In this document: piece by piece, positions 1 through 50,835 of the stretch
How the letters are laid out: each line of letters begins with the position of its first letter
Numbering within the stretch: the stretch's first letter is position 1
Source of the DNA: Oligoflexia bacterium
Lineage (GTDB): Bacteria > Bdellovibrionota > UBA1018
Reading direction: 5' to 3'
DNA: 50,835 nt
NCBI GenBank assembly: GCA_903881565.1
Contig: CAIRTR010000022.1
Span: forward strand, 1 to 50,835
Program-made: the position numbers and the translations under genes
The notes under the pieces: model-generated
Database searches by the model: none
Told to the model about the DNA's origin: nothing
Seen by the model: the letters and a program-made list of their open reading frames with translations, nothing else

Positions 1-1
1 C

Positions 2-1060
2 AAATTCGCGTGGGCGCCTTTGATGGACCGCTTTGTTCCTCCTTTTTGGGGCAGACGTCGCAGCTGGGTTTTGCTCACGCAATTTGCACTCGTGCTTACG
101 ATTGCGTGTCTGGGTTTTTCTGATCCCGTGGGCCACGCTTTCATGACGGCGCTTCTTGCGGTCATCGTTTCATTTTTCAGTGCGAGTCAGGATATTGTTG
201 TGGATGCCTATCGAACGGACCTGCTTGAGAAACAAGAGCAGGGTCCGGGTGCTGCGATTCACATCATGGGTTATCGGATTGCCATGCTTTTTTCGGGCGC
301 CGTGGCTTTGATCCTGGCCGATCATCTCCCCTGGAAGCTGGTCTATTTTATCATGGCAGCCGCGATGGGGCTTGGGGTTTTGATGAGTTTCTTGGCCCCT
401 GAACCGCAGGAGGCGCCCAATCCGCCCAAATCATTGGTGGAGGCCGTGGTTCTTCCCTTTGTCGAATTCTTCAAACGTCCAGGCGCCATAGAGATTTTGT
501 TTTTTGTCGTGCTCTATAAGCTTGATGTGGTCATCGCGACCGCGCTGACGACCCCGTTCATGATGGAGCTTGGTTTTACCAAGACGGATATCGGTGCCGT
601 GACCAAAGGCTTTGGTCTGGTTGCGACGATCTTGGGAACGCTTGCTGGCGGAGCCGTGATGGTGCGCTGGGGCTTGAAGCGCTCGCTTTGGGGGTTCGGA
701 ATTTTTCAAGCCGTATCCGGATTTTCATTCGCCGCTCTTGCGTCCCTGGGGCATCATTATCCGATGATGGTGTTTTCAATTGCCGCTGAAAACTTTTGTA
801 GTGGGATGGGCACTGCGGCTTTTTCTGCCTTTTTGATGCGGCTTTGTGACAAGCGGTTTACGGCAACCCAGTATGCTTTACTCACGAGTCTCATGGCTTT
901 GACTCGTATTATCGGCGGAGCGCCCACCGGGTTCTTGGCCAAAAGTGTGGGGTGGCCGCTCTATTTTGCGATCAGCGTCGCGGCTTCGGTGCCCGGTCTG
1001 CTCTTATTGACTCGGTATTCGAAGTGGGCAAATTCTCAACAGGCATTGCAGGAAAATTAA
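2..1060 (+). CDS. AmpG-like muropeptide permease (MFS), 5' end outside the window
   Basis: An inner-membrane transporter of the major facilitator superfamily. The AmpG subgroup imports anhydro-muropeptides for cell-wall recycling. The frame is open from base 2 and begins KFAWAPLMDR, which matches the conserved loop after the second helix of AmpG. The first ATG in the window is therefore internal, and the N-terminal part (roughly 60-100 residues) lies upstream. The stretch ASQDIVVDAYRTD near residue 65 corresponds to the AmpG signature around QDIxxDAYR. About ten hydrophobic helices follow. It ends three bases before the thioesterase gene, so the two are probably co-transcribed. Subfamily is moderately sure; the exact substrate is inferred. 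Confidence 0.85.
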   Translation, partial: KFAWAPLMDRFVPPFWGRRRSWVLLTQFALVLTIACLGFSDPVGHAFMTALLAVIVSFFSASQDIVVDAYRTDLLEKQEQGPGAAIHIMGYRIAMLFSGAVALILADHLPWKLVYFIMAAAMGLGVLMSFLAPEPQEAPNPPKSLVEAVVLPFVEFFKRPGAIEILFFVVLYKLDVVIATALTTPFMMELGFTKTDIGAVTKGFGLVATILGTLAGGAVMVRWGLKRSLWGFGIFQAVSGFSFAALASLGHHYPMMVFSIAAENFCSGMGTAAFSAFLMRLCDKRFTATQYALLTSLMALTRIIGGAPTGFLAKSVGWPLYFAISVAASVPGLLLLTRYSKWANSQQALQEN

Positions 1061-1063
1061 GAT

Positions 1064-1525
1064 ATGGCAAAAAAGAAACTCCTAAAAAGTGCGGAATTCA
1101 AACCCGGTCATGAAAGCCTGGGCCTTGAGAACTATCAGCATCCCGATCAGTTCGGTCGTTGGTTGGGCTATAAACTCATCACGATGGATCGCACCAAGTT
1201 TTCCGCAGAGGTGGAACTCAAGATTCGCGAAGATCATCTTTCCCCTGCGGGACGCGTGCATGGCGGCGTGATCTCGGCCTTCTTTGATTTTGGGTGTGGA
1301 GCGGCTGTATTTTCAACTCTGAGTCCCAGGGATTTTTGCTCGACCGTTGAATTAAAAGTGAACTACTTGCAGCCTTTGGATGTGGGCGACACCCTCAGAG
1401 CGCGCACGAAAGTGATCTTTCGGGGCAAGCGAGTTTGCGTCGTCCACGGGTTCATCTTCCGCAAAGGCGAAAAAAATCCAGTTTCAATGGCGACCGCAAC
1501 ATTCAATGTTGTACCGCAGAAGTAA
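1064..1525 (+). CDS. PaaI-family hotdog thioesterase
   Basis: A 153-residue single-domain hotdog-fold protein, probably a cytoplasmic acyl-CoA thioesterase of the PaaI/YbgC-like class. The core motif HGGVISAFFDFGCG near residue 66 is the conserved HGG...D segment that holds the substrate thioester and catalytic acid in this family. It is followed by the usual VELKVNYLQPLDVGD strand-turn-strand. Length is normal for the family. The start codon sits three bases after the permease stop, which suggests translation from the same transcript. The natural acyl substrate cannot be read from the sequence. Confidence 0.8.
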   Translation: MAKKKLLKSAEFKPGHESLGLENYQHPDQFGRWLGYKLITMDRTKFSAEVELKIREDHLSPAGRVHGGVISAFFDFGCGAAVFSTLSPRDFCSTVELKVNYLQPLDVGDTLRARTKVIFRGKRVCVVHGFIFRKGEKNPVSMATATFNVVPQK

Positions 1526-1530
1526 CGTAA

Positions 1531-2277
1531 TTAAGTTGCTGCGGGCGGAGTGTCTGAGGATCCAGATGTTTCAGGCGCAGCGTTTGGGATTGCCGCGTCT
1601 GTCGGAGCGCTCCCCTTTGATGCAAGCTTGATCACATAGCCGTTGGACTTCACAGGTTCTTTTGGGGGACGCGCTTCGCGCGCTTCGCGCGCTTCGCGTG
1701 GCTCACGTGGAGGCCTTGGTTCACGAGGTGGCCGAGCTGCGCTCGCCTCGCGCGGAGGCCGTGCTTCGCCTGGCGTAATCGATGGACGAGCTTCACCGGA
1801 TGGACGAATACTAATAGGGTTGGCTGAAACGCCATCACGTGGTGGTCTTCGGTCTCCACCTGGACGAGGTGCTCGCGAGTCACCGCCGCGACCTTCGCCT
1901 CTTTTGCCGCCTCGTTTGTCACCACGACCGTCGCCGCGACCGTCACGCCCGCGTGAATCGCGGTCATCATGCTGAGGCTTTTGGAGCGAAACATAAAATT
2001 CCGCGAGGTAACAATGCTCGCCTTTTTTCTGCACCGTCGAAGGAGCGGTTTCGCCCTCATTGAGTGAATAAACGACAACCCGCTTGAGATCGGTCACTTT
2101 CGTGCCCGCGACTTCAAGAGCTGCGAGAAGAAACGTCAGCTTATCACCTTCAAGCTTAAGCGCCTCACCCATCGCAGCCGGCAATTCTTCGGCAGTTTTT
2201 CCAGCGGCAAGGAGTTCCGCTTGCGTTTTTGAGGCAGTTTTCAAAGTGATGGCAGCAAATTCGGTGATTGTTTTCAT
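1531..2277 (-). CDS. Protein with a small N-terminal domain and an Arg/Gly/Pro-rich disordered tail
   Basis: A 248-residue protein of unknown function. Residues 1-100 look folded (mixed helix and strand, including LKRVVVYSLNEGE). Residues 105-215 are low complexity, first Asp-Arg-Gly rich (RGDGRGDKRGGKRGEGRGG) and then Pro-Arg-Glu rich with repeated REA and PPREP units. The repeats show in the DNA as three copies of a 9-base unit at 1670-1698. The tail resembles RGG-type RNA-binding or condensate-forming segments, but that is an inference. An Ala/Pro/Thr-rich end closes the protein. No convincing Shine-Dalgarno lies before the ATG. It converges on the thioesterase gene with a five-base gap. 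Confidence 0.6.
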   Translation of the reverse strand: MKTITEFAAITLKTASKTQAELLAAGKTAEELPAAMGEALKLEGDKLTFLLAALEVAGTKVTDLKRVVVYSLNEGETAPSTVQKKGEHCYLAEFYVSLQKPQHDDRDSRGRDGRGDGRGDKRGGKRGEGRGGDSRAPRPGGDRRPPRDGVSANPISIRPSGEARPSITPGEARPPREASAARPPREPRPPREPREAREAREARPPKEPVKSNGYVIKLASKGSAPTDAAIPNAAPETSGSSDTPPAAT

Positions 2278-2316
2278 AGGTTGAACTGGTCTTACCTCAA
2301 AACGCGCAAAAACAGC

Positions 2317-2355
2317 AAAAAAAAACGCCTGAAAGGGGAATCCCTCTCAGGCGCT
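2317..2355 (-). terminator. Rho-independent terminator of the outer-membrane protein gene
   Basis: Read on the minus strand, CGCCTGA pairs with TCAGGCG around a G-rich/C-rich inner stem (AGGG with CCCTT) and is followed by a run of nine T. It lies about 27 bases beyond the stop of the upstream barrel-like gene and isolates it from the Arg/Gly-rich gene. Confidence 0.85.
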
Positions 2356-2381
2356 TCAATTGATTCGTTTATGCCGAACGC

Positions 2382-3224
2382 TTAGAACAACTTCGCTACG
2401 ACGGTCACGTTGACTGTCGTGTTAGCGAGCTTTGCGTCGGTTGGATAGATGTTCAGGAAAGGACTTACATTGAATGTATCCGTTACATCGATGCTGACGC
2501 CTGGTTCAAAGTCCATAGGATAGCCTTGAGAAATTGAAGCCAGTCCAAAGCCGCCACCCAGTTTATGAACAGGATATAGTTCATAGAGAGCGGTTAAAGC
2601 AACTTTGGGTGTTAGTTGATAGTTTACGTTTGGACCCCAGTAGCCCAAAAAGTCGGTTGAAGGCTTTCCAGAGGAGCCTACTGCGGCACCTTGAGGACCC
2701 ATCACGTACTGACGAATGTAGCTGACGGAACCTACGGTCAAGCGCGTGCCTGGAATTTCATAGTTCATATTCTGCGTGGTTCTCCAGGCAAAATACTGAT
2801 CTTTGTTGCGGGTGGAGCCGAGCAGTCCTGGATAAACGCGAAGGTCAGTTGCGAGATTGAAGGTTCCCGAGCTAATCAATTTTGAGTGACTCAACTTAAC
2901 AGCAGGGTCAGAGAAGGTGTAGTCGCGCTGAAGGAAGGGTTGTAGAACCACTTCGCCGAAAACTCCGGCGGTGATTTCTGGTGTGATCTTATATCCTGCG
3001 CTCAGAACGGTATCGAGAGTCATGACGCTGTCATCAGGAGCGCGAAGGCTCGCGGGATTATCGACAGAAGGTCCACCTAGAATAATCACGGTGGTCGAAG
3101 TCGTCTTGCTGAGAATGTCAGAAGCGATTGATTGTGCCGAAGATGTCGACGTGTTGGTCTCAGCTGAAGCTGATAGGCTCATCACTGCAGACGCCAATAA
3201 AATTACTCCACCCAGTTTTTTCAT
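2382..3224 (-). CDS. Putative outer-membrane beta-barrel protein
   Basis: A 280-residue exported protein. It has a Sec signal peptide (lysines, then a hydrophobic stretch ending ASA at about residue 21), and a Ser/Thr-rich segment follows. From about residue 65 on, alternating polar and aromatic strands are separated by short turns, and the last residue is Phe (VVAKLF), the usual C-terminal signature for BAM-inserted barrels. No catalytic motif is visible. A good ribosome site (AGGGGGAA) lies before the ATG and a strong terminator follows, so it is a single-gene unit. Family is not recognised; it may be a porin or surface protein. Confidence 0.72.
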   Translation of the reverse strand: MKKLGGVILLASAVMSLSASAETNTSTSSAQSIASDILSKTTSTTVIILGGPSVDNPASLRAPDDSVMTLDTVLSAGYKITPEITAGVFGEVVLQPFLQRDYTFSDPAVKLSHSKLISSGTFNLATDLRVYPGLLGSTRNKDQYFAWRTTQNMNYEIPGTRLTVGSVSYIRQYVMGPQGAAVGSSGKPSTDFLGYWGPNVNYQLTPKVALTALYELYPVHKLGGGFGLASISQGYPMDFEPGVSIDVTDTFNVSPFLNIYPTDAKLANTTVNVTVVAKLF

Positions 3225-3710
3225 TCTTAGTTCCCCCTAAAAGAGTTCGATTAATTGTTACCCTGGCCCCTGTAGCAAGTGGCTTGCCACGCAACAGTTC
3301 TGCCGTTTGCTGAGACGTTTGTCAATGACTGTACGCATTAAGTAGCTAAAAAAGTGCGGGTAATTCTGTACGCGATGCGTCAAGTATTCGCGCGGGGCTC
3401 AGGAGCTTCTTGGGGAAAATGGGTTTCCCCTTGTGGCCCTGGTGCCAAAAAAGGCCTGTGTTTTCTGGGAGCTGGCGGGGTTGTTTTGGGGCCTGGGGCC
3501 TGTAACGTTACGGGTTTGGGGGTGGTCGTGATAGATTTTGAGGCGGTAATGGACTTCAGAACTGCTCAGGTCTTGAAGTCGAATTCGGGATTGCCCCAGT
3601 CTCATGGGCTGCGATTAATCCGATTGATCCAGGGACAAAACGAGTTGTGACTAATGGAGCGATGGTTCTTTGGGATCCCAAACGGCATTTCGAGCGGTTG
3701 CTCGCAGCGC
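3225..3710. other. Intergenic region with no supported gene
   Basis: Nearly 490 bases between two minus-strand genes. The part nearest the barrel gene should hold its promoter. A 98-codon open frame on the plus strand (from 3354) has no family features, is G-rich by composition and lacks a ribosome site, so I do not call it. The only clear structure is the palindromic element at 3498-3514. Confidence 0.5.
3498..3514. repeat. Copy of a palindromic element, core GTAACGTTAC
   Basis: GCCTGTAACGTTACGGG: a ten-base perfect palindrome flanked by CCT and GGG. The same 14 bases GCCTGTAACGTTAC recur inside lolA at 23887-23900, where the palindrome is longer and perfect. Two such matches in 50 kb are more than expected by chance. 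Confidence 0.45.
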
Positions 3711-4643
3711 TTATCTCAAATACCGACTCATGACCCCGCTCCCGTGCGTTAGCAGGGCCGTATGAAGATTATGTGCCTGACAACGTAAGGTCAGGTTCTC
3801 CAGGGTATGCCGGCCGCCCAATGAAAAATCCTGGATATGATGAATCTCGAGGAGATGCCGAGAGCCGCAACGAAGCTGAGTTTCGCCGTTCACATAAGAG
3901 CAATTCCCTTGATCGCGTTTCCATACCGCGCGTCGCAGGGCTTGGGGAATATATCTGCTTTTCTCGTTTGACGGGTCAACTTCCGCCGGCGGAGTGGCGG
4001 GGATGGATTTATCCGCTTTACCTTTTGGCTTTTGCTCTGGATCGAGTCTTTTGAGCGCAAGCTTTGCGAGCATTGTAAACAGCTCCGCATACGAGGGATT
4101 CGGATTGCGATGAGAGAGCAGGGATTTGAGTTTCTCAAACATCTGCATGAGTTCCTCGTCGGCGGTAAATCGGATCTCGGTATGTGTGGCCGAAACCGCG
4201 CGTGAGCGATCCCGCTTCGGAGCTTCCGGAGCTAGGCTCGCTAAATGCACATCACACTCTCTTCGCGACTTGCCCATAACGTTGTTAAGAACCTCTTGCT
4301 TGTCGGCCGCCGAGCGGGGTTTTTCTTCCCTTTTAAAGAAGTGCTGAAGCGCACTTGCATTAGACAGGCTGAGTGTTCCATTCTTCAGTGCAGGCTCAAC
4401 TTCGGGCAAGTCTTTAAGTAGGCGCATGGCCGAAATCCTTCGATCCGCACTGGCTTCGCAATAGCCAAGTCCTCGCCTAACGTAATCAAAAAGCGAGCTA
4501 AATCCCTGCTCGGCGTAAAGGCGGCGGCGCTCTACTTCCCGGAGGTGCCACAACAGTTCGGCCGTGAGTTCGCGCTCGCGGGAAACCAGAATGCGGGTTT
4601 GATTGAGAAGCTCAGAATTGGAAAGGGCAGTGAGATGATTCAT
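3711..4643 (-). CDS. HNH endonuclease-domain protein
   Basis: About 310 residues when started at MNHLTALS; the frame is open 82 codons further up, but that extension is basic, repetitive and lacks homology-like features. The N-terminal 130 residues are helical (ELLWHLREVERRRLYAEQG, GYCEASADRRI), as in multi-copy HNH proteins of Bdellovibrio-like and Leptospira genomes. The C-terminal domain has RYIPQALRRAVWKRDQGNC, then CGS, then LEIHHIQDFSLGG and ENLTLRCQAHN, which supply the paired His, the Asn and the metal-binding cysteines of an HNH nuclease. The linker is Lys/Pro rich. The target is unknown, and a role in DNA restriction or a selfish element is possible. No partner gene is adjacent. Confidence 0.8.
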   Translation of the reverse strand: MNHLTALSNSELLNQTRILVSRERELTAELLWHLREVERRRLYAEQGFSSLFDYVRRGLGYCEASADRRISAMRLLKDLPEVEPALKNGTLSLSNASALQHFFKREEKPRSAADKQEVLNNVMGKSRRECDVHLASLAPEAPKRDRSRAVSATHTEIRFTADEELMQMFEKLKSLLSHRNPNPSYAELFTMLAKLALKRLDPEQKPKGKADKSIPATPPAEVDPSNEKSRYIPQALRRAVWKRDQGNCSYVNGETQLRCGSRHLLEIHHIQDFSLGGRHTLENLTLRCQAHNLHTALLTHGSGVMSRYLR

Positions 4644-4993
4644 GGAAGGTATCGTAACATTGAAAATTGGGCCCTCTAAAACGTGCGAGGATGGCCGGCA
4701 AACGTGCAGAAAAAGTGGGCGTCTTCGTCCCGCAGTGGGAAGGTGTGGCTGTCTGAGGTGGGGCAAGTGTGTGCGTTTATAGGCTGATTTATAGCTGTTT
4801 TTACCAATCGATAGGGAAGATTGAAAATATTCGTCAAGAAAAATCGGAGACCCATTGGTTTTTTTGGGAACCAATTTGGTCCAATCCACGCTAATCAGAG
4901 GCCCAATTTACCCAATGTCACGAGGGCGTCCAGGTCATTGATTCACTCTCGCTCTCGTGTTTCAGCCAATACCTTGAACCCTTCGGGTTGGCT
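4644..4993. other. Intergenic region upstream of the HNH gene
   Basis: About 350 bases that carry only the unlikely N-terminal extension of the HNH frame. An inverted repeat GGAACCAATTTGGTCC lies at 4867-4882 and a small hairpin AACCC-ttc-GGGTT at 4977-4989, just after the exporter stop. Neither has a T-run. I see no gene. Confidence 0.4.
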
Positions 4994-5908
4994 TCACCCC
5001 CGCGTCACTGACACCTTTGACACCGCAAAAACCAAAACCGCCCCAGCTCCAATCTGAGTCGCACTCAAACTAAGCCCCAAGAAGAAATAATTTAACACCA
5101 CCGCGAAAAGCGGAAACATGAGCTCGACCAATGAAGCGACACTGGCAGTGGCCCGTGAGAGTCCTGCATAATAAAACAGCATCGACAAAAGTCCCGGTAC
5201 GAGTCCCATGTACAACAATGAGTTTCGCGTGGCCTCGTCGCTTAAACGCCCCCAAGGCTCGTTAAAAATCCCCGCGCCGCCTAAAACCAAGAGCGCCCCA
5301 ACCGTCACTAATCCAAACCCAAACCGCCAAAACGTGACAAAATCAGGCGCATTCTTCATCAAAAACGCCTTGCCGATCACGGTTGCGCAGGCCCACAAAA
5401 AGGCAGCAACCAGCGCGTAAATCACGCCCTTCGAATGCAGATCAATTCGTTGATCCAGGAAACCGAGGTCAAAACTAGGAACGCTCAAAACGAACGCTGC
5501 CACGAGTGCGAGAATCCCCCAGCCGACAACGCGCCACCCGGGGCGCTCGCGCAGAAACGCTACGGCCAGAAGCAAAACAAAAAGGGGCTGAAGTTTTTGT
5601 AGTAAAATTGCAATTGTGGGATTGATGTAACGAAAACTGGCCGTAAACAAAACGGTGGCAAAGGCTGAGCCCCCGGCACCGATCATCGCGGCACCCAGCC
5701 ACTCCTTTTTACCAAGGCTAAAAAGTCCCTTGCGGTACTTGAACAAAACCCAGGGCAACAAAACGCCGACCCCAATGAGGTGCTCAATAAATACAATAAA
5801 AGTCGGGTCCAGAGTCCTTAAAACCGGCACGCGCATCAGGGCGTCGGTTGCCCACATGAGAGCGGCCACTCCAATAAGGATCGGTCCTAGTATTTTTTCA
5901 ATCACCAC
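4994..5908 (-). CDS. EamA-family (DMT superfamily) transporter
   Basis: A 304-residue inner-membrane protein with about ten hydrophobic helices arranged as two EamA repeats (about residues 8-140 and 160-298). The repeats carry the typical small-residue helices (LIGVAALMWATDALM; VIYALVAAFLWACATVIGKAF) and a conserved Pro-containing segment (NPTIAILLQKLQPLF). The family exports metabolites such as amino acids; the substrate is not predictable. The start overlaps the end of trmFO by 11 bases, so translation is probably coupled to it. Confidence 0.87.
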   Translation of the reverse strand: MVIEKILGPILIGVAALMWATDALMRVPVLRTLDPTFIVFIEHLIGVGVLLPWVLFKYRKGLFSLGKKEWLGAAMIGAGGSAFATVLFTASFRYINPTIAILLQKLQPLFVLLLAVAFLRERPGWRVVGWGILALVAAFVLSVPSFDLGFLDQRIDLHSKGVIYALVAAFLWACATVIGKAFLMKNAPDFVTFWRFGFGLVTVGALLVLGGAGIFNEPWGRLSDEATRNSLLYMGLVPGLLSMLFYYAGLSRATASVASLVELMFPLFAVVLNYFFLGLSLSATQIGAGAVLVFAVSKVSVTRG

Positions 5909-7244
5909 GCGCCCTCATTCTTTCCCACCATTTTGCAAAACTAATGCGCGCATGATCTGCCATTTTCTGTCGGCTTACGTCTTTAGGCAATCCCGTGACG
6001 TCGGGGAAAAATAAGGGATCCAACAAGCCAAAATGCATGCCTGAGGGTTGATAGTTTTTTTCCTCAGCCCCGGTGACGTGGCGAAGAAGCGCGCCGAGTG
6101 TGGTATCTGCCGGAGGGGCATCATGCGGCTGCTCTCGAATTCTTTGATAAATAAAGTGGGCGGCGAGCATTCCGCAGGCGGCGGATTCGAGATAGCCTTC
6201 AACGCCCGTGATTTGTCCGCCCAGGTAAACGGTGGGTTCCCCTTTAACTGAAAGATCAGGACGTAACACGCGTGGCCCGCATACATAGGTATTGCGATGA
6301 ATCGAACCAAAGCGCAAGAACTCCGCATTGCGAAGCGCAGGAATGCGCCTAAACACTCGCGACTGCTCTCCATAAGTGAGCTTCGTTTGAAAACCCACGA
6401 GATTAAACGCAGTTTTCGAGCGATTTTCGGTTCGCAGCTGCAACACCGCGTGAGGCCTTTCGCCGGTGCGAGGATCGGCAAGGCCCACGGGTTTCATAGG
6501 GCCAAAACGCAAACTCTCTCGGCCCGTCTGTGCAATCGCCTCGATGGGCTGACAGCCGGCGTAGAATTTCTCTTTTTCAAAAGCGCGGGGGGGCACGCAG
6601 CGCGCGGTCAGAAGGGTGTCAATGAATTCCTCGTACTGCTCTTTGTTCATCGGGCAATTCAGGTACGCGGCTTCATCGCCCTTGTCGTAGCGATTGGCTG
6701 AAAATGAATAAAGCGGATCGACGCTCGAGGCTTCGACAATCGGGGCAATCGCATCGTAAAAATACAGATCCTCATTGCCGGTGATCTTCGCAAGCCATTC
6801 GGCCAATGCAGGCGAGGTGAGGGGACCCGTGGCAACCAGCGTGATCTTGTCGCGGCGGGGTTTACTCGCCTCTTCGTGAAAAAAAGAAATATTCGGGTGG
6901 GTATGCAGCGCTTGCGTGATTTTCTCCGAAAAAAGTTTTCGATCTACCGCGAGTGCATCGCCCGCAGGGACGGCGACGCTGGGCGCAGTCTTCAATACGA
7001 GCGATCCCATCTCGTTCATTTCCGTCTTGAGCATGCCGTGCGCTGAGTTTGGGTTGGTCGACTTAAATGAATTACTGCAAACCAATTCGGCGCAATCCCC
7101 GGTGGAGTGGGCAGGCGTCATGGTTTGAGGACGCATTTCGTGAATCGTGACGGTGATGCCGCGCTCTGCCAAGAAAAAGGCCGCTTCGCTTCCCGCAAGC
7201 CCAGCGCCAATGATGTGGACATCTTGAACCCCTGCTTCTGACAT
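5898..7244 (-). CDS. trmFO: TrmFO, folate/FAD-dependent tRNA (uracil-54-C5)-methyltransferase
   Basis: Makes ribothymidine at position 54 of tRNA using methylenetetrahydrofolate and FADH2. The protein has 448 residues, the normal length. The Rossmann FAD motif is at residues 12-25 (GAGLAGSEAAFFLA). Further family segments are HEMRPQTMTPAHSTGDCAELVCSNS, ATGPLTSPALAEWL, the GCQPIEAIAQTGRESLRFGPMKPVGL region, and the C-terminal GGQITGVEGYLESAACGMLAA. The ATG has a strong ribosome site (AAAGGAG). It is divergent from the recombinase gene, an arrangement similar to the trmFO-xerC proximity of many bacteria. Confidence 0.95.
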   Translation of the reverse strand: MSEAGVQDVHIIGAGLAGSEAAFFLAERGITVTIHEMRPQTMTPAHSTGDCAELVCSNSFKSTNPNSAHGMLKTEMNEMGSLVLKTAPSVAVPAGDALAVDRKLFSEKITQALHTHPNISFFHEEASKPRRDKITLVATGPLTSPALAEWLAKITGNEDLYFYDAIAPIVEASSVDPLYSFSANRYDKGDEAAYLNCPMNKEQYEEFIDTLLTARCVPPRAFEKEKFYAGCQPIEAIAQTGRESLRFGPMKPVGLADPRTGERPHAVLQLRTENRSKTAFNLVGFQTKLTYGEQSRVFRRIPALRNAEFLRFGSIHRNTYVCGPRVLRPDLSVKGEPTVYLGGQITGVEGYLESAACGMLAAHFIYQRIREQPHDAPPADTTLGALLRHVTGAEEKNYQPSGMHFGLLDPLFFPDVTGLPKDVSRQKMADHARISFAKWWERMRARGD

Positions 7245-7306
7245 GCCGCTCCTTTATACCTTTTTCTGTTTATATTACCCGCCGTCCGTTTACACTTAAA
7301 GAATCT

Positions 7307-8218
7307 GTGACGCTTGTAACGGCAATTGAGTCCTATTTAGAATATCTTAAATCCCGGCGAGGCTACAGTCCACAAACTGTTCGCGCCTATACCCAGGACC
7401 TCGATCATTGGGCCAAGGGGCTAAAGGCGCAATATTCGATTGAAGACTTGGCGGCACTTCAAAAAGACCTCACGCCTGCTAAACTTCGGACCTACCTCTC
7501 AACACTTTACGATTCTCACAAACGGAGCTCAATTTGTCGAAAATTGTCTTCAATTCGCTCGTTTCTTCGTTACGCCCGAAAAGAGGGGTGGGTGAGCCAA
7601 GATGTTGGGGTCTTGGTGCCGACGCCCAAGAGTGAGCGCGAATTGCCCCGATTTTTCAAGATTGAAGAAATGAAAGAACTCATCGAAGCCCCGGATCTTT
7701 CCACCCGGCTGGGGAGACGGGACCGAGCCCTTTTCGAGGTCATTTATAGCTGTGGCCTCCGGGTCAGCGAGGCCGTCGGGCTGAATTGGAGCCAGGTCGA
7801 CTTGAGTAAGGGATGGGTATTGGTCAGAGGGAAAGGCGATAAGGAGAGGATGGTTCCCTTGGGGAATCCTGCGATAGAAGCACTTCAAGCGCACCTTTTG
7901 GATCGCGATGAGTGGGGCGCCTCAAAGGGGTCGGATCCCGTTTTCGTAAATTACAAAGGGGGAAGGCTTTCGACACGAAGCGTGGGAAGAATCTTGAACC
8001 GCCATTTGGTGCGGATCGCCGCCTCAAAAAGTCTCTCGCCGCACGGTCTCAGACATAGCTTTGCCACCCACTTGCTGGCTGCAGGCGCCGATCTTCGTTC
8101 GATCCAAGAGATGCTAGGACATGCCAGGCTTTCCACGACACAGCGCTACACTCATGTCGATATTGGAGCGTTGATGGACGAATACCGTTGCAATCACCCC
8201 CTAAATAAAAAACAATAG
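7307..8218 (+). CDS. Tyrosine recombinase XerC/XerD
   Basis: Site-specific recombinase that with its partner resolves chromosome dimers at dif. The 303 residues comprise an N-terminal SAM-like DNA-binding domain (about 1-95) and a catalytic domain. All active-site residues are visible: Arg152 (GLRVSE), Lys176 (RGKGDK), His246 and Arg249 (HGLRHSF), His272 (LGHARL) and nucleophile Tyr281 (TQRYTHVD). GTG is the start used here; no in-frame ATG lies nearby. Whether it is XerC or XerD cannot be settled by eye; the trmFO neighbour favours XerC. DedA follows after eight bases. Confidence 0.92.
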   Translation: MTLVTAIESYLEYLKSRRGYSPQTVRAYTQDLDHWAKGLKAQYSIEDLAALQKDLTPAKLRTYLSTLYDSHKRSSICRKLSSIRSFLRYARKEGWVSQDVGVLVPTPKSERELPRFFKIEEMKELIEAPDLSTRLGRRDRALFEVIYSCGLRVSEAVGLNWSQVDLSKGWVLVRGKGDKERMVPLGNPAIEALQAHLLDRDEWGASKGSDPVFVNYKGGRLSTRSVGRILNRHLVRIAASKSLSPHGLRHSFATHLLAAGADLRSIQEMLGHARLSTTQRYTHVDIGALMDEYRCNHPLNKKQ

Positions 8219-8226
8219 GCACCCGA

Positions 8227-8853
8227 ATGGATCGACTTGTAGATTTTCTCCTCAGTTTCTACGGACCTACCCCTTACCTCGTGGTTTTGGCGATTCTGCT
8301 GGCGTGCGGTTTCGGGCTTCCCTTGCCTGAGGATATTACGCTGTTTGCAGCAGGGCTTTTAACCTACTACGGTGTGACTAAAATCGGCCCCATGATCGCG
8401 ATTTGTCTCTTAGGGGTTTTGCTCGGAGACACCATCGTTTTCTGGCTAGGCTATCACTATGGGAGAAAACTCACGAAGCGTTGGTTCTTTCACAAAATCC
8501 TGCCTGATGAGCGTTTGAACTATGTCAGCAAGCAACTCAATACTAAGGGCACTCGCTTGATTTTTGCTGCTCGGTTCATGCCGGGCCTTCGATCTCCTTT
8601 TTTCTTCTCGGCCGGCGCGCTTCACGTCCCTTTTCGCGTTTTTCTTTTTTACGATGGCTTGGCCGCACTCATTAGTGTTCCCACAATCATCGGAGCTGTG
8701 TATTATTTTGGAGATGAGCTTGATCGAGTCGTTCGAGTCATTCAAAGAGTCGAGCATGGACTCGCTTTCGGAGCTTTTGGTCTTCTCTTTGTCATGGTCG
8801 GAAAATGGTATTTGGGGCATCGTAAACTTAAACGGAAAGCACAAACCTCTTAA
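8227..8853 (+). CDS. DedA/VTT-family membrane protein
   Basis: A 208-residue inner-membrane protein. DedA members act in lipid-carrier or phospholipid flipping and envelope homeostasis. Family marks are the acidic re-entrant loop (GFGLPLPEDITLFAAG, residues 28-43), GDTIVFWLGYHYGRK, and the basic second loop RFMPGLRSPFFFSAGAL. There are four to five hydrophobic helices with a basic C-terminus. Length is normal. It sits between the recombinase and an exported peptidase, with tight spacing on both sides, so it is probably in one transcript. Confidence 0.92.
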   Translation: MDRLVDFLLSFYGPTPYLVVLAILLACGFGLPLPEDITLFAAGLLTYYGVTKIGPMIAICLLGVLLGDTIVFWLGYHYGRKLTKRWFFHKILPDERLNYVSKQLNTKGTRLIFAARFMPGLRSPFFFSAGALHVPFRVFLFYDGLAALISVPTIIGAVYYFGDELDRVVRVIQRVEHGLAFGAFGLLFVMVGKWYLGHRKLKRKAQTS

Positions 8854-8859
8854 TTGAAT

Positions 8860-9789
8860 ATGCACGCGGGAAACCTACTTAGCTCTTTGTTGATCGCCTT
8901 CAGTCTTTCTGCTGGGGTTCCACGCCACGTTTTTGCGCAAGATCCCGCCCCCAACGAGATCCAACAATGGTGCGAATCGCTCTCGAAGTCTTTTGTCGCC
9001 TTGAAATGGAAAATCAAACCCTGCGACGGCTTGGATTGGAAAGCCGCTGGGCATTCTGTTCAAGGCCGGCCCCTCGTCTATGCAGAGTTCGGAGATCCAA
9101 ACTCGAAGAACACGACGTTGATTTTTTCCATGGCCCATGGAGATGAGATCACTCCTCTTTTCTTGGGCATCCAGCTCGCCCACTGGATGAAAGAAAACGC
9201 AAAGCGTTTTCCAAAAACCCACGTCATCATCGCCCCCTTAGTTAATCCCGATAGTTATTTGAGAAAACCTCGAACGCGGGTCAATGCCCATGGGGTGGAT
9301 GTGAATCGTAACTTTCTTACCCGCGATTGGGATACGACCGCCATTCGCGCCTGGAAAACGAAGTTTCGATCTGATCCCCGACGATTCCCGGGTGAAAAAC
9401 CGCGCTCAGAACCCGAGACGTATTTTCAAGAAGATCTGATTAAGAAATTTCAACCCCAGAAGTTACTCTCGGTGCATGCCCCTCTTAATTTTATCGACTA
9501 TGACGGACCGACTCCGCTGTCCCTTGCGCGCTTTTCCAAAGAGTATGTTCATGAGTGCTTGATGCTTCGAAAGAAGCTCAAAGCGATCTCCTCAGGCTAT
9601 TTTCCGGGCTCGTTGGGGAACTACGCGGGCCATGAACTGGGGATTCCAACGCTGACCCTGGAACTGCCCTCAGCTGATCCTAAAAAAGCTGAAGCTTATT
9701 GGAAGCGCTTCAGTACTGGGATTCGCACCATGATTGAATTTACGGTGCCTGACTTTGCATCGCGGAAACCGATTCCCACAAAGGGGTAA
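8860..9789 (+). CDS. M14 zinc carboxypeptidase, MpaA-like murein-peptide amidase
   Basis: About 309 residues with a Sec signal (LLIAFSLSAGVPRHVFAQ). A TTG six bases upstream, directly after the DedA stop, is an alternative start; I chose the ATG. In numbering from that TTG, the zinc ligands and catalytic groups are His95 and Glu98 (AHGDE), Arg152 (VNRNF), His208 (SVHAP) and Glu270 (LTLELP). This is the complete M14 set in the compact MpaA-like arrangement, which cleaves the gamma-glutamyl-diaminopimelate bond of muropeptides. MpaA itself is cytoplasmic, so an exported version would act on periplasmic or prey-derived wall peptides (inference). The AmpG-like gene at the window start fits a wall-recycling theme. 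Confidence 0.85.
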   Translation: MHAGNLLSSLLIAFSLSAGVPRHVFAQDPAPNEIQQWCESLSKSFVALKWKIKPCDGLDWKAAGHSVQGRPLVYAEFGDPNSKNTTLIFSMAHGDEITPLFLGIQLAHWMKENAKRFPKTHVIIAPLVNPDSYLRKPRTRVNAHGVDVNRNFLTRDWDTTAIRAWKTKFRSDPRRFPGEKPRSEPETYFQEDLIKKFQPQKLLSVHAPLNFIDYDGPTPLSLARFSKEYVHECLMLRKKLKAISSGYFPGSLGNYAGHELGIPTLTLELPSADPKKAEAYWKRFSTGIRTMIEFTVPDFASRKPIPTKG

Positions 9790-9791
9790 CG

Positions 9792-11267
9792 ATGGCTCTT
9801 CGCTGGTTGCCTTGGGGATTCTTCTTTTTCATCCTGTTTTTTGGCCTCTTTTTCGGCCTCACTGATGACGAAGCATACTATTGGGTCTTAGCCCAAACCC
9901 CTTCCTTGGGTTACGCCTATCACCCTCCGGCGGTAGCTTGGAGTATCGCGATTTCCCAGTTTTTCTTTGGCCCGATCTTCGGAGTCAACTCTGTATTTGT
10001 TGTCCGGCTGCCCGCTGCATTCTTTGCGGCTTCAAGTGTGGGCCTTGCTTTAGCCTGGTTAAAAAAGTCCGGTGCTTCGGTGTCCCGCTTTTCAGGTGCG
10101 GTGTTACTTGCCTTCCCAGGATTTTTTGCGCTCTCGTGGATGATGGTTCCGGACCTGCCACTCTTTTTCGGTTTCACTGCCGCCCTGTTCGGGACGTACA
10201 GCCTTTGTTATGATGAGCGCGTTTCTTTTCGGGGGAGCGTTGTGCTTTGGGTAGGTGTGGTGTTTCTCCTGCTTTCAAAATACTCAGGCTCACTCGCGGT
10301 CGCCTCTGCGTTTCTCAGTATCCTCCTGTTTGCGCCTCGATCTCGCTATAAGCTGGGTATGACTCTTGTTCTGTCCGCGAGCCTTATCGGGGTGGTTCCG
10401 ATTCTTTATTGGAACGCTAACCACGAATGGTCTTCTATTCTTTATCAGATCCAGGAGCGCCACGCAGGAGCCGGGGTGTCTTGGATCAGGGGATTGCGCT
10501 TTTGGGGAGCCCAAACTATTTTGGCCGGAGCCCCCTTAGTCGGGTATTTTTTCTTCGCGTTAGCAAGGTCCGTGAAGAATCCAAGTCGGGTTGCGCTACC
10601 GCTCAGGTTTTTATGGGTCTGGATTCTTCCCGCGGCGATTGTGTTCTTGGTTCAACCGCTCTTTTCAGATTTCAAACCCCATTGGGCTTTTATTGTGTGG
10701 TGGCCAACGTTGCTCGCGTTTGCGTTTGACTCTGGTACTGCTAAAACAGGGTATCGGCGTCTGGCTCTTTTTCAAGTGGGACAAGCCGCAGCCGTTTCGG
10801 CTCTCATTTTTGTAAGTTGTCTTTTTCCTGTGGGAAGCCTGGCTCTTCAAGCTTTTTCAAAGAATCCAGATCCACGCATGGATGTCACCAATGATTTTTA
10901 TGGATGGCCAAAGCTCGCTTCTTTTATGAGAGAAAAAGTCGAAGCTCCCTATCGTCAATGGCCGGTGCTCGCTTCACGCTATCAAACGGCATCGCAAGCT
11001 TCGTTTGCTCTTGAAGGCACGAGCGCGGTGAGTTGGATTCCAAGAGAGGCGCGGGCCCGGGATGAGTGGCGGCCCTTACTGGTTTCCGATGGCGTTGGCC
11101 CGGTTTGGCCTAAGTTGACCTCAGACGTACTCTATATTAGCGATAATCGTTACGATGCGCCGCCTGAGTTTCCCAATGCGAAGTGTGAAAAGTCTTGGAA
11201 ACTAGAAGCAAACCGTTGGAACTATCCCGCAAAGCAAATCGACATCTGGAAGTGTCTGCTTCACTAA
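9792..11267 (+). CDS. GT-C glycosyltransferase, ArnT/PMT (GT39) type
   Basis: A 491-residue integral membrane protein with about eleven hydrophobic helices. The first periplasmic loop carries TDDEAYYWVLAQ (residues about 25-36), the acidic DDE motif that holds the lipid-linked sugar donor in PMT/ArnT enzymes, and it is followed by YHPPAVAW. Such enzymes transfer a sugar from polyprenyl phosphate to lipid A or proteins at the periplasmic face. The last 110 residues form a soluble domain. The gene starts two bases after the peptidase stop and overlaps the end of the convergent zinc-ribbon gene by four bases. The acceptor is unknown. Confidence 0.85.
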   Translation: MALRWLPWGFFFFILFFGLFFGLTDDEAYYWVLAQTPSLGYAYHPPAVAWSIAISQFFFGPIFGVNSVFVVRLPAAFFAASSVGLALAWLKKSGASVSRFSGAVLLAFPGFFALSWMMVPDLPLFFGFTAALFGTYSLCYDERVSFRGSVVLWVGVVFLLLSKYSGSLAVASAFLSILLFAPRSRYKLGMTLVLSASLIGVVPILYWNANHEWSSILYQIQERHAGAGVSWIRGLRFWGAQTILAGAPLVGYFFFALARSVKNPSRVALPLRFLWVWILPAAIVFLVQPLFSDFKPHWAFIVWWPTLLAFAFDSGTAKTGYRRLALFQVGQAAAVSALIFVSCLFPVGSLALQAFSKNPDPRMDVTNDFYGWPKLASFMREKVEAPYRQWPVLASRYQTASQASFALEGTSAVSWIPREARARDEWRPLLVSDGVGPVWPKLTSDVLYISDNRYDAPPEFPNAKCEKSWKLEANRWNYPAKQIDIWKCLLH

Positions 11268-12259
11268 TCTCGTACGAGCTGAATCAGATCATTGCGAATC
11301 CAGGCCTGATTCTTAGCTTTTTCTCCGGAGTCACTCCCGAACGAAATCTTAAACCAACGATTGTTCCAATCGATGACAGGATAAGTGGCTTCAGGATTTG
11401 CTACTCCAACTACCGGAAACTCCAATCCTGGTCCCGTATGCAGCTTTGCTGCAAGTCTGGCTCTGACCTTCATTCGCGCAGGCTCAATAGCACGAGCGAG
11501 TTCCGGAGCCCGTATCGGCTCGGGCGCGCTCAGCGCGTTCATGGGTTGCAGCGCAGGTTCCGCCGCAGCGACGCGAGTGGGTGCCATCGCATTTTGGTGG
11601 ACTTGATCGGTGAGTGGTTTTGCTTCGGAGACTGGGGGCGCCACCGCTGCGATTGCCGGAGTCATGGGCGGCGCTTTGACTACCTCGTCGCTTTCCACAA
11701 ATGAGACTGGAGCAGGCTTTGACAGTTCAACACGAGGTGCCTCTGTTTTTGCGGCTATTCTTGCGCGTTCATAAAGTGCTTCGCTCTTCCAGTAGATATA
11801 GATTCCTGATCCTGCAGCCATGAATCCCGCGATCCCAATTGCGGTGGGTAGAATGGCGCGAGTCCAATTGCGAGTGATGGCGCGCGGAGCGCGTGCAGGG
11901 GCGGATGTCAGTAGTTCCGAAAGATCTGGAAGAGGAGGTGGAAAGGTAGTTTTTCCATCAACGTGATTCATGATCCCTGCAGAACCCATGGGTCCCACAT
12001 TTTTGGGAACCGTCTTGGTATTCACGTATTTTTCCAGCCGATCTGCGGCCTGTTGGCCTAAGACTGGATCTTCAGAAGGTTCGGGCAACAGGACATGTTC
12101 GCCGGGCGGCGCTTTGTCCACTTTGATGAGATTTACATCTGATTTTCTCACCAAGGCAAATCCCCCACATTTGTAACAACGTGAGAAGGACCAACCTGAT
12201 CCGAGTTTTTCATCCGTTACCGCTAAGTTTGCACCACAATGAGGACAGCTCCATCGCAT
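11264..12259 (-). CDS. Zinc-ribbon / transmembrane / SH3-like protein, last gene of the motor operon
   Basis: A 331-residue bitopic protein. The cytoplasmic N-terminus is a zinc ribbon with Cys5, Cys8, Cys28 and Cys31. A disordered stretch is followed by one membrane helix (about residues 136-156), a long Ala/Pro-rich periplasmic linker, and a C-terminal SH3b-like domain from about residue 265 (RARLAAKLHTGPGLEFPVVG, then WFKISFG). SH3b domains often bind wall peptides, so this could tie a cytoplasmic partner to the peptidoglycan. It lies 46 bases after motB with no terminator between, so it is probably co-transcribed. Similar N-terminal ribbons occur in proteins of deltaproteobacterial gliding and secretion loci. 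Function is unproven. Confidence 0.72.
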   Translation of the reverse strand: MRWSCPHCGANLAVTDEKLGSGWSFSRCYKCGGFALVRKSDVNLIKVDKAPPGEHVLLPEPSEDPVLGQQAADRLEKYVNTKTVPKNVGPMGSAGIMNHVDGKTTFPPPLPDLSELLTSAPARAPRAITRNWTRAILPTAIGIAGFMAAGSGIYIYWKSEALYERARIAAKTEAPRVELSKPAPVSFVESDEVVKAPPMTPAIAAVAPPVSEAKPLTDQVHQNAMAPTRVAAAEPALQPMNALSAPEPIRAPELARAIEPARMKVRARLAAKLHTGPGLEFPVVGVANPEATYPVIDWNNRWFKISFGSDSGEKAKNQAWIRNDLIQLVRD

Positions 12260-12305
12260 GACAAGGTTCCCCCAACTTCAAGTTTCTAGGGAATTGCAAA
12301 TGCCG

Positions 12306-13082
12306 TCAATGGGCAGTAGTTGCCGGGCCATCCGGCATCGGAATCGCGTCCACTTTCGGCTCCAAAACGCGAACCACGACACGTCGGTTTTGAGCCATGG
12401 CTTCTTCACTTAATTCTCCACTCGGGAGCCGTGCATCAGCGATCGGATGGCTGTCCGCATAGCCAATAGCTGTGAGGTGAGAAGGGTCAAATCCCCGATC
12501 CAAGAAAAGGCGTAAAACTTTTGACGCTCTGGAGGCTGAAAGCTCCCAATTCGAAGGGTAGGGACCACTTACGACTGGGCGACTATCGGTGTGGCCCTCG
12601 ACGACCACTTTGTACTTTTTCATTTCCATCTCTTGCCGGGAGGAAAGAGACTCGACGAGTTTCACCAAGACCGCGCGTCCCTCAGGCCGCATATCGGCGC
12701 CCATGCTATCGAAGAACACGCTGGATTTGAAAACAATAGTGACGCCAAAAGGGTCTGATTTTAAGATGGCCTGTTGGTCTGTGCCTTTTTGATCCAGCAC
12801 CTGGGAGACAAATTTTGCTAACTCTCGGGTGGGGGATTTGAAATCTCCGCCAAATTGCTTGGCGACGGCTTCTCTCACCGGCTCAAATTGGGGAGCGTCG
12901 AGTTTGGACATGCTGAACATCATAATGAAGAATCCGCAAAGCAGGGTCATCATGTCAGCGTACGATACGAGCCAGTTAGATTCGTCGTCAGATGCACGAG
13001 GGGGGACGTCGCTACTTCGCCGGCGTTCAATCCGCTCTTCGCCTCCCTTTACCATCCTCAAGAATGATTTTGCGACTGACAC
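12306..13082 (-). CDS. motB: MotB-type stator protein
   Basis: Inner-membrane, peptidoglycan-binding half of an ion-driven stator. The 258 residues hold a basic cytoplasmic N-terminus, one helix (about 38-58) with the ion-binding aspartate Asp43 in NWLVSYADMMTLL, a plug/linker region, and an OmpA-like domain (about 115-240) with VVVEGHTDSRPV, NWELSASRAS and a terminal NRRVVVRVLEP strand. The start is a GTG with a GGAGAAACGA ribosome site; the gap to motA is 12 bases. The seemingly complete motif set argues for a working ion channel. Nothing flagellar is next to it, which together with the FliG-like fusion upstream suggests a dedicated non-flagellar or specialised motor. Confidence 0.92.
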   Translation of the reverse strand: MSVAKSFLRMVKGGEERIERRRSSDVPPRASDDESNWLVSYADMMTLLCGFFIMMFSMSKLDAPQFEPVREAVAKQFGGDFKSPTRELAKFVSQVLDQKGTDQQAILKSDPFGVTIVFKSSVFFDSMGADMRPEGRAVLVKLVESLSSRQEMEMKKYKVVVEGHTDSRPVVSGPYPSNWELSASRASKVLRLFLDRGFDPSHLTAIGYADSHPIADARLPSGELSEEAMAQNRRVVVRVLEPKVDAIPMPDGPATTAH

Positions 13083-13094
13083 TCGTTTCTCCTA

Positions 13095-13877
13095 CTACGC
13101 TGCTTTTCGAACCACGCGGTCTTTGGGCAGCAAGAATGAATTCAAATTCTCTCTCATCGAAATCGGATTGACTTGCGATTTGAGCAACAAAGCCCCTTCA
13201 ATAATCATTTTTCGCAACATGACTTCTTCATGAGTGCGCTCTGACAGGTTCTCAGCAATCGGAAGAAAAACCATGTTAGCCAAAGTGATCCCGTACAAGG
13301 TTCCGATCAAACCGATGGACATCGCAGGTCCGATGAGCTTTTGCGCTTCGGGTTGCCCCATCTGCTGCAAAACGCTGATCATCCCAAGGGTGGTGGCAAG
13401 AAGTCCAAAGGCAGGAGGGAAGCGCCCGATGGTTCGGAACATGTTTGCTTCTTTCATGAAGACCGCTTCGACGGTCTTGAGACGTTGCTCGAGCGCGTTT
13501 CGGATTTCGGCTTCCGTGAGCACGCCGGCAGAGACAAGTCCTACCGCTTCTTTGAGAAATTCGTTACGAATACTGGGCAAGGCCTCACCCAGGCCCGTCA
13601 CGCCAGAGCTTGCTTTTTTGTTGAGCTCCAAAAGTTGAGTAATGACGCCTTGGTAATCAGCCTTATAATGACCCAAGACACGAAGGATGAAGACTTTAAT
13701 CAGGGAGACCACTTTTCCAAACGGAAAACTGATGCTGGCCGCGGCCGCTGTTCCTCCGAAAACGATCAAAAAACCGTGTAGATCCAAAAATGTGGTGAAA
13801 CCAGGCCCCGAACTACTGAGTGCGTAGTATAAGATGGAAGCTCCGAAGCCGAGTCCAAAAAGGGATGAGAAATTCAT
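13095..13877 (-). CDS. motA: MotA-type stator protein
   Basis: Membrane ring subunit of the stator. The protein has 260 residues with four helices: two near the N-terminus (about 1-22 and 34-55) and two around 150-170 and 180-205. It carries the conserved prolines of the ion pathway in FPPAFGLLATTLGM and GITLANMVFLPIAEN. The large cytoplasmic loop (55-145), rich in charged helices, is the part that touches FliG in flagellar motors. ATG lies one base after the stop of the cyclic-nucleotide gene, so translation is probably coupled. Length and topology match the PomA/MotA family. Confidence 0.93.
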   Translation of the reverse strand: MNFSSLFGLGFGASILYYALSSSGPGFTTFLDLHGFLIVFGGTAAAASISFPFGKVVSLIKVFILRVLGHYKADYQGVITQLLELNKKASSGVTGLGEALPSIRNEFLKEAVGLVSAGVLTEAEIRNALEQRLKTVEAVFMKEANMFRTIGRFPPAFGLLATTLGMISVLQQMGQPEAQKLIGPAMSIGLIGTLYGITLANMVFLPIAENLSERTHEEVMLRKMIIEGALLLKSQVNPISMRENLNSFLLPKDRVVRKAA

Positions 13878-13878
13878 G

Positions 13879-14400
13879 TTAGGATGCCTCCTTCTTGAGC
13901 GCGGTCTTCCAGAGTTGGTATTGGCTGATCACGTAGTTTTCATCCAATTCACGAAGCCGATGGACGAGGGTTTCAACGCAACTTTCGTAGAACTTGCTCT
14001 TGGAGTTTGGGTTTTTTGACAAAAACTGGTGAAAGGCCTCTTTTGTGATCGAAAATAACTGGCAATCGGAAAGCGCTCTGACGGTTGCAGAGCGCGGATA
14101 TTCGTCGACTAGGGACATCTCCCCGAAAAAGTTTCCCGTCCGCAACTGCCCAACATCATAATCCACACCGGTGAGCTTGTTTCGTTTGTAGACGCCGACC
14201 ATTCCGTCTAAAATCAGATAGAGACCCCAGGTCGTTTCTCCTTCAATCACGATATTGGTGTAGGCTTCGCATCCCATGGCCTCGCCATGCTGAATGAGGC
14301 TCGTGAGTTCCTGATCACTGAAAACTTTTAGAAGTTTTATTCCCTTTAAAACCGAAACCGAGGGCTTAACTTTTGCGGGGATGGAATGGGCTACGTTCAT
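13879..14400 (-). CDS. Cyclic-nucleotide-binding domain protein, no output domain
   Basis: A 173-residue soluble protein that is almost entirely one CRP-like nucleotide-binding domain (about 20-130). The phosphate-binding cassette is intact: FFGEMSLVDEYPRSATV, with Glu94 for the ribose and Arg103 for the phosphate. A C-terminal helical segment (135-173) is too short for a winged-helix DNA-binding domain, so it is unlikely to be a transcription factor. Its start overlaps the stop of the FliG-like gene by four bases (ATGA) and motA follows after one base. By position it is probably a ligand-controlled regulator of the motor, loosely analogous to YcgR on flagella. The ligand (cAMP, cGMP or other) is not predictable. 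Confidence 0.87.
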   Translation of the reverse strand: MNVAHSIPAKVKPSVSVLKGIKLLKVFSDQELTSLIQHGEAMGCEAYTNIVIEGETTWGLYLILDGMVGVYKRNKLTGVDYDVGQLRTGNFFGEMSLVDEYPRSATVRALSDCQLFSITKEAFHQFLSKNPNSKSKFYESCVETLVHRLRELDENYVISQYQLWKTALKKEAS

Positions 14401-16760
14401 GCAGCCTTCTTTCCGGAGTTTGCCGCGTTGCCCGAATTCGGGCCCGCTTCGACAAACCCTGCGCCTGCTTTTCCTTCCGAGAACAGGCGATCATTAGTCT
14501 CAACCAGATTGACGAGTCCATCACTTGCCATCATCTTCATCCGGTTAAGAATCTTGCGCTCAACTCCTTGATAGTTTTCGCGACTAATGGTTCCCAATCC
14601 CGCCAGTTCCTCTTCAAGCTCCCAGACGAGTTCCTTAGGAGATTTGGAGAACACGGCATTGCGGATTTCGGCCGTGGCACCCTTTAAGAAGATAAGTAAC
14701 TCGTCATGCTTTAGGTTAAGGACCACTTCAAGCAACTGACTATCCCGCAGGAATCTGAGCGTCTCGATGCTGACGAGCTTGCTCTTGACGGTTCTCGCGC
14801 TCTCGGGGCTAGCCAGCTCAAGATTCCTAATCACTGTACGCTGCATAGCTGCGCTGGTTCTTTCCAAGAGCCCCACCAGGACTTCAGAGCCAGGTAAAGC
14901 TTCGGTGTTAAGGCGAGGATTATCGCGACGCTTGCGTTTTAAGGCGCTAGCAGCATTGAAGATAAAGTCTTTTGGCAGGTAATCAATGCGCGAGAGTTCA
15001 GTGAGCAGCTTCATGCGCGTATTGTCGTCAAGCTGGGCATAGACTGCCGCTCTCTTTTGAGGATCACATTGAGTGAGAACGATGGCCTTCAACGTATCCG
15101 ACTCGCCACGCATCATTTCGATGATTTGCGGGCCGTCCATTTCGGTTAGGAAATCAAACACGGTCGAAGAGCGATTGCCCAAGACCATAAGTTTTCCGGC
15201 CAAGGTCCGGTTATGAAGTTTTCGTAAGAGATCAAGCTTCTCGTCATCGGTGATGTCAATAGTATTTTTAGAATAGTACTCCATCAGGCCGATGACATCG
15301 GATTGAAGACTCGGGTCCCGAACCATGTCCATGACAATGCCTTCACCGAAGATGTGAATATATTCGGCCGTTGTCTCGATGCCCTCTTCAGTTAGAATGC
15401 GAGTGAAGACCTGTTTGGCCACTTTGGGCTGTTGAGCAAAAATCGAAGTCAGCTCTTCAACGAGGCGCTCAATCTCATAACGTTTTGAAAGCGCAGGGAC
15501 GCGAATCTCTTCGCGAGATGGCGTATTCTCTGGGGGGCGGTACGTTGAAGGAGCATTGGATGAAATAGGGTCTGCGGCAAGACTCTGAATGACTCGGTGA
15601 ACGGAGTTTCCAGAGGGCGAAGTGCCGCGGGGTCTGATGCCCGCAACCGCTAAGAACAACAGGAGTGAGATGACGGAGCAGGCAAAGATCAGTCCGAAGA
15701 CTTTCATTTGCTTGAATTCTTCTTTTAGGGCATCGCCATTTTCCACGCGTTCGATGATTTCGGTGCGTTTGATGGTTTCTGATCTTTCGTTCTTTTCGTT
15801 GTTGTTGAGATTGCTGTTACTACTGTTGGTTGTGGCGTTTGTATTTCCAGTTGTTGCTGATGTGGAGTTCGTTGCAGTGCTGCCAGTTGTGGTCGTGCTC
15901 CCGTTTGTCGCAGTAGTCGAGTTGCTATCTGATGTTGCTGTCCCGCCCAACTGACCTTTACCTCTCGCTTTCGAAATGGCTGCCTTATCGGGCCGTGGAA
16001 ATTTTATGGGCATCGCCGTGAGCGCGACGTTCTTCAGATAGTTGGTTTTGAGCTTTGCGAGGCCCAGAATATTTGCGCGCTCATCAGCCGGCAGTTCTTC
16101 GTCCAGGATTAGAGTCGCTGAGATTTCCTTTACTTTCAAGGCCACGGACCCGTCCTGTATGAATTCGCTTGCGGATCCAAACTGGGCCTCTTCTGCGTTC
16201 ACCGCTTCGGCTTTGAGGTTGAAGTCGCCCAGGAGACAGTTTTCAGGGCAGAATTGCTGAAAGATCTCTTGAATCGTGCCCTTGAATTGTTTGCTTACGC
16301 GCTCCCGGAGGTCTGAGATTTTGGCATCTGATCCAAAGGGTTGTGGGAACGGAGCGACTTGAACATCAAGCTTCGCAGGAAAGTCTAGGGTGTCCAAATA
16401 CTGCTGTATCAAATCGACAAGGCGACTGCGCGAAACGGGTCCAACTCGATCATCGACGAGAATCTTTACTCGCGCCGAGGAGGCGGCAAGCGAAATTGCA
16501 CTCGAGGGTGCTAAGTCATCAAATCCTGGCGCAAGTTCCTCGGGAGTTGCAATATCCACAGTGGCAGTTACTGAGAGCAATTTGCATTCGTCTCGGCAAT
16601 ATTTTACGAGGATAGGTTCGAGAAGGTTTCGAATTTGATTTTCGGCCGTGGTGCGTGTGATCTCCATGGAGTTGAATTTACTGGGGCCGGCGAAGGCAGC
16701 GGATGCCAGCGTGAGGGTTCCGATTGCCATGAGTGTAAAGAGGGTTTTGAGTTTGATCAT
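14397..16760 (-). CDS. Membrane-anchored fusion of a periplasmic ring-like region and a FliG-like region
   Basis: A 787-residue protein. Signal peptide 1-24; two related periplasmic modules at about 36-141 and 150-254; a Thr/Ser/Asn-rich linker 265-322; a charged segment; one helix 352-374; then a cytoplasmic part. Each periplasmic module has a C-x3-C pair (Cys55/59, Cys171/175) and ends in a strand-helix-strand unit (ARVKILVDD...LVDLIQQYL...DVQVAPF) like the ring-building motifs of FliF. Cytoplasmic residues 428-500, 535-610 and 625-755 resemble FliG N, middle and C domains in order. The clearest match is the torque domain (ELLIFLKGATAEIR against E. coli SLLIALKGAEQPLR). ATGA overlaps on both sides couple it to its neighbours. 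A FliF/FliG-like hybrid beside MotAB is best read as a rotor or motor platform; homology is by eye. Confidence 0.8.
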   Translation of the reverse strand: MIKLKTLFTLMAIGTLTLASAAFAGPSKFNSMEITRTTAENQIRNLLEPILVKYCRDECKLLSVTATVDIATPEELAPGFDDLAPSSAISLAASSARVKILVDDRVGPVSRSRLVDLIQQYLDTLDFPAKLDVQVAPFPQPFGSDAKISDLRERVSKQFKGTIQEIFQQFCPENCLLGDFNLKAEAVNAEEAQFGSASEFIQDGSVALKVKEISATLILDEELPADERANILGLAKLKTNYLKNVALTAMPIKFPRPDKAAISKARGKGQLGGTATSDSNSTTATNGSTTTTGSTATNSTSATTGNTNATTNSSNSNLNNNEKNERSETIKRTEIIERVENGDALKEEFKQMKVFGLIFACSVISLLLFLAVAGIRPRGTSPSGNSVHRVIQSLAADPISSNAPSTYRPPENTPSREEIRVPALSKRYEIERLVEELTSIFAQQPKVAKQVFTRILTEEGIETTAEYIHIFGEGIVMDMVRDPSLQSDVIGLMEYYSKNTIDITDDEKLDLLRKLHNRTLAGKLMVLGNRSSTVFDFLTEMDGPQIIEMMRGESDTLKAIVLTQCDPQKRAAVYAQLDDNTRMKLLTELSRIDYLPKDFIFNAASALKRKRRDNPRLNTEALPGSEVLVGLLERTSAAMQRTVIRNLELASPESARTVKSKLVSIETLRFLRDSQLLEVVLNLKHDELLIFLKGATAEIRNAVFSKSPKELVWELEEELAGLGTISRENYQGVERKILNRMKMMASDGLVNLVETNDRLFSEGKAGAGFVEAGPNSGNAANSGKKAA

Positions 16761-17542
16761 TTTACCCCCGCCGGTGCTCGTGCTTGACGCCGTTCAATAA
16801 AGTTTTTAAGTGACCGATTGCCGGGATCAAACCGCAAAGCTTGATTCCAAGACTTAAGGGCGAGCTCCCCTTTTCCAATGCGATCCAGAAGTGTCCCGCG
16901 CATGGTGTAGAGTTTTGGATCGGTCTGATAGAGCCGTAGAAGTTCATCCAGTTCCAGGAGAGCGGCTTCAATTCGACCATATTTATAGAGCTGCTTGATA
17001 TGGTCAATCGCCGCGAGATAACTGTTCTCTCTGACGGGCACTCCCGTGTCTGAAGGAACAAGTCCCATACTTTGTTCGACTTCTCTTCTCTTGCCTTCGT
17101 CTTCTTGAAGGTTGTTGGGTAGCGCTTGGGTGAGTTCCCGGTCGCTGAAGCTTGGGGCTCGAGATTTGAAACTTTCGTCAATGAGGCCGTCGGTTGACAT
17201 GTCCGGCATAGTGGCCGTCGAGGGACTGATGGATGACGAAAAGGCAGGGCTTCTGCCATCCTTGAATGCAGGGTTTACTGGGATGACGAGATCCGACATG
17301 TCTTGCCGATTGTTCGGAAGCTCAAGCTCTACGGAGCGATCCCCCTTTTTTGTTCGAAAAATGATGTTTTGATGGGTGTCGGCCTGAGGGCCCGCGTAAT
17401 ATTCGCCAAAGGGATTCTCAATGGGTGTCGAGGGTTGCTTTTTGCCACTGTCCAACGCAAAGACGGAGCGAAACGTGCTGCACGAAGCCCCGCTCATTCC
17501 TGCTGCGATGATCAATGTTGCAATCCCCAAGTTCCTTTTCAC
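16757..17542 (-). CDS. TPR-containing lipoprotein of the motor operon
   Basis: About 261 residues from a GTG start with an excellent AGGAGGAAGAA ribosome site; the open frame extends 49 codons further, but that part overlaps the upstream gene and is not signal-like. Lipobox GASC gives acylated Cys21. The middle is a low-complexity Ser/Pro/Asp-rich linker. The C-terminal third (about 175-255) holds two or more TPR helices (YKYGRIEAALLELDELLRL; LYTMRGTLLDRIGKGELALKSWNQALRFDP). It ends with an ATGA overlap with the FliG-fusion gene. A membrane-tethered periplasmic TPR protein is typical of assembly factors in secretion, pilus and gliding machines. Its partner here is presumably the ring-like region or the barrel (inference). 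Confidence 0.75.
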   Translation of the reverse strand: MKRNLGIATLIIAAGMSGASCSTFRSVFALDSGKKQPSTPIENPFGEYYAGPQADTHQNIIFRTKKGDRSVELELPNNRQDMSDLVIPVNPAFKDGRSPAFSSSISPSTATMPDMSTDGLIDESFKSRAPSFSDRELTQALPNNLQEDEGKRREVEQSMGLVPSDTGVPVRENSYLAAIDHIKQLYKYGRIEAALLELDELLRLYQTDPKLYTMRGTLLDRIGKGELALKSWNQALRFDPGNRSLKNFIERRQARAPAGVK

Positions 17543-17553
17543 TTCTTCCTCCT

Positions 17554-18648
17554 CTAAAAAAGATATCCAATCCCTAAACCGTATTCGACCCCTTTGACCG
17601 AAGACCCTGTTGCGCTCGGAATAAACACGGTCGACTCGGGCCGGTAACCCACATTCGCGGACACCGCAAAATGCTTGCCGAGACGCCATTCAAAGCCGCC
17701 GCGGCCTACTCCGCCTAAGAAGCCGGAGGTGTAGGTTCCCCCCATGCCTATAAAAATATTGCTGCGTACCTTATTGAAGTTCTCCTCATCGCCTATGAAG
17801 TTCCAGGAGTGCATGAAAAGGAGTGTGACATTAATTCCGCTCCACAAATTGGCCGTCCCCGCCGTTGCGGAGTTCACCAGCGTGGTGGCGTCCTTTATAT
17901 AGTCGAACTCAAAGCCCACTTCCTTTTTGCGATTATCGTAGCGCTCCATCATTCTAAGTCCCCCACCGAGACACCCCGTTGTTTTCGAAACATTGGGTTC
18001 GAAGAGGTAATAAAGGGTGAGTCGATATTGGACGCCCGGGACATATTCAGTAAACTTGCGCGCATCATCGACTTGCGAATAATCCACACCCCTTCTAAAT
18101 GCAGAAGCGCGTGAGGTTTCTGAATTGTAACTTCTGGACCAAACGATGGAGCCTGATTCAGGCTCGGACACATACATCGAAAGTATCAGGCCGTTAGGTT
18201 GATACGAAAACACGATATCAAGAAAATTTTGAATTCCGGAAAGTTTGGCAATACGCGCGAGTTCAGTCGGATTTGTTTCAGGTGACGAAAACTTGAGCTG
18301 GTCCCCTTCTACAGTGGTGCGCTTGGCGCGGCAAGGGAGACATTGAATCATACGGGTTTTCAGATTCTTCATGATCTTTTCGGTCACGAGCAATTCGAGG
18401 TGCGGCTTAAAGGACGCGGGAATATTCTCGCTCATCCCCACGTTTCGAATGGAGAGGTCCCGCATGCCTGAGACGTTGCCGTTTTTGAGATCATATTCAA
18501 AGTCTGACATGAGATCGTCTAATACCTCGTAGAAGTTACGCTCAGGTGGCTTATCGGCCGCACGCACGGGTTGCATGAGGGAGCTCAGTCCGACTAGGAT
18601 CATGAGAGATAAACCAACAGCATTCTTTGTTCTCCTGTATCTATTCAT
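17554..18648 (-). CDS. Outer-membrane protein with a CsgG/FlgO-like front domain and a barrel-like C-terminus
   Basis: A 364-residue exported protein, first gene of the operon. Signal peptide to about residue 31 (VRAAD). Residues 36-175 have the alternating helix-strand pattern of CsgG/FlgO/LpoB-type periplasmic domains (LELLVTEKIMKNLKTRMIQC; LARIAKLSGIQNFLDIVFSYQP; LILSMYVSEPESGSIVWSRSY). Cys101/Cys104 may be paired. Residues 200-364 are predicted barrel strands ending in Phe (GLGIGYLF). Related folds form outer-membrane platforms of flagella and curli. It therefore could be the outer-membrane base of the motor. The next gene starts 11 bases later. Family assignment is tentative. Confidence 0.72.
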   Translation of the reverse strand: MNRYRRTKNAVGLSLMILVGLSSLMQPVRAADKPPERNFYEVLDDLMSDFEYDLKNGNVSGMRDLSIRNVGMSENIPASFKPHLELLVTEKIMKNLKTRMIQCLPCRAKRTTVEGDQLKFSSPETNPTELARIAKLSGIQNFLDIVFSYQPNGLILSMYVSEPESGSIVWSRSYNSETSRASAFRRGVDYSQVDDARKFTEYVPGVQYRLTLYYLFEPNVSKTTGCLGGGLRMMERYDNRKKEVGFEFDYIKDATTLVNSATAGTANLWSGINVTLLFMHSWNFIGDEENFNKVRSNIFIGMGGTYTSGFLGGVGRGGFEWRLGKHFAVSANVGYRPESTVFIPSATGSSVKGVEYGLGIGYLF

Positions 18649-18767
18649 AGGGTGAGAGCCCGAGGCTCCTTCCTCAGTAGGCTCATCGGAATTTACTGAA
18701 TCCGCTTGAGCTTATTTGCTAAGTATTTTCCCCTTCACTTTTTAAAGGGATTCTCCGATCCATCCTT

Positions 18768-20033
18768 ATGGAGCTGGAAACACTTGATCCACAGATGGCA
18801 GTGAGGGGTGTCGCGATTTTGACGGCGATTCCAATCGTATTGTTCGCGCTTTGGGCGGAGTACTTTGAGCGTTATATGGAACAGCTTATAAAGGATGAGC
18901 CCGACTTTGATAAAGCTCACGAACTTCAGCGGGTTCGCTTGACGGGCTTTTGCGTTTTGATTTTTCAGTTTCTCCTTTTTCTGGGAACAGGCGAGGTTCG
19001 CAACGCCTACCCAATTACCGCTAATCTCTTGTTTCTTGCGGCGGTTTTGGGGCAGGGCTGGATTCAGGCGCGGCTTGAAAAGCGCTTTGGACCTCAAGCT
19101 GAGCAACGGCCTACCTTAGCGTTTGGAGTCGCGACGAGAGTTTTCATGGGGGCAGCGTTCGGCGCCGTGATTTACCTGGGTGTCATGTTATTGTCGGTTC
19201 GTGTCTTCTTGAGTTTGGCTTTGGCTTTTCAAGCGGGCCGTGGGGTCACGTCGTTTCTGGTGATCGTCGGGGGCATCTTAGGAATCAGTGGCGGGCTCTT
19301 CGTGAATTTTGCGCTCGCGCCCTTTTTCCTTCGGAAGACCTTGCCCTTGAAGGCTCCTGCAGGTGAAGGCGATGAAGATCGCGTTTCCAAGACTGTCGAA
19401 TCCGTCTTTGCGAAAGCGCAAATTACGGCTCCTGAGCTTCGCATCTTGGATCTCAACCGTATGGACAATGCAATGGCCCTCATTGCTGGGTTTTCCTGGG
19501 GCCGTGGGATTTTCAAACCTCTTTTACTTGTTTCCAAAACGCTTCTGGGCATTTTAAATGCGGATGAGCTGCGGGCGGTAATTGATCATGAAGCTGCGCA
19601 TATTGCCCTTCGGCATTTGAGGCGCAGACTCCTCTATTCGGTTGCATTAATTTTGGGTCTGGCCTTTGCTTCGATTGCGACCAACCTTCTCGTGTTTCTG
19701 GTCACGCGTTCAGGATCGTCCTTTTTATGGGGCGGCCTCATTGCGATGGGTTCGTTCTTTGTCTGTTTTCGTTTGTTAGGCAAGAAGAACCTGCAATATG
19801 AGCAGGAAGCGGATTGCTACGCGGTGGAGAAGTTGGGTGCAAACCCTGCGGATCTCATCCAGGCGCTCCGAAAACTTGATTTGCTAAACTTCCAAGGTCG
19901 TAACATCAAGATCTTGGGGAAACTTCAACTCAGCGCCAAGCTGCATCCCAATACGGATGCGCGCATTGCAGAGCTTGAGAAGCGTTTCGGCGCTTCGATT
20001 CAGACAGCTGCGCAACAAGACAAAGCAGCGTAA
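18768..20033 (+). CDS. M48-family membrane zinc metalloprotease
   Basis: A 421-residue inner-membrane protease of the HtpX/Ste24 class, which degrades or processes membrane proteins. About six hydrophobic segments (four before residue 200, two after the active site) surround the zinc site His274-Glu275-x-x-His278 (DHEAAHIALRH), with Glu347 (YEQEADCYAV) as third ligand. The order of motifs is normal. It is divergent from the motor operon, with both promoters in the 119 bases between. No terminator separates it from the convergent lipoprotein gene downstream. Confidence 0.9.
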   Translation: MELETLDPQMAVRGVAILTAIPIVLFALWAEYFERYMEQLIKDEPDFDKAHELQRVRLTGFCVLIFQFLLFLGTGEVRNAYPITANLLFLAAVLGQGWIQARLEKRFGPQAEQRPTLAFGVATRVFMGAAFGAVIYLGVMLLSVRVFLSLALAFQAGRGVTSFLVIVGGILGISGGLFVNFALAPFFLRKTLPLKAPAGEGDEDRVSKTVESVFAKAQITAPELRILDLNRMDNAMALIAGFSWGRGIFKPLLLVSKTLLGILNADELRAVIDHEAAHIALRHLRRRLLYSVALILGLAFASIATNLLVFLVTRSGSSFLWGGLIAMGSFFVCFRLLGKKNLQYEQEADCYAVEKLGANPADLIQALRKLDLLNFQGRNIKILGKLQLSAKLHPNTDARIAELEKRFGASIQTAAQQDKAA

Positions 20034-20077
20034 TTCAAAAAATCACGGGTTGTGTGGCTTGGCTCTTCAGCCTGTTA

Positions 20078-20959
20078 TTAAGGCGTTGGTGAAGGCTGCG
20101 CAACTGGTATTGCCACAGGTGTTGGGCTTGCGGCAGTTTCCGGTGTTGGCACTGGCGAGGCTTCAGGTTCAATCAGCGCTTCGGTTGAATTAGGGGGTGG
20201 AACGTCAAGCCCCAAGATTCCCTCGGGTGCTGCGGGTGGTGCCACAGGTGGTGCTGCTGAGGCGACTGGGTTCGGCATAGGAAGCACCGGAGTAGAAGAC
20301 GGCGTCACGCTTGCAGGTTGTCTGCCCCCAAGGCCGTAGCGATCCAAGACCGTGCGCGAGGGGCGCTCTTCTTTTGGAAATCCATTCGGTGTGGTGACTT
20401 CAACGAGTTCAGCCGTCACAGGTGCAGAGATTTCCACACGCTTGAAGAACACGGACTCGCTAATCCGACGATAATATCGGATGGTCCATCGGTAATAGCG
20501 AGAGTCTTTGTACTCTGCCATAAAAGCTTTTGAGATTGGGACGAGAAACAGATAGGCATCCAGAACCTTTTTCTGACGTTCGTCGATGAATGATTTTGGG
20601 CTCACGATGGTGTCTTCGACTTCTAAAAGCTTGGAGAAGAAGCACCAATGAGTTCGTACAGGATCTTGCTTGATGATTTCACGTGCGCCCACTTCGCGCT
20701 CTTCCACGCTCACACTCAGGGTGCGAAGCTTCATAAAGTCTGCATCGCAGTCCTTGAGAGAATCCGGGGTCGGCGCATCTTTTTCTAGGAAGATAGCGCG
20801 CAGATCTCCCAAGTCATAACCTGCGGGATGTGCAACTTTAAGGTAGGGGGGCAAAAACGGTGCAGGCGGAGCCAAAGGCGTCAGTTCGGTGGTGGTGCAA
20901 CCGCCCACTCCGAAAAGCCAACACGCCAAAAGACTGGTTAAGAACACGCTATGCTTCAT
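20078..20959 (-). CDS. Lipoprotein with a Pro/Ala/Thr-rich tail
   Basis: A 293-residue exported protein; lipobox GVGGC places the acylated Cys at residue 21. Residues 35-200 look folded (DYLG-type turns, repeated charged helices, RYYRWTIRYYRRISES). From about 215 it is dominated by Pro, Ala, Ser and Thr, like a wall-spanning flexible tether. No enzymatic motif is visible and the family is not recognised. The strand and gap make it a single-gene unit converging on the M48 protease gene. Confidence 0.75.
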   Translation of the reverse strand: MKHSVFLTSLLACWLFGVGGCTTTELTPLAPPAPFLPPYLKVAHPAGYDLGDLRAIFLEKDAPTPDSLKDCDADFMKLRTLSVSVEEREVGAREIIKQDPVRTHWCFFSKLLEVEDTIVSPKSFIDERQKKVLDAYLFLVPISKAFMAEYKDSRYYRWTIRYYRRISESVFFKRVEISAPVTAELVEVTTPNGFPKEERPSRTVLDRYGLGGRQPASVTPSSTPVLPMPNPVASAAPPVAPPAAPEGILGLDVPPPNSTEALIEPEASPVPTPETAASPTPVAIPVAQPSPTP

Positions 20960-21070
20960 GAGTCTCCTAAGACCTTAGGTCCCCTCATTATCTTCTCGGC
21001 AAAAATCGCCTAGTTCATGAGCGAAAAATTTGGCATTCAGAATTCATCAATGAATGCCGATAGGTGGGGT

Positions 21071-21487
21071 ATGTCGGCGGGTGATCGTCTGAAGCAATTG
21101 AGCAGGGTTTTTAGGACGGATCAAGAGGTACTCGATTTCGCCTTGAATGAGTTCAAGTCAGAGCGGGCGATCTTTGTTCAGGAAGTCGTGGATGTTGAGG
21201 GCGGCTTTGCGTTTGGGGAGAGACACTGTTTTCAGCAAGAAATCGATATGAGTCGATGGCTTCGAAAATTACCTAGAAATAATATGTATATTGTAGTTGC
21301 CTTGAATATTCATGGGTGGAAACTCACTTATCGTGGGAAAAAGTTCGTCGTATCTTACGATAGTATTGATACCAAGCCAAAGGTTACTTTTTTCAAGCAA
21401 TTTGATCAAATGCCAATTGGAAAGATCGATGAGCATCGCCTTCGCGAATCAGTTGCTGAATTGGTGCGTATACTTAAGAGCGCATGA
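21071..21487 (+). CDS. Unknown protein, first member of duplicated pair (copy 1)
   Basis: About 138 residues, soluble, no signal peptide. It is a clear paralogue of the plus-strand gene at 22339: shared segments include TDQEVL, FVQEVV, LTYRGK, FVVSY, KIDE and VAEL. I start it at MSAGDRL because the paralogue starts there and the DNA before both starts is conserved (AATGCCGATAGGTG, acting as the ribosome site). An upstream ATG at 21017 would add 18 unrelated residues. Its end overlaps the convergent partner by 14 bases, as in the second copy. Function is unknown; the conserved antiparallel pairing suggests the two products act together. Confidence 0.6.
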   Translation: MSAGDRLKQLSRVFRTDQEVLDFALNEFKSERAIFVQEVVDVEGGFAFGERHCFQQEIDMSRWLRKLPRNNMYIVVALNIHGWKLTYRGKKFVVSYDSIDTKPKVTFFKQFDQMPIGKIDEHRLRESVAELVRILKSA

Positions 21488-21908
21488 GTTTCTGAAATTC
21501 ACTGGTCGTAAGTTCTTTGATTATTTGTCCTGCTCTTTCAGGAGTCGCTTTTGCCGCTTTCCAATCAATCAGGCGAAGAACGTGTTCGATAAATAGGTAA
21601 ATTCGGTCATGAAACTCGCTATCCATAGCACCCCATTCTCCCGTGTGAGCATCTTCTTCTGCGAGATAAATGTAAGACTTAGTTCGTCGATCTCGAGCAA
21701 TTAGATGCGAGGTCATGTTTCCGGATCTATTTGCGTTTTCGATAATGTCAAACTCGACGTCAATGGTAGGTCTCTTAAGTTGAGGATTGTCGCTCCTGAC
21801 TTTGATGTAGAGACAATCTGTAAGATTATGGGCTTGGGTAGGGAGGTTGTGCATGGGCAAACGCCGATGCGAAGGGTGGGCCAAAGGAGTGAGAGATGTG
21901 GTGACCAT
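21474..21908 (-). CDS. Unknown protein, convergent partner of duplicated pair (copy 1)
   Basis: 144 residues, or 126 if started at MHNLPTQ. It is a paralogue of the gene at 22739-23182: both contain PTQ, KVRSDNPQLKRPT, VEFD, SGNMT, HLIARD, RTKSYIYxAE, GEW, SEF, RIYLFI and a C-terminal EFxKL. It is a cytoplasmic mixed alpha/beta protein with no known motif. Similarity between the copies continues a few residues before the internal Met (SHRR[LI]PM), which slightly favours the longer start, though neither has a clear ribosome site. Its tail is antisense to the tail of the partner. Confidence 0.6.
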   Translation of the reverse strand: MVTTSLTPLAHPSHRRLPMHNLPTQAHNLTDCLYIKVRSDNPQLKRPTIDVEFDIIENANRSGNMTSHLIARDRRTKSYIYLAEEDAHTGEWGAMDSEFHDRIYLFIEHVLRLIDWKAAKATPERAGQIIKELTTSEFQKLMRS

Positions 21909-22047
21909 TCAATGAGCTAAAGAATGTGAATTATCGGGTGTTTCCAGCCGTTCCTGGATTGTCGTGGCTTATCAATAAAGTTTAACTCATACCGAAAACC
22001 GGTCAATGCGATTCGTTTCCAGACCCCCTCTGCTCCCTGGCGTGTGA

Positions 22048-22254
22048 CATCCGAACACACCAACCCCGCTGCAAGGAACTCATCTCTCAATCGAGGGCGA
22101 GCTTGGCTTCTACGAGTCGGGCGAAATTCACTCGTTCACTCTCAAGGATACGGGCACGGCGTATCAACTCAAGACAACTTGTGGTGCCACACAATCGTTC
22201 AAGGGGCCAATGACTCTTGAGGTCGATCGCAAGGGGTTGGTCATCGTGAAGTAA
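22048..22254 (+). pseudogene. Fragment of a coding sequence between the two duplicated pairs
   Basis: An open stretch of about 68 codons with good coding texture but no start codon. An in-frame stop lies directly before it. It reads ...LSIEGELGFYESGEIHSF and ...TCGATQSFKGPMTLEVDR and ends VIVK, like a strand-rich domain end. It is probably the 3' remnant of a gene cut by the duplication that made the flanking pairs. Nothing else is seen in this 430-base gap. Confidence 0.38.
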
Positions 22255-22338
22255 GCCAGCGCTGGGATCGCGCAGGTCCTCGCAATAATTTAATTATTTT
22301 GATTTGAGGAAACCGTCAAAAATGCCGATAGGTGAAGC

Positions 22339-22752
22339 ATGTCAGAGGACCAGACACAGGCCATACGAACGGTTTTCAAGACGGACCAAGAGGTCCTCGA
22401 AACAGCCTTGAGCGAATTCAAAACGGAGCGCGGCGTCTTCGTCCAAGAAGTCGTGGAGGTTGACCTAGGGTTTGCCTATGGCGAGAGACGTTTTTTCCAA
22501 CGGCATGCTGATATGACTCGATGGCTTTGGAAGGTACCTGGGAATTGGAAATATATTGCAGTCGTCATGAGCGATTTAGAACAAAAGCTCACCTATCGTG
22601 GGAAGACTTTTGTCGTATCTTATGAACAGATCGATACAACTCAAAATGTGACGTTTTATAAGAGTTTTTCCAAAATCCCGACTGAAAAAATCGATGAAAA
22701 ACTCCTGCGCGAAGCAGTCGCTGAATTGATAGAGGCACTCAAGGCTTCTTGA
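22339..22752 (+). CDS. Unknown protein, first member of duplicated pair (copy 2)
   Basis: 137 residues, soluble, paralogous along its whole length to the gene at 21071. The conserved leader AATGCCGATAGGTG precedes the ATG. The conserved blocks (TDQEVLETAL, FVQEVVEVD, LTYRGKTFVVSY) are spread evenly, which suggests that both copies remain under selection. It overlaps its convergent partner by the same 14 bases as copy 1. No family is recognised. Confidence 0.6.
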   Translation: MSEDQTQAIRTVFKTDQEVLETALSEFKTERGVFVQEVVEVDLGFAYGERRFFQRHADMTRWLWKVPGNWKYIAVVMSDLEQKLTYRGKTFVVSYEQIDTTQNVTFYKSFSKIPTEKIDEKLLREAVAELIEALKAS

Positions 22753-23182
22753 GCTTTTTGAACTCCGTTGTCGCGATTTCCAGGACAAGGCGACCCTTTT
22801 CTTCGAGACTTAGATTCCCGTTCTCCTCCTGAAAAAGCTCCAAAAGATGACGAATAAACAGGTATATTCGTCCATAAAACTCACTTTCTTTGGCGATCCA
22901 TTCACCGGAGTTTGGTTCGGATTCTGCGGGGTAAATATATGATTTTGTCCTGTGATCACGGGCGATAAGATGCATTGTCATATTTCCAGAACTGTTCTCG
23001 ACCTCGATGAGGTCAAATTCTACTTCAACAGTGGGTCTTTTGAGTTGAGGGTTATCGCTGCGGACTTTGGTGTAAAGGCAGCCGATTAGATTCTGGGTCT
23101 GTGTGGGGAGGTCGTGCATGGGTATGCGCCGATGCGAAGCCTGAGCCAGTAGTGCGAAAACTGCTCTGATATGAAAAGCCAC
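22739..23182 (-). CDS. Unknown protein, convergent partner of duplicated pair (copy 2)
   Basis: 147 residues, or 126 if started at MHDLPTQ. Paralogue of the gene at 21474-21908, with the block KVRSDNPQLKRPT identical between them and HLIARDHRTKSYIY nearly so. There is no signal peptide or membrane segment. Lys/Glu-rich C-terminal helices (EEKGRLVLEIATTEFKKLKKP) end in the antisense overlap with the partner. Function unknown. Confidence 0.6.
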   Translation of the reverse strand: MAFHIRAVFALLAQASHRRIPMHDLPTQTQNLIGCLYTKVRSDNPQLKRPTVEVEFDLIEVENSSGNMTMHLIARDHRTKSYIYPAESEPNSGEWIAKESEFYGRIYLFIRHLLELFQEENGNLSLEEKGRLVLEIATTEFKKLKKP

Positions 23183-23282
23183 CTAATTGCCTAGCTTCTA
23201 TCGAGAATTTCGCACTCGGTATCCATATGCGAATCCAACCCGCAGATCCGAAAACCCGACACCCCGCCCGGAACTCAAACCC

Positions 23283-24014
23283 CTACTGCTTCACCCGCTC
23301 CGTCCCCGGAGGCGCCACAAACACAAAAAGCCCGTCATCGATGGGCTTGCCAAGTTCAATGTCAGTCAGCGTAATCACCGAGCTGTTGCCGCCTACGTGA
23401 TTAAGGGTCACTTCGGTAATTAATTTCTTCTCAGGATCAATGTGAATCCCGGCCTGCGCGACCGTTCCTGCACTGCCTTTTTTTGGAGTGAGGATGAAAT
23501 CTGTCGGCGTCTTCTCACGAATTCCCATGGCATTGGTCCCTTGGGCCATCGAAAATGCCCCAGAAAGAAGGGCGTTCAGGAGGCGCGATTGAAACTGCTG
23601 AGACTTTGTTTCGATGAGTTGCCCGTGCTCCGTTTCGTCAAACGCGGGAGGAGGTGTGTAGAACCAAAAAGTGCGACCATCGCTGACCAACAGATTTTGA
23701 TCGGGCTTCAAGGTTTCCCAGCGTACTTTTCCCGGAAGCTTAAACAAGATCACGCCGGAGCTTGTCTTTGTGCGCTTGAGTGCCGCCATCTCGTTGACCT
23801 GAGTGAATTTGGCCATCAGAGTCGCGGCTTGCTTGTACTTGGCTTCAACTTCTTGAAGGATTTTTGGGAGTTCCTTGGCCTTTGGCGCCTGTAACGTTAC
23901 AGGTGATGGCTTCGCCGAAGGTTCCGCCGCTGGCTTTGGCGCCGCGCACGCTAGCCCGCCACCAAAAGCCAAACTAACAAGCGCGCCGATCCCGAAAACT
24001 CTAGTGCAATTCAA
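23283..24014 (-). CDS. lolA: LolA, periplasmic outer-membrane lipoprotein carrier
   Basis: Periplasmic chaperone that carries lipoproteins from the LolCDE complex to the outer membrane. The 243 residues hold a signal peptide (to about residue 25), a Pro/Ala/Lys-rich linker, then a LolA domain from about 50: FTQVNEMAALKRTKTSSGVILFKLPGKVRWE, LLVSDGRTFWFYTPP, and the C-terminal LTDIELGKPIDDGLFVFVAPPGTE. These are the usual strand order and hydrophobic-cavity residues. It overlaps the 3' end of smc by 14 bases and so is probably transcribed with it. The linker contains the palindromic element at 23888-23903, encoding PVTLQ. Confidence 0.88.
   Translation of the reverse strand: MNCTRVFGIGALVSLAFGGGLACAAPKPAAEPSAKPSPVTLQAPKAKELPKILQEVEAKYKQAATLMAKFTQVNEMAALKRTKTSSGVILFKLPGKVRWETLKPDQNLLVSDGRTFWFYTPPPAFDETEHGQLIETKSQQFQSRLLNALLSGAFSMAQGTNAMGIREKTPTDFILTPKKGSAGTVAQAGIHIDPEKKLITEVTLNHVGGNSSVITLTDIELGKPIDDGLFVFVAPPGTERVKQ
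23888..23903. repeat. Perfect 16-base palindrome inside lolA
   Basis: CCTGTAACGTTACAGG reads the same on both strands and translates in the lolA frame as PVTLQ within the flexible linker after the signal peptide. A near copy lies in non-coding DNA at 3498-3514. It may be a small mobile palindrome or a protein-binding site. Confidence 0.5.
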
Positions 24015-27000
24015 TAGACACCATCTTGGAAACGCCGGGCTCTTCCATCGTCACCCCATAGAGCGTGTCGTTGAGCTCCATGGTTTTCTTGTTATGGGTG
24101 ATGACAATGAACTGACTCTTCACGCACATTTCGCGCAAGAGAGCGTTGAATTTACCAATGTTGGCATCATCAAGCGGCGCATCGACTTCGTCCAGAATAC
24201 AGAAGGGTGATGGCTTGACCATGAAGATTGCGAAAATCAGGCAAATCGCGGTCAGCGCTTTTTCGCCCCCGGAGAGCAGACCGATGTTCACGATCTTTTT
24301 GCCAGGAGGTTGAGCGAGAATGTCTACGCCGGCTTCCAGGATGTCGGTCGAGCCTTCAGGGTACACCAGTGAAATCTCTGCCTTGCCGCCGCCAAAAATA
24401 ATCGGAAACAGCTTTGCGAACCGATCCGAGATCGACGCAAATGCCTTTTGGAAACGCTCTTCAGATGTCTTATTGATGTGATCAATAGCGTCTTGGAGGT
24501 TCACCAAAGATTGTTCAAGATCCGACTTCTCCGTGAGTAAATAATCGTAGCGCTTCTTGGTCTCCTCGTACTCTTCGATTGCCGAAGTGTTCACTTCGCC
24601 TAAGCGACGAAGGCGTTCGCGTAGTCTATCCACTTCTTCGTATAAGGCTTTTTCGTCGTCTTCGGTCATCTCGTGCGTGACAACGGTGCCCGTCATCTCC
24701 TCTTGAATCGGAGTCGGGACGGGTTCATCGACGCAGCCGGGTTGATATTTCTGCTCGAGATCTTGAACCAGATGACCCAAATCTGAAGACAGCTTCTCAG
24801 ACTCGATCGCGAGATTAGTCGCAGTGCTCTGCCGATCATCGCCGTCATGATGAAGTTCTTTGATCTTCGCCATTCCTTCTTTAACTCGGCGATTGACGAC
24901 TTCCATGCGGTCGCGAATCTCAGCAAGACTCTGTTTTTCAATGCCGAGTTGAGCGGTGAGTTCTATGATCTTAGCTTCAATGCCTGATTCGCCGCCCGAG
25001 AACTGATCACGCTCGCCGCGCGCTCGCTCCAAGGTGCGATCGATCTCGCGCATGCGGCGTTCACGATCCGAAATCAAAGCCCGACTGGACTCCAGTTCGC
25101 GTCTCAAGCTCTGTACGCGCTCGCGCAAGGAGGCTTCTCGGACGCGGATTTCGCCAAGTCCTGAATCACTCTCGTGAAGGCGCTCTTCACTCGCAGTTAC
25201 GGTCTCTTCGTGGCCTGCAATCGTGGCTTCGAGATCTTTGCGAGAGGCTATGATTTCGGAAACCTTGGCTTGCATCTCTTTTTGCTGGTGAGAAGCGTCG
25301 GCCGCCATTGTTTCGCAATTCGCTTTTTTGGAGGTCACGGACTGAATTTCACGCACCAAATCCGCAAGAGCTCGCTTCATCTGCTGAGCGTCGCGCTCGA
25401 GTGTCGCCTTTTGGATGTTGGCTTCTTGCAACGCTTCGTCCGTCGAACGAAGTTCTTCGTTCAAGCTCACAATCTCTTCGCGGGCTTGCTCGAGAACGTT
25501 TTCGGCGTTTTCGTAGACAGCGTCCGCGGCAGTCGCTTGTTCTTTAAAATCCGCTATCGCGCGTTTGCGGCGCATGATCGTGGCCGCTTCGCCATCTTCT
25601 TGGCCTGAAACGACTTCGCGGCGAAGGATCCAGCCATCGCCGATCCATTCCATCGCGCTGCCGTCGACGCCGACAAAGGACCAACCTGAGACGCCACCGG
25701 CTTCAGCGGTGAGGGCTTTGGCTTGTTCTGGGCTCAGTGCTTTGACGACCGCAACGCAGCTCAAAGCGCGAGCGGCAACTGAGGTCAGAGAATCCGAGAA
25801 ACCCTTACGAATTGAAACGTAGTCTTCGAGGGCTCCGACAATTTCGCAACCGGCATTAGCTAGCGTCGCAGACACTTTTTTGAAATCAGCGGAGGTTGCT
25901 TTCCCAGGTGCCGAGATCCGAATCGCGACTGCGCCTTTGGCATCTTTTTGGGTGGATTGAAGGGCTTCCCAGGCAAGGCCTGAATCGCTGGAAATCAGAC
26001 TCTCAATCCGAGTGCCGAGCCAGCCTTCGACGGCGGCTTCAAAATCACGAGTGACATCCAAGATGTCCGCCAGGGCCAGCACTTGGTCTGCGTTTCCGCG
26101 TCCCTTTGCCCAATCCAGAACCGCACGAGGTGCGTCGCCAAAACCTTCGTGAGAAGCATCGAGTTCTTCTAAACTCTGCAAGCGGGAGCGAATCCCGGTG
26201 AGCTTCTTCATCGCGTCTTCGCGTTCACGCTCTTTTTGCTTCAAGGCGCGTTCAGCGTCGTCGATGTGTGAACGATTCGCCGCTTTTTGCGTGCGCAATT
26301 CTTCGCACTTTTCAATCTGTTCGCCCGTCTGCTCTTCGATGCGAACGGAGTTCGTTTGCATCTCTTCTTGGCGCTGATCCAAGCCTTCGGCTTGCTCAGT
26401 GAGTTGGGCTAGTTGTGTGGTTGACGATTCAAAGCGGCTCTGGCAGGCAGCTGCACGCGAGGTGAGATCGGTGGAGTCCGAAATCCCCTGCATGAGTTGT
26501 TGGCGCTTAGTTTCAAGCTGTCGGCGAGCGACGTCGACTTCGCTACGAAGGCCGCGAACGGTTTCATCCAGAGCGCGGGTCGATGCAGAGACTACCGAGA
26601 GTTCTTCGTCTTCGTCGGCCACTTGTGTTTCGCGAACGGAGACACGCTCTTTTTCATCTTCGATGGATTGCGTAAGCTGGGTCTTCTCAGTGGTCAGAGA
26701 ATCCAATTGAGCGTGAAGGTCACTTTGACGGCTTTTGGAGAGTTCGAGTGCACTTCGCTCATGAGTCAGGTCATCGGAGTAGCGTTGAATGATGGTTTGA
26801 ATCTCTTCAGCCGCCTTGCTGTCAGTGAGACTTTGCACTTGGTCGACCGAAATATTATTTTCCGTCGTCTGAATCTCTGCGCGTAGGCCTGCGAGTTCGT
26901 GTTCAAGCTTTTGTCTTTGGTCTTGAAGGGTGCTTAAGCGGTTGCGAAAAACGGCAGCTTTTCTGCGACCCCAATCGATTTCTTTTTCAAAGAGTTCTTC

Positions 27001-27699
27001 TTTGAATTTTTTGTGCTGTCTGGCTTTTTGCGCCTGGCGCTCCAAAGAGCCCAAGTTGCGTTCGATCTCTTGCAGGATATCGGTCAACCGAGCCAGGTTG
27101 AGTTGGGTGGCTTCCATCTTGCGCAGGGATTCTTTTTTGCGAGCTTTGTATTTAGCGATCCCGGCAGCGTCTTCGATGAGCAGGCGGCGCTCTTCGGGTT
27201 TCGAATTCACGATGCGGCCGATTTGTCCTTGTTCGACAACAGAGTAGCCTTTGGCGCCCACGCCGGTATCCATGAACAATTCTTGGATGTCTTTGAGGCG
27301 GGCGGGCAGGCCGTTGATGAAATACTCGCCTTCGCCGCCGCGATAGAGACGGCGAGTGACAGAGATTTCTTTTGTTTTGAGTTTAAGAGGTGTGTCTGTA
27401 GCGGTCGCGCCGGAGGGAGAAAGTGCAGAGTCTGCCCCATCAATCTCCATGACTAAGGTCGCTTCGGCCATGCCGAGGGGGTTATAGCGGGAGCTGCCGT
27501 TGAAGATCAGGTCTTCGCTGCAGGAGCCGCGCATATGCTTATATGATTGCTCTCCCATGACCCAAAAGAAGCTATCCACGATATTGGATTTGCCGCACCC
27601 GTTGGGGCCAACAATCCCTGTAATTCCGTGGTCGAAATGGAGCACAGTTTTATCTTTAAATGACTTAAAGCCTTGTATTTCTAATCGCTTAACGCGCAT
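24001..27699 (-). CDS. smc: SMC, chromosome-structure ATPase
   Basis: Condensin ATPase that organises and separates chromosomes; it acts as a homodimer with ScpA/ScpB. The 1232 residues hold the N-terminal head with Walker A at residues 31-38 (GPNGCGKS) and the QGQIGRIVNSKPEERR segment, a long coiled coil, a hinge at about 510-680, a returning coil, and the C-terminal head with signature LLSGGEKALTA and Walker B FCILDEVDAPLDDAN. The length is normal for bacterial SMC. ATG is preceded by GGGGAG. No scpAB is in the window. lolA follows with a 14-base overlap. Confidence 0.97.
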   Translation of the reverse strand: MRVKRLEIQGFKSFKDKTVLHFDHGITGIVGPNGCGKSNIVDSFFWVMGEQSYKHMRGSCSEDLIFNGSSRYNPLGMAEATLVMEIDGADSALSPSGATATDTPLKLKTKEISVTRRLYRGGEGEYFINGLPARLKDIQELFMDTGVGAKGYSVVEQGQIGRIVNSKPEERRLLIEDAAGIAKYKARKKESLRKMEATQLNLARLTDILQEIERNLGSLERQAQKARQHKKFKEELFEKEIDWGRRKAAVFRNRLSTLQDQRQKLEHELAGLRAEIQTTENNISVDQVQSLTDSKAAEEIQTIIQRYSDDLTHERSALELSKSRQSDLHAQLDSLTTEKTQLTQSIEDEKERVSVRETQVADEDEELSVVSASTRALDETVRGLRSEVDVARRQLETKRQQLMQGISDSTDLTSRAAACQSRFESSTTQLAQLTEQAEGLDQRQEEMQTNSVRIEEQTGEQIEKCEELRTQKAANRSHIDDAERALKQKEREREDAMKKLTGIRSRLQSLEELDASHEGFGDAPRAVLDWAKGRGNADQVLALADILDVTRDFEAAVEGWLGTRIESLISSDSGLAWEALQSTQKDAKGAVAIRISAPGKATSADFKKVSATLANAGCEIVGALEDYVSIRKGFSDSLTSVAARALSCVAVVKALSPEQAKALTAEAGGVSGWSFVGVDGSAMEWIGDGWILRREVVSGQEDGEAATIMRRKRAIADFKEQATAADAVYENAENVLEQAREEIVSLNEELRSTDEALQEANIQKATLERDAQQMKRALADLVREIQSVTSKKANCETMAADASHQQKEMQAKVSEIIASRKDLEATIAGHEETVTASEERLHESDSGLGEIRVREASLRERVQSLRRELESSRALISDRERRMREIDRTLERARGERDQFSGGESGIEAKIIELTAQLGIEKQSLAEIRDRMEVVNRRVKEGMAKIKELHHDGDDRQSTATNLAIESEKLSSDLGHLVQDLEQKYQPGCVDEPVPTPIQEEMTGTVVTHEMTEDDEKALYEEVDRLRERLRRLGEVNTSAIEEYEETKKRYDYLLTEKSDLEQSLVNLQDAIDHINKTSEERFQKAFASISDRFAKLFPIIFGGGKAEISLVYPEGSTDILEAGVDILAQPPGKKIVNIGLLSGGEKALTAICLIFAIFMVKPSPFCILDEVDAPLDDANIGKFNALLREMCVKSQFIVITHNKKTMELNDTLYGVTMEEPGVSKMVSIELH

Positions 27700-27812
27700 C
27701 TGAAAACACTCCCCTCAGAGCAATTTTGCTGATTTTGCGTTACTCTAACAGCCGCTTTTAAAAAGGCAAGGGGGGTCAGAAATATAGTTGGTGAAATGGT
27801 GTTCGCACAAAT

Positions 27813-27954
27813 AATCAAGGCCCGCAGGATACGCCCTGCAGGCCTTGATGAACTCTCGTTCAGAACGACTCGAGGTCGTTCATAATAGCGCCTCCACATT
27901 CGAGACCAAGCTACGGGTTTCGGCCCGGGAATGCTCGCAGAAGCGGGCGAACCC
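27813..27954. ncRNA. Candidate structured RNA (three hairpins), strand unknown
   Basis: Hairpin 1: ATCAAGGCC pairs with GGCCTTGAT (27813-27849), with an inner GCAGG/CCTGC stem. Hairpin 2: GAACGAC-tcgag-GTCGTTC (27863-27881). Hairpin 3: GGGTTTC with GAACCC and GCCCG with CGGGC (27915-27954). No known RNA family (tmRNA, 6S, SRP, RNase P, c-di-GMP riboswitch) is recognisable from its conserved core. No T-run follows, so these are not simple terminators. Confidence 0.3.
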
Positions 27955-28316
27955 TACGGATAGACTTGGAAATTCGTGTTCGAAGGCGTAGATAAAATAT
28001 TAAATTTTTAGTGATTTATGCTGCTGCAGTTGGCCCCGGCCAGGGTCAATTCAGCAGTACGCAAGCACCGCAGAGCTCCTGCGATTCCGCTCACGCTAGG
28101 CGATGCGTGGGGGACCCGTCTCAGGGAATTCAAGAACTGCGCGGGCGTAGAACGGAGAGCTTTCAACTTGTGCGAGCTCCATTTTCATTTGTTTCGTATC
28201 CTCCGATAAATATTAGACTATATTAGTCAGGTTTAATTATCAAGAACAAAGTGAAACTATTTTAATATAGTAATAAATTCATAACATTAAGACAAAAATG
28301 GTTGAGCCCCGCCCTT

Positions 28317-28322
28317 ATAATG
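28317..28322 (+). promoter_or_regulatory. Likely -10 box of rsmE
   Basis: A perfect TATAAT 15 bases before the rsmE ATG, at the edge of an AT-rich stretch. No good -35 hexamer is at the usual distance. The transcript would have a very short leader that still includes AGGGTG. Confidence 0.4.
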
Positions 28323-28336
28323 ATTAGGGTGAAATC

Positions 28337-29131
28337 ATGAAACGCGTACTTTGTGACAAACTTCCTGAGCCCCATGGTCGAACTGAGCTGTCCGCCTCCG
28401 AGTCCTTGCACCTAATCCAGGTATTAAGGATGAAAAATGGTGACGAGGTTGAGGCGCTCGATGGTCAGGGCGGTGTCGCCCATGTTTACTTGGAGATTGC
28501 GAAGGACCGCGCGTTCATTCGCTTAAAGGTTAAGGAGCAAACGCCTGCGGAAACTTCTTCCGATTCGCGCGCCCATGCGCTCCCCATTCGGCTCGAAGCC
28601 GCGATCCTAAAAGGAGACGCGATGGAGTGGTTGGTGGAGAAGGCGGTGGAGTTGGGGGTGGAGGAATTAATTCCCGTCATCACCGACCACACTGTGGTGC
28701 AGGTCCAGAAAAAAGGGGCCAGTGCGTTTCAGGAGCGTTGGCAAAAAATTGCGGATCAGTCTTTGAAACAATGCGGGCGCTTGGTGAAGCTTCGAATCGC
28801 GGAGCCGATTGCCCTTGAAAAACTTTTGGCCGAAGTACGGCCTCGCACGGAGTTCCCGCGCCTGTGGGCGGACGAAGGGGCGTTGGGTACTGCGCCGTTT
28901 TTGGAGGACGTTTTAGTGGCGGCCTCAGGCGGGATTCAAGGGGTCTCGATCTTGATTGGTCCTGAAGGCGGCTGGAGTTCCAAAGAGCAAGAGATGATGT
29001 ATCGCGAAGAGGAGCTTCTCAAAGGCGCGATGCAGGCCGTGAGTTTAGGGCCGTGGATTTTGCGTGGCGAAACCGCGGGGCTTTTTGCGGTTTCAGTGGC
29101 GGGGGCGAAGTTTCGGGCGAAGGAAGAGTGA
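28337..29131 (+). CDS. rsmE: RsmE, 16S rRNA (uridine-1498-N3)-methyltransferase
   Basis: Methylates U1498 of 16S rRNA in assembled 30S subunits. The 264 residues form a PUA-like N-terminal domain (about 1-75; LIQVLRMKNGDEVEALDG) and a SPOUT knotted methyltransferase domain with MEWLVEKAVELGVEELIPV, the SAM-site motif LIGPEGGWSS and the knot segment SLGPWILRGETA near the C-terminus. All are diagnostic. It is a single gene on the plus strand. The following 169 bases hold a small hairpin (CTTCCC/GGGAAG at 29280-29296) without a T-run. Confidence 0.94.
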   Translation: MKRVLCDKLPEPHGRTELSASESLHLIQVLRMKNGDEVEALDGQGGVAHVYLEIAKDRAFIRLKVKEQTPAETSSDSRAHALPIRLEAAILKGDAMEWLVEKAVELGVEELIPVITDHTVVQVQKKGASAFQERWQKIADQSLKQCGRLVKLRIAEPIALEKLLAEVRPRTEFPRLWADEGALGTAPFLEDVLVAASGGIQGVSILIGPEGGWSSKEQEMMYREEELLKGAMQAVSLGPWILRGETAGLFAVSVAGAKFRAKEE

Positions 29132-29300
29132 GGGGCAGGTTGTGGGTGGAATGATGGGCATAATGTTTCGGGAATCTAAGGTATAAAGATCAAAGAGAGG
29201 ACTCTCTCGAGAATTCGGCTTCCAATTTTCCCCAAACGGGAAGCTCGAGGCGCCAAGGGGGTGGGGTTGAGGCCACCAGCTTCCCTCTTCGGGAAGGACG

Positions 29301-29801
29301 TCAAATATTTGCAGCCTCTTCTAGCCGAGGCCCATCGAGAAAAATAAATTCGTTATCCTGCGGCCATTCAGCTTCACCGATGGCTCGATATCCCCTGAGC
29401 CATAACGAGTTTTCGAAATTCCGAATATAAAAGCCAGTGGGATAGTTGTCATCCTTCTCTGGCTGAGCTGAAGCAAGGGTCAGATAAGGGCCCTCGGGTT
29501 GGTCCAAATATTCTAGTCTCAAAAATGCACTCAGATAAAGAGGGCAGGCTCGCAATCTCATGCTTGAGGCCCTGTTGAGGATCTCCTGGAATGAGCAGGG
29601 ACTGCTTAAGTTCAAGTGAGACAACTTTACTTTCACGAGCTTTACTCTTTCAGTTGGGTGGTCAGGGGAAAATAAACGATGTTCGAAGAGAATGTGGGCG
29701 TATTTATTAAATTGAATTCCCGCATCGACAAGTCGTTGGAGCAAGGGTTCTTTTGCTAGCCCACCGATGGAAATTTCTTTAAAGGTCTGAGGTTGGTTCA
29801 T
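29301..29801 (-). CDS. Unknown protein linked to the HEPN/MNT module
   Basis: 166 residues, soluble, no recognised domain. It lies 36 bases after the HEPN gene on the same strand, so it may be the third gene of that operon. Recognisable blocks are LQRLVDAGIQFNKYAHILFEH, LSHLNLSSPCSFQ and NEFIFLDGP. A degraded copy of the same gene, lacking its first residues and 34 internal residues, is at 34529-34858. That the gene was duplicated with the HEPN/MNT genes suggests it travels with them. Confidence 0.6.
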   Translation of the reverse strand: MNQPQTFKEISIGGLAKEPLLQRLVDAGIQFNKYAHILFEHRLFSPDHPTERVKLVKVKLSHLNLSSPCSFQEILNRASSMRLRACPLYLSAFLRLEYLDQPEGPYLTLASAQPEKDDNYPTGFYIRNFENSLWLRGYRAIGEAEWPQDNEFIFLDGPRLEEAANI

Positions 29802-29837
29802 AAATAGTGATCTATTGCCCTTAATTGTTTCATTCGA

Positions 29838-30281
29838 TCAGGGCAAAAGATCATTGTGATTTTCACTCAGCCAATTCAATACCCTTGTCCTCAATTGCTT
29901 TGTGAACAAAATAAGTTCTTCAACCTCGTCTTCCGAAACAACGCCAACGAAATCATATTCTGCATGATTTCTGTTGGTCCTGCAGGAATCCAAATAGTCT
30001 GCGTCTTTTCGTGCTTCATCTCCTAGTATTGCTGGCATTGCCTCGATTGTATTGAAGTGAGCGCCAGTTCCGGATGTGCGAAACCCTGATGCGTAAAGAA
30101 GAATGGTACAGAGTTTAAGGGAAGCGTTATAAGCGGAAACAAATCGCGCGTCTGCAGAGCTGCCTACAACCGAAGCATCGCGTGCATCCCGCTCTACGAT
30201 AGCAATAAGATTGCTGATCTCTTTTTGCGTCGTCTTATGAGGCCGAAGGCGTTTCTCAGTCGCCCATTTTTTCAAGCTCAT
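29838..30281 (-). CDS. HEPN-domain toxin (HepT-like) of a HEPN/MNT module
   Basis: A 147-residue, mostly helical HEPN protein. HEPN toxins are usually metal-independent RNases held in check by a nucleotidyltransferase antitoxin that AMPylates them. The catalytic R-x4-H motif is Arg101...His106 in SCRTNRNHAEYDFVG; the following Tyr-Asp is also typical of this group, where Tyr is the modified residue in HepT-type systems. The start overlaps the end of the MNT gene by 26 bases in another frame. Toxicity is inferred from the family. Confidence 0.82.
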   Translation of the reverse strand: MSLKKWATEKRLRPHKTTQKEISNLIAIVERDARDASVVGSSADARFVSAYNASLKLCTILLYASGFRTSGTGAHFNTIEAMPAILGDEARKDADYLDSCRTNRNHAEYDFVGVVSEDEVEELILFTKQLRTRVLNWLSENHNDLLP

Positions 30282-30843
30282 CGTCCGATCCTATCAGAAC
30301 CATCTTTTTAGATTCAATAACGGAAGTTATAAAATGGTCCTTAGTTTTTAGTCTGCGATGGAATTCCTTACTGGAGTAGACATGGGGATTGATGACTCGG
30401 TGGCACTTTCTAGAAATGGGCCCGGTCAAACCCGATAGCTCTCGAAGCCCAATGTCACCGACCACCATTAAGTCAATATCACTCTCGGCTCGTTCTTCTT
30501 TTCGTGCAATTGAACCAAAAATGAAAGCCAATCGAACATTGTCATGAGAGAGCGCCTTCTTCAGCTGCGTTACCCAGCCGGCAGTCTTAAGTACGATCTG
30601 GCAAAGTTCGAAGTAAAGAGGATGTTCTTGGTTGGCACTAAAATACCGCCGATTACCATCTCTTCGTGCTTTGATAAGATCCAGATTCAGGAGATTCGAA
30701 ATCTCTTGCTGTACAGCCCGGATCACTAGACCTGTATCTCTTTCTATTTCGCGTAAATAACGTTCTCTATTTTCTCCATCAAAGAGAAGTCTTAGGATCG
30801 CTGCGCGACTTCGTGAAGCAAGTAGGCCCTCTAGTGCGTCCAT
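30256..30843 (-). CDS. MNT nucleotidyltransferase antitoxin with an N-terminal winged helix
   Basis: 195 residues. Residues 1-70 form a winged-helix DNA-binding domain (RAAILRLLF; YLREIERDTGL; VQQEISNLLNLDLI). The rest is a minimal nucleotidyltransferase with Gly110-Ser111 and the metal aspartates Asp122 and Asp124 in FGSIARKEERAESDIDLMVVG. The combination suggests an antitoxin that both AMPylates its HEPN partner and represses its own promoter. A palindromic operator candidate starts 13 bases before the ATG. The gene is complete here but survives only as a 73-base scar at 35119-35191. Confidence 0.85.
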   Translation of the reverse strand: MDALEGLLASRSRAAILRLLFDGENRERYLREIERDTGLVIRAVQQEISNLLNLDLIKARRDGNRRYFSANQEHPLYFELCQIVLKTAGWVTQLKKALSHDNVRLAFIFGSIARKEERAESDIDLMVVGDIGLRELSGLTGPISRKCHRVINPHVYSSKEFHRRLKTKDHFITSVIESKKMVLIGSDDELEKMGD

Positions 30844-30855
30844 GTATATTTATAT

Positions 30856-30882
30856 TATACAATTGTATACACAGAGTATACA
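30856..30882. promoter_or_regulatory. Probable operator of the HEPN/MNT operon
   Basis: TATACAATTGTATA is a 14-base perfect palindrome at 30856-30869. GTATACA occurs twice as a direct repeat (30865-30871 and 30876-30882). It sits directly before the MNT start in AT-rich DNA, a usual place for autoregulation by a winged-helix antitoxin. Confidence 0.5.
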
Positions 30883-30991
30883 ATGTAATTGTCGACTGAG
30901 AGGTGGATTGTCTATTGCTAATGAATCTGAATTGTTAGCTGGCGTTTTCGGTGCATTCATTTCCCATCAATTCCGAAAACTGGCTAATAGG

Positions 30992-31219
30992 CGAGGAGAT
31001 AACGCTGTTGTCGATATTGTTTTCAAGGATCTCAAGCTTCACCGCGTCGTCGCCAACATCCAATCCAAGAATCGCCGATCGATCATGCTCATCCGCGCTT
31101 TTGGATTTCGGAAAGAAGGATTCTGCAAACGCGCCCACAAGCATAAGGATCAATGGGACGATCTCCTGCTCTATGCCTTGACGTACGAGGAAATTGGATT
31201 CAGGGGGTATCGATCTTGA
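30992..31219 (+). pseudogene. 3' remnant of a RimJ-type GNAT acetyltransferase
   Basis: The frame ends with a recognisable GNAT C-terminus: DLKLHRVVANIQSKNRRSIM, then FGFRKEGF, then WDDLLLYALTYEE. In intact RimJ-like N-acetyltransferases this is the acetyl-CoA-binding helix-strand end of a roughly 180-residue protein. The open frame reaches back to 30842, but the upstream part is unrelated and crosses the HEPN/MNT operator. It is therefore a broken gene left beside the toxin-antitoxin module. Confidence 0.55.
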
Positions 31220-31247
31220 TCGTTCCCGCTGAATCGCCTAAACTGTC

Positions 31248-32069
31248 CTACTGCTCAACACAATAGAGGGAGTACCCGGTCTCACAACCGCCACCAGCGT
31301 ATTTGAGTGAGGTGCTATCAACCGCATTACCTTTCCCCAGTGTTCCCAAGTTACCAAAAGTGTTGTCGGTCCAGTTAGTGCAGTTATCAGTATCGGCTGT
31401 CCAATCTGCTTTCATTCCGGTCCACGCTGACGCATATACCATTCCCCCAGCCACATCGAAGGGGCTAGAAAGGCTGAAAGCAAAAATGGATGAACTTGTG
31501 GTCGTTCCAATGGCAGTTGTCCCATCCGATTCGACATAAGCAGTGTTGGGCGCCAGAACCCAATCCAATACGGGCGATGCAGTTCTCACAGAAGAGACGA
31601 TCATGGCCTTGAAGGTACATACTTTATGGGCTGCCGGGAGATGGCTTTTTACGAAGTCCGTGTCGCAAATATTGTCGGCCGCCGCAATTGCTGCAGCCGC
31701 AGTCCCGCCTAGATTGCCTTGATGTGCAAGTTGCGATGCAAAAATAACCTTATTTGCGTTCGCAGAGCAATCAACAACACTCGGAGAGGGTGAAGCACTT
31801 GGCGTTGTCGATGGCTCCGTAGTGGGTGAATCACTCGGAGTCGTCGATGGCTCCGTAGTCGGTGAATCACTCGGAGTTGCTGATGGCTCTGTTGTCGGTG
31901 AATTCGATGCCGTCGGACTTGGGCTATATCCGCCCGTTCGAGCACAACCTGATACCCCAGTCATATTATACAGGATAAAGACGATGAAAATTCCCGCTGT
32001 GGTTAACCTAACATTAGGAGCAGAGTGTCTCGTTTTAGCAAGCTGAAGTTTAGTTGTTTCTTTTGACAT
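31248..32069 (-). CDS. DUF1554-domain lipoprotein with a Ser/Pro/Thr repeat stalk
   Basis: 273 residues. A long N-terminus and a hydrophobic segment precede a lipobox (GVSGC, Cys42). Residues 48-96 are a stalk of SPTTEPS/TPSD repeats, encoded by three 36-base DNA repeats. The C-terminal domain (about 100-273) has the DUF1554 marks seen in Leptospira and Bdellovibrio-like surface proteins: LDWVLAPNTAYV, DGTTAIGTT, WTGMKADWT, NCTNWT and a terminal LYCVEQ, with cysteines probably paired. This fold is related to C-type lectin-like domains. It is probably surface-exposed; the ligand is unknown. Confidence 0.78.
   Translation of the reverse strand: MSKETTKLQLAKTRHSAPNVRLTTAGIFIVFILYNMTGVSGCARTGGYSPSPTASNSPTTEPSATPSDSPTTEPSTTPSDSPTTEPSTTPSASPSPSVVDCSANANKVIFASQLAHQGNLGGTAAAAIAAADNICDTDFVKSHLPAAHKVCTFKAMIVSSVRTASPVLDWVLAPNTAYVESDGTTAIGTTTSSSIFAFSLSSPFDVAGGMVYASAWTGMKADWTADTDNCTNWTDNTFGNLGTLGKGNAVDSTSLKYAGGGCETGYSLYCVEQ
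31801..31908. repeat. Three tandem 36-base repeats in the lipoprotein stalk
   Basis: Units at 31801-31836, 31837-31872 and 31873-31908; the first two differ at a few positions and the third has diverged more. Each encodes about 12 residues of the SDSPTTEPSTTP type. Such repeats can expand or contract and vary stalk length. Confidence 0.85.
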
Positions 32070-32105
32070 GATACTATCCTCGCTACGAAATTGTAGAGTT
32101 AATTT

Positions 32106-32720
32106 TTAAAGTGAATATCCTACCGAAACCCCGTAGGTCCGGAGAGAGATCGCATTTGCAGATAGATCAAGGTCGCTGGCCCCTATGCTTTGTGATTTGA
32201 ATGAAAGTGATCCGTAATGAAGGCCCAAAAAGTAGTGGGGGGCAAGTTCATAACGAAACTCGGCGCGATAGCCAGTCCCCTTCTTGAAGGCGGATGCGCT
32301 AGCGGAGGCGGTTGCGGCCCCTAAGCTGAATTGGGAAAGTAGATCATAGGAGCCAAGAAGTTGAATGCGCCCGTATTGCACGCCACCACCAACCCCAAGC
32401 ACATAACAGGAACCATAAATATTGGTTCCTCCAATTGCAGCGGGATCTGTGATTTGTCTCATGAGTTCAAATTGTCCGTTACCACCGAGTAAGATTCTAA
32501 ATGACGAACCAACAGGCAGTCGGTATCCGAGCCAACTCACTAAGCCGTAATTAAGCATCGAACTCGATTGGACGTAAGCTTGGTCAGCGCTCTTGATAGA
32601 GCCATAGTCTGTCTTGAGTGCGAAATCGAATGCGACCTCCGCACGAGCTTGGGGAATCGTCGAAAATGAGAATGCTACAAGGATAGTGGATAGTATTAAG
32701 TATATGCGCCGAGACTTCAT
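32106..32720 (-). CDS. Putative small outer-membrane barrel protein
   Basis: 205 residues from the ATG at MKSRRIYL, which begins a signal peptide (cleavage near ARAEV) and has a GGAAAGGAG ribosome site. The frame is open 75 codons further up, but that part is not signal-like and overlaps the divergent LysR gene. The mature part alternates Gly/aromatic strands (LGYRLPVGSSFRILLGGNGQF; YVLGVGGGVQYGRIQLLGSYDLL) and ends TYGVSVGYSL, like an eight-strand barrel. It is divergent from the LysR gene, which may control it. Confidence 0.7.
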   Translation of the reverse strand: MKSRRIYLILSTILVAFSFSTIPQARAEVAFDFALKTDYGSIKSADQAYVQSSSMLNYGLVSWLGYRLPVGSSFRILLGGNGQFELMRQITDPAAIGGTNIYGSCYVLGVGGGVQYGRIQLLGSYDLLSQFSLGAATASASASAFKKGTGYRAEFRYELAPHYFLGLHYGSLSFKSQSIGASDLDLSANAISLRTYGVSVGYSL

Positions 32721-32963
32721 GTCATTAGTGCTCCTTTCCAAAGCGTATAGGCACTCCCGATGTTTAAATATTTCAATTATCGCAAGTTCTCGTTCTGTAA
32801 ATCCGAACGTGTTTTTGAGTGCGTCATTTTGGGTATTAATGGCTTTAATTACTGCTAAAATCCTTTTAATTGCTAGCTCCATCACTCGTTTGGTTTTGAT
32901 AAAGTTGTGAAATATTGTCAAAAAATGATAACCCCACTCAATCATTCAATTTGGGGGCTTTTT

Positions 32964-33869
32964 GTGAATTTAAGTCAGCTGGAAATCATTCATGCATTAG
33001 TTGAAACGGGAAGCCTGCGGGGTGCTGCTGCGCTCGTCAAGAAAAGTCAGTCGGCGTTGAGCGTCTCGATCAAAAATCTTGAGAATGAACTTGGCGTCAA
33101 GATTATGGACCGGTCTGAGTACAGAGCTAAATTGACTGCTGATGGAGAGGTTTTGTTTCGGCAGTTTTCCGTGATCCTACGTGCTACTGGAACCTTGAAA
33201 AGATTGAGCTCGGAACTTCACAATAAAAAATCAGAGCGAAAACTGACGATAGCGATTGATCCCCTGCTACCGCCCGAATATCTAAAAGCGATCTCAAGTG
33301 AAGCTCGTAAAGTTTCTTCGACCACTACGCTGCTTTTCAGATACGGACTTTTAACAACGGTTGCAGACGATCTTGCTGAAGGGCGAATATCGTTAGCCAT
33401 CGCTCCTGATAAATTTATCACCCCCTTATTTGAGGCGCTACCAATAGTTCGCACCTCACTTGTGAGCGTTGTTTCCGAGAAGGTGTTTCAAGAGTTCAAT
33501 AAAAATGAGGATCTCGTTTTGTCGCAGATGCCGCAGGTCTTGGTTTATACGGAAACCATGGATCAGCGTAACAAACTGCAGGTCGCTGCCATAGAATGTC
33601 ACCAGATAAAGGGACCGCAAATTTTGGTATCTGATCATTCCATCAAAGTGGCGCTGATCAAGAGCGGCCAAGGCTGGGGCAGGGTCAGTATCAAAGACAT
33701 AAAAACGTCAAAAGACGCGAAACTGGTTAAATTGAAATCCGTTCCTGAAGGTGTGATTGATTTAGATCTTCGACTCATGCGCAAAATAGATCGCCCACTG
33801 GGACCTGTGGCACGAGCGATTTGGCGACACTTCGAAGAACAAATTCCTTCGAATCTTGTAGCGGAATAA
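32964..33869 (+). CDS. LysR-family transcriptional regulator
   Basis: About 301 residues from a GTG at VNLSQLE, which gives the normal LysR length; an ATG at 32928 would add 12 residues. The winged helix-turn-helix spans residues 3-62 (ALVETGSLRGAAALVKKSQSALSVSIKNLENELGVKIMDR). The effector domain spans 90-290 and lacks any catalytic feature. LysR proteins usually act on the divergent neighbour, here the barrel and lipoprotein genes. The inducer is unknown. Both lie in AT-rich DNA and may have been acquired together. Confidence 0.87.
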   Translation: MNLSQLEIIHALVETGSLRGAAALVKKSQSALSVSIKNLENELGVKIMDRSEYRAKLTADGEVLFRQFSVILRATGTLKRLSSELHNKKSERKLTIAIDPLLPPEYLKAISSEARKVSSTTTLLFRYGLLTTVADDLAEGRISLAIAPDKFITPLFEALPIVRTSLVSVVSEKVFQEFNKNEDLVLSQMPQVLVYTETMDQRNKLQVAAIECHQIKGPQILVSDHSIKVALIKSGQGWGRVSIKDIKTSKDAKLVKLKSVPEGVIDLDLRLMRKIDRPLGPVARAIWRHFEEQIPSNLVAE

Positions 33870-33916
33870 TCCTCTCTTTCGTGTGGTTGCGTCCACCACA
33901 GTCCACCAATTCTTAC

Positions 33917-33951
33917 TTGACTTTGTGGTAATGGGGTATTACAGTATTACC
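33917..33951 (+). promoter_or_regulatory. Promoter and operator of the MazEF-type module
   Basis: TTGACT (33917-33922), a 17-base spacer and TACAGT (33940-33945) form a plausible promoter ending six bases before the ATG. Inverted repeats GGTAAT...ATTACC (33927-33951) and GTAAT-GGGGT-ATTAC (33928-33942) overlap it, as expected for an operator bound by the AbrB-like antitoxin. The mRNA would be almost leaderless. Confidence 0.5.
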
Positions 33952-34182
33952 ATGAAGTCGTCGAAATCAAAACTGACCTCAAAGTACCAAACCACGATTC
34001 CTCAGGAAGTAAGAGAGCTCCTTCTCTTGAAAAAGGGAGATGAGGTCATTTTCGAAATTGAAAACGGCCAAGTAGTCCTGCGCAAAGCGACCGCACTGGA
34101 TCTGGAGTATCTGTCCTCAGTAGCGTCAACGCTCTCTGAATGGAACAGTGAGAACGACGAAGAAGCCTATAAAGATCTCTGA
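33952..34182 (+). CDS. MazE/AbrB-type antitoxin
   Basis: 76 residues from the ATG at MKSSKSK; an in-frame upstream start would cover the promoter palindrome. Swapped-hairpin AbrB domain: KLTSKYQTTIPQEVRELLLLKKGDEVIFEIENGQVVLRK. An acidic C-terminal tail (SEWNSENDEEAYKDL) would wrap the toxin. Toxin gene follows after eight bases. Such antitoxins bind their own promoter, and inverted repeats are present there. Confidence 0.87.
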   Translation: MKSSKSKLTSKYQTTIPQEVRELLLLKKGDEVIFEIENGQVVLRKATALDLEYLSSVASTLSEWNSENDEEAYKDL

Positions 34183-34190
34183 AAAAACCT

Positions 34191-34550
34191 ATGAAAAGAT
34201 CTTTGACGAAGTTTTCAGTAGTGACTGTGCCTTTTCCTTTTACTGATCGGGCCAAAGCCAAGCATCGACCAGCCCTGGTGTTGTCGGCGGAAGGGAAATT
34301 TAACAACGTCATCGGCCATAGTGTCATGGCCATGATCACGAGCGCAAAGAACAGCGCATGGCCCCTTGATGTTGAGATAAAGGATTTGAAACAAGCAGGA
34401 TTGCCTTCGCCGTCGATGGTGAGAATGAAACTATTTACCATCGATCATCGCCTCGTGCTCTCGACCTTGGGCCACCTAGCTGATAGCGACGTTGCAAGGG
34501 TCCAAGTTGCGATCAATCAGTTACTTGGCGAGGCCCATCAAGAAAAATGA
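34191..34550 (+). CDS. PemK/MazF-family toxin (endoribonuclease)
   Basis: 119 residues. MazF-like marks are VVTVPFPFTDRAKAKHRPALVLS at residues 10-32, the central VIGHSVMAMITSA strand, and VRMKLFTIDHRLVLSTLGHL. The family cleaves mRNA at short motifs. The last seven codons lie in DNA homologous to the 3' end of the unknown gene at 29301, so the natural C-terminus was replaced when that fragment arrived. Whether the toxin still works is unclear, since the altered tail is outside the core fold. Confidence 0.88.
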   Translation: MKRSLTKFSVVTVPFPFTDRAKAKHRPALVLSAEGKFNNVIGHSVMAMITSAKNSAWPLDVEIKDLKQAGLPSPSMVRMKLFTIDHRLVLSTLGHLADSDVARVQVAINQLLGEAHQEK

Positions 34551-34858
34551 ATTCGTTCTCCGGCTGAGCCGAAGCAACGGTCAAATAGGGGCACTCGGGT
34601 TGGTCCAAATATTCTAGTCTCAAAAATGCACCCAGATAAAGAGGGCAGGCTTGCAATCCCAAACTCGAGGCTCGATTGAGGATATCCTGGAATGAGCAGG
34701 GACTGCTCAAGTTCAAGTGAGACAAATTCACTCTCACGAGCTTTACTTTTTCAATCGGGCGGTCAGGGGAAAATAAGCGATGTTCGAAGAGGATGTGGGC
34801 GTACTTATTAAACTGAATGCCTGCATCGGCAAGTCGTTGGAGCAAGGGTTCTTTTGCT
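34529..34858 (-). pseudogene. Truncated second copy of the HEPN-linked unknown gene
   Basis: Homologous to 29326-29757 on the same strand with many point changes. Lost are the first 15 or so codons and an in-frame block of 102 bases (34 residues between ASAQPE and NEFIFLD). The remaining frame is still open for about 110 codons. It joins the MazF gene at one end and unrelated DNA at the other, both junctions being abrupt. It is a fossil of a second HEPN/MNT locus. Confidence 0.8.
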
Positions 34859-34901
34859 CAGGCACGACTTGCCAAACCAGGCAGAGTGGATGGAACCACC
34901 C

Positions 34902-34929
34902 CCTTTCCTGCGAAGAAAGGAGGTGATCC
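34902..34929 (+). promoter_or_regulatory. Extended Shine-Dalgarno in a hairpin
   Basis: AGAAAGGAGGTGATCC (34914-34929) is the full 16-base complement of the usual 16S rRNA 3' tail. CCTTTC (34902-34907) pairs with GAAAGG (34915-34920) over a seven-base loop, which would hide part of it. A 45-codon frame starts three bases later. Confidence 0.45.
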
Positions 34930-34931
34930 TG

Positions 34932-35069
34932 ATGAGCTATAATAGACAGTCCTATTATAGGTATCGGATCGCGCTAGAGAAACTTAAGCAGAAAGAACTG
35001 CAAAAAACCTGGATTTTCGTCATCTTAGCTAGGGTTTTGGGTACAGCGTTAACCCAGGGACGCTCATGA
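34932..35069 (+). CDS. Possible 45-residue peptide
   Basis: Starts MSYNRQSYYRYR, then a Lys-rich helix (LEKLKQKELQK) and a hydrophobic stretch (TWIFVILARVLG), ending in polar residues. The only strong support is the ribosome site before it. It lies in a 260-base insert between two scars of the duplicated HEPN/MNT locus. No family is recognised; it may be a chance frame. Confidence 0.3.
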   Translation: MSYNRQSYYRYRIALEKLKQKELQKTWIFVILARVLGTALTQGRS

Positions 35070-35118
35070 CGAGAAACTGCTTGGTTTGGTTTTCATACGT
35101 TTTGTCCGATTACCGGGT

Positions 35119-35191
35119 GTTTCTCAGTCGCCCATGACTGAAGTTATAAAATGGTCCTTAGTTTTTAGTCTGCGGTGGAACTCCTTACTGG
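35119..35191 (-). pseudogene. 73-base scar of an MNT gene
   Basis: Matches the MNT gene at 30251-30267 and 30323-30374, with the 55 bases between them missing. The second part is nearly identical (about two mismatches in 52). Order and orientation relative to the fragment at 34529-34858 are the same as at 29.3-30.4 kb, so both belong to one eroded copy of the locus. The HEPN gene itself is gone. Confidence 0.78.
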
Positions 35192-36156
35192 CTTCGCTCA
35201 AGCGCCGAGATTTCACGAAACGTTTCGTCGTACTTTTCTCGCAGGACTCTATTCTGCTCTAGCAAATACAAAAGCAACTCTCGGCTATCGCTCGTGCCGG
35301 GCTGAAACGAATGCCCCAAGATCCGCTTGGCCTGCGAAACATTTACCACCATGTGAGCGATTTCAGGATTCCAGATAATCACTCTTTGGTCTTGAACAAC
35401 ACTGTAGGCGTTGTCGATTAACTGCCGATAGAGGGCTTCTTCGGCCTGTAAATATCGTCTTCCCTGGTTTTCTTTGAAGCTTGCCGCACTGAGGGCTTGC
35501 CTGAATTCGGACGTGTCTTTGATCTTCTTCTTTGCGATGGCCAGCAGATGGCGAACTTGTTTATACCGAGCCAAGGTCTCGTGATTGATGAACTGGTTTT
35601 TGTAGATTCCATGCAGGTCAGTAAAACTTGCGGGGAGCTTGAAAAAACTGATTTCAACAGGGCGGGACTCGCCATTCTTTAGCGGGACACCTGCAACATC
35701 CTTTTGAACGCCGCGCTTGACCCACTCATGCACACTTTCATGTGTATGAGTCGGACTCAACAATCCCTTCTCAATATCCTGCCACGCGAGCGCGAATCTT
35801 TTATTGGTGGAATCAAAGTAAGCCGCCGCGCTTGAGCCCAAAAGTCTTGTATCCAAAACGAGATCGCTCCCATCGCGTTTAGCGGCGAGCGCGCGCCGGC
35901 CAATAGCGGAGCCTTTGTCTGCGGCAAAATAAATCAGACACTGCGGAATCGATGAAAGGCATTCCACCTTCTCAATCTTAACCCCCTCGTGTTCGAAATG
36001 CTCCTTCGCGGCTTGCGCGATGGCTTCTGGATTATCTTGAAGCGTCTTGAGGGCCAGCGCCAAACAGTCCGTCGCGTGTGCAAATGGTGATTGCAGCAAC
36101 GTCAGCAACAGCGTTGCCGAGAGCAGGACAGAGGGGTGCATTCGAGACGAGAACAT
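35185..36156 (-). CDS. Exported protein with an HExxH motif
   Basis: 323 residues with a signal peptide (LLTLLQSPFAHA, cleavage near residue 28). His139-Glu140-Ser-Val-His143 (THTHESVHEW) looks like a zinc-metalloprotease site; a third ligand is not certain (INHETLA near residue 190 is one option). The C-terminal half is helical and charged. Cysteines at 31, 66 and 73 may form a disulfide. The stop codon belongs to the MNT scar, so the original C-terminus may be altered. I do not recognise the family. A role in predation or wall degradation would be speculative. Confidence 0.7.
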   Translation of the reverse strand: MFSSRMHPSVLLSATLLLTLLQSPFAHATDCLALALKTLQDNPEAIAQAAKEHFEHEGVKIEKVECLSSIPQCLIYFAADKGSAIGRRALAAKRDGSDLVLDTRLLGSSAAAYFDSTNKRFALAWQDIEKGLLSPTHTHESVHEWVKRGVQKDVAGVPLKNGESRPVEISFFKLPASFTDLHGIYKNQFINHETLARYKQVRHLLAIAKKKIKDTSEFRQALSAASFKENQGRRYLQAEEALYRQLIDNAYSVVQDQRVIIWNPEIAHMVVNVSQAKRILGHSFQPGTSDSRELLLYLLEQNRVLREKYDETFREISALERSQ

Positions 36157-36225
36157 CTTATAAACCCATCGGTATAAGCGCGGGGATTTGTGAGCGAGAT
36201 CAGTTCGGTCAAAAAGTTGACAGCC

Positions 36226-36600
36226 CTATCGTACGGTCACGCTCGAGCAGTACAGCTGAAAATATGTGAAGGCTGCTTCGTTGTTATCGACGCGAAAGCG
36301 CAGCTTCAAGCCGCTTGCGACTTCGCTGTCTCCGCATTCGAGAAGAGTTTTGCTATCGTTATCTTGAACAGGTGTCAGCAGCAGTTCGGAAAACCCAAGT
36401 TGGCGGTTAGAGATTTCAAATAGTTTTTTTGTGGTATCAATCTTTGAGGTGCCGCACTGAATTCGAAAGTTCTTGGAGTACTGATCATCTAGCCGTATTG
36501 ATGGGTGAGAACTCCTGCGGCATAAGCTCCGGTCGTGCTGGTAGGATGGATCACGACCCCGGCTTTTGCTTTTCCTTCAGCAATTATTCCTACGTATTTC
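36226..36600 (-). pseudogene. Frameshifted gene remnant
   Basis: On the minus strand the reading VGIIAEGKAKAGVVIHPTST...GVLTH runs to about 36510 and then meets a stop. One frame away the text continues as SIRLDDQYSKNFRIQCGTSK...LLECGDSEVASGLKLRF...FQLYCSSVTVR to a TAG at 36226. Both halves have good coding texture and join without a gap, so a single-base shift (or a sequencing error) splits one gene. No start codon is seen before the first half, suggesting the 5' end is also lost. Paired cysteines suggest an exported protein. The following 250 bases up to dapA hold no gene I can support. Confidence 0.47.
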
Positions 36601-36851
36601 AAGTCGAGTAAGAGGCGAATCTTGTTATTTTGTTTTTTTATTCATGATTTCATGTAGTTGTTTGTTTGTCCGTTCGCGGGTGCACTCAAGACCTCATCGC
36701 CCGTCTAGTGAGTGACCGGATGGGCCGCTCGCATTTCCACTCTATTCCACTAATTAACGAATGAACTTCGACCCCCTTCACAAAAACCCATGACGCATCA
36801 AGCATCAAAAAGTGCTCGGACCCCCATTCGTTTCCGTGCTAAACCCCTCGC

Positions 36852-37751
36852 ATGCGTGGCGTATGGACAGCTCTTGTAACCCCATTTTCTACTACTAACG
36901 AACTCGATCTGAAGGCTTATCGAAAGATCATCGAAGACCAGATCGAAGCCAAAGTGACCGGAATCATTCCTTGCGGCACCACCGGCGAATCCCCCACCCT
37001 CACCCAAGACGAAAAAAAGACTCTCATTCAAACCGCTCTTGAGCTTACCAAAGGCACCGCTGTCAAAGTCGTCGCGGGTACCGGTAGCAACAACACTCAA
37101 ACCACTGTGGAATTTTCAAAATGGGCCTCTGACCAAGGTGTCGCAGGCGTGCTGGTGGTCACTCCTTATTATAACAAGCCCAGCCAGGCGGGACTCGAAG
37201 CGCACTTTCGCGCAGTTGCTGATGCGGTCAAATGCGAAGTCATCCTTTATAATGTCCCCGGGCGCGCCGGCGTGAGCCTCGCGGCCACCACCATTGCTAA
37301 ACTCTGCGATCATCCTCGCATTACGACAGTCAAAGAAGCTTCCGGCAATCTCACGTTCATCAGCGAGATTTTCGATATGCTCTCTCTCGTGGGGAGAAAA
37401 TCGGACATTCTCTCGGGCGACGACGCTTCCTATCTGCCGATTCTCTCTGTGGGTGGCGTGGGCGTGATCTCCGTTTCAAGCAACCTGTTTCCTCGTGCGA
37501 TGGTCGCGCTCCAGAACGCTTTTGAAAAAGGAAAGCTCGACGAAGCCCGAGCCATTCACCAAAAATACTACCCACTTTTCCGGGACCTTTTTGTGGAATC
37601 CAATCCAGTCCCCATCAAGTACGCCATGGCCGAGGCAGGGTTCTGTCTGGATCACGTCAGGGCGCCCCTCTCTTCGCTCGGCGATGACAGCCGCCGCAAA
37701 CTCGTCGAGAGTCTGAAGCGTTGCGGGGTTTCGCGCGGAGTGCGTCTGTGA
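36852..37751 (+). CDS. dapA: DapA, 4-hydroxy-tetrahydrodipicolinate synthase
   Basis: First committed step of the diaminopimelate/lysine pathway: condenses pyruvate with aspartate semialdehyde. The 299 residues form a TIM barrel with Schiff-base Lys161 (TTVKEASG), Tyr133 and Arg138 (LYNVPGRAG) and the GTTGE loop at 42-46. Length is normal. The TGA stop overlaps the GTG start of dapB (GTGA), so the two are translationally coupled. The product feeds meso-DAP into peptidoglycan. Confidence 0.96.
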   Translation: MRGVWTALVTPFSTTNELDLKAYRKIIEDQIEAKVTGIIPCGTTGESPTLTQDEKKTLIQTALELTKGTAVKVVAGTGSNNTQTTVEFSKWASDQGVAGVLVVTPYYNKPSQAGLEAHFRAVADAVKCEVILYNVPGRAGVSLAATTIAKLCDHPRITTVKEASGNLTFISEIFDMLSLVGRKSDILSGDDASYLPILSVGGVGVISVSSNLFPRAMVALQNAFEKGKLDEARAIHQKYYPLFRDLFVESNPVPIKYAMAEAGFCLDHVRAPLSSLGDDSRRKLVESLKRCGVSRGVRL

Positions 37752-38410
37752 TCAAGCTTGGACTTTTAGGCGCCACCGGGAGAATGGGCCAGAAGGTCGA
37801 AGGCCTGATAGAGAAATCCTATTCGGATCGGGTTACGCTTGCGCCTCTTTTGAAGTGTGAGGTTGTTATAGATTTCGCATCGCCCCAGGGTGTCCTTGCG
37901 CTCGTTAAGCAAATGGGGTCGGATCCCTTTCCGGTCTTCGTTATTGGCAGCACTGGTTGGACCCCTGAACAACAGCTCGAACTTGAACCCTTGTTTGAAA
38001 AAACGCTGGTTGTCCAATCCTCAAATTTTTCCTTAGGCGTGCTGGCGTTTCAACGGATCCTCCGGGATGCAGCGCCACTTTTAAGTCGGCTGGGATATGA
38101 GCCGTCCATTGTCGAAACTCACCATGTTCATAAAAAGGATGCGCCGAGCGGGACGGCGATTTCGCTTCAAAAAATCCTGAACCCCGCTGCGCCTGGCGCG
38201 ATCGCTACGCAGAGCATAAGAGAAGGCGAAGTCATTGGTGATCACTTGATTACCTTTCAAGGCCTCGAAGATCGAATTCAAATGGGACATTTCGCGCAAG
38301 ACCGAGCGATATTCGCGCGCGGCGCCATTGAAGTGGGGATGTGGCTTTTCCAAAAAAGAGTCGACGGACCTCGGGCAAAAGGTCGGGTTTTTATCGAAGA
38401 GTTTCTATAA
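37748..38410 (+). CDS. dapB: DapB, 4-hydroxy-tetrahydrodipicolinate reductase (short form)
   Basis: Reduces the DapA product with NAD(P)H. 220 residues from the GTG overlapping the dapA stop. The nucleotide-binding motif is at residues 8-14 (GATGRMG). The catalytic and substrate motif ETHHVHKKDAPSGTA lies in the middle and the C-terminal strand region follows. The usual length is about 240-270; here roughly 25-30 residues between the first helix and VVIDFASPQG are absent, giving a compact N-terminal fold. The motifs are intact, so it should be active. Confidence 0.94.
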   Translation: MIKLGLLGATGRMGQKVEGLIEKSYSDRVTLAPLLKCEVVIDFASPQGVLALVKQMGSDPFPVFVIGSTGWTPEQQLELEPLFEKTLVVQSSNFSLGVLAFQRILRDAAPLLSRLGYEPSIVETHHVHKKDAPSGTAISLQKILNPAAPGAIATQSIREGEVIGDHLITFQGLEDRIQMGHFAQDRAIFARGAIEVGMWLFQKRVDGPRAKGRVFIEEFL

Positions 38411-38414
38411 CACT

Positions 38415-40250
38415 TTAGTTTTGCTGCGAAAGAGTGAGGCTCTTACAGCCCTCAATCCATTCGGATGCATTTTGAGCTTTTCGAAGACTTATTGCCAGAT
38501 TCTCGGCAATAATAGCGGCGGCTGTGTTCCTGGTTTTGAGGTAATTCGCCGCCCCTTCGTATGCCCTTGAAAAAAGCCAGAATCTGTATCGGCCGAAGAT
38601 CATGCCGTTTGATGGTAGCGGTTGAAGTTTGGATACTGTTGCACAAAGCTCAAGAGCGCGATTTAGGGTGTTCTTGTTGAAATCCTCTTTTACGCCATTT
38701 CCCGTTACAAAGACTAGTCCCTCAAGTCTCGCTCTTCTCTTAGTTTTACTTTGCATGTCGGAGACGTTCAACAACATAGGATTGATAGCCGCGACCTCCA
38801 AGCCATTGGAGATTGCTGTGGCAACATAGTCTTCGATAGGCGCAGCACTATTCTTTAGTGCTGCCAAACGAGGCTCTAAACTGGGTAAAATCTTTTTTAC
38901 GTACCATGGTGCTTCCGTCATTCGTGCTACTGGAAAACGAATATCTCCGTTGCGAGTTTTGAGACCGTAGAAAGTGTCGTCATCTGTTGAGCCTATATAA
39001 ACTGAATTGGGTGGCACCGAGATAGCAAGTCCCTCTCGAAGGACCTCTAAAGTTGTATCCCGAGAAGCGTTAGCTTGGTCTTTTCCTGAAAAAAACCACA
39101 ATACAATAAGAGTCACGGCCACCGCTGTTTTAAAATAGTGCCCCCAAAGGGAAGGTGGTGTCTCTTCTAATAATCGGTTCAAGCCGATCCCAAACAGGAT
39201 CGTCAAGGAAAGCAATAGGGTCCCCGAAAACCGTTCTAGGTATGCCGGAGTTAAGAAGGATGGGGAAAGGTTGGAAACCAATAAAAAAATTGTCGAAAAA
39301 AGCAGAGTCAAGATAATGCTTTTTTCGAAAACCGAGGCTTTGCTAACTTGCTTCAAGATGTGAAATAGACCAAGAAGCGGAAAAATTAGCGTCGCACTCC
39401 AGGTATCGAGCAGCTGCGTTCCTGTTACGGTGAGTGCATTCTGTGAAAGCCCATTTGGAACTGCGCCCAGAGAAAAAATACCAAATTCAGCACGTGTGAT
39501 GTGAGAAATTAGAGCTGAAATCGAATCGAGTTGTCCCCAGTTTGGCCAGCCAGCTTGGCTGTTTAGTAAGTGGAGTGATAGGTACCCAAGTGAAGTGATA
39601 GTTCCAACTATGGTGGCCGAAAGTACTGTGTTCTTGAGCACGCTTAAGAATGAGTGACTACGAGTGAAGAGTTGTGAAACAAGATATGGAGAAGTGATAA
39701 GACAAATGGGGTGCTGAATTGTCGCAAGTCCAAAAAGGATGGAGGCGGTAGTGATTCTTTTCCTCCCTTGCGTATCGTCTATTTTAGCGAAGTTCGTTCT
39801 CGAGCATTTCCATTGCAAGAGGGCCATCAAAAGGTAGGACAAAGCAAAGACTTCTGGTTGAACGCCAAGGTACCAAATGGGGGGGAAAAAGGCGTAAGCA
39901 AAACTTGCGCAACAAATGGAGATTGCCTTTAGTCTCATTTGTCTCATCGTTTCTGCAAGGGCGATCACAGTTCCAGAATGAGCCAATAATGAAAGGAGTG
40001 ATAATCTCCATGCGGGGGTGCCAATATAGAGTTTTTGAAACATTAGATTTATCCAGGCCTGTAAGGGAAATCCTGGTGGGTGAGGTACTCCGCCGCTTTG
40101 AGATAGTAAAACAAATTCAGCGCCGTCCCCACTTTGGGCTACCGTTGCGAGCATATTCAAAGAAAGTAGAAATACAGTGAGTCCGCAGAAGAGAGAGATC
40201 GCCGCAGATCCATGTTTGCAAGAGAAAATTGCCCTAAAGCATTTTTGCAT
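38415..40250 (-). CDS. DUF2723-type membrane glycosyltransferase
   Basis: 611 residues with about eleven hydrophobic helices. The DUF2723 mark is in the first periplasmic loop: GDGAEFVLLSQSGG followed by VPHPPGFPL. It resembles GT-C protein O-mannosyltransferases that use polyprenyl-linked sugars. The C-terminal 200 residues are soluble. It converges on dapB with four bases between. The start overlaps the end of the next upstream gene by 17 bases, so the two form an operon. AT-richer than dapAB. The sugar acceptor is unknown. Confidence 0.8.
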   Translation of the reverse strand: MQKCFRAIFSCKHGSAAISLFCGLTVFLLSLNMLATVAQSGDGAEFVLLSQSGGVPHPPGFPLQAWINLMFQKLYIGTPAWRLSLLSLLAHSGTVIALAETMRQMRLKAISICCASFAYAFFPPIWYLGVQPEVFALSYLLMALLQWKCSRTNFAKIDDTQGRKRITTASILFGLATIQHPICLITSPYLVSQLFTRSHSFLSVLKNTVLSATIVGTITSLGYLSLHLLNSQAGWPNWGQLDSISALISHITRAEFGIFSLGAVPNGLSQNALTVTGTQLLDTWSATLIFPLLGLFHILKQVSKASVFEKSIILTLLFSTIFLLVSNLSPSFLTPAYLERFSGTLLLSLTILFGIGLNRLLEETPPSLWGHYFKTAVAVTLIVLWFFSGKDQANASRDTTLEVLREGLAISVPPNSVYIGSTDDDTFYGLKTRNGDIRFPVARMTEAPWYVKKILPSLEPRLAALKNSAAPIEDYVATAISNGLEVAAINPMLLNVSDMQSKTKRRARLEGLVFVTGNGVKEDFNKNTLNRALELCATVSKLQPLPSNGMIFGRYRFWLFSRAYEGAANYLKTRNTAAAIIAENLAISLRKAQNASEWIEGCKSLTLSQQN

Positions 40251-40884
40251 CTTGGTTCTTTAGTTTTGTCAAAAAAAGAAGGTATACAGGTTCCAAGTTT
40301 TCAAAATAGTCGTTTGAATTCTGAAAGCTGGAAGCAAAGGAAATTGATATATTCGTCCACTCTTTAATAATCGGCCCAAGCTGCTGCTCAAGAATTTCTT
40401 CATTCACTTCAATCTGGATTCTCGCATTGCTGATGGCTGCGTTTGTTTCGTGTGCAAGTTCCAAAAAAAAATGAAGAAGCCTGCTGTGCTCCTTCTCGTT
40501 CCGAGGGAGAATGCTGATTTCTCTTTGTCTATATTCAATTAGGGTTTGTTCGGATTTATCAAAATACTCTGGATGACCCTGACAGCTTGAGAATGTGATG
40601 CAATGAAGATCATTAACGATGCAAATAACGAGGTCCTTAATTTTTGTTTCAATCGAGTCAAAAAAGTTAGGATGATGTTTTGTAAAAAGCGTTGCCTCCG
40701 CACAGCTTGCTTTTCCCAAAACATTGATATTGCCTAAATGACTCTCTCTTAGATTTGAAGCACTATTGTTAGAATGAGGTTCGATAGGCGGCTTGTCCCA
40801 CTCTTTGATAAATTCCGCTAAATCTTTACCTTTGATTCGATTGATGAGCATTTTTAGGTCTTTCTCGTTCTGCGGTTTTGACAA
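40234..40884 (-). CDS. Unknown cytoplasmic protein
   Basis: 216 residues, helical and charged, without signal peptide or membrane segment. A Cys/His-rich core, LHCITFSSCQGHPEYF near residue 100, could bind a metal or be an active site. It overlaps the DUF2723 gene by 17 bases and is divergent from the repeat-peptide gene, 268 bases away. Low GC like the RiPP genes. I do not recognise its family. Confidence 0.58.
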   Translation of the reverse strand: MSKPQNEKDLKMLINRIKGKDLAEFIKEWDKPPIEPHSNNSASNLRESHLGNINVLGKASCAEATLFTKHHPNFFDSIETKIKDLVICIVNDLHCITFSSCQGHPEYFDKSEQTLIEYRQREISILPRNEKEHSRLLHFFLELAHETNAAISNARIQIEVNEEILEQQLGPIIKEWTNISISFASSFQNSNDYFENLEPVYLLFLTKLKNQDAKML

Positions 40885-41152
40885 ACATTCATAATATAAG
40901 TTTAATTTACGGATGGGGATTGATCAATGGGGTTTGATTTGAGCTTCTAGTGTGGTGTCAAGGAGATGACGGCCGGCCGAATTGGACGCGTGGTGAAGCG
41001 ACAACGCTGACTGGGATTGTGGTCATTCTTGACACATTGTTTTTCTATATTAGTCATGAGATTATGTTGAAATAGTGAGTTGCGGGTGGTGGTGGCAGCC
41101 CTGTTTAGCCGCTAATGGATTCAAAAGAAACAAAGAGGGGAACTAAATTTTT

Positions 41153-41626
41153 ATGAAAAAAAACTATTCGAAAGTTGCGGGTGGGGTGTTTGTTTTGTCA
41201 GTTCTTGCGACTGCAGCACCATTGCTGGTCGAGGGAAAAATTAGTGCAGCTTTGGCTAAGCTAGGAGTCAAAGAGGCTATCGCGGCACAGCCAGGACAGA
41301 TCCCAGCTGCCAGTAAGAAGGCCATCGTGGATCCGGATCGAGGAAGTAAGGGCACTGGGAAGTTGGCTCCGGTTGCTGACACAGATCTTGGAACAACCCA
41401 TATTCGCGTTAAGGCTGGCAAGGTGGACAAGTTGGCTCCGGTTGCTGACACAGATCTTGGAACGACCCACATTCGCGTTAAGGGTGGTATGGTGGACAAG
41501 TTGGCTCCGATTGCTGACGGCGATCTTGGAACAACCCACATTCGCGTTAAGGGCAAGGAAGACAAACAAGGTTTAGTTGAGAAGGTAATGCTTAAGGGAG
41601 TTAGTGGAAAAGCTGTATCAAAATAA
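41153..41626 (+). CDS. Repeat-containing precursor peptide for the radical SAM maturase (RiPP candidate)
   Basis: 157 residues. N-terminal lysines followed by a hydrophobic stretch (VAGGVFVLSVLATAAPLLV) look like a signal or membrane segment. A Lys/Ala-rich middle leads to three near-identical 23-residue units (residues 70-92, 93-115, 116-138), each with KLAPxAD, then DLGTTHIRVK. The tail is basic. The first units differ at only a few residues, so the repeats are young or under tight selection. A Rho-independent terminator and then a SPASM maturase follow directly, the standard layout of radical SAM RiPP loci. THIR or HIR in each unit may be the cross-linked site, as in three-residue cyclophanes; this is inference. 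GAGGGG lies about 12 bases before the ATG. Confidence 0.72.
   Translation: MKKNYSKVAGGVFVLSVLATAAPLLVEGKISAALAKLGVKEAIAAQPGQIPAASKKAIVDPDRGSKGTGKLAPVADTDLGTTHIRVKAGKVDKLAPVADTDLGTTHIRVKGGMVDKLAPIADGDLGTTHIRVKGKEDKQGLVEKVMLKGVSGKAVSK
41360..41566 (+). repeat. Three tandem 69-base repeats in the precursor gene
   Basis: Units at 41360-41428, 41429-41497 and 41498-41566. Units 1 and 2 are almost identical at the DNA level (differences mainly near the AGK/GGM junction), and unit 3 differs at a few more sites. Each encodes one putative core peptide. Confidence 0.92.
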
Positions 41627-41652
41627 TTTGTTCAGTTCCGGTTTTTTTGATT

Positions 41653-41694
41653 CCCCCCTGAATGACTTAGATGGCATTCGGGGGGTTTTGTTTT
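41653..41694 (+). terminator. Terminator between precursor and maturase genes
   Basis: CCCCCC(T)GAATG pairs with CATTCGGGGGG over a ten-base loop, followed by TTTTGTTTT. It starts 26 bases after the precursor stop. Partial read-through would give much precursor and little maturase, which is usual in RiPP operons. Confidence 0.87.
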
Positions 41695-41729
41695 GAGCAA
41701 TACAAGTCTTGATATTGGGAGATGCTGAA

Positions 41730-42806
41730 ATGGATTTCGTGCTAAAAGTTAGCAAGTTATGCAATATGAGGTGTGAATATTGTTACGAACACAAAAACCT
41801 GGAGAGCAAGGATCAGATTTCGTTGAGTCAGTTTGATGCATTTTTCAAGTCTCTTGGCTCTTGGGTTGAAGAGAGAAACATCACTGAGCGCATTTGGTTG
41901 GGTTTTCATGGCGGTGAGCCTTTGCTGAATTCTTTAGATTATCTTGAAGGGGTTTGCTCTCTTGCTGATAAATATCTTGGCGAAAAATCTATTAATTATG
42001 CGTTTTCAATGCAGACAAATCTTACCCGCTACAATAAGGATATTTGCGATTTTTTGAAACGGCGAATTACCACCTTAGGGGTTTCCTTTGATCCTGCGTG
42101 CAGCTTGAGGAAATCCGTTTCGGGCGGTGATACTTATGATTTGGTTTTGAACAATATCGAGGCCGCGCTCGCCGATAAGCTCAATTTTGGCGCCATTACG
42201 GTGCTGAGTGCAAAAAATTTGGACAAGATTAAGGAGATTTACGACTTCTGGGTAAGTCGCGATGTTCCTTTTCGTCTTCTCCCTGTTTCTGCCACAGATA
42301 ATGAGACCCAAGAGCGAATCCAGCATTTGATGTTGAAGGCAGAAGATGTGTTGATGGCTTTTCGAACTTTGGGAGATCTTTGGCTCGAGACGGATACCGA
42401 TCTAGAAATAGATCCTGTCGCGGGCTATTTTCGATCGGCAATTGCCTACATAAAAGGGATCAAGGTTCCTCCTGTTGATCTTTCTAAGAATGAAAGAGTC
42501 CACTACGTTGATACGGATGGGAAGATGTACAATTATGCGGATCATTATACTGATGCAGGTTACCTTGGTGACGCTTTCAAGGATTCCCTAGCGACAATTC
42601 TGGATTCAAATCAAAGGAAAGCCAGTGTTCATCTTCAAATGAAAGATACAAAGACTTGTGAAACCTGTCCTTTTAAAGAGGCTTGCAATCACTCTCCTCT
42701 TATTGAAATTAATCCGACGGAGCGCGTGGTGGATGAGGATGGCGAGGCAATTTGCTGGGCAGCAAGACCGATGATTGATTATTTTGTTAGGCGACTTTCT
42801 GGCTGA
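41730..42806 (+). CDS. Radical SAM/SPASM peptide maturase
   Basis: 358 residues from the ATG with a GGGAG ribosome site eight bases upstream; a TTG 21 bases earlier is a weaker start. The radical SAM cluster motif is Cys11-x3-Cys15-x2-Cys18 (CNMRCEYC), followed by GGEP (FHGGEPLL). The SPASM domain at the C-terminus has Cys310, Cys313, Cys319 and Cys342 (CETCPFKEACNHS; CWAARP), a layout as in anSME-like sulfatase and RiPP maturases. No sulfatase gene is near, and a repeat peptide is directly upstream, so it probably modifies that peptide (carbon-carbon, ether or thioether cross-link not predictable). Confidence 0.92.
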   Translation: MDFVLKVSKLCNMRCEYCYEHKNLESKDQISLSQFDAFFKSLGSWVEERNITERIWLGFHGGEPLLNSLDYLEGVCSLADKYLGEKSINYAFSMQTNLTRYNKDICDFLKRRITTLGVSFDPACSLRKSVSGGDTYDLVLNNIEAALADKLNFGAITVLSAKNLDKIKEIYDFWVSRDVPFRLLPVSATDNETQERIQHLMLKAEDVLMAFRTLGDLWLETDTDLEIDPVAGYFRSAIAYIKGIKVPPVDLSKNERVHYVDTDGKMYNYADHYTDAGYLGDAFKDSLATILDSNQRKASVHLQMKDTKTCETCPFKEACNHSPLIEINPTERVVDEDGEAICWAARPMIDYFVRRLSG

Positions 42807-42884
42807 CTGAAGTAAATTGCCCCAATTTAGACTCACCGCACCCAAGTGACGTCTGCAAGGTTCCAAAAATCCCCCGAAATTCGG

Positions 42885-42914
42885 TTGCAGAAAACCACAT
42901 TTCGCCGGTATAAC
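42885..42914 (+). promoter_or_regulatory. Promoter of the etf operon
   Basis: TTGCAG (42885-42890), 18-base spacer, TATAAC (42909-42914). A start about seven bases on would fall at or just before the etfB ATG at 42923, so the transcript may be leaderless; no Shine-Dalgarno is present. Confidence 0.5.
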
Positions 42915-42922
42915 AATGGCAT

Positions 42923-43696
42923 ATGAACATCTACGTGTGCTTAAAGCAAACCCCGGATACCGAAACAAAAATCAAACTTGCTGCTGATTCAAACGGGATT
43001 GATACCGCCGGAATCAAGTGGATCGTTTCTCCTTACGATGAGCTCGCGATTGAAGAAGCTCTTCGCTTGAAAGAGAAGAACGCTGGCAGCACGGTGACTG
43101 CGATTTCCGCAGGTCCCGCTCGCGTTGTCGAAGCGATTCGCACGGCTCTTGCGATGGGCGCGGATAACGGGATTCATGTGGAGATTCCCGAAACCGCAGA
43201 CAGTAACCTCACCGCGAAAGCGATTGCAGGTGCACTGAAAAAAGAAGCTAAAGTAGACATTCTTTTCACGGGCAAAGAAGCCATTGATGACGGCGCGGCT
43301 CAAGTCTCTCAGCTTGTCGCTGAGTACATGGGTTTCCCTTATGTCACTTCACTTGTCGGCGCAGAGTACAGCGCAACGGCCGTAAAAGCAAAACGTGAAA
43401 TCGAAGGCGGCGCTTTCGAAATGATCGAAATCCAACTCCCCGCACTTTTCGCAGCACAAAAAGGACTTAACGAACCTCGTTACGCTAGTTTGCCAAACAT
43501 CATGAAGGCGAAGAAAAAAGAAGTGAAGCCTTTGAAGCTTGCCGATGTGGGTTGTTCGGACGCGGATCAGAAAATTCGTTTCAAGAATTTCCAACTCCCT
43601 CCTCCAAAACAAGCCGGGAAGAAGGTCGCAGGCGATGCTGCGGCTCAAGCAAAAGAACTTGTACGTCTGCTCCACGAAGAAGCGAAGGTAATCTAA
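42923..43696 (+). CDS. etfB: Electron transfer flavoprotein subunit beta
   Basis: 257 residues, normal length. ETF carries electrons from acyl-CoA and other dehydrogenases to the quinone pool. Family marks are VCLKQTPDTE at the N-terminus, VSPYDELAIEEALRLKE, and the central DGAAQVSQLVAEYMGFPYVTS with EGGAFEMIEIQLPALFAAQKGLNEPRYASLPNIM; the last is the ETF-beta signature region. etfA begins one base after its stop. It lies directly beside the quinone-linked Fe-S oxidoreductase. Confidence 0.96.
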   Translation: MNIYVCLKQTPDTETKIKLAADSNGIDTAGIKWIVSPYDELAIEEALRLKEKNAGSTVTAISAGPARVVEAIRTALAMGADNGIHVEIPETADSNLTAKAIAGALKKEAKVDILFTGKEAIDDGAAQVSQLVAEYMGFPYVTSLVGAEYSATAVKAKREIEGGAFEMIEIQLPALFAAQKGLNEPRYASLPNIMKAKKKEVKPLKLADVGCSDADQKIRFKNFQLPPPKQAGKKVAGDAAAQAKELVRLLHEEAKVI

Positions 43697-43697
43697 A

Positions 43698-44666
43698 ATG
43701 GCTAAAATATTTGTTATTGCTGAACACCGTGATGGAAAATTGAAAAAAACCACGTTTGAACTGTTGGGCGCATCAGCCGCAGCAGGCAACGAAACCCACG
43801 CCGTACTCTTGGGAGAAGGCGTTGCGGAACTTGCAAAAGAATTGGCTCACTACGGCGCTCAGAAGGTTCATCTTGCTGAAAACGCAGGGTTGAAATTCTA
43901 TTCCGCCGAAGCCTACTGCAACGTGATTGCTCCTTTGGTTGCGGCACAAAAGCCCGATGTGATCTTGGGGTCGCACTCTCCAACGGGACGTGATTTTATG
44001 CCACGCTTGGCAGCCCGATTGAACGTAGGACTTGCGAGCGATTGCACGCAGCTTGCTTTTGATGGTGCAAAAATAAAAGTTCGTCGTCCAGTCTACTCAG
44101 GCAAGGCGACGGTTGAAGTCGAATTCTTGGGTAGCGGCCCGCAGATGGCGACGATTCGCCCCAATGCTCTAGGCGTTCCAAAGCCTGACACTTCAAAAGC
44201 AGCTGAAACGATGGCTTGTGCCGCCGATGTCGGCGCTGTGAAGTCTAAAGTTCTCGAAGTCGTTAAAGGATCGAGCGCTCGTCCTGATGTGACCGAAGCG
44301 TCGATCGTGGTTTCTGGTGGTCGTGCGATGAAGAGCGCAGAGAACTTCAAAATTCTAGAAGAGATGGCTGACGTTTTGGGTGCCGCAGTCGGCGCCTCTC
44401 GTGCTGCGGTGGACGCAGGCTTTCGCCCGCATCGCGATCAAGTGGGACAAACGGGTAAGGTCGTTGCTCCTGCTCTCTACATCGCTTGCGGAATCAGCGG
44501 CGCCATCCAGCATCTCGCCGGAATGCGTACTTCGAAGTGCATCGTGGCGGTGAACACCGATCCTGAAGCACCGATTTATCAGATCGCGGATTATGGCGTG
44601 GTCGGCGACCTCTTTGCTGTGGTTCCCGTTCTCAAAGACGAATTTAAGAAAATTAAAGAACACTGA
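43698..44666 (+). CDS. etfA: Electron transfer flavoprotein subunit alpha
   Basis: 322 residues with an N-terminal alpha/beta domain and the C-terminal FAD-binding domain. The latter holds [35 protein letters not shown], and the signature [18 protein letters not shown] with [23 protein letters not shown]. Length is normal. It is coupled with etfB (one-base gap), and the membrane oxidoreductase starts 17 bases after it. It probably passes electrons to that enzyme. Confidence 0.96.
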
Positions 44667-44683
44667 TAGTTGGAGGAGTCTCC

Positions 44684-46660
44684 ATGACTTGGCAGACCTT
44701 TGTGTTTATTGCAGTGGCGGGAGCAGCGTTTGGATATTCGGGGTATCGTTTCACCCTCCTTTATAAGATGGCGAAAGCGCACAAGGCCAAAGCCTATCGC
44801 CTTGATCGCATCTATGAGCGGATCTTAACGGCGATAGCCAATGTCTTGGGGCAAAAGGCCGTCCTCCGCAAAAAAGCCGCCGGCATCATGCATGCGACGA
44901 TTTTCTGGGGTTTCATTCTGATATCGGTTGGGACGCTTGAGCAGTTCCTCTCGACTATTTATCAACCCGCTAATTTTGAGTTCATCGGCCACTCCGCTTA
45001 TTCGGCGCTGGTGTTTGCGCAGGATATTTTCACCTTCGCCATCTTACTGGCGCTTAGCTACGCCTCGTATCGTCGATACATTATTCGTCCTGAGGGCTTA
45101 GGCAAGTCTCGCGATGCCACGATCGTCATTTGCATGACCAGCTCCCTGATGGTCGCGATTCTGCTCATGAACTCTTTTTTGATCTTGGGCGAAGACCCTT
45201 GGTTTAAAGATGCCCTCCCTGTTTCATCTGTACTGGCAGGGGTTTTTTCAGGACTCTCCCTTAATGCCGATACCTCCCAGATTCTCCACGGGGTCTTTAA
45301 GTGGATTCACATGTTGATCGTGCTCGGGTTTGCGGTCTACATCCCACGCTCCAAGCATCTTCACCTGGTCGCGGCTGTGCCGAATACTTTTTTCCGCAGC
45401 CTGGATCGAGCCAAAGGTATCAAGACCATCAATTTTGAGGACGAAGCTGTCACTCAATATGGCGCAGCCAAGATCACGGACTTGAGTTGGAAAGACGCTC
45501 TCGATTATTACTCCTGCACGGAGTGCGGGCGTTGCCAGGATCTGTGCCCGGCTTACAACACTCAAAAGCCGCTATCGCCCAAAGCGCTGATCATGGATTT
45601 AAAAGACAATCTCTATCGCAACAAAGAGAAGATTCTTGCTGGCAAAGAAGACGAGATTACGCCGATTATTGACGAAAACGTAACCGAAGACGTTATTTGG
45701 GCTTGTACTTCTTGCCGCGCTTGCGAAATCGCATGCCCCGTCTTCATCGAGCACACCGATAAGATTTTCGAAATTCGTAAGAATCTCGTCATGATGGAAT
45801 CCAAATTCCCTGCCGAAGTTCAATCCGTATTTAAGAACATGGAAACCAACGCCACTCCGTGGGCCTTCAGTTCTGCGGATCGCGCCCAATGGGCCGATGG
45901 ACTCTCGATTAAGACCGCGGCCGAAGATCAAAACTTCGACGTGTTGTTGTGGGTCGGATGTGCAGGCGCATATGACGAACGCAACAAAAAGGTCATGCGC
46001 GCGTTTGCTAGTATTCTCAAAAAAGCAGGCGTGAAGTTTGCGATCTTGGGAACTGAAGAGCAGTGCACGGGCGATTCGGCGCGCCGAATTGGGAACGAAT
46101 ACCTGTTCCAGACGCTTGCGAAGTCAAACGTCGAAACTCTGAATCGGTACAATGTGAAGAAGGTTGTTACGGCCTGCCCTCATTGCTTTAACACGATCAA
46201 AAATGAGTACGGCGTGTTTGGCGGGAACTACGATGTCGTCCATCACTCTGAGTTTATTGCCCAACTGATCGCTGAAGGGAAAATCAAACCTTCGAAGGCT
46301 GTCGATGAAACGATCACGTTCCATGACAGCTGCTATATGGGCCGTTGGAACAACGTCTATCAAGAACCTCGTGATGTCCTTAACTCTCTGCCTTCGGCTC
46401 GAGTGGTGGAGATGTCCCAGAACCATGACCAGAGCATGTGCTGTGGTGCTGGGGGGGGCCGGATGTGGATGGAAGAAAAAATCGGCGCCCGCATTAATGA
46501 TAAGCGCACTGAGCAGGCGCTCGCGACCAAGGCTGGCGTGATTGCCTCCTCATGTCCCTTCTGTCTGACGATGTTGGGCGACGGTGTGAAAACCAAAGAC
46601 ATGGCGGATAAAGTTCGCGTGATGGATATCGCAGAACTCATTGATCAATCTACTTCGTAA
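44684..46660 (+). CDS. Membrane Fe-S oxidoreductase, probable ETF:menaquinone oxidoreductase
   Basis: 658 residues. About five membrane helices (residues 1-225) resemble the NarI/heme-b membrane subunit. Then come two 4Fe-4S motifs (CTECGRCQDLCPAY from Cys278; CTSCRACEIACPV from Cys341) and two CCG-type cysteine-rich domains like those of heterodisulfide reductase (VGCAGAYDE; HDSCYMGR, CCGAGGGRMW). This composition, placed directly after etfBA, matches the membrane enzymes proposed to pass electrons from ETF to menaquinone. A GGAGGA ribosome site precedes the ATG. The operon ends here or with the following lipoprotein. Confidence 0.9.
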   Translation: MTWQTFVFIAVAGAAFGYSGYRFTLLYKMAKAHKAKAYRLDRIYERILTAIANVLGQKAVLRKKAAGIMHATIFWGFILISVGTLEQFLSTIYQPANFEFIGHSAYSALVFAQDIFTFAILLALSYASYRRYIIRPEGLGKSRDATIVICMTSSLMVAILLMNSFLILGEDPWFKDALPVSSVLAGVFSGLSLNADTSQILHGVFKWIHMLIVLGFAVYIPRSKHLHLVAAVPNTFFRSLDRAKGIKTINFEDEAVTQYGAAKITDLSWKDALDYYSCTECGRCQDLCPAYNTQKPLSPKALIMDLKDNLYRNKEKILAGKEDEITPIIDENVTEDVIWACTSCRACEIACPVFIEHTDKIFEIRKNLVMMESKFPAEVQSVFKNMETNATPWAFSSADRAQWADGLSIKTAAEDQNFDVLLWVGCAGAYDERNKKVMRAFASILKKAGVKFAILGTEEQCTGDSARRIGNEYLFQTLAKSNVETLNRYNVKKVVTACPHCFNTIKNEYGVFGGNYDVVHHSEFIAQLIAEGKIKPSKAVDETITFHDSCYMGRWNNVYQEPRDVLNSLPSARVVEMSQNHDQSMCCGAGGGRMWMEEKIGARINDKRTEQALATKAGVIASSCPFCLTMLGDGVKTKDMADKVRVMDIAELIDQSTS

Positions 46661-46662
46661 GG

Positions 46663-46851
46663 CTACTTCTTGATCACTGCCTTGATAGTTGTCAACTTCT
46701 TAGACACCGCTGTCTTGCGGCTCATTCTAGGGTAAGTCTTTAAGTAATTGATTTCATGTGTAAACTCCAACATAGCGTTCCGTGTCGCCTTTGGCACGCC
46801 GCATGCTTTACTGGTTCTCGACTCCGTTGTCTGTCCCAAACCCACAGACAC
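46663..46851 (-). CDS. Possible small basic protein (or remnant)
   Basis: 62 codons read opposite to the flanking genes. The C-terminal half is basic (TYPRMSRKTAVSKKLTTIKAVIKK) and looks coding-like, but there is no ribosome site. It may be a remnant; I keep it only as a possibility. Confidence 0.22.
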   Translation of the reverse strand: MSVGLGQTTESRTSKACGVPKATRNAMLEFTHEINYLKTYPRMSRKTAVSKKLTTIKAVIKK

Positions 46852-46868
46852 TGAGGTTGGAGAAAATT

Positions 46869-47681
46869 ATGAAACACATGAAAAAATATTTGCCCGTTTT
46901 AGTTTTGAGCTTAATGACGTTGAGTGCGTGTGGAAACAACCCCGCAGCGACACCTGCCGCAGGTCCGACGCCGACTGCTCCTGCACCTGCCGCAGCACCC
47001 GCTCCAGTAGCGGCGCCGACGAGCACTACCGGTTGTGTAGCCGGTCAGATCAGCATCGCCGGTGGAGCATGCATGGCGGCCGATCTTCCCACGGCTTGTT
47101 CGTACAGCGGAGGGACGATCATTAGCATCAACGGAGTACAAGTTTGCAAAGTGAAGGTATCGCTTGGACCGACAGGCTATAGCGGAATGAATTCGATCGC
47201 ATACACAACGCTCACAATTCAAGATGGCATGCCGGTGCAAACCCCTGATGCGCCAGGCGGAATGGGCGCTTACCGAACGGGTCTCCTCCTGAAGAAGGGA
47301 GATAAGCTAACGCTCAATGCTTCTGGCACATGGGGCCTTACCAAAACAGATAAGAATACTTTCCTTACCATTTTCCACTTTGATATCTCCACCAATACTT
47401 GTGACGACGTCAACGCTGCGGGCTTGTCGACAAGCGGTAAGAACGAAGTGGTGAATAACCCAGACAATAATCAAGCCTCCGCTCTTTTCGGCTCTGATGG
47501 AACAGAAGCGTTCCTGATTGGAGCTGGCGTTAAGGACCGTGTGATCAACAACAATGGCACCCTTCAAATTGGATACAACGTTCCGATGACTTCAGCTTCC
47601 GGTTGCCAGTATACCCAGATCACGAACCTTTCGGTTCAACGCTGCCAAGACGCGGCGGGCGCAACTTATCAATGTCCTTAA
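46869..47681 (+). CDS. Lipoprotein with a possible lectin-like (LecA-type) domain
   Basis: 270 residues from an ATG with TTGGAGAA before it; the frame is open 29 codons further up but without a signal. Lipobox LSAC gives Cys21. A Pro/Ala/Thr stalk (residues 25-55) is followed by a Cys-containing segment and a strand-rich domain (about 110-270): GAYRTGLLLKKGDKLTLNASGTW, FGSDGTEAFLIGAG and GTLQIGYNVP. The order resembles calcium-dependent LecA/PA-IL-like beta-sandwich domains, but I would not claim sugar binding. A bidirectional terminator follows. Confidence 0.75.
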   Translation: MKHMKKYLPVLVLSLMTLSACGNNPAATPAAGPTPTAPAPAAAPAPVAAPTSTTGCVAGQISIAGGACMAADLPTACSYSGGTIISINGVQVCKVKVSLGPTGYSGMNSIAYTTLTIQDGMPVQTPDAPGGMGAYRTGLLLKKGDKLTLNASGTWGLTKTDKNTFLTIFHFDISTNTCDDVNAAGLSTSGKNEVVNNPDNNQASALFGSDGTEAFLIGAGVKDRVINNNGTLQIGYNVPMTSASGCQYTQITNLSVQRCQDAAGATYQCP

Positions 47682-47710
47682 GTGTTAGCAGTCAGTAAAA
47701 CCCCCCTAAA

Positions 47711-47760
47711 CCTAAAAAACCCCCGGCAGGAGATTGGCTCTTGGCGGGGGTTTTCCTTTT
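47711..47760. terminator. Bidirectional terminator after the lipoprotein gene
   Basis: AAAACCCCCG pairs with CGGGGGTTTT around an imperfect inner stem, with T-runs on the plus strand and A-runs on the left side. It isolates the etf/lipoprotein region from ubiB. Confidence 0.85.
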
Positions 47761-47827
47761 GGGCGACTGAAAGTCGGCAAATTGTGCCGCGTTGACCGGC
47801 GGCCCGATCCCTGCGATCCTAGAGTTA

Positions 47828-49501
47828 ATGCAATGGATTCGTAAGGGGCGGCAAATAGGTCAGGCGGTAAAAAACGTCCAAAGGCTCCGCCATATTCTCG
47901 CGGTGTTTTCCAAGCACGGTTTCGCCGATCTTGCCAACCGAATGAATCTGGAGCGGTTTCTCCCTTCAAGACTTGCGGCATATACTGAGGGACAAGCGGA
48001 CAAATCCATTCAAGAACGATTACGGCTTTCGTTCGAAGAGTTGGGTCCCACTTTCGTAAAGCTCGGGCAGTTGCTTTCCACGCGCTCCGATTTATTGCCG
48101 GACTCCTTTATTGAGGAATTCGTAAAGCTGCAGGACAATGTCCAGCCGCTCACTTTTCAGGCCGTTCAAACGGCAGTCGAGCGCGAACTTGGAAAACCCC
48201 TGCTCGAAGCTTACGCTTCGTTTGATCCGGTTCCTCTTGCGGCCGCGAGTATCGGGCAGGTACATTCGGCAGTCCTTAAGACGGGCGAAAAAGTCGTCGT
48301 CAAGGTCCAGCGTCCTGAGATTGGGAAGATCATCTCAACAGATATTTCGCTGCTCGCTTTTTTGGCGGGCTTAATGGAGAAGTATATTCCTGAGACTCGC
48401 ATGATCAGTCCCAAGACGATCGTCGACGAGTTTTTTAGAACGCTCTCCTACGAATTAGATTTTGTGGTTGAAGCCAATAATATGGGCAAAATGGCTCAGA
48501 ACCTCTCGATTTTTCCCGACATCGTTATCCCAAAAGTCTACAAAGAGTTATCGACCCACAAAATCCTGACCCTCGAAAAATTGGAGGGTATCCCGGTCAA
48601 TGACATCAAAGCGATTGAGGCTTCCGGCATTGATCGTAAACATATTTGTAAAATCGGCGCGCTCGCATTTTTTCGCTCGGTGATGATCGATGGGCTTTTT
48701 CACGGCGACTTGCATGGGGGCAACCTCTTCATACTGCCCGGAAACAAGCTGGGAATCATTGATTTTGGGATCGTCGGTCGGCTCTCCCAAAAAGCGCGAG
48801 ACCAGTTGGCCAATATGGTGATGTTTCTTCTCACCGAAGACTTTGAAAATCTCTGCTATCAATATGCCGAACTGGGCACCTCTTCTTCGTCCGTGGATTT
48901 TGATACCTTTCAAAGGGAAGTCCGAAATACGATTGCACCCTATCTGGGGCTTTCGCTTGCCGAACTCAATATCGGCAAGGTTCTTATTGAGTCCACCAAG
49001 ATTGCGACACGTCATCAGATCAAAATCCCAGGCGAATGGATGATCGTCTTCAAGGCGATTCTGACGATGGAGGGAATGGGGCGTACGCTTGATCCGGATT
49101 TCGATCTTCTGAAGCTTGGCGAGGAAATCACCAAAGAACTCGTCAGTAATCAATATTCGATGCAACGGATTTCGAAAGACTTCATGTGGATCGCTAAAGA
49201 CGTCGCCAATCTCCTTCAGGTTCTTCCTCGCCAGTTGCGATGGATGTTCAAGAAACTTTCGTCCAATGATTTTGCAATCGAGATCCGTTCCCCCGACCTA
49301 GAGAATATTCGCGCCCAGATGGACCTCAACGGACGGCGAATGAGTTTGAGCGTTATTACGGCGGGCCTCTTTTTAGCTTCCAGTGTTACGCTTATTCATC
49401 CCGTGGGGCATACGATTGGAGAGTATCCCATTGTCGCGGTGGTCTTTTTTGGGGTGGGGTGTCTGTTCTTGGGGAAGCTGCTGCTGAGGTCGTTTAAGTA
49501 G
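47828..49501 (+). CDS. UbiB/ABC1 (ADCK)-family atypical kinase
   Basis: About 557 residues from the ATG (a TTG 36 bases up is possible). Motifs of the ABC1 family are KxGQ (FVKLGQLLSTRSDLLP), AAASIGQVHSA, the invariant Lys in KVVVKVQRP, HGDLHGGNLF and IDFGIVGRL. Two membrane helices close the C-terminus. Members act as membrane ATPases that support ubiquinone or menaquinone biosynthesis. It lies near the ETF/quinone genes but is separated by a terminator. The specific quinone is not decided here. Confidence 0.92.
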   Translation: MQWIRKGRQIGQAVKNVQRLRHILAVFSKHGFADLANRMNLERFLPSRLAAYTEGQADKSIQERLRLSFEELGPTFVKLGQLLSTRSDLLPDSFIEEFVKLQDNVQPLTFQAVQTAVERELGKPLLEAYASFDPVPLAAASIGQVHSAVLKTGEKVVVKVQRPEIGKIISTDISLLAFLAGLMEKYIPETRMISPKTIVDEFFRTLSYELDFVVEANNMGKMAQNLSIFPDIVIPKVYKELSTHKILTLEKLEGIPVNDIKAIEASGIDRKHICKIGALAFFRSVMIDGLFHGDLHGGNLFILPGNKLGIIDFGIVGRLSQKARDQLANMVMFLLTEDFENLCYQYAELGTSSSSVDFDTFQREVRNTIAPYLGLSLAELNIGKVLIESTKIATRHQIKIPGEWMIVFKAILTMEGMGRTLDPDFDLLKLGEEITKELVSNQYSMQRISKDFMWIAKDVANLLQVLPRQLRWMFKKLSSNDFAIEIRSPDLENIRAQMDLNGRRMSLSVITAGLFLASSVTLIHPVGHTIGEYPIVAVVFFGVGCLFLGKLLLRSFK

Positions 49502-49578
49502 CGACCCGCTTTAAATAGTCACTATTTAATTCTTTCCCGCCCTTCACTTTGCAATCCCGATCGTGCTACCTTTGAAAA

Positions 49579-50274
49579 ATGCAAAACGGCACTCGGCTTA
49601 TCTTGGGCGTTTTTGGTGTTGCGTTAGTCTCGATCGTTGGCGCAAGTTGTGGAAACTCCGCCTCTTCAGAGGTGATGCAGAACGTCTCGATGACTCACGA
49701 GGACCTCCTCGCAGTAAAGTACGTCGCTTACGCAGATTCGACCGGGACCCCCGCGGTGTCACGGGCCCAAGCTCAGGCTAACCTCGATCAGGCGAATCGA
49801 CTTTTTGCTCCCTGCAAAATTCAATTTACCCTAGAAGACTATGTGGCTGCCAATTCGCTCTCTTATGGGCTGGCTTATCAGCCCTCGGAGTTAGATGACA
49901 TGGATAAGATACGAGAAGATTTTGCGGACGACTCAACTCTTCTCGTTACCACGACCGGGACCTGGGATCGCTCAGGAACTCTTGGAAACACGCACGCGAA
50001 CGCGTGGACCAGTGTTCCCGGGTCCGCGCCATTTGGCGTGATTGTGGAGCGGCCCGTGGGGAATTACTCCAATCTCATCGCGCATGAGCTTGGCCATTAT
50101 GTGGGACTGTTCCATCGCAGTGAAACGGATAATTTAATGAGCCCGATCATTTATCAGACCTCAACGCAAGTGACAGATCAGCAGTGTCTTCAGGCAAAAA
50201 CAGCGATTCAGGTTAATTGGAAAAAAATGCTACGCGAGCCGGCACTTGCCTTGGCTAGCCAAAGTCCAAGCTGA
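49579..50274 (+). CDS. Metzincin-type zinc protease lipoprotein
   Basis: 231 residues. Lipobox GASC gives Cys24. Zinc motif HELGHYVGLFH (His169, Glu170, His173, His179) with Met187 (NLMSP) as Met-turn, the matrixin/metzincin layout. A disulfide may involve Cys93. The substrate is unknown; a surface protease would suit a predatory or degradative organism (inference). Its 3' end overlaps the convergent ureohydrolase gene by 45 bases. Confidence 0.86.
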   Translation: MQNGTRLILGVFGVALVSIVGASCGNSASSEVMQNVSMTHEDLLAVKYVAYADSTGTPAVSRAQAQANLDQANRLFAPCKIQFTLEDYVAANSLSYGLAYQPSELDDMDKIREDFADDSTLLVTTTGTWDRSGTLGNTHANAWTSVPGSAPFGVIVERPVGNYSNLIAHELGHYVGLFHRSETDNLMSPIIYQTSTQVTDQQCLQAKTAIQVNWKKMLREPALALASQSPS

Positions 50275-50835
50275 GAGCTTATATAAGAGGCGAGCGCCCA
50301 CATTGGCGTCCCATTCACTAGCCCCCGTTGGATCGGGAGCGACTTCATTTAGATCAAAGCCCACAATCTTTCGTCCGGATTTAACTAATGCGCCGAGAAG
50401 ATAGTTTGCTTCGTTGAATTCTAATCCGCCCGGAACCGGCGTTCCGGTGTTGGGGCAAAACCGTGCATCCAGCGCGTCGATATCAAAGGTGACCCAAACA
50501 TTCTTGGGGAGTGTGCTGATGATTTCTTCTGCCATCTTCACCCAGGTGGTTCCTTCGAAACGTCGAAGGGCTAATTCGCGGTCGGTGTAGCATCGAGCTC
50601 GGTCTCCTTGCGCCTTCACAAAGGCCATCTCTTGTTCGCAAACGTCTCTGATTCCCACCTGCACCAGTTTTGAAACCTGCGGAATTTGATTGAGCACATT
50701 GCGCAAAATTGAAGCATGCGACCACACAAACCCTTCATAAGCGTCGCGGGTGTCGGAGTGGGCATCAAAGTGGAGAACGCCAAGGCTCGGGACCGATTCG
50801 GCTGCCGCTTTGATGGCGCCAAACGGCACGGAATG
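50230..50835 (-). CDS. Ureohydrolase (agmatinase/arginase family), 5' end outside the window
   Basis: The frame runs off the right edge; the last codons read HSVPFGAIK, matching the GGDHS-x-x-FGAI motif of agmatinases. Metal ligands are seen in HFDAHSDTRD (binuclear Mn site) and FDIDALD. About 200 residues are present of the usual roughly 300. These enzymes remove urea or guanidino groups from agmatine, arginine or related compounds. The exact substrate is uncertain. It ends with TAG inside the protease gene. Confidence 0.88.
   Translation of the reverse strand, partial: HSVPFGAIKAAAESVPSLGVLHFDAHSDTRDAYEGFVWSHASILRNVLNQIPQVSKLVQVGIRDVCEQEMAFVKAQGDRARCYTDRELALRRFEGTTWVKMAEEIISTLPKNVWVTFDIDALDARFCPNTGTPVPGGLEFNEANYLLGALVKSGRKIVGFDLNEVAPDPTGASEWDANVGARLLYKLSAWTLASQGKCRLA

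Follow-up and report, generated by a model that had tools for sequence, protein, structure and literature searches.

A short ORF with internal repeats, followed on the same strand by a gene for a radical SAM enzyme, raised the question of whether the two genes form a RiPP locus and, if so, which residues the enzyme would modify. The genes lie on contig CAIRTR010000022.1 of an Oligoflexia bacterium, of which the whole stretch of 50,835 nt was analyzed; this stretch is called the window here. The features of the locus are listed in Table 1.

Table 1. Features of the two-gene locus, in positions of the window.
Feature	Positions	Strand	Basis
RBS-like GAGGGG, precursor gene	41135..41140	+	sequence
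Precursor peptide gene, 157 aa	41153..41626	+	ORF and repeats; no Pfam/NCBIfam family
Leader: lysine-rich start, hydrophobic segment (residues about 8-26), helix-like ISAALAKLGVKEAIAA, linker	41153..41359	+	sequence
Core unit 1 KLAPVADTDLGTTHIRVKAGKVD, HIR codons 41399-41407	41360..41428	+	tandem-repeat register
Core unit 2 KLAPVADTDLGTTHIRVKGGMVD, HIR codons 41468-41476	41429..41497	+	tandem-repeat register
Core unit 3 KLAPIADGDLGTTHIRVKGKEDK, HIR codons 41537-41545	41498..41566	+	tandem-repeat register
Attenuator/terminator-like hairpin (stem 41654-41685) and T-rich tract	41654..41695	+	predicted fold
RBS-like GGGAG, maturase gene	41717..41721	+	sequence
Radical SAM maturase, 358 aa from ATG 41730 (ORF also opens at TTG 41709)	41730..42806	+	PF04055, family alignment, AF2 model
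CxxxCxxC radical SAM cluster motif (C18, C22, C25, numbered from TTG 41709)	41760..41783	+	invariant in 43 aligned members
Cysteines C317, C320, C326, and C349 of the one auxiliary cluster	42657..42755	+	invariant in 43 members; ChlB alignment

The repeat precursor and its surroundings

The original prediction had described a precursor with three units, each with an identical DLGTTHIRVK, preceded by a leader with a hydrophobic segment and followed by a terminator. All of these elements were recovered. The ORF comprises three 69-nt tandem units in register, of which copies 2 and 3 are 93% and 77% identical to the first. Such an in-register triple repeat cannot have arisen by chance. DLGTTHIRVK was invariant in all three units. 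The changes inside the decapeptide (unit codons 12 and 14) are all synonymous, while the differences at most of the flanking unit codons 19-23 change the residue, and in this sample of three copies the pattern fits a constraint on DLGTTHIRVK. His is the sole aromatic residue of the core (His83, His106, and His129; otherwise the precursor contains Phe13 alone), and each His begins an H-I-R triplet with Arg at +2. Cys is absent from the precursor, which rules out thioether RiPPs; the core Cys of sactipeptides and ranthipeptides is thus missing. The leader appears signal-peptide-like, as judged by eye only.

The terminator between the genes was found as an attenuator-like hairpin of -22.7 kcal/mol (z -2.9) with the T-rich tract 3' of the stem. 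Eight of the 13 precursor-maturase gaps tested in the enzyme family, the window among them, had z values below -2, and the hairpin sequences were unrelated. Recurrent hairpins at this place are expected if the precursor must exceed the enzyme.

Neither Pfam nor NCBIfam contains a family that matched the precursor. It had no homologue in the 368 other genomes of the window's phylum and no match in a single-sequence scan of viral contigs. No transporter or protease gene was seen beside the pair. The flanking genes encode a TMEM260-like membrane protein, a 216-aa ORF, and electron-transfer flavoproteins; the 216-aa ORF (40234-40884, minus strand) is divergent from the precursor gene and has no Pfam or NCBIfam match. 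The hydrophobic leader, the repeats, and the lack of a local transporter or protease would also suit an exported structural or adhesive protein, with the adjoining radical SAM enzyme acting on something else. We regard this as highly improbable, because across phyla the members of the enzyme family lie directly downstream of short precursor-like ORFs. By the original prediction, repeat-protein homologues without the maturase would speak against a RiPP locus; a search for them that covered 369 genomes from the phylum was negative.

The maturase and its family

The maturase probably starts at ATG 41730 and not at TTG 41709, because an RBS is present and the start agrees with those of the homologues. 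It had been described as a radical SAM/SPASM enzyme. The radical SAM assignment held (PF04055 at 2e-11). The SPASM label was half true, because the cysteines of the first auxiliary cluster are absent: the enzyme has four auxiliary cysteines only, not the two clusters of SPASM, and its C-terminal SPASM-like region scored 15.2 with PF13186, below the gathering cut-off of 21.5.

No NCBIfam model claims the maturase. Its best score was reached with DynA (129.5 bits, cut-off 450), which was also the top-scoring model for most of the relatives tested, and the sulfatase maturase model gave 119 bits (cut-off 349). The triceptide maturase models that are present in NCBIfam scored 40-76 bits, far below their cut-offs (GrrM/OscB 76.1 and 310, YhhB 66.3 and 445, FxsB 57.2 and 370, XyeB 39.8 and 450), and AmcB gave 69.8 bits (cut-off 425).

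Across 43 aligned family members, the three radical SAM cysteines and C317, C320, C326, and C349 are invariant, and no others are. The family lacks the cysteines by which the anaerobic sulfatase maturase binds its first auxiliary cluster. The remaining C-x2-C-x5-C with a distal C is the half-SPASM pattern of ChlB (PDB 9gm3, 9gmc), which in the profile alignment likewise lacks the auxiliary-I cysteines and keeps the four-cysteine cluster. An AlphaFold2 model of the maturase (pLDDT 92) had its best fold matches in ChlB (TM 0.77) and the anaerobic sulfatase maturase (TM 0.76), and the profile match to ChlB extended over the whole length (94 bits, about 18% identity). The solved ChlB is named a multiple-cyclophane synthase in the reference list of PMC12636437, where it is also described as fused to an HExxH hydroxylase domain; the window enzyme has no such domain. 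DynA and the anaerobic sulfatase maturase (4k36-4k39) were the best curated models and structural or profile matches, although the window enzyme stayed below the model cut-offs. The anaerobic sulfatase maturase keeps both auxiliary clusters, while the window enzyme has one. Sulfatase maturase makes formylglycine; it performs no cross-linking and does not act on repeats.

A single-sequence scan of the genome collection with the maturase gave no matches, and neither a second family member nor a second precursor was found in the 368 other genomes of the phylum (369 genomes covered). The nearest enzymes of the phylum belong to other families (21-27% identity over the alignment) and were dropped as kin: they comprise the PapB-like L022 and L028, a true GrrM (L023), a sulfatase maturase (L030), and a CbpB (L024). 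The first full-length relative, 30% identical, was found on IMG/VR contig L049, and its comparison with the window enzyme led to the pattern K[LF]CNxRCxYCYE. Within IMG/VR the pattern occurred on two contigs only, L049 and L139, both with family members. It occurred at 48 loci in 84,980 genomes, several of them incomplete at the ends of the stored DNA, and all encode relatives that can be aligned to the window enzyme, with E values as low as 8e-85 among the full-length proteins. Whole-genome searches added further cyanobacterial members, present in 8 of the 340 genomes searched in the class; among 301 genomes around a Pedobacter member, 2 had a family enzyme, the query's own included. About 50 relatives, most of them 26-36% identical, were obtained in total, from Cyanobacteriota, Actinomycetota, Pseudomonadota, Myxococcota, Acidobacteriota, Bacteroidota, Verrucomicrobiota, and the two IMG/VR contigs. 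The distribution is sparse and patchy. The window enzyme, on a long branch, groups with one Bradyrhizobium and five cyanobacterial enzymes (support 99/96).

Other searches were discarded. Generic radical SAM patterns returned unrelated enzymes among the matches listed, and most matches of one viral search were of that kind; CxxCx[FY]KxACxxxPL matched mostly by chance; the plasmid matches, at about 25%, were all sulfatase-maturase-like or other radical SAM enzymes.

On L049 (IMGVR_UViG_3300043270_000050), an 88.8-kb contig classed as viral, the family maturase lies at 2708-4137 with a likely precursor just upstream; a weak RuvC-like match and a PHROG of unknown function nearby give some support to a phage origin. 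The member on L139 (IMGVR_UViG_3300035000_000007) is preceded by a Nif11-like, double-glycine precursor. Within the window's phylum, L023 carries a true GrrM-type triceptide system (2260-2583 and 964-2184, both minus strand) with many WxN/WxD motifs; it has a signal-like leader and repeats as in the window, and its GrrM shares the single auxiliary-cluster pattern with the window enzyme. Directly upstream of the PapB-like radical SAM enzyme of L022 lies a 43-residue W-N-rich ORF (1221-1352, plus strand; WNNFWSNTWRNNWDNCWMNCWRNC), a possible unrelated RiPP.

Upstream ORFs of the relatives and the +2 position

Nearly every family member, across phyla, has a short precursor-like ORF just upstream. 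These ORFs are very diverse. Some have signal-like leaders and others leaders of the Nif11 type (confirmed for L146 by PF07862); repeats at the C-terminus or an additional beta-rich domain also occur. None of the seven tested matched NCBIfam. When the window was excluded, 22 of the 25 Trp residues (0.88) in its sister clade were followed at +2 by a residue of the set D, E, N, Q, R, and K, against 0.40 on average in shuffles; examples are WTQ, WGQ, WNR, WGE, WLR, WDQ, WSR, and WER. The polar or charged fraction at neighboring offsets was 0.16-0.52, with no comparable excess. With about one precursor per clade, 63 of 94 Trp or Phe residues (0.67) had a polar or charged residue at +2, compared with 0.27-0.45 at other offsets; the same measure in the maturase proteins themselves was 0.33. 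In both sets 0 of 5000 shuffles reached the observed value, counts that overstate the certainty because the ORFs were picked by eye and related sequences are not fully independent; the offset control is unaffected by this. Judged by its sequence, H-I-R of the window fits the +2 rule of the family, with His as the aromatic residue. Among the precursors examined, H-I-R repeats occurred in the window only, and the sisters use Trp.

Two other kinds of RiPP were weighed against these data. The first has a His-Arg link of other topology or chemistry, for example from an imidazole nitrogen to C-beta or from the ring to an Arg nitrogen. In dynobactin, a C-N link joins C-beta of Tyr to the imidazole nitrogen of a His two residues apart (PMC11002830), and the top rank of DynA among the models points in the same direction. 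Among the chemical alternatives, a nitrogen link like that of dynobactin is the foremost. We consider a link of this kind unlikely, because the score is far below the DynA cut-off and because Trp or Phe at the first position in most relatives suits carbon-carbon arylation. The second involves a change other than a cross-link elsewhere in the unit, such as epimerization, hydroxylation, desaturation of Val or Ile of the cyclopropylglycine type, or chemistry at Asp or Thr. Radical SAM/SPASM enzymes perform such chemistry, TvgB acting on TVGG repeats (PMC9062424), and the conserved decapeptide offers other candidate residues. The family-wide i,i+2 aromatic signature and the ChlB-like single auxiliary cluster speak against it and make it quite unlikely.

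A by-eye likeness of the window leader to the cyanobacterial leaders was rejected. A model of eight cyanobacterial leaders scored the window leader at -0.8 bits, no better than shuffles, and had no match in the window's genome. The core look-alike of DLGTTHIRVK in the cyanobacterial precursor L195 (840-1388, plus strand), DVGTHHIAIA, where KDVGTHHIAIADQ resembles TDLGTTHIRVKAG of the window, lacks the Arg; it was the best among all precursors with borderline significance (0.005 by shuffles), and the 16-residue unit was not significant. TTHIK in the Pedobacter precursor L176, spotted by eye, was unranked in this test.

The sister-clade precursors L160, L161, L177, L182, L186, L195, and L198-L201 contain an extra domain, DGxYxLxxGxxLxVxxGxV, between leader and W-x-x core; it is doubled in some, and the one tested had no Pfam match. 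At the Nif11-type cyanobacterial loci L146, L159, and L204, a second conserved gene (MxLHLDSWD...RNRICINLGRE), possibly an oxygenase, or a fusion with it was present.

Predicted product and its place among cyclophane peptides

The bond made by three-residue cyclophane enzymes runs from an aromatic ring to the C-beta two residues on (i+2), and in the His-x-Arg cyclophane of YhhB C2 of His is bonded to C-beta of Arg (PMC11002830). In triceptide/3-CyFE systems (XyeB, GrrM/OscB, FxsB, YxdB, HaaB, and YhhB) the radical SAM enzyme is encoded beside a repeat precursor with aromatic-x-x. The window likewise has a CxxxCxxC enzyme adjoining a precursor with a repeated aromatic(i)-x-(i+2) motif, and its predicted site is His-Ile-Arg where YhhB has His-x-Arg. 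H-N-R repeats are listed for an uncharacterized cluster (PMC9062424).

The coherent family, the +2 signature, and the ChlB-like cluster pattern and fold favor the RiPP locus with H-I-R as the aromatic-x-x site that had been predicted. We think it likely that the two genes are a RiPP cassette of the three-residue-cyclophane (triceptide-like) kind. Against this stand the long branch of the window enzyme and the single occurrence of H-I-R repeats among the precursors examined, the lack of sequence homology between the window leader and the sister leaders, and the top NCBIfam models, which are DynA and sulfatase maturase and not those of triceptides; aromatic spacing alone does not prove cross-links.

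Because of the YhhB precedent and of H-I-R together with the +2 rule, one His-Arg cyclophane per unit is the most likely reaction, and the product is most likely a triceptide-like peptide with three such cyclophanes. The hairpin would keep the precursor transcript above that of the maturase, which would recognize the leader and visit the units one after another. A 5'-deoxyadenosyl radical would abstract the beta-hydrogen of Arg, the Arg carbon radical would bond to C2 of the His imidazole as in YhhB, and the auxiliary cluster would accept the electron. The expected mass change would be -2 Da per unit and -6 Da per peptide, a value by which C-C and C-N links cannot be distinguished. Given its hydrophobic leader and the absence of a transporter gene nearby, the peptide may be exported by the general Sec route, and the processing protease would be encoded elsewhere.

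The original prediction knew of no described RiPP family with this core. This holds for the models searched, none of which matched the repeat core, but with YhhB as a known maker of His-x-Arg cyclophanes, the chemistry in the window would have a precedent. Systems of this kind are known; NCBIfam does not contain the maturase family. Unlike in described triceptides, the third position in the family is mainly Q, E, D, R, or K, and the window uses His as its only aromatic residue. The partner residues Q, E, and K exceed those described in the literature compared, to which the primary triceptide papers did not belong, and part of the family may have an earlier description. We tentatively suggest that the family could consist of distinct cyclophane synthases linking Trp, Phe, or His to Gln, Glu, Asp, Lys, or Arg at +2, with partners partly outside the described set, and that the window could represent a His-only branch with three identical His-Arg cyclophanes.

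About 50 radical SAM maturases of at least seven phyla and two IMG/VR contigs thus form an unmodelled family, in which diverse leaders are combined with one core spacing rule. They offer test cases for one enzyme family reading a two-residue spacing with different aromatic residues, and for cross-links to Glu, Gln, or Lys. The window provides a compact substrate with three sites, one candidate in each unit, which suits mass spectrometry and the question of processivity.
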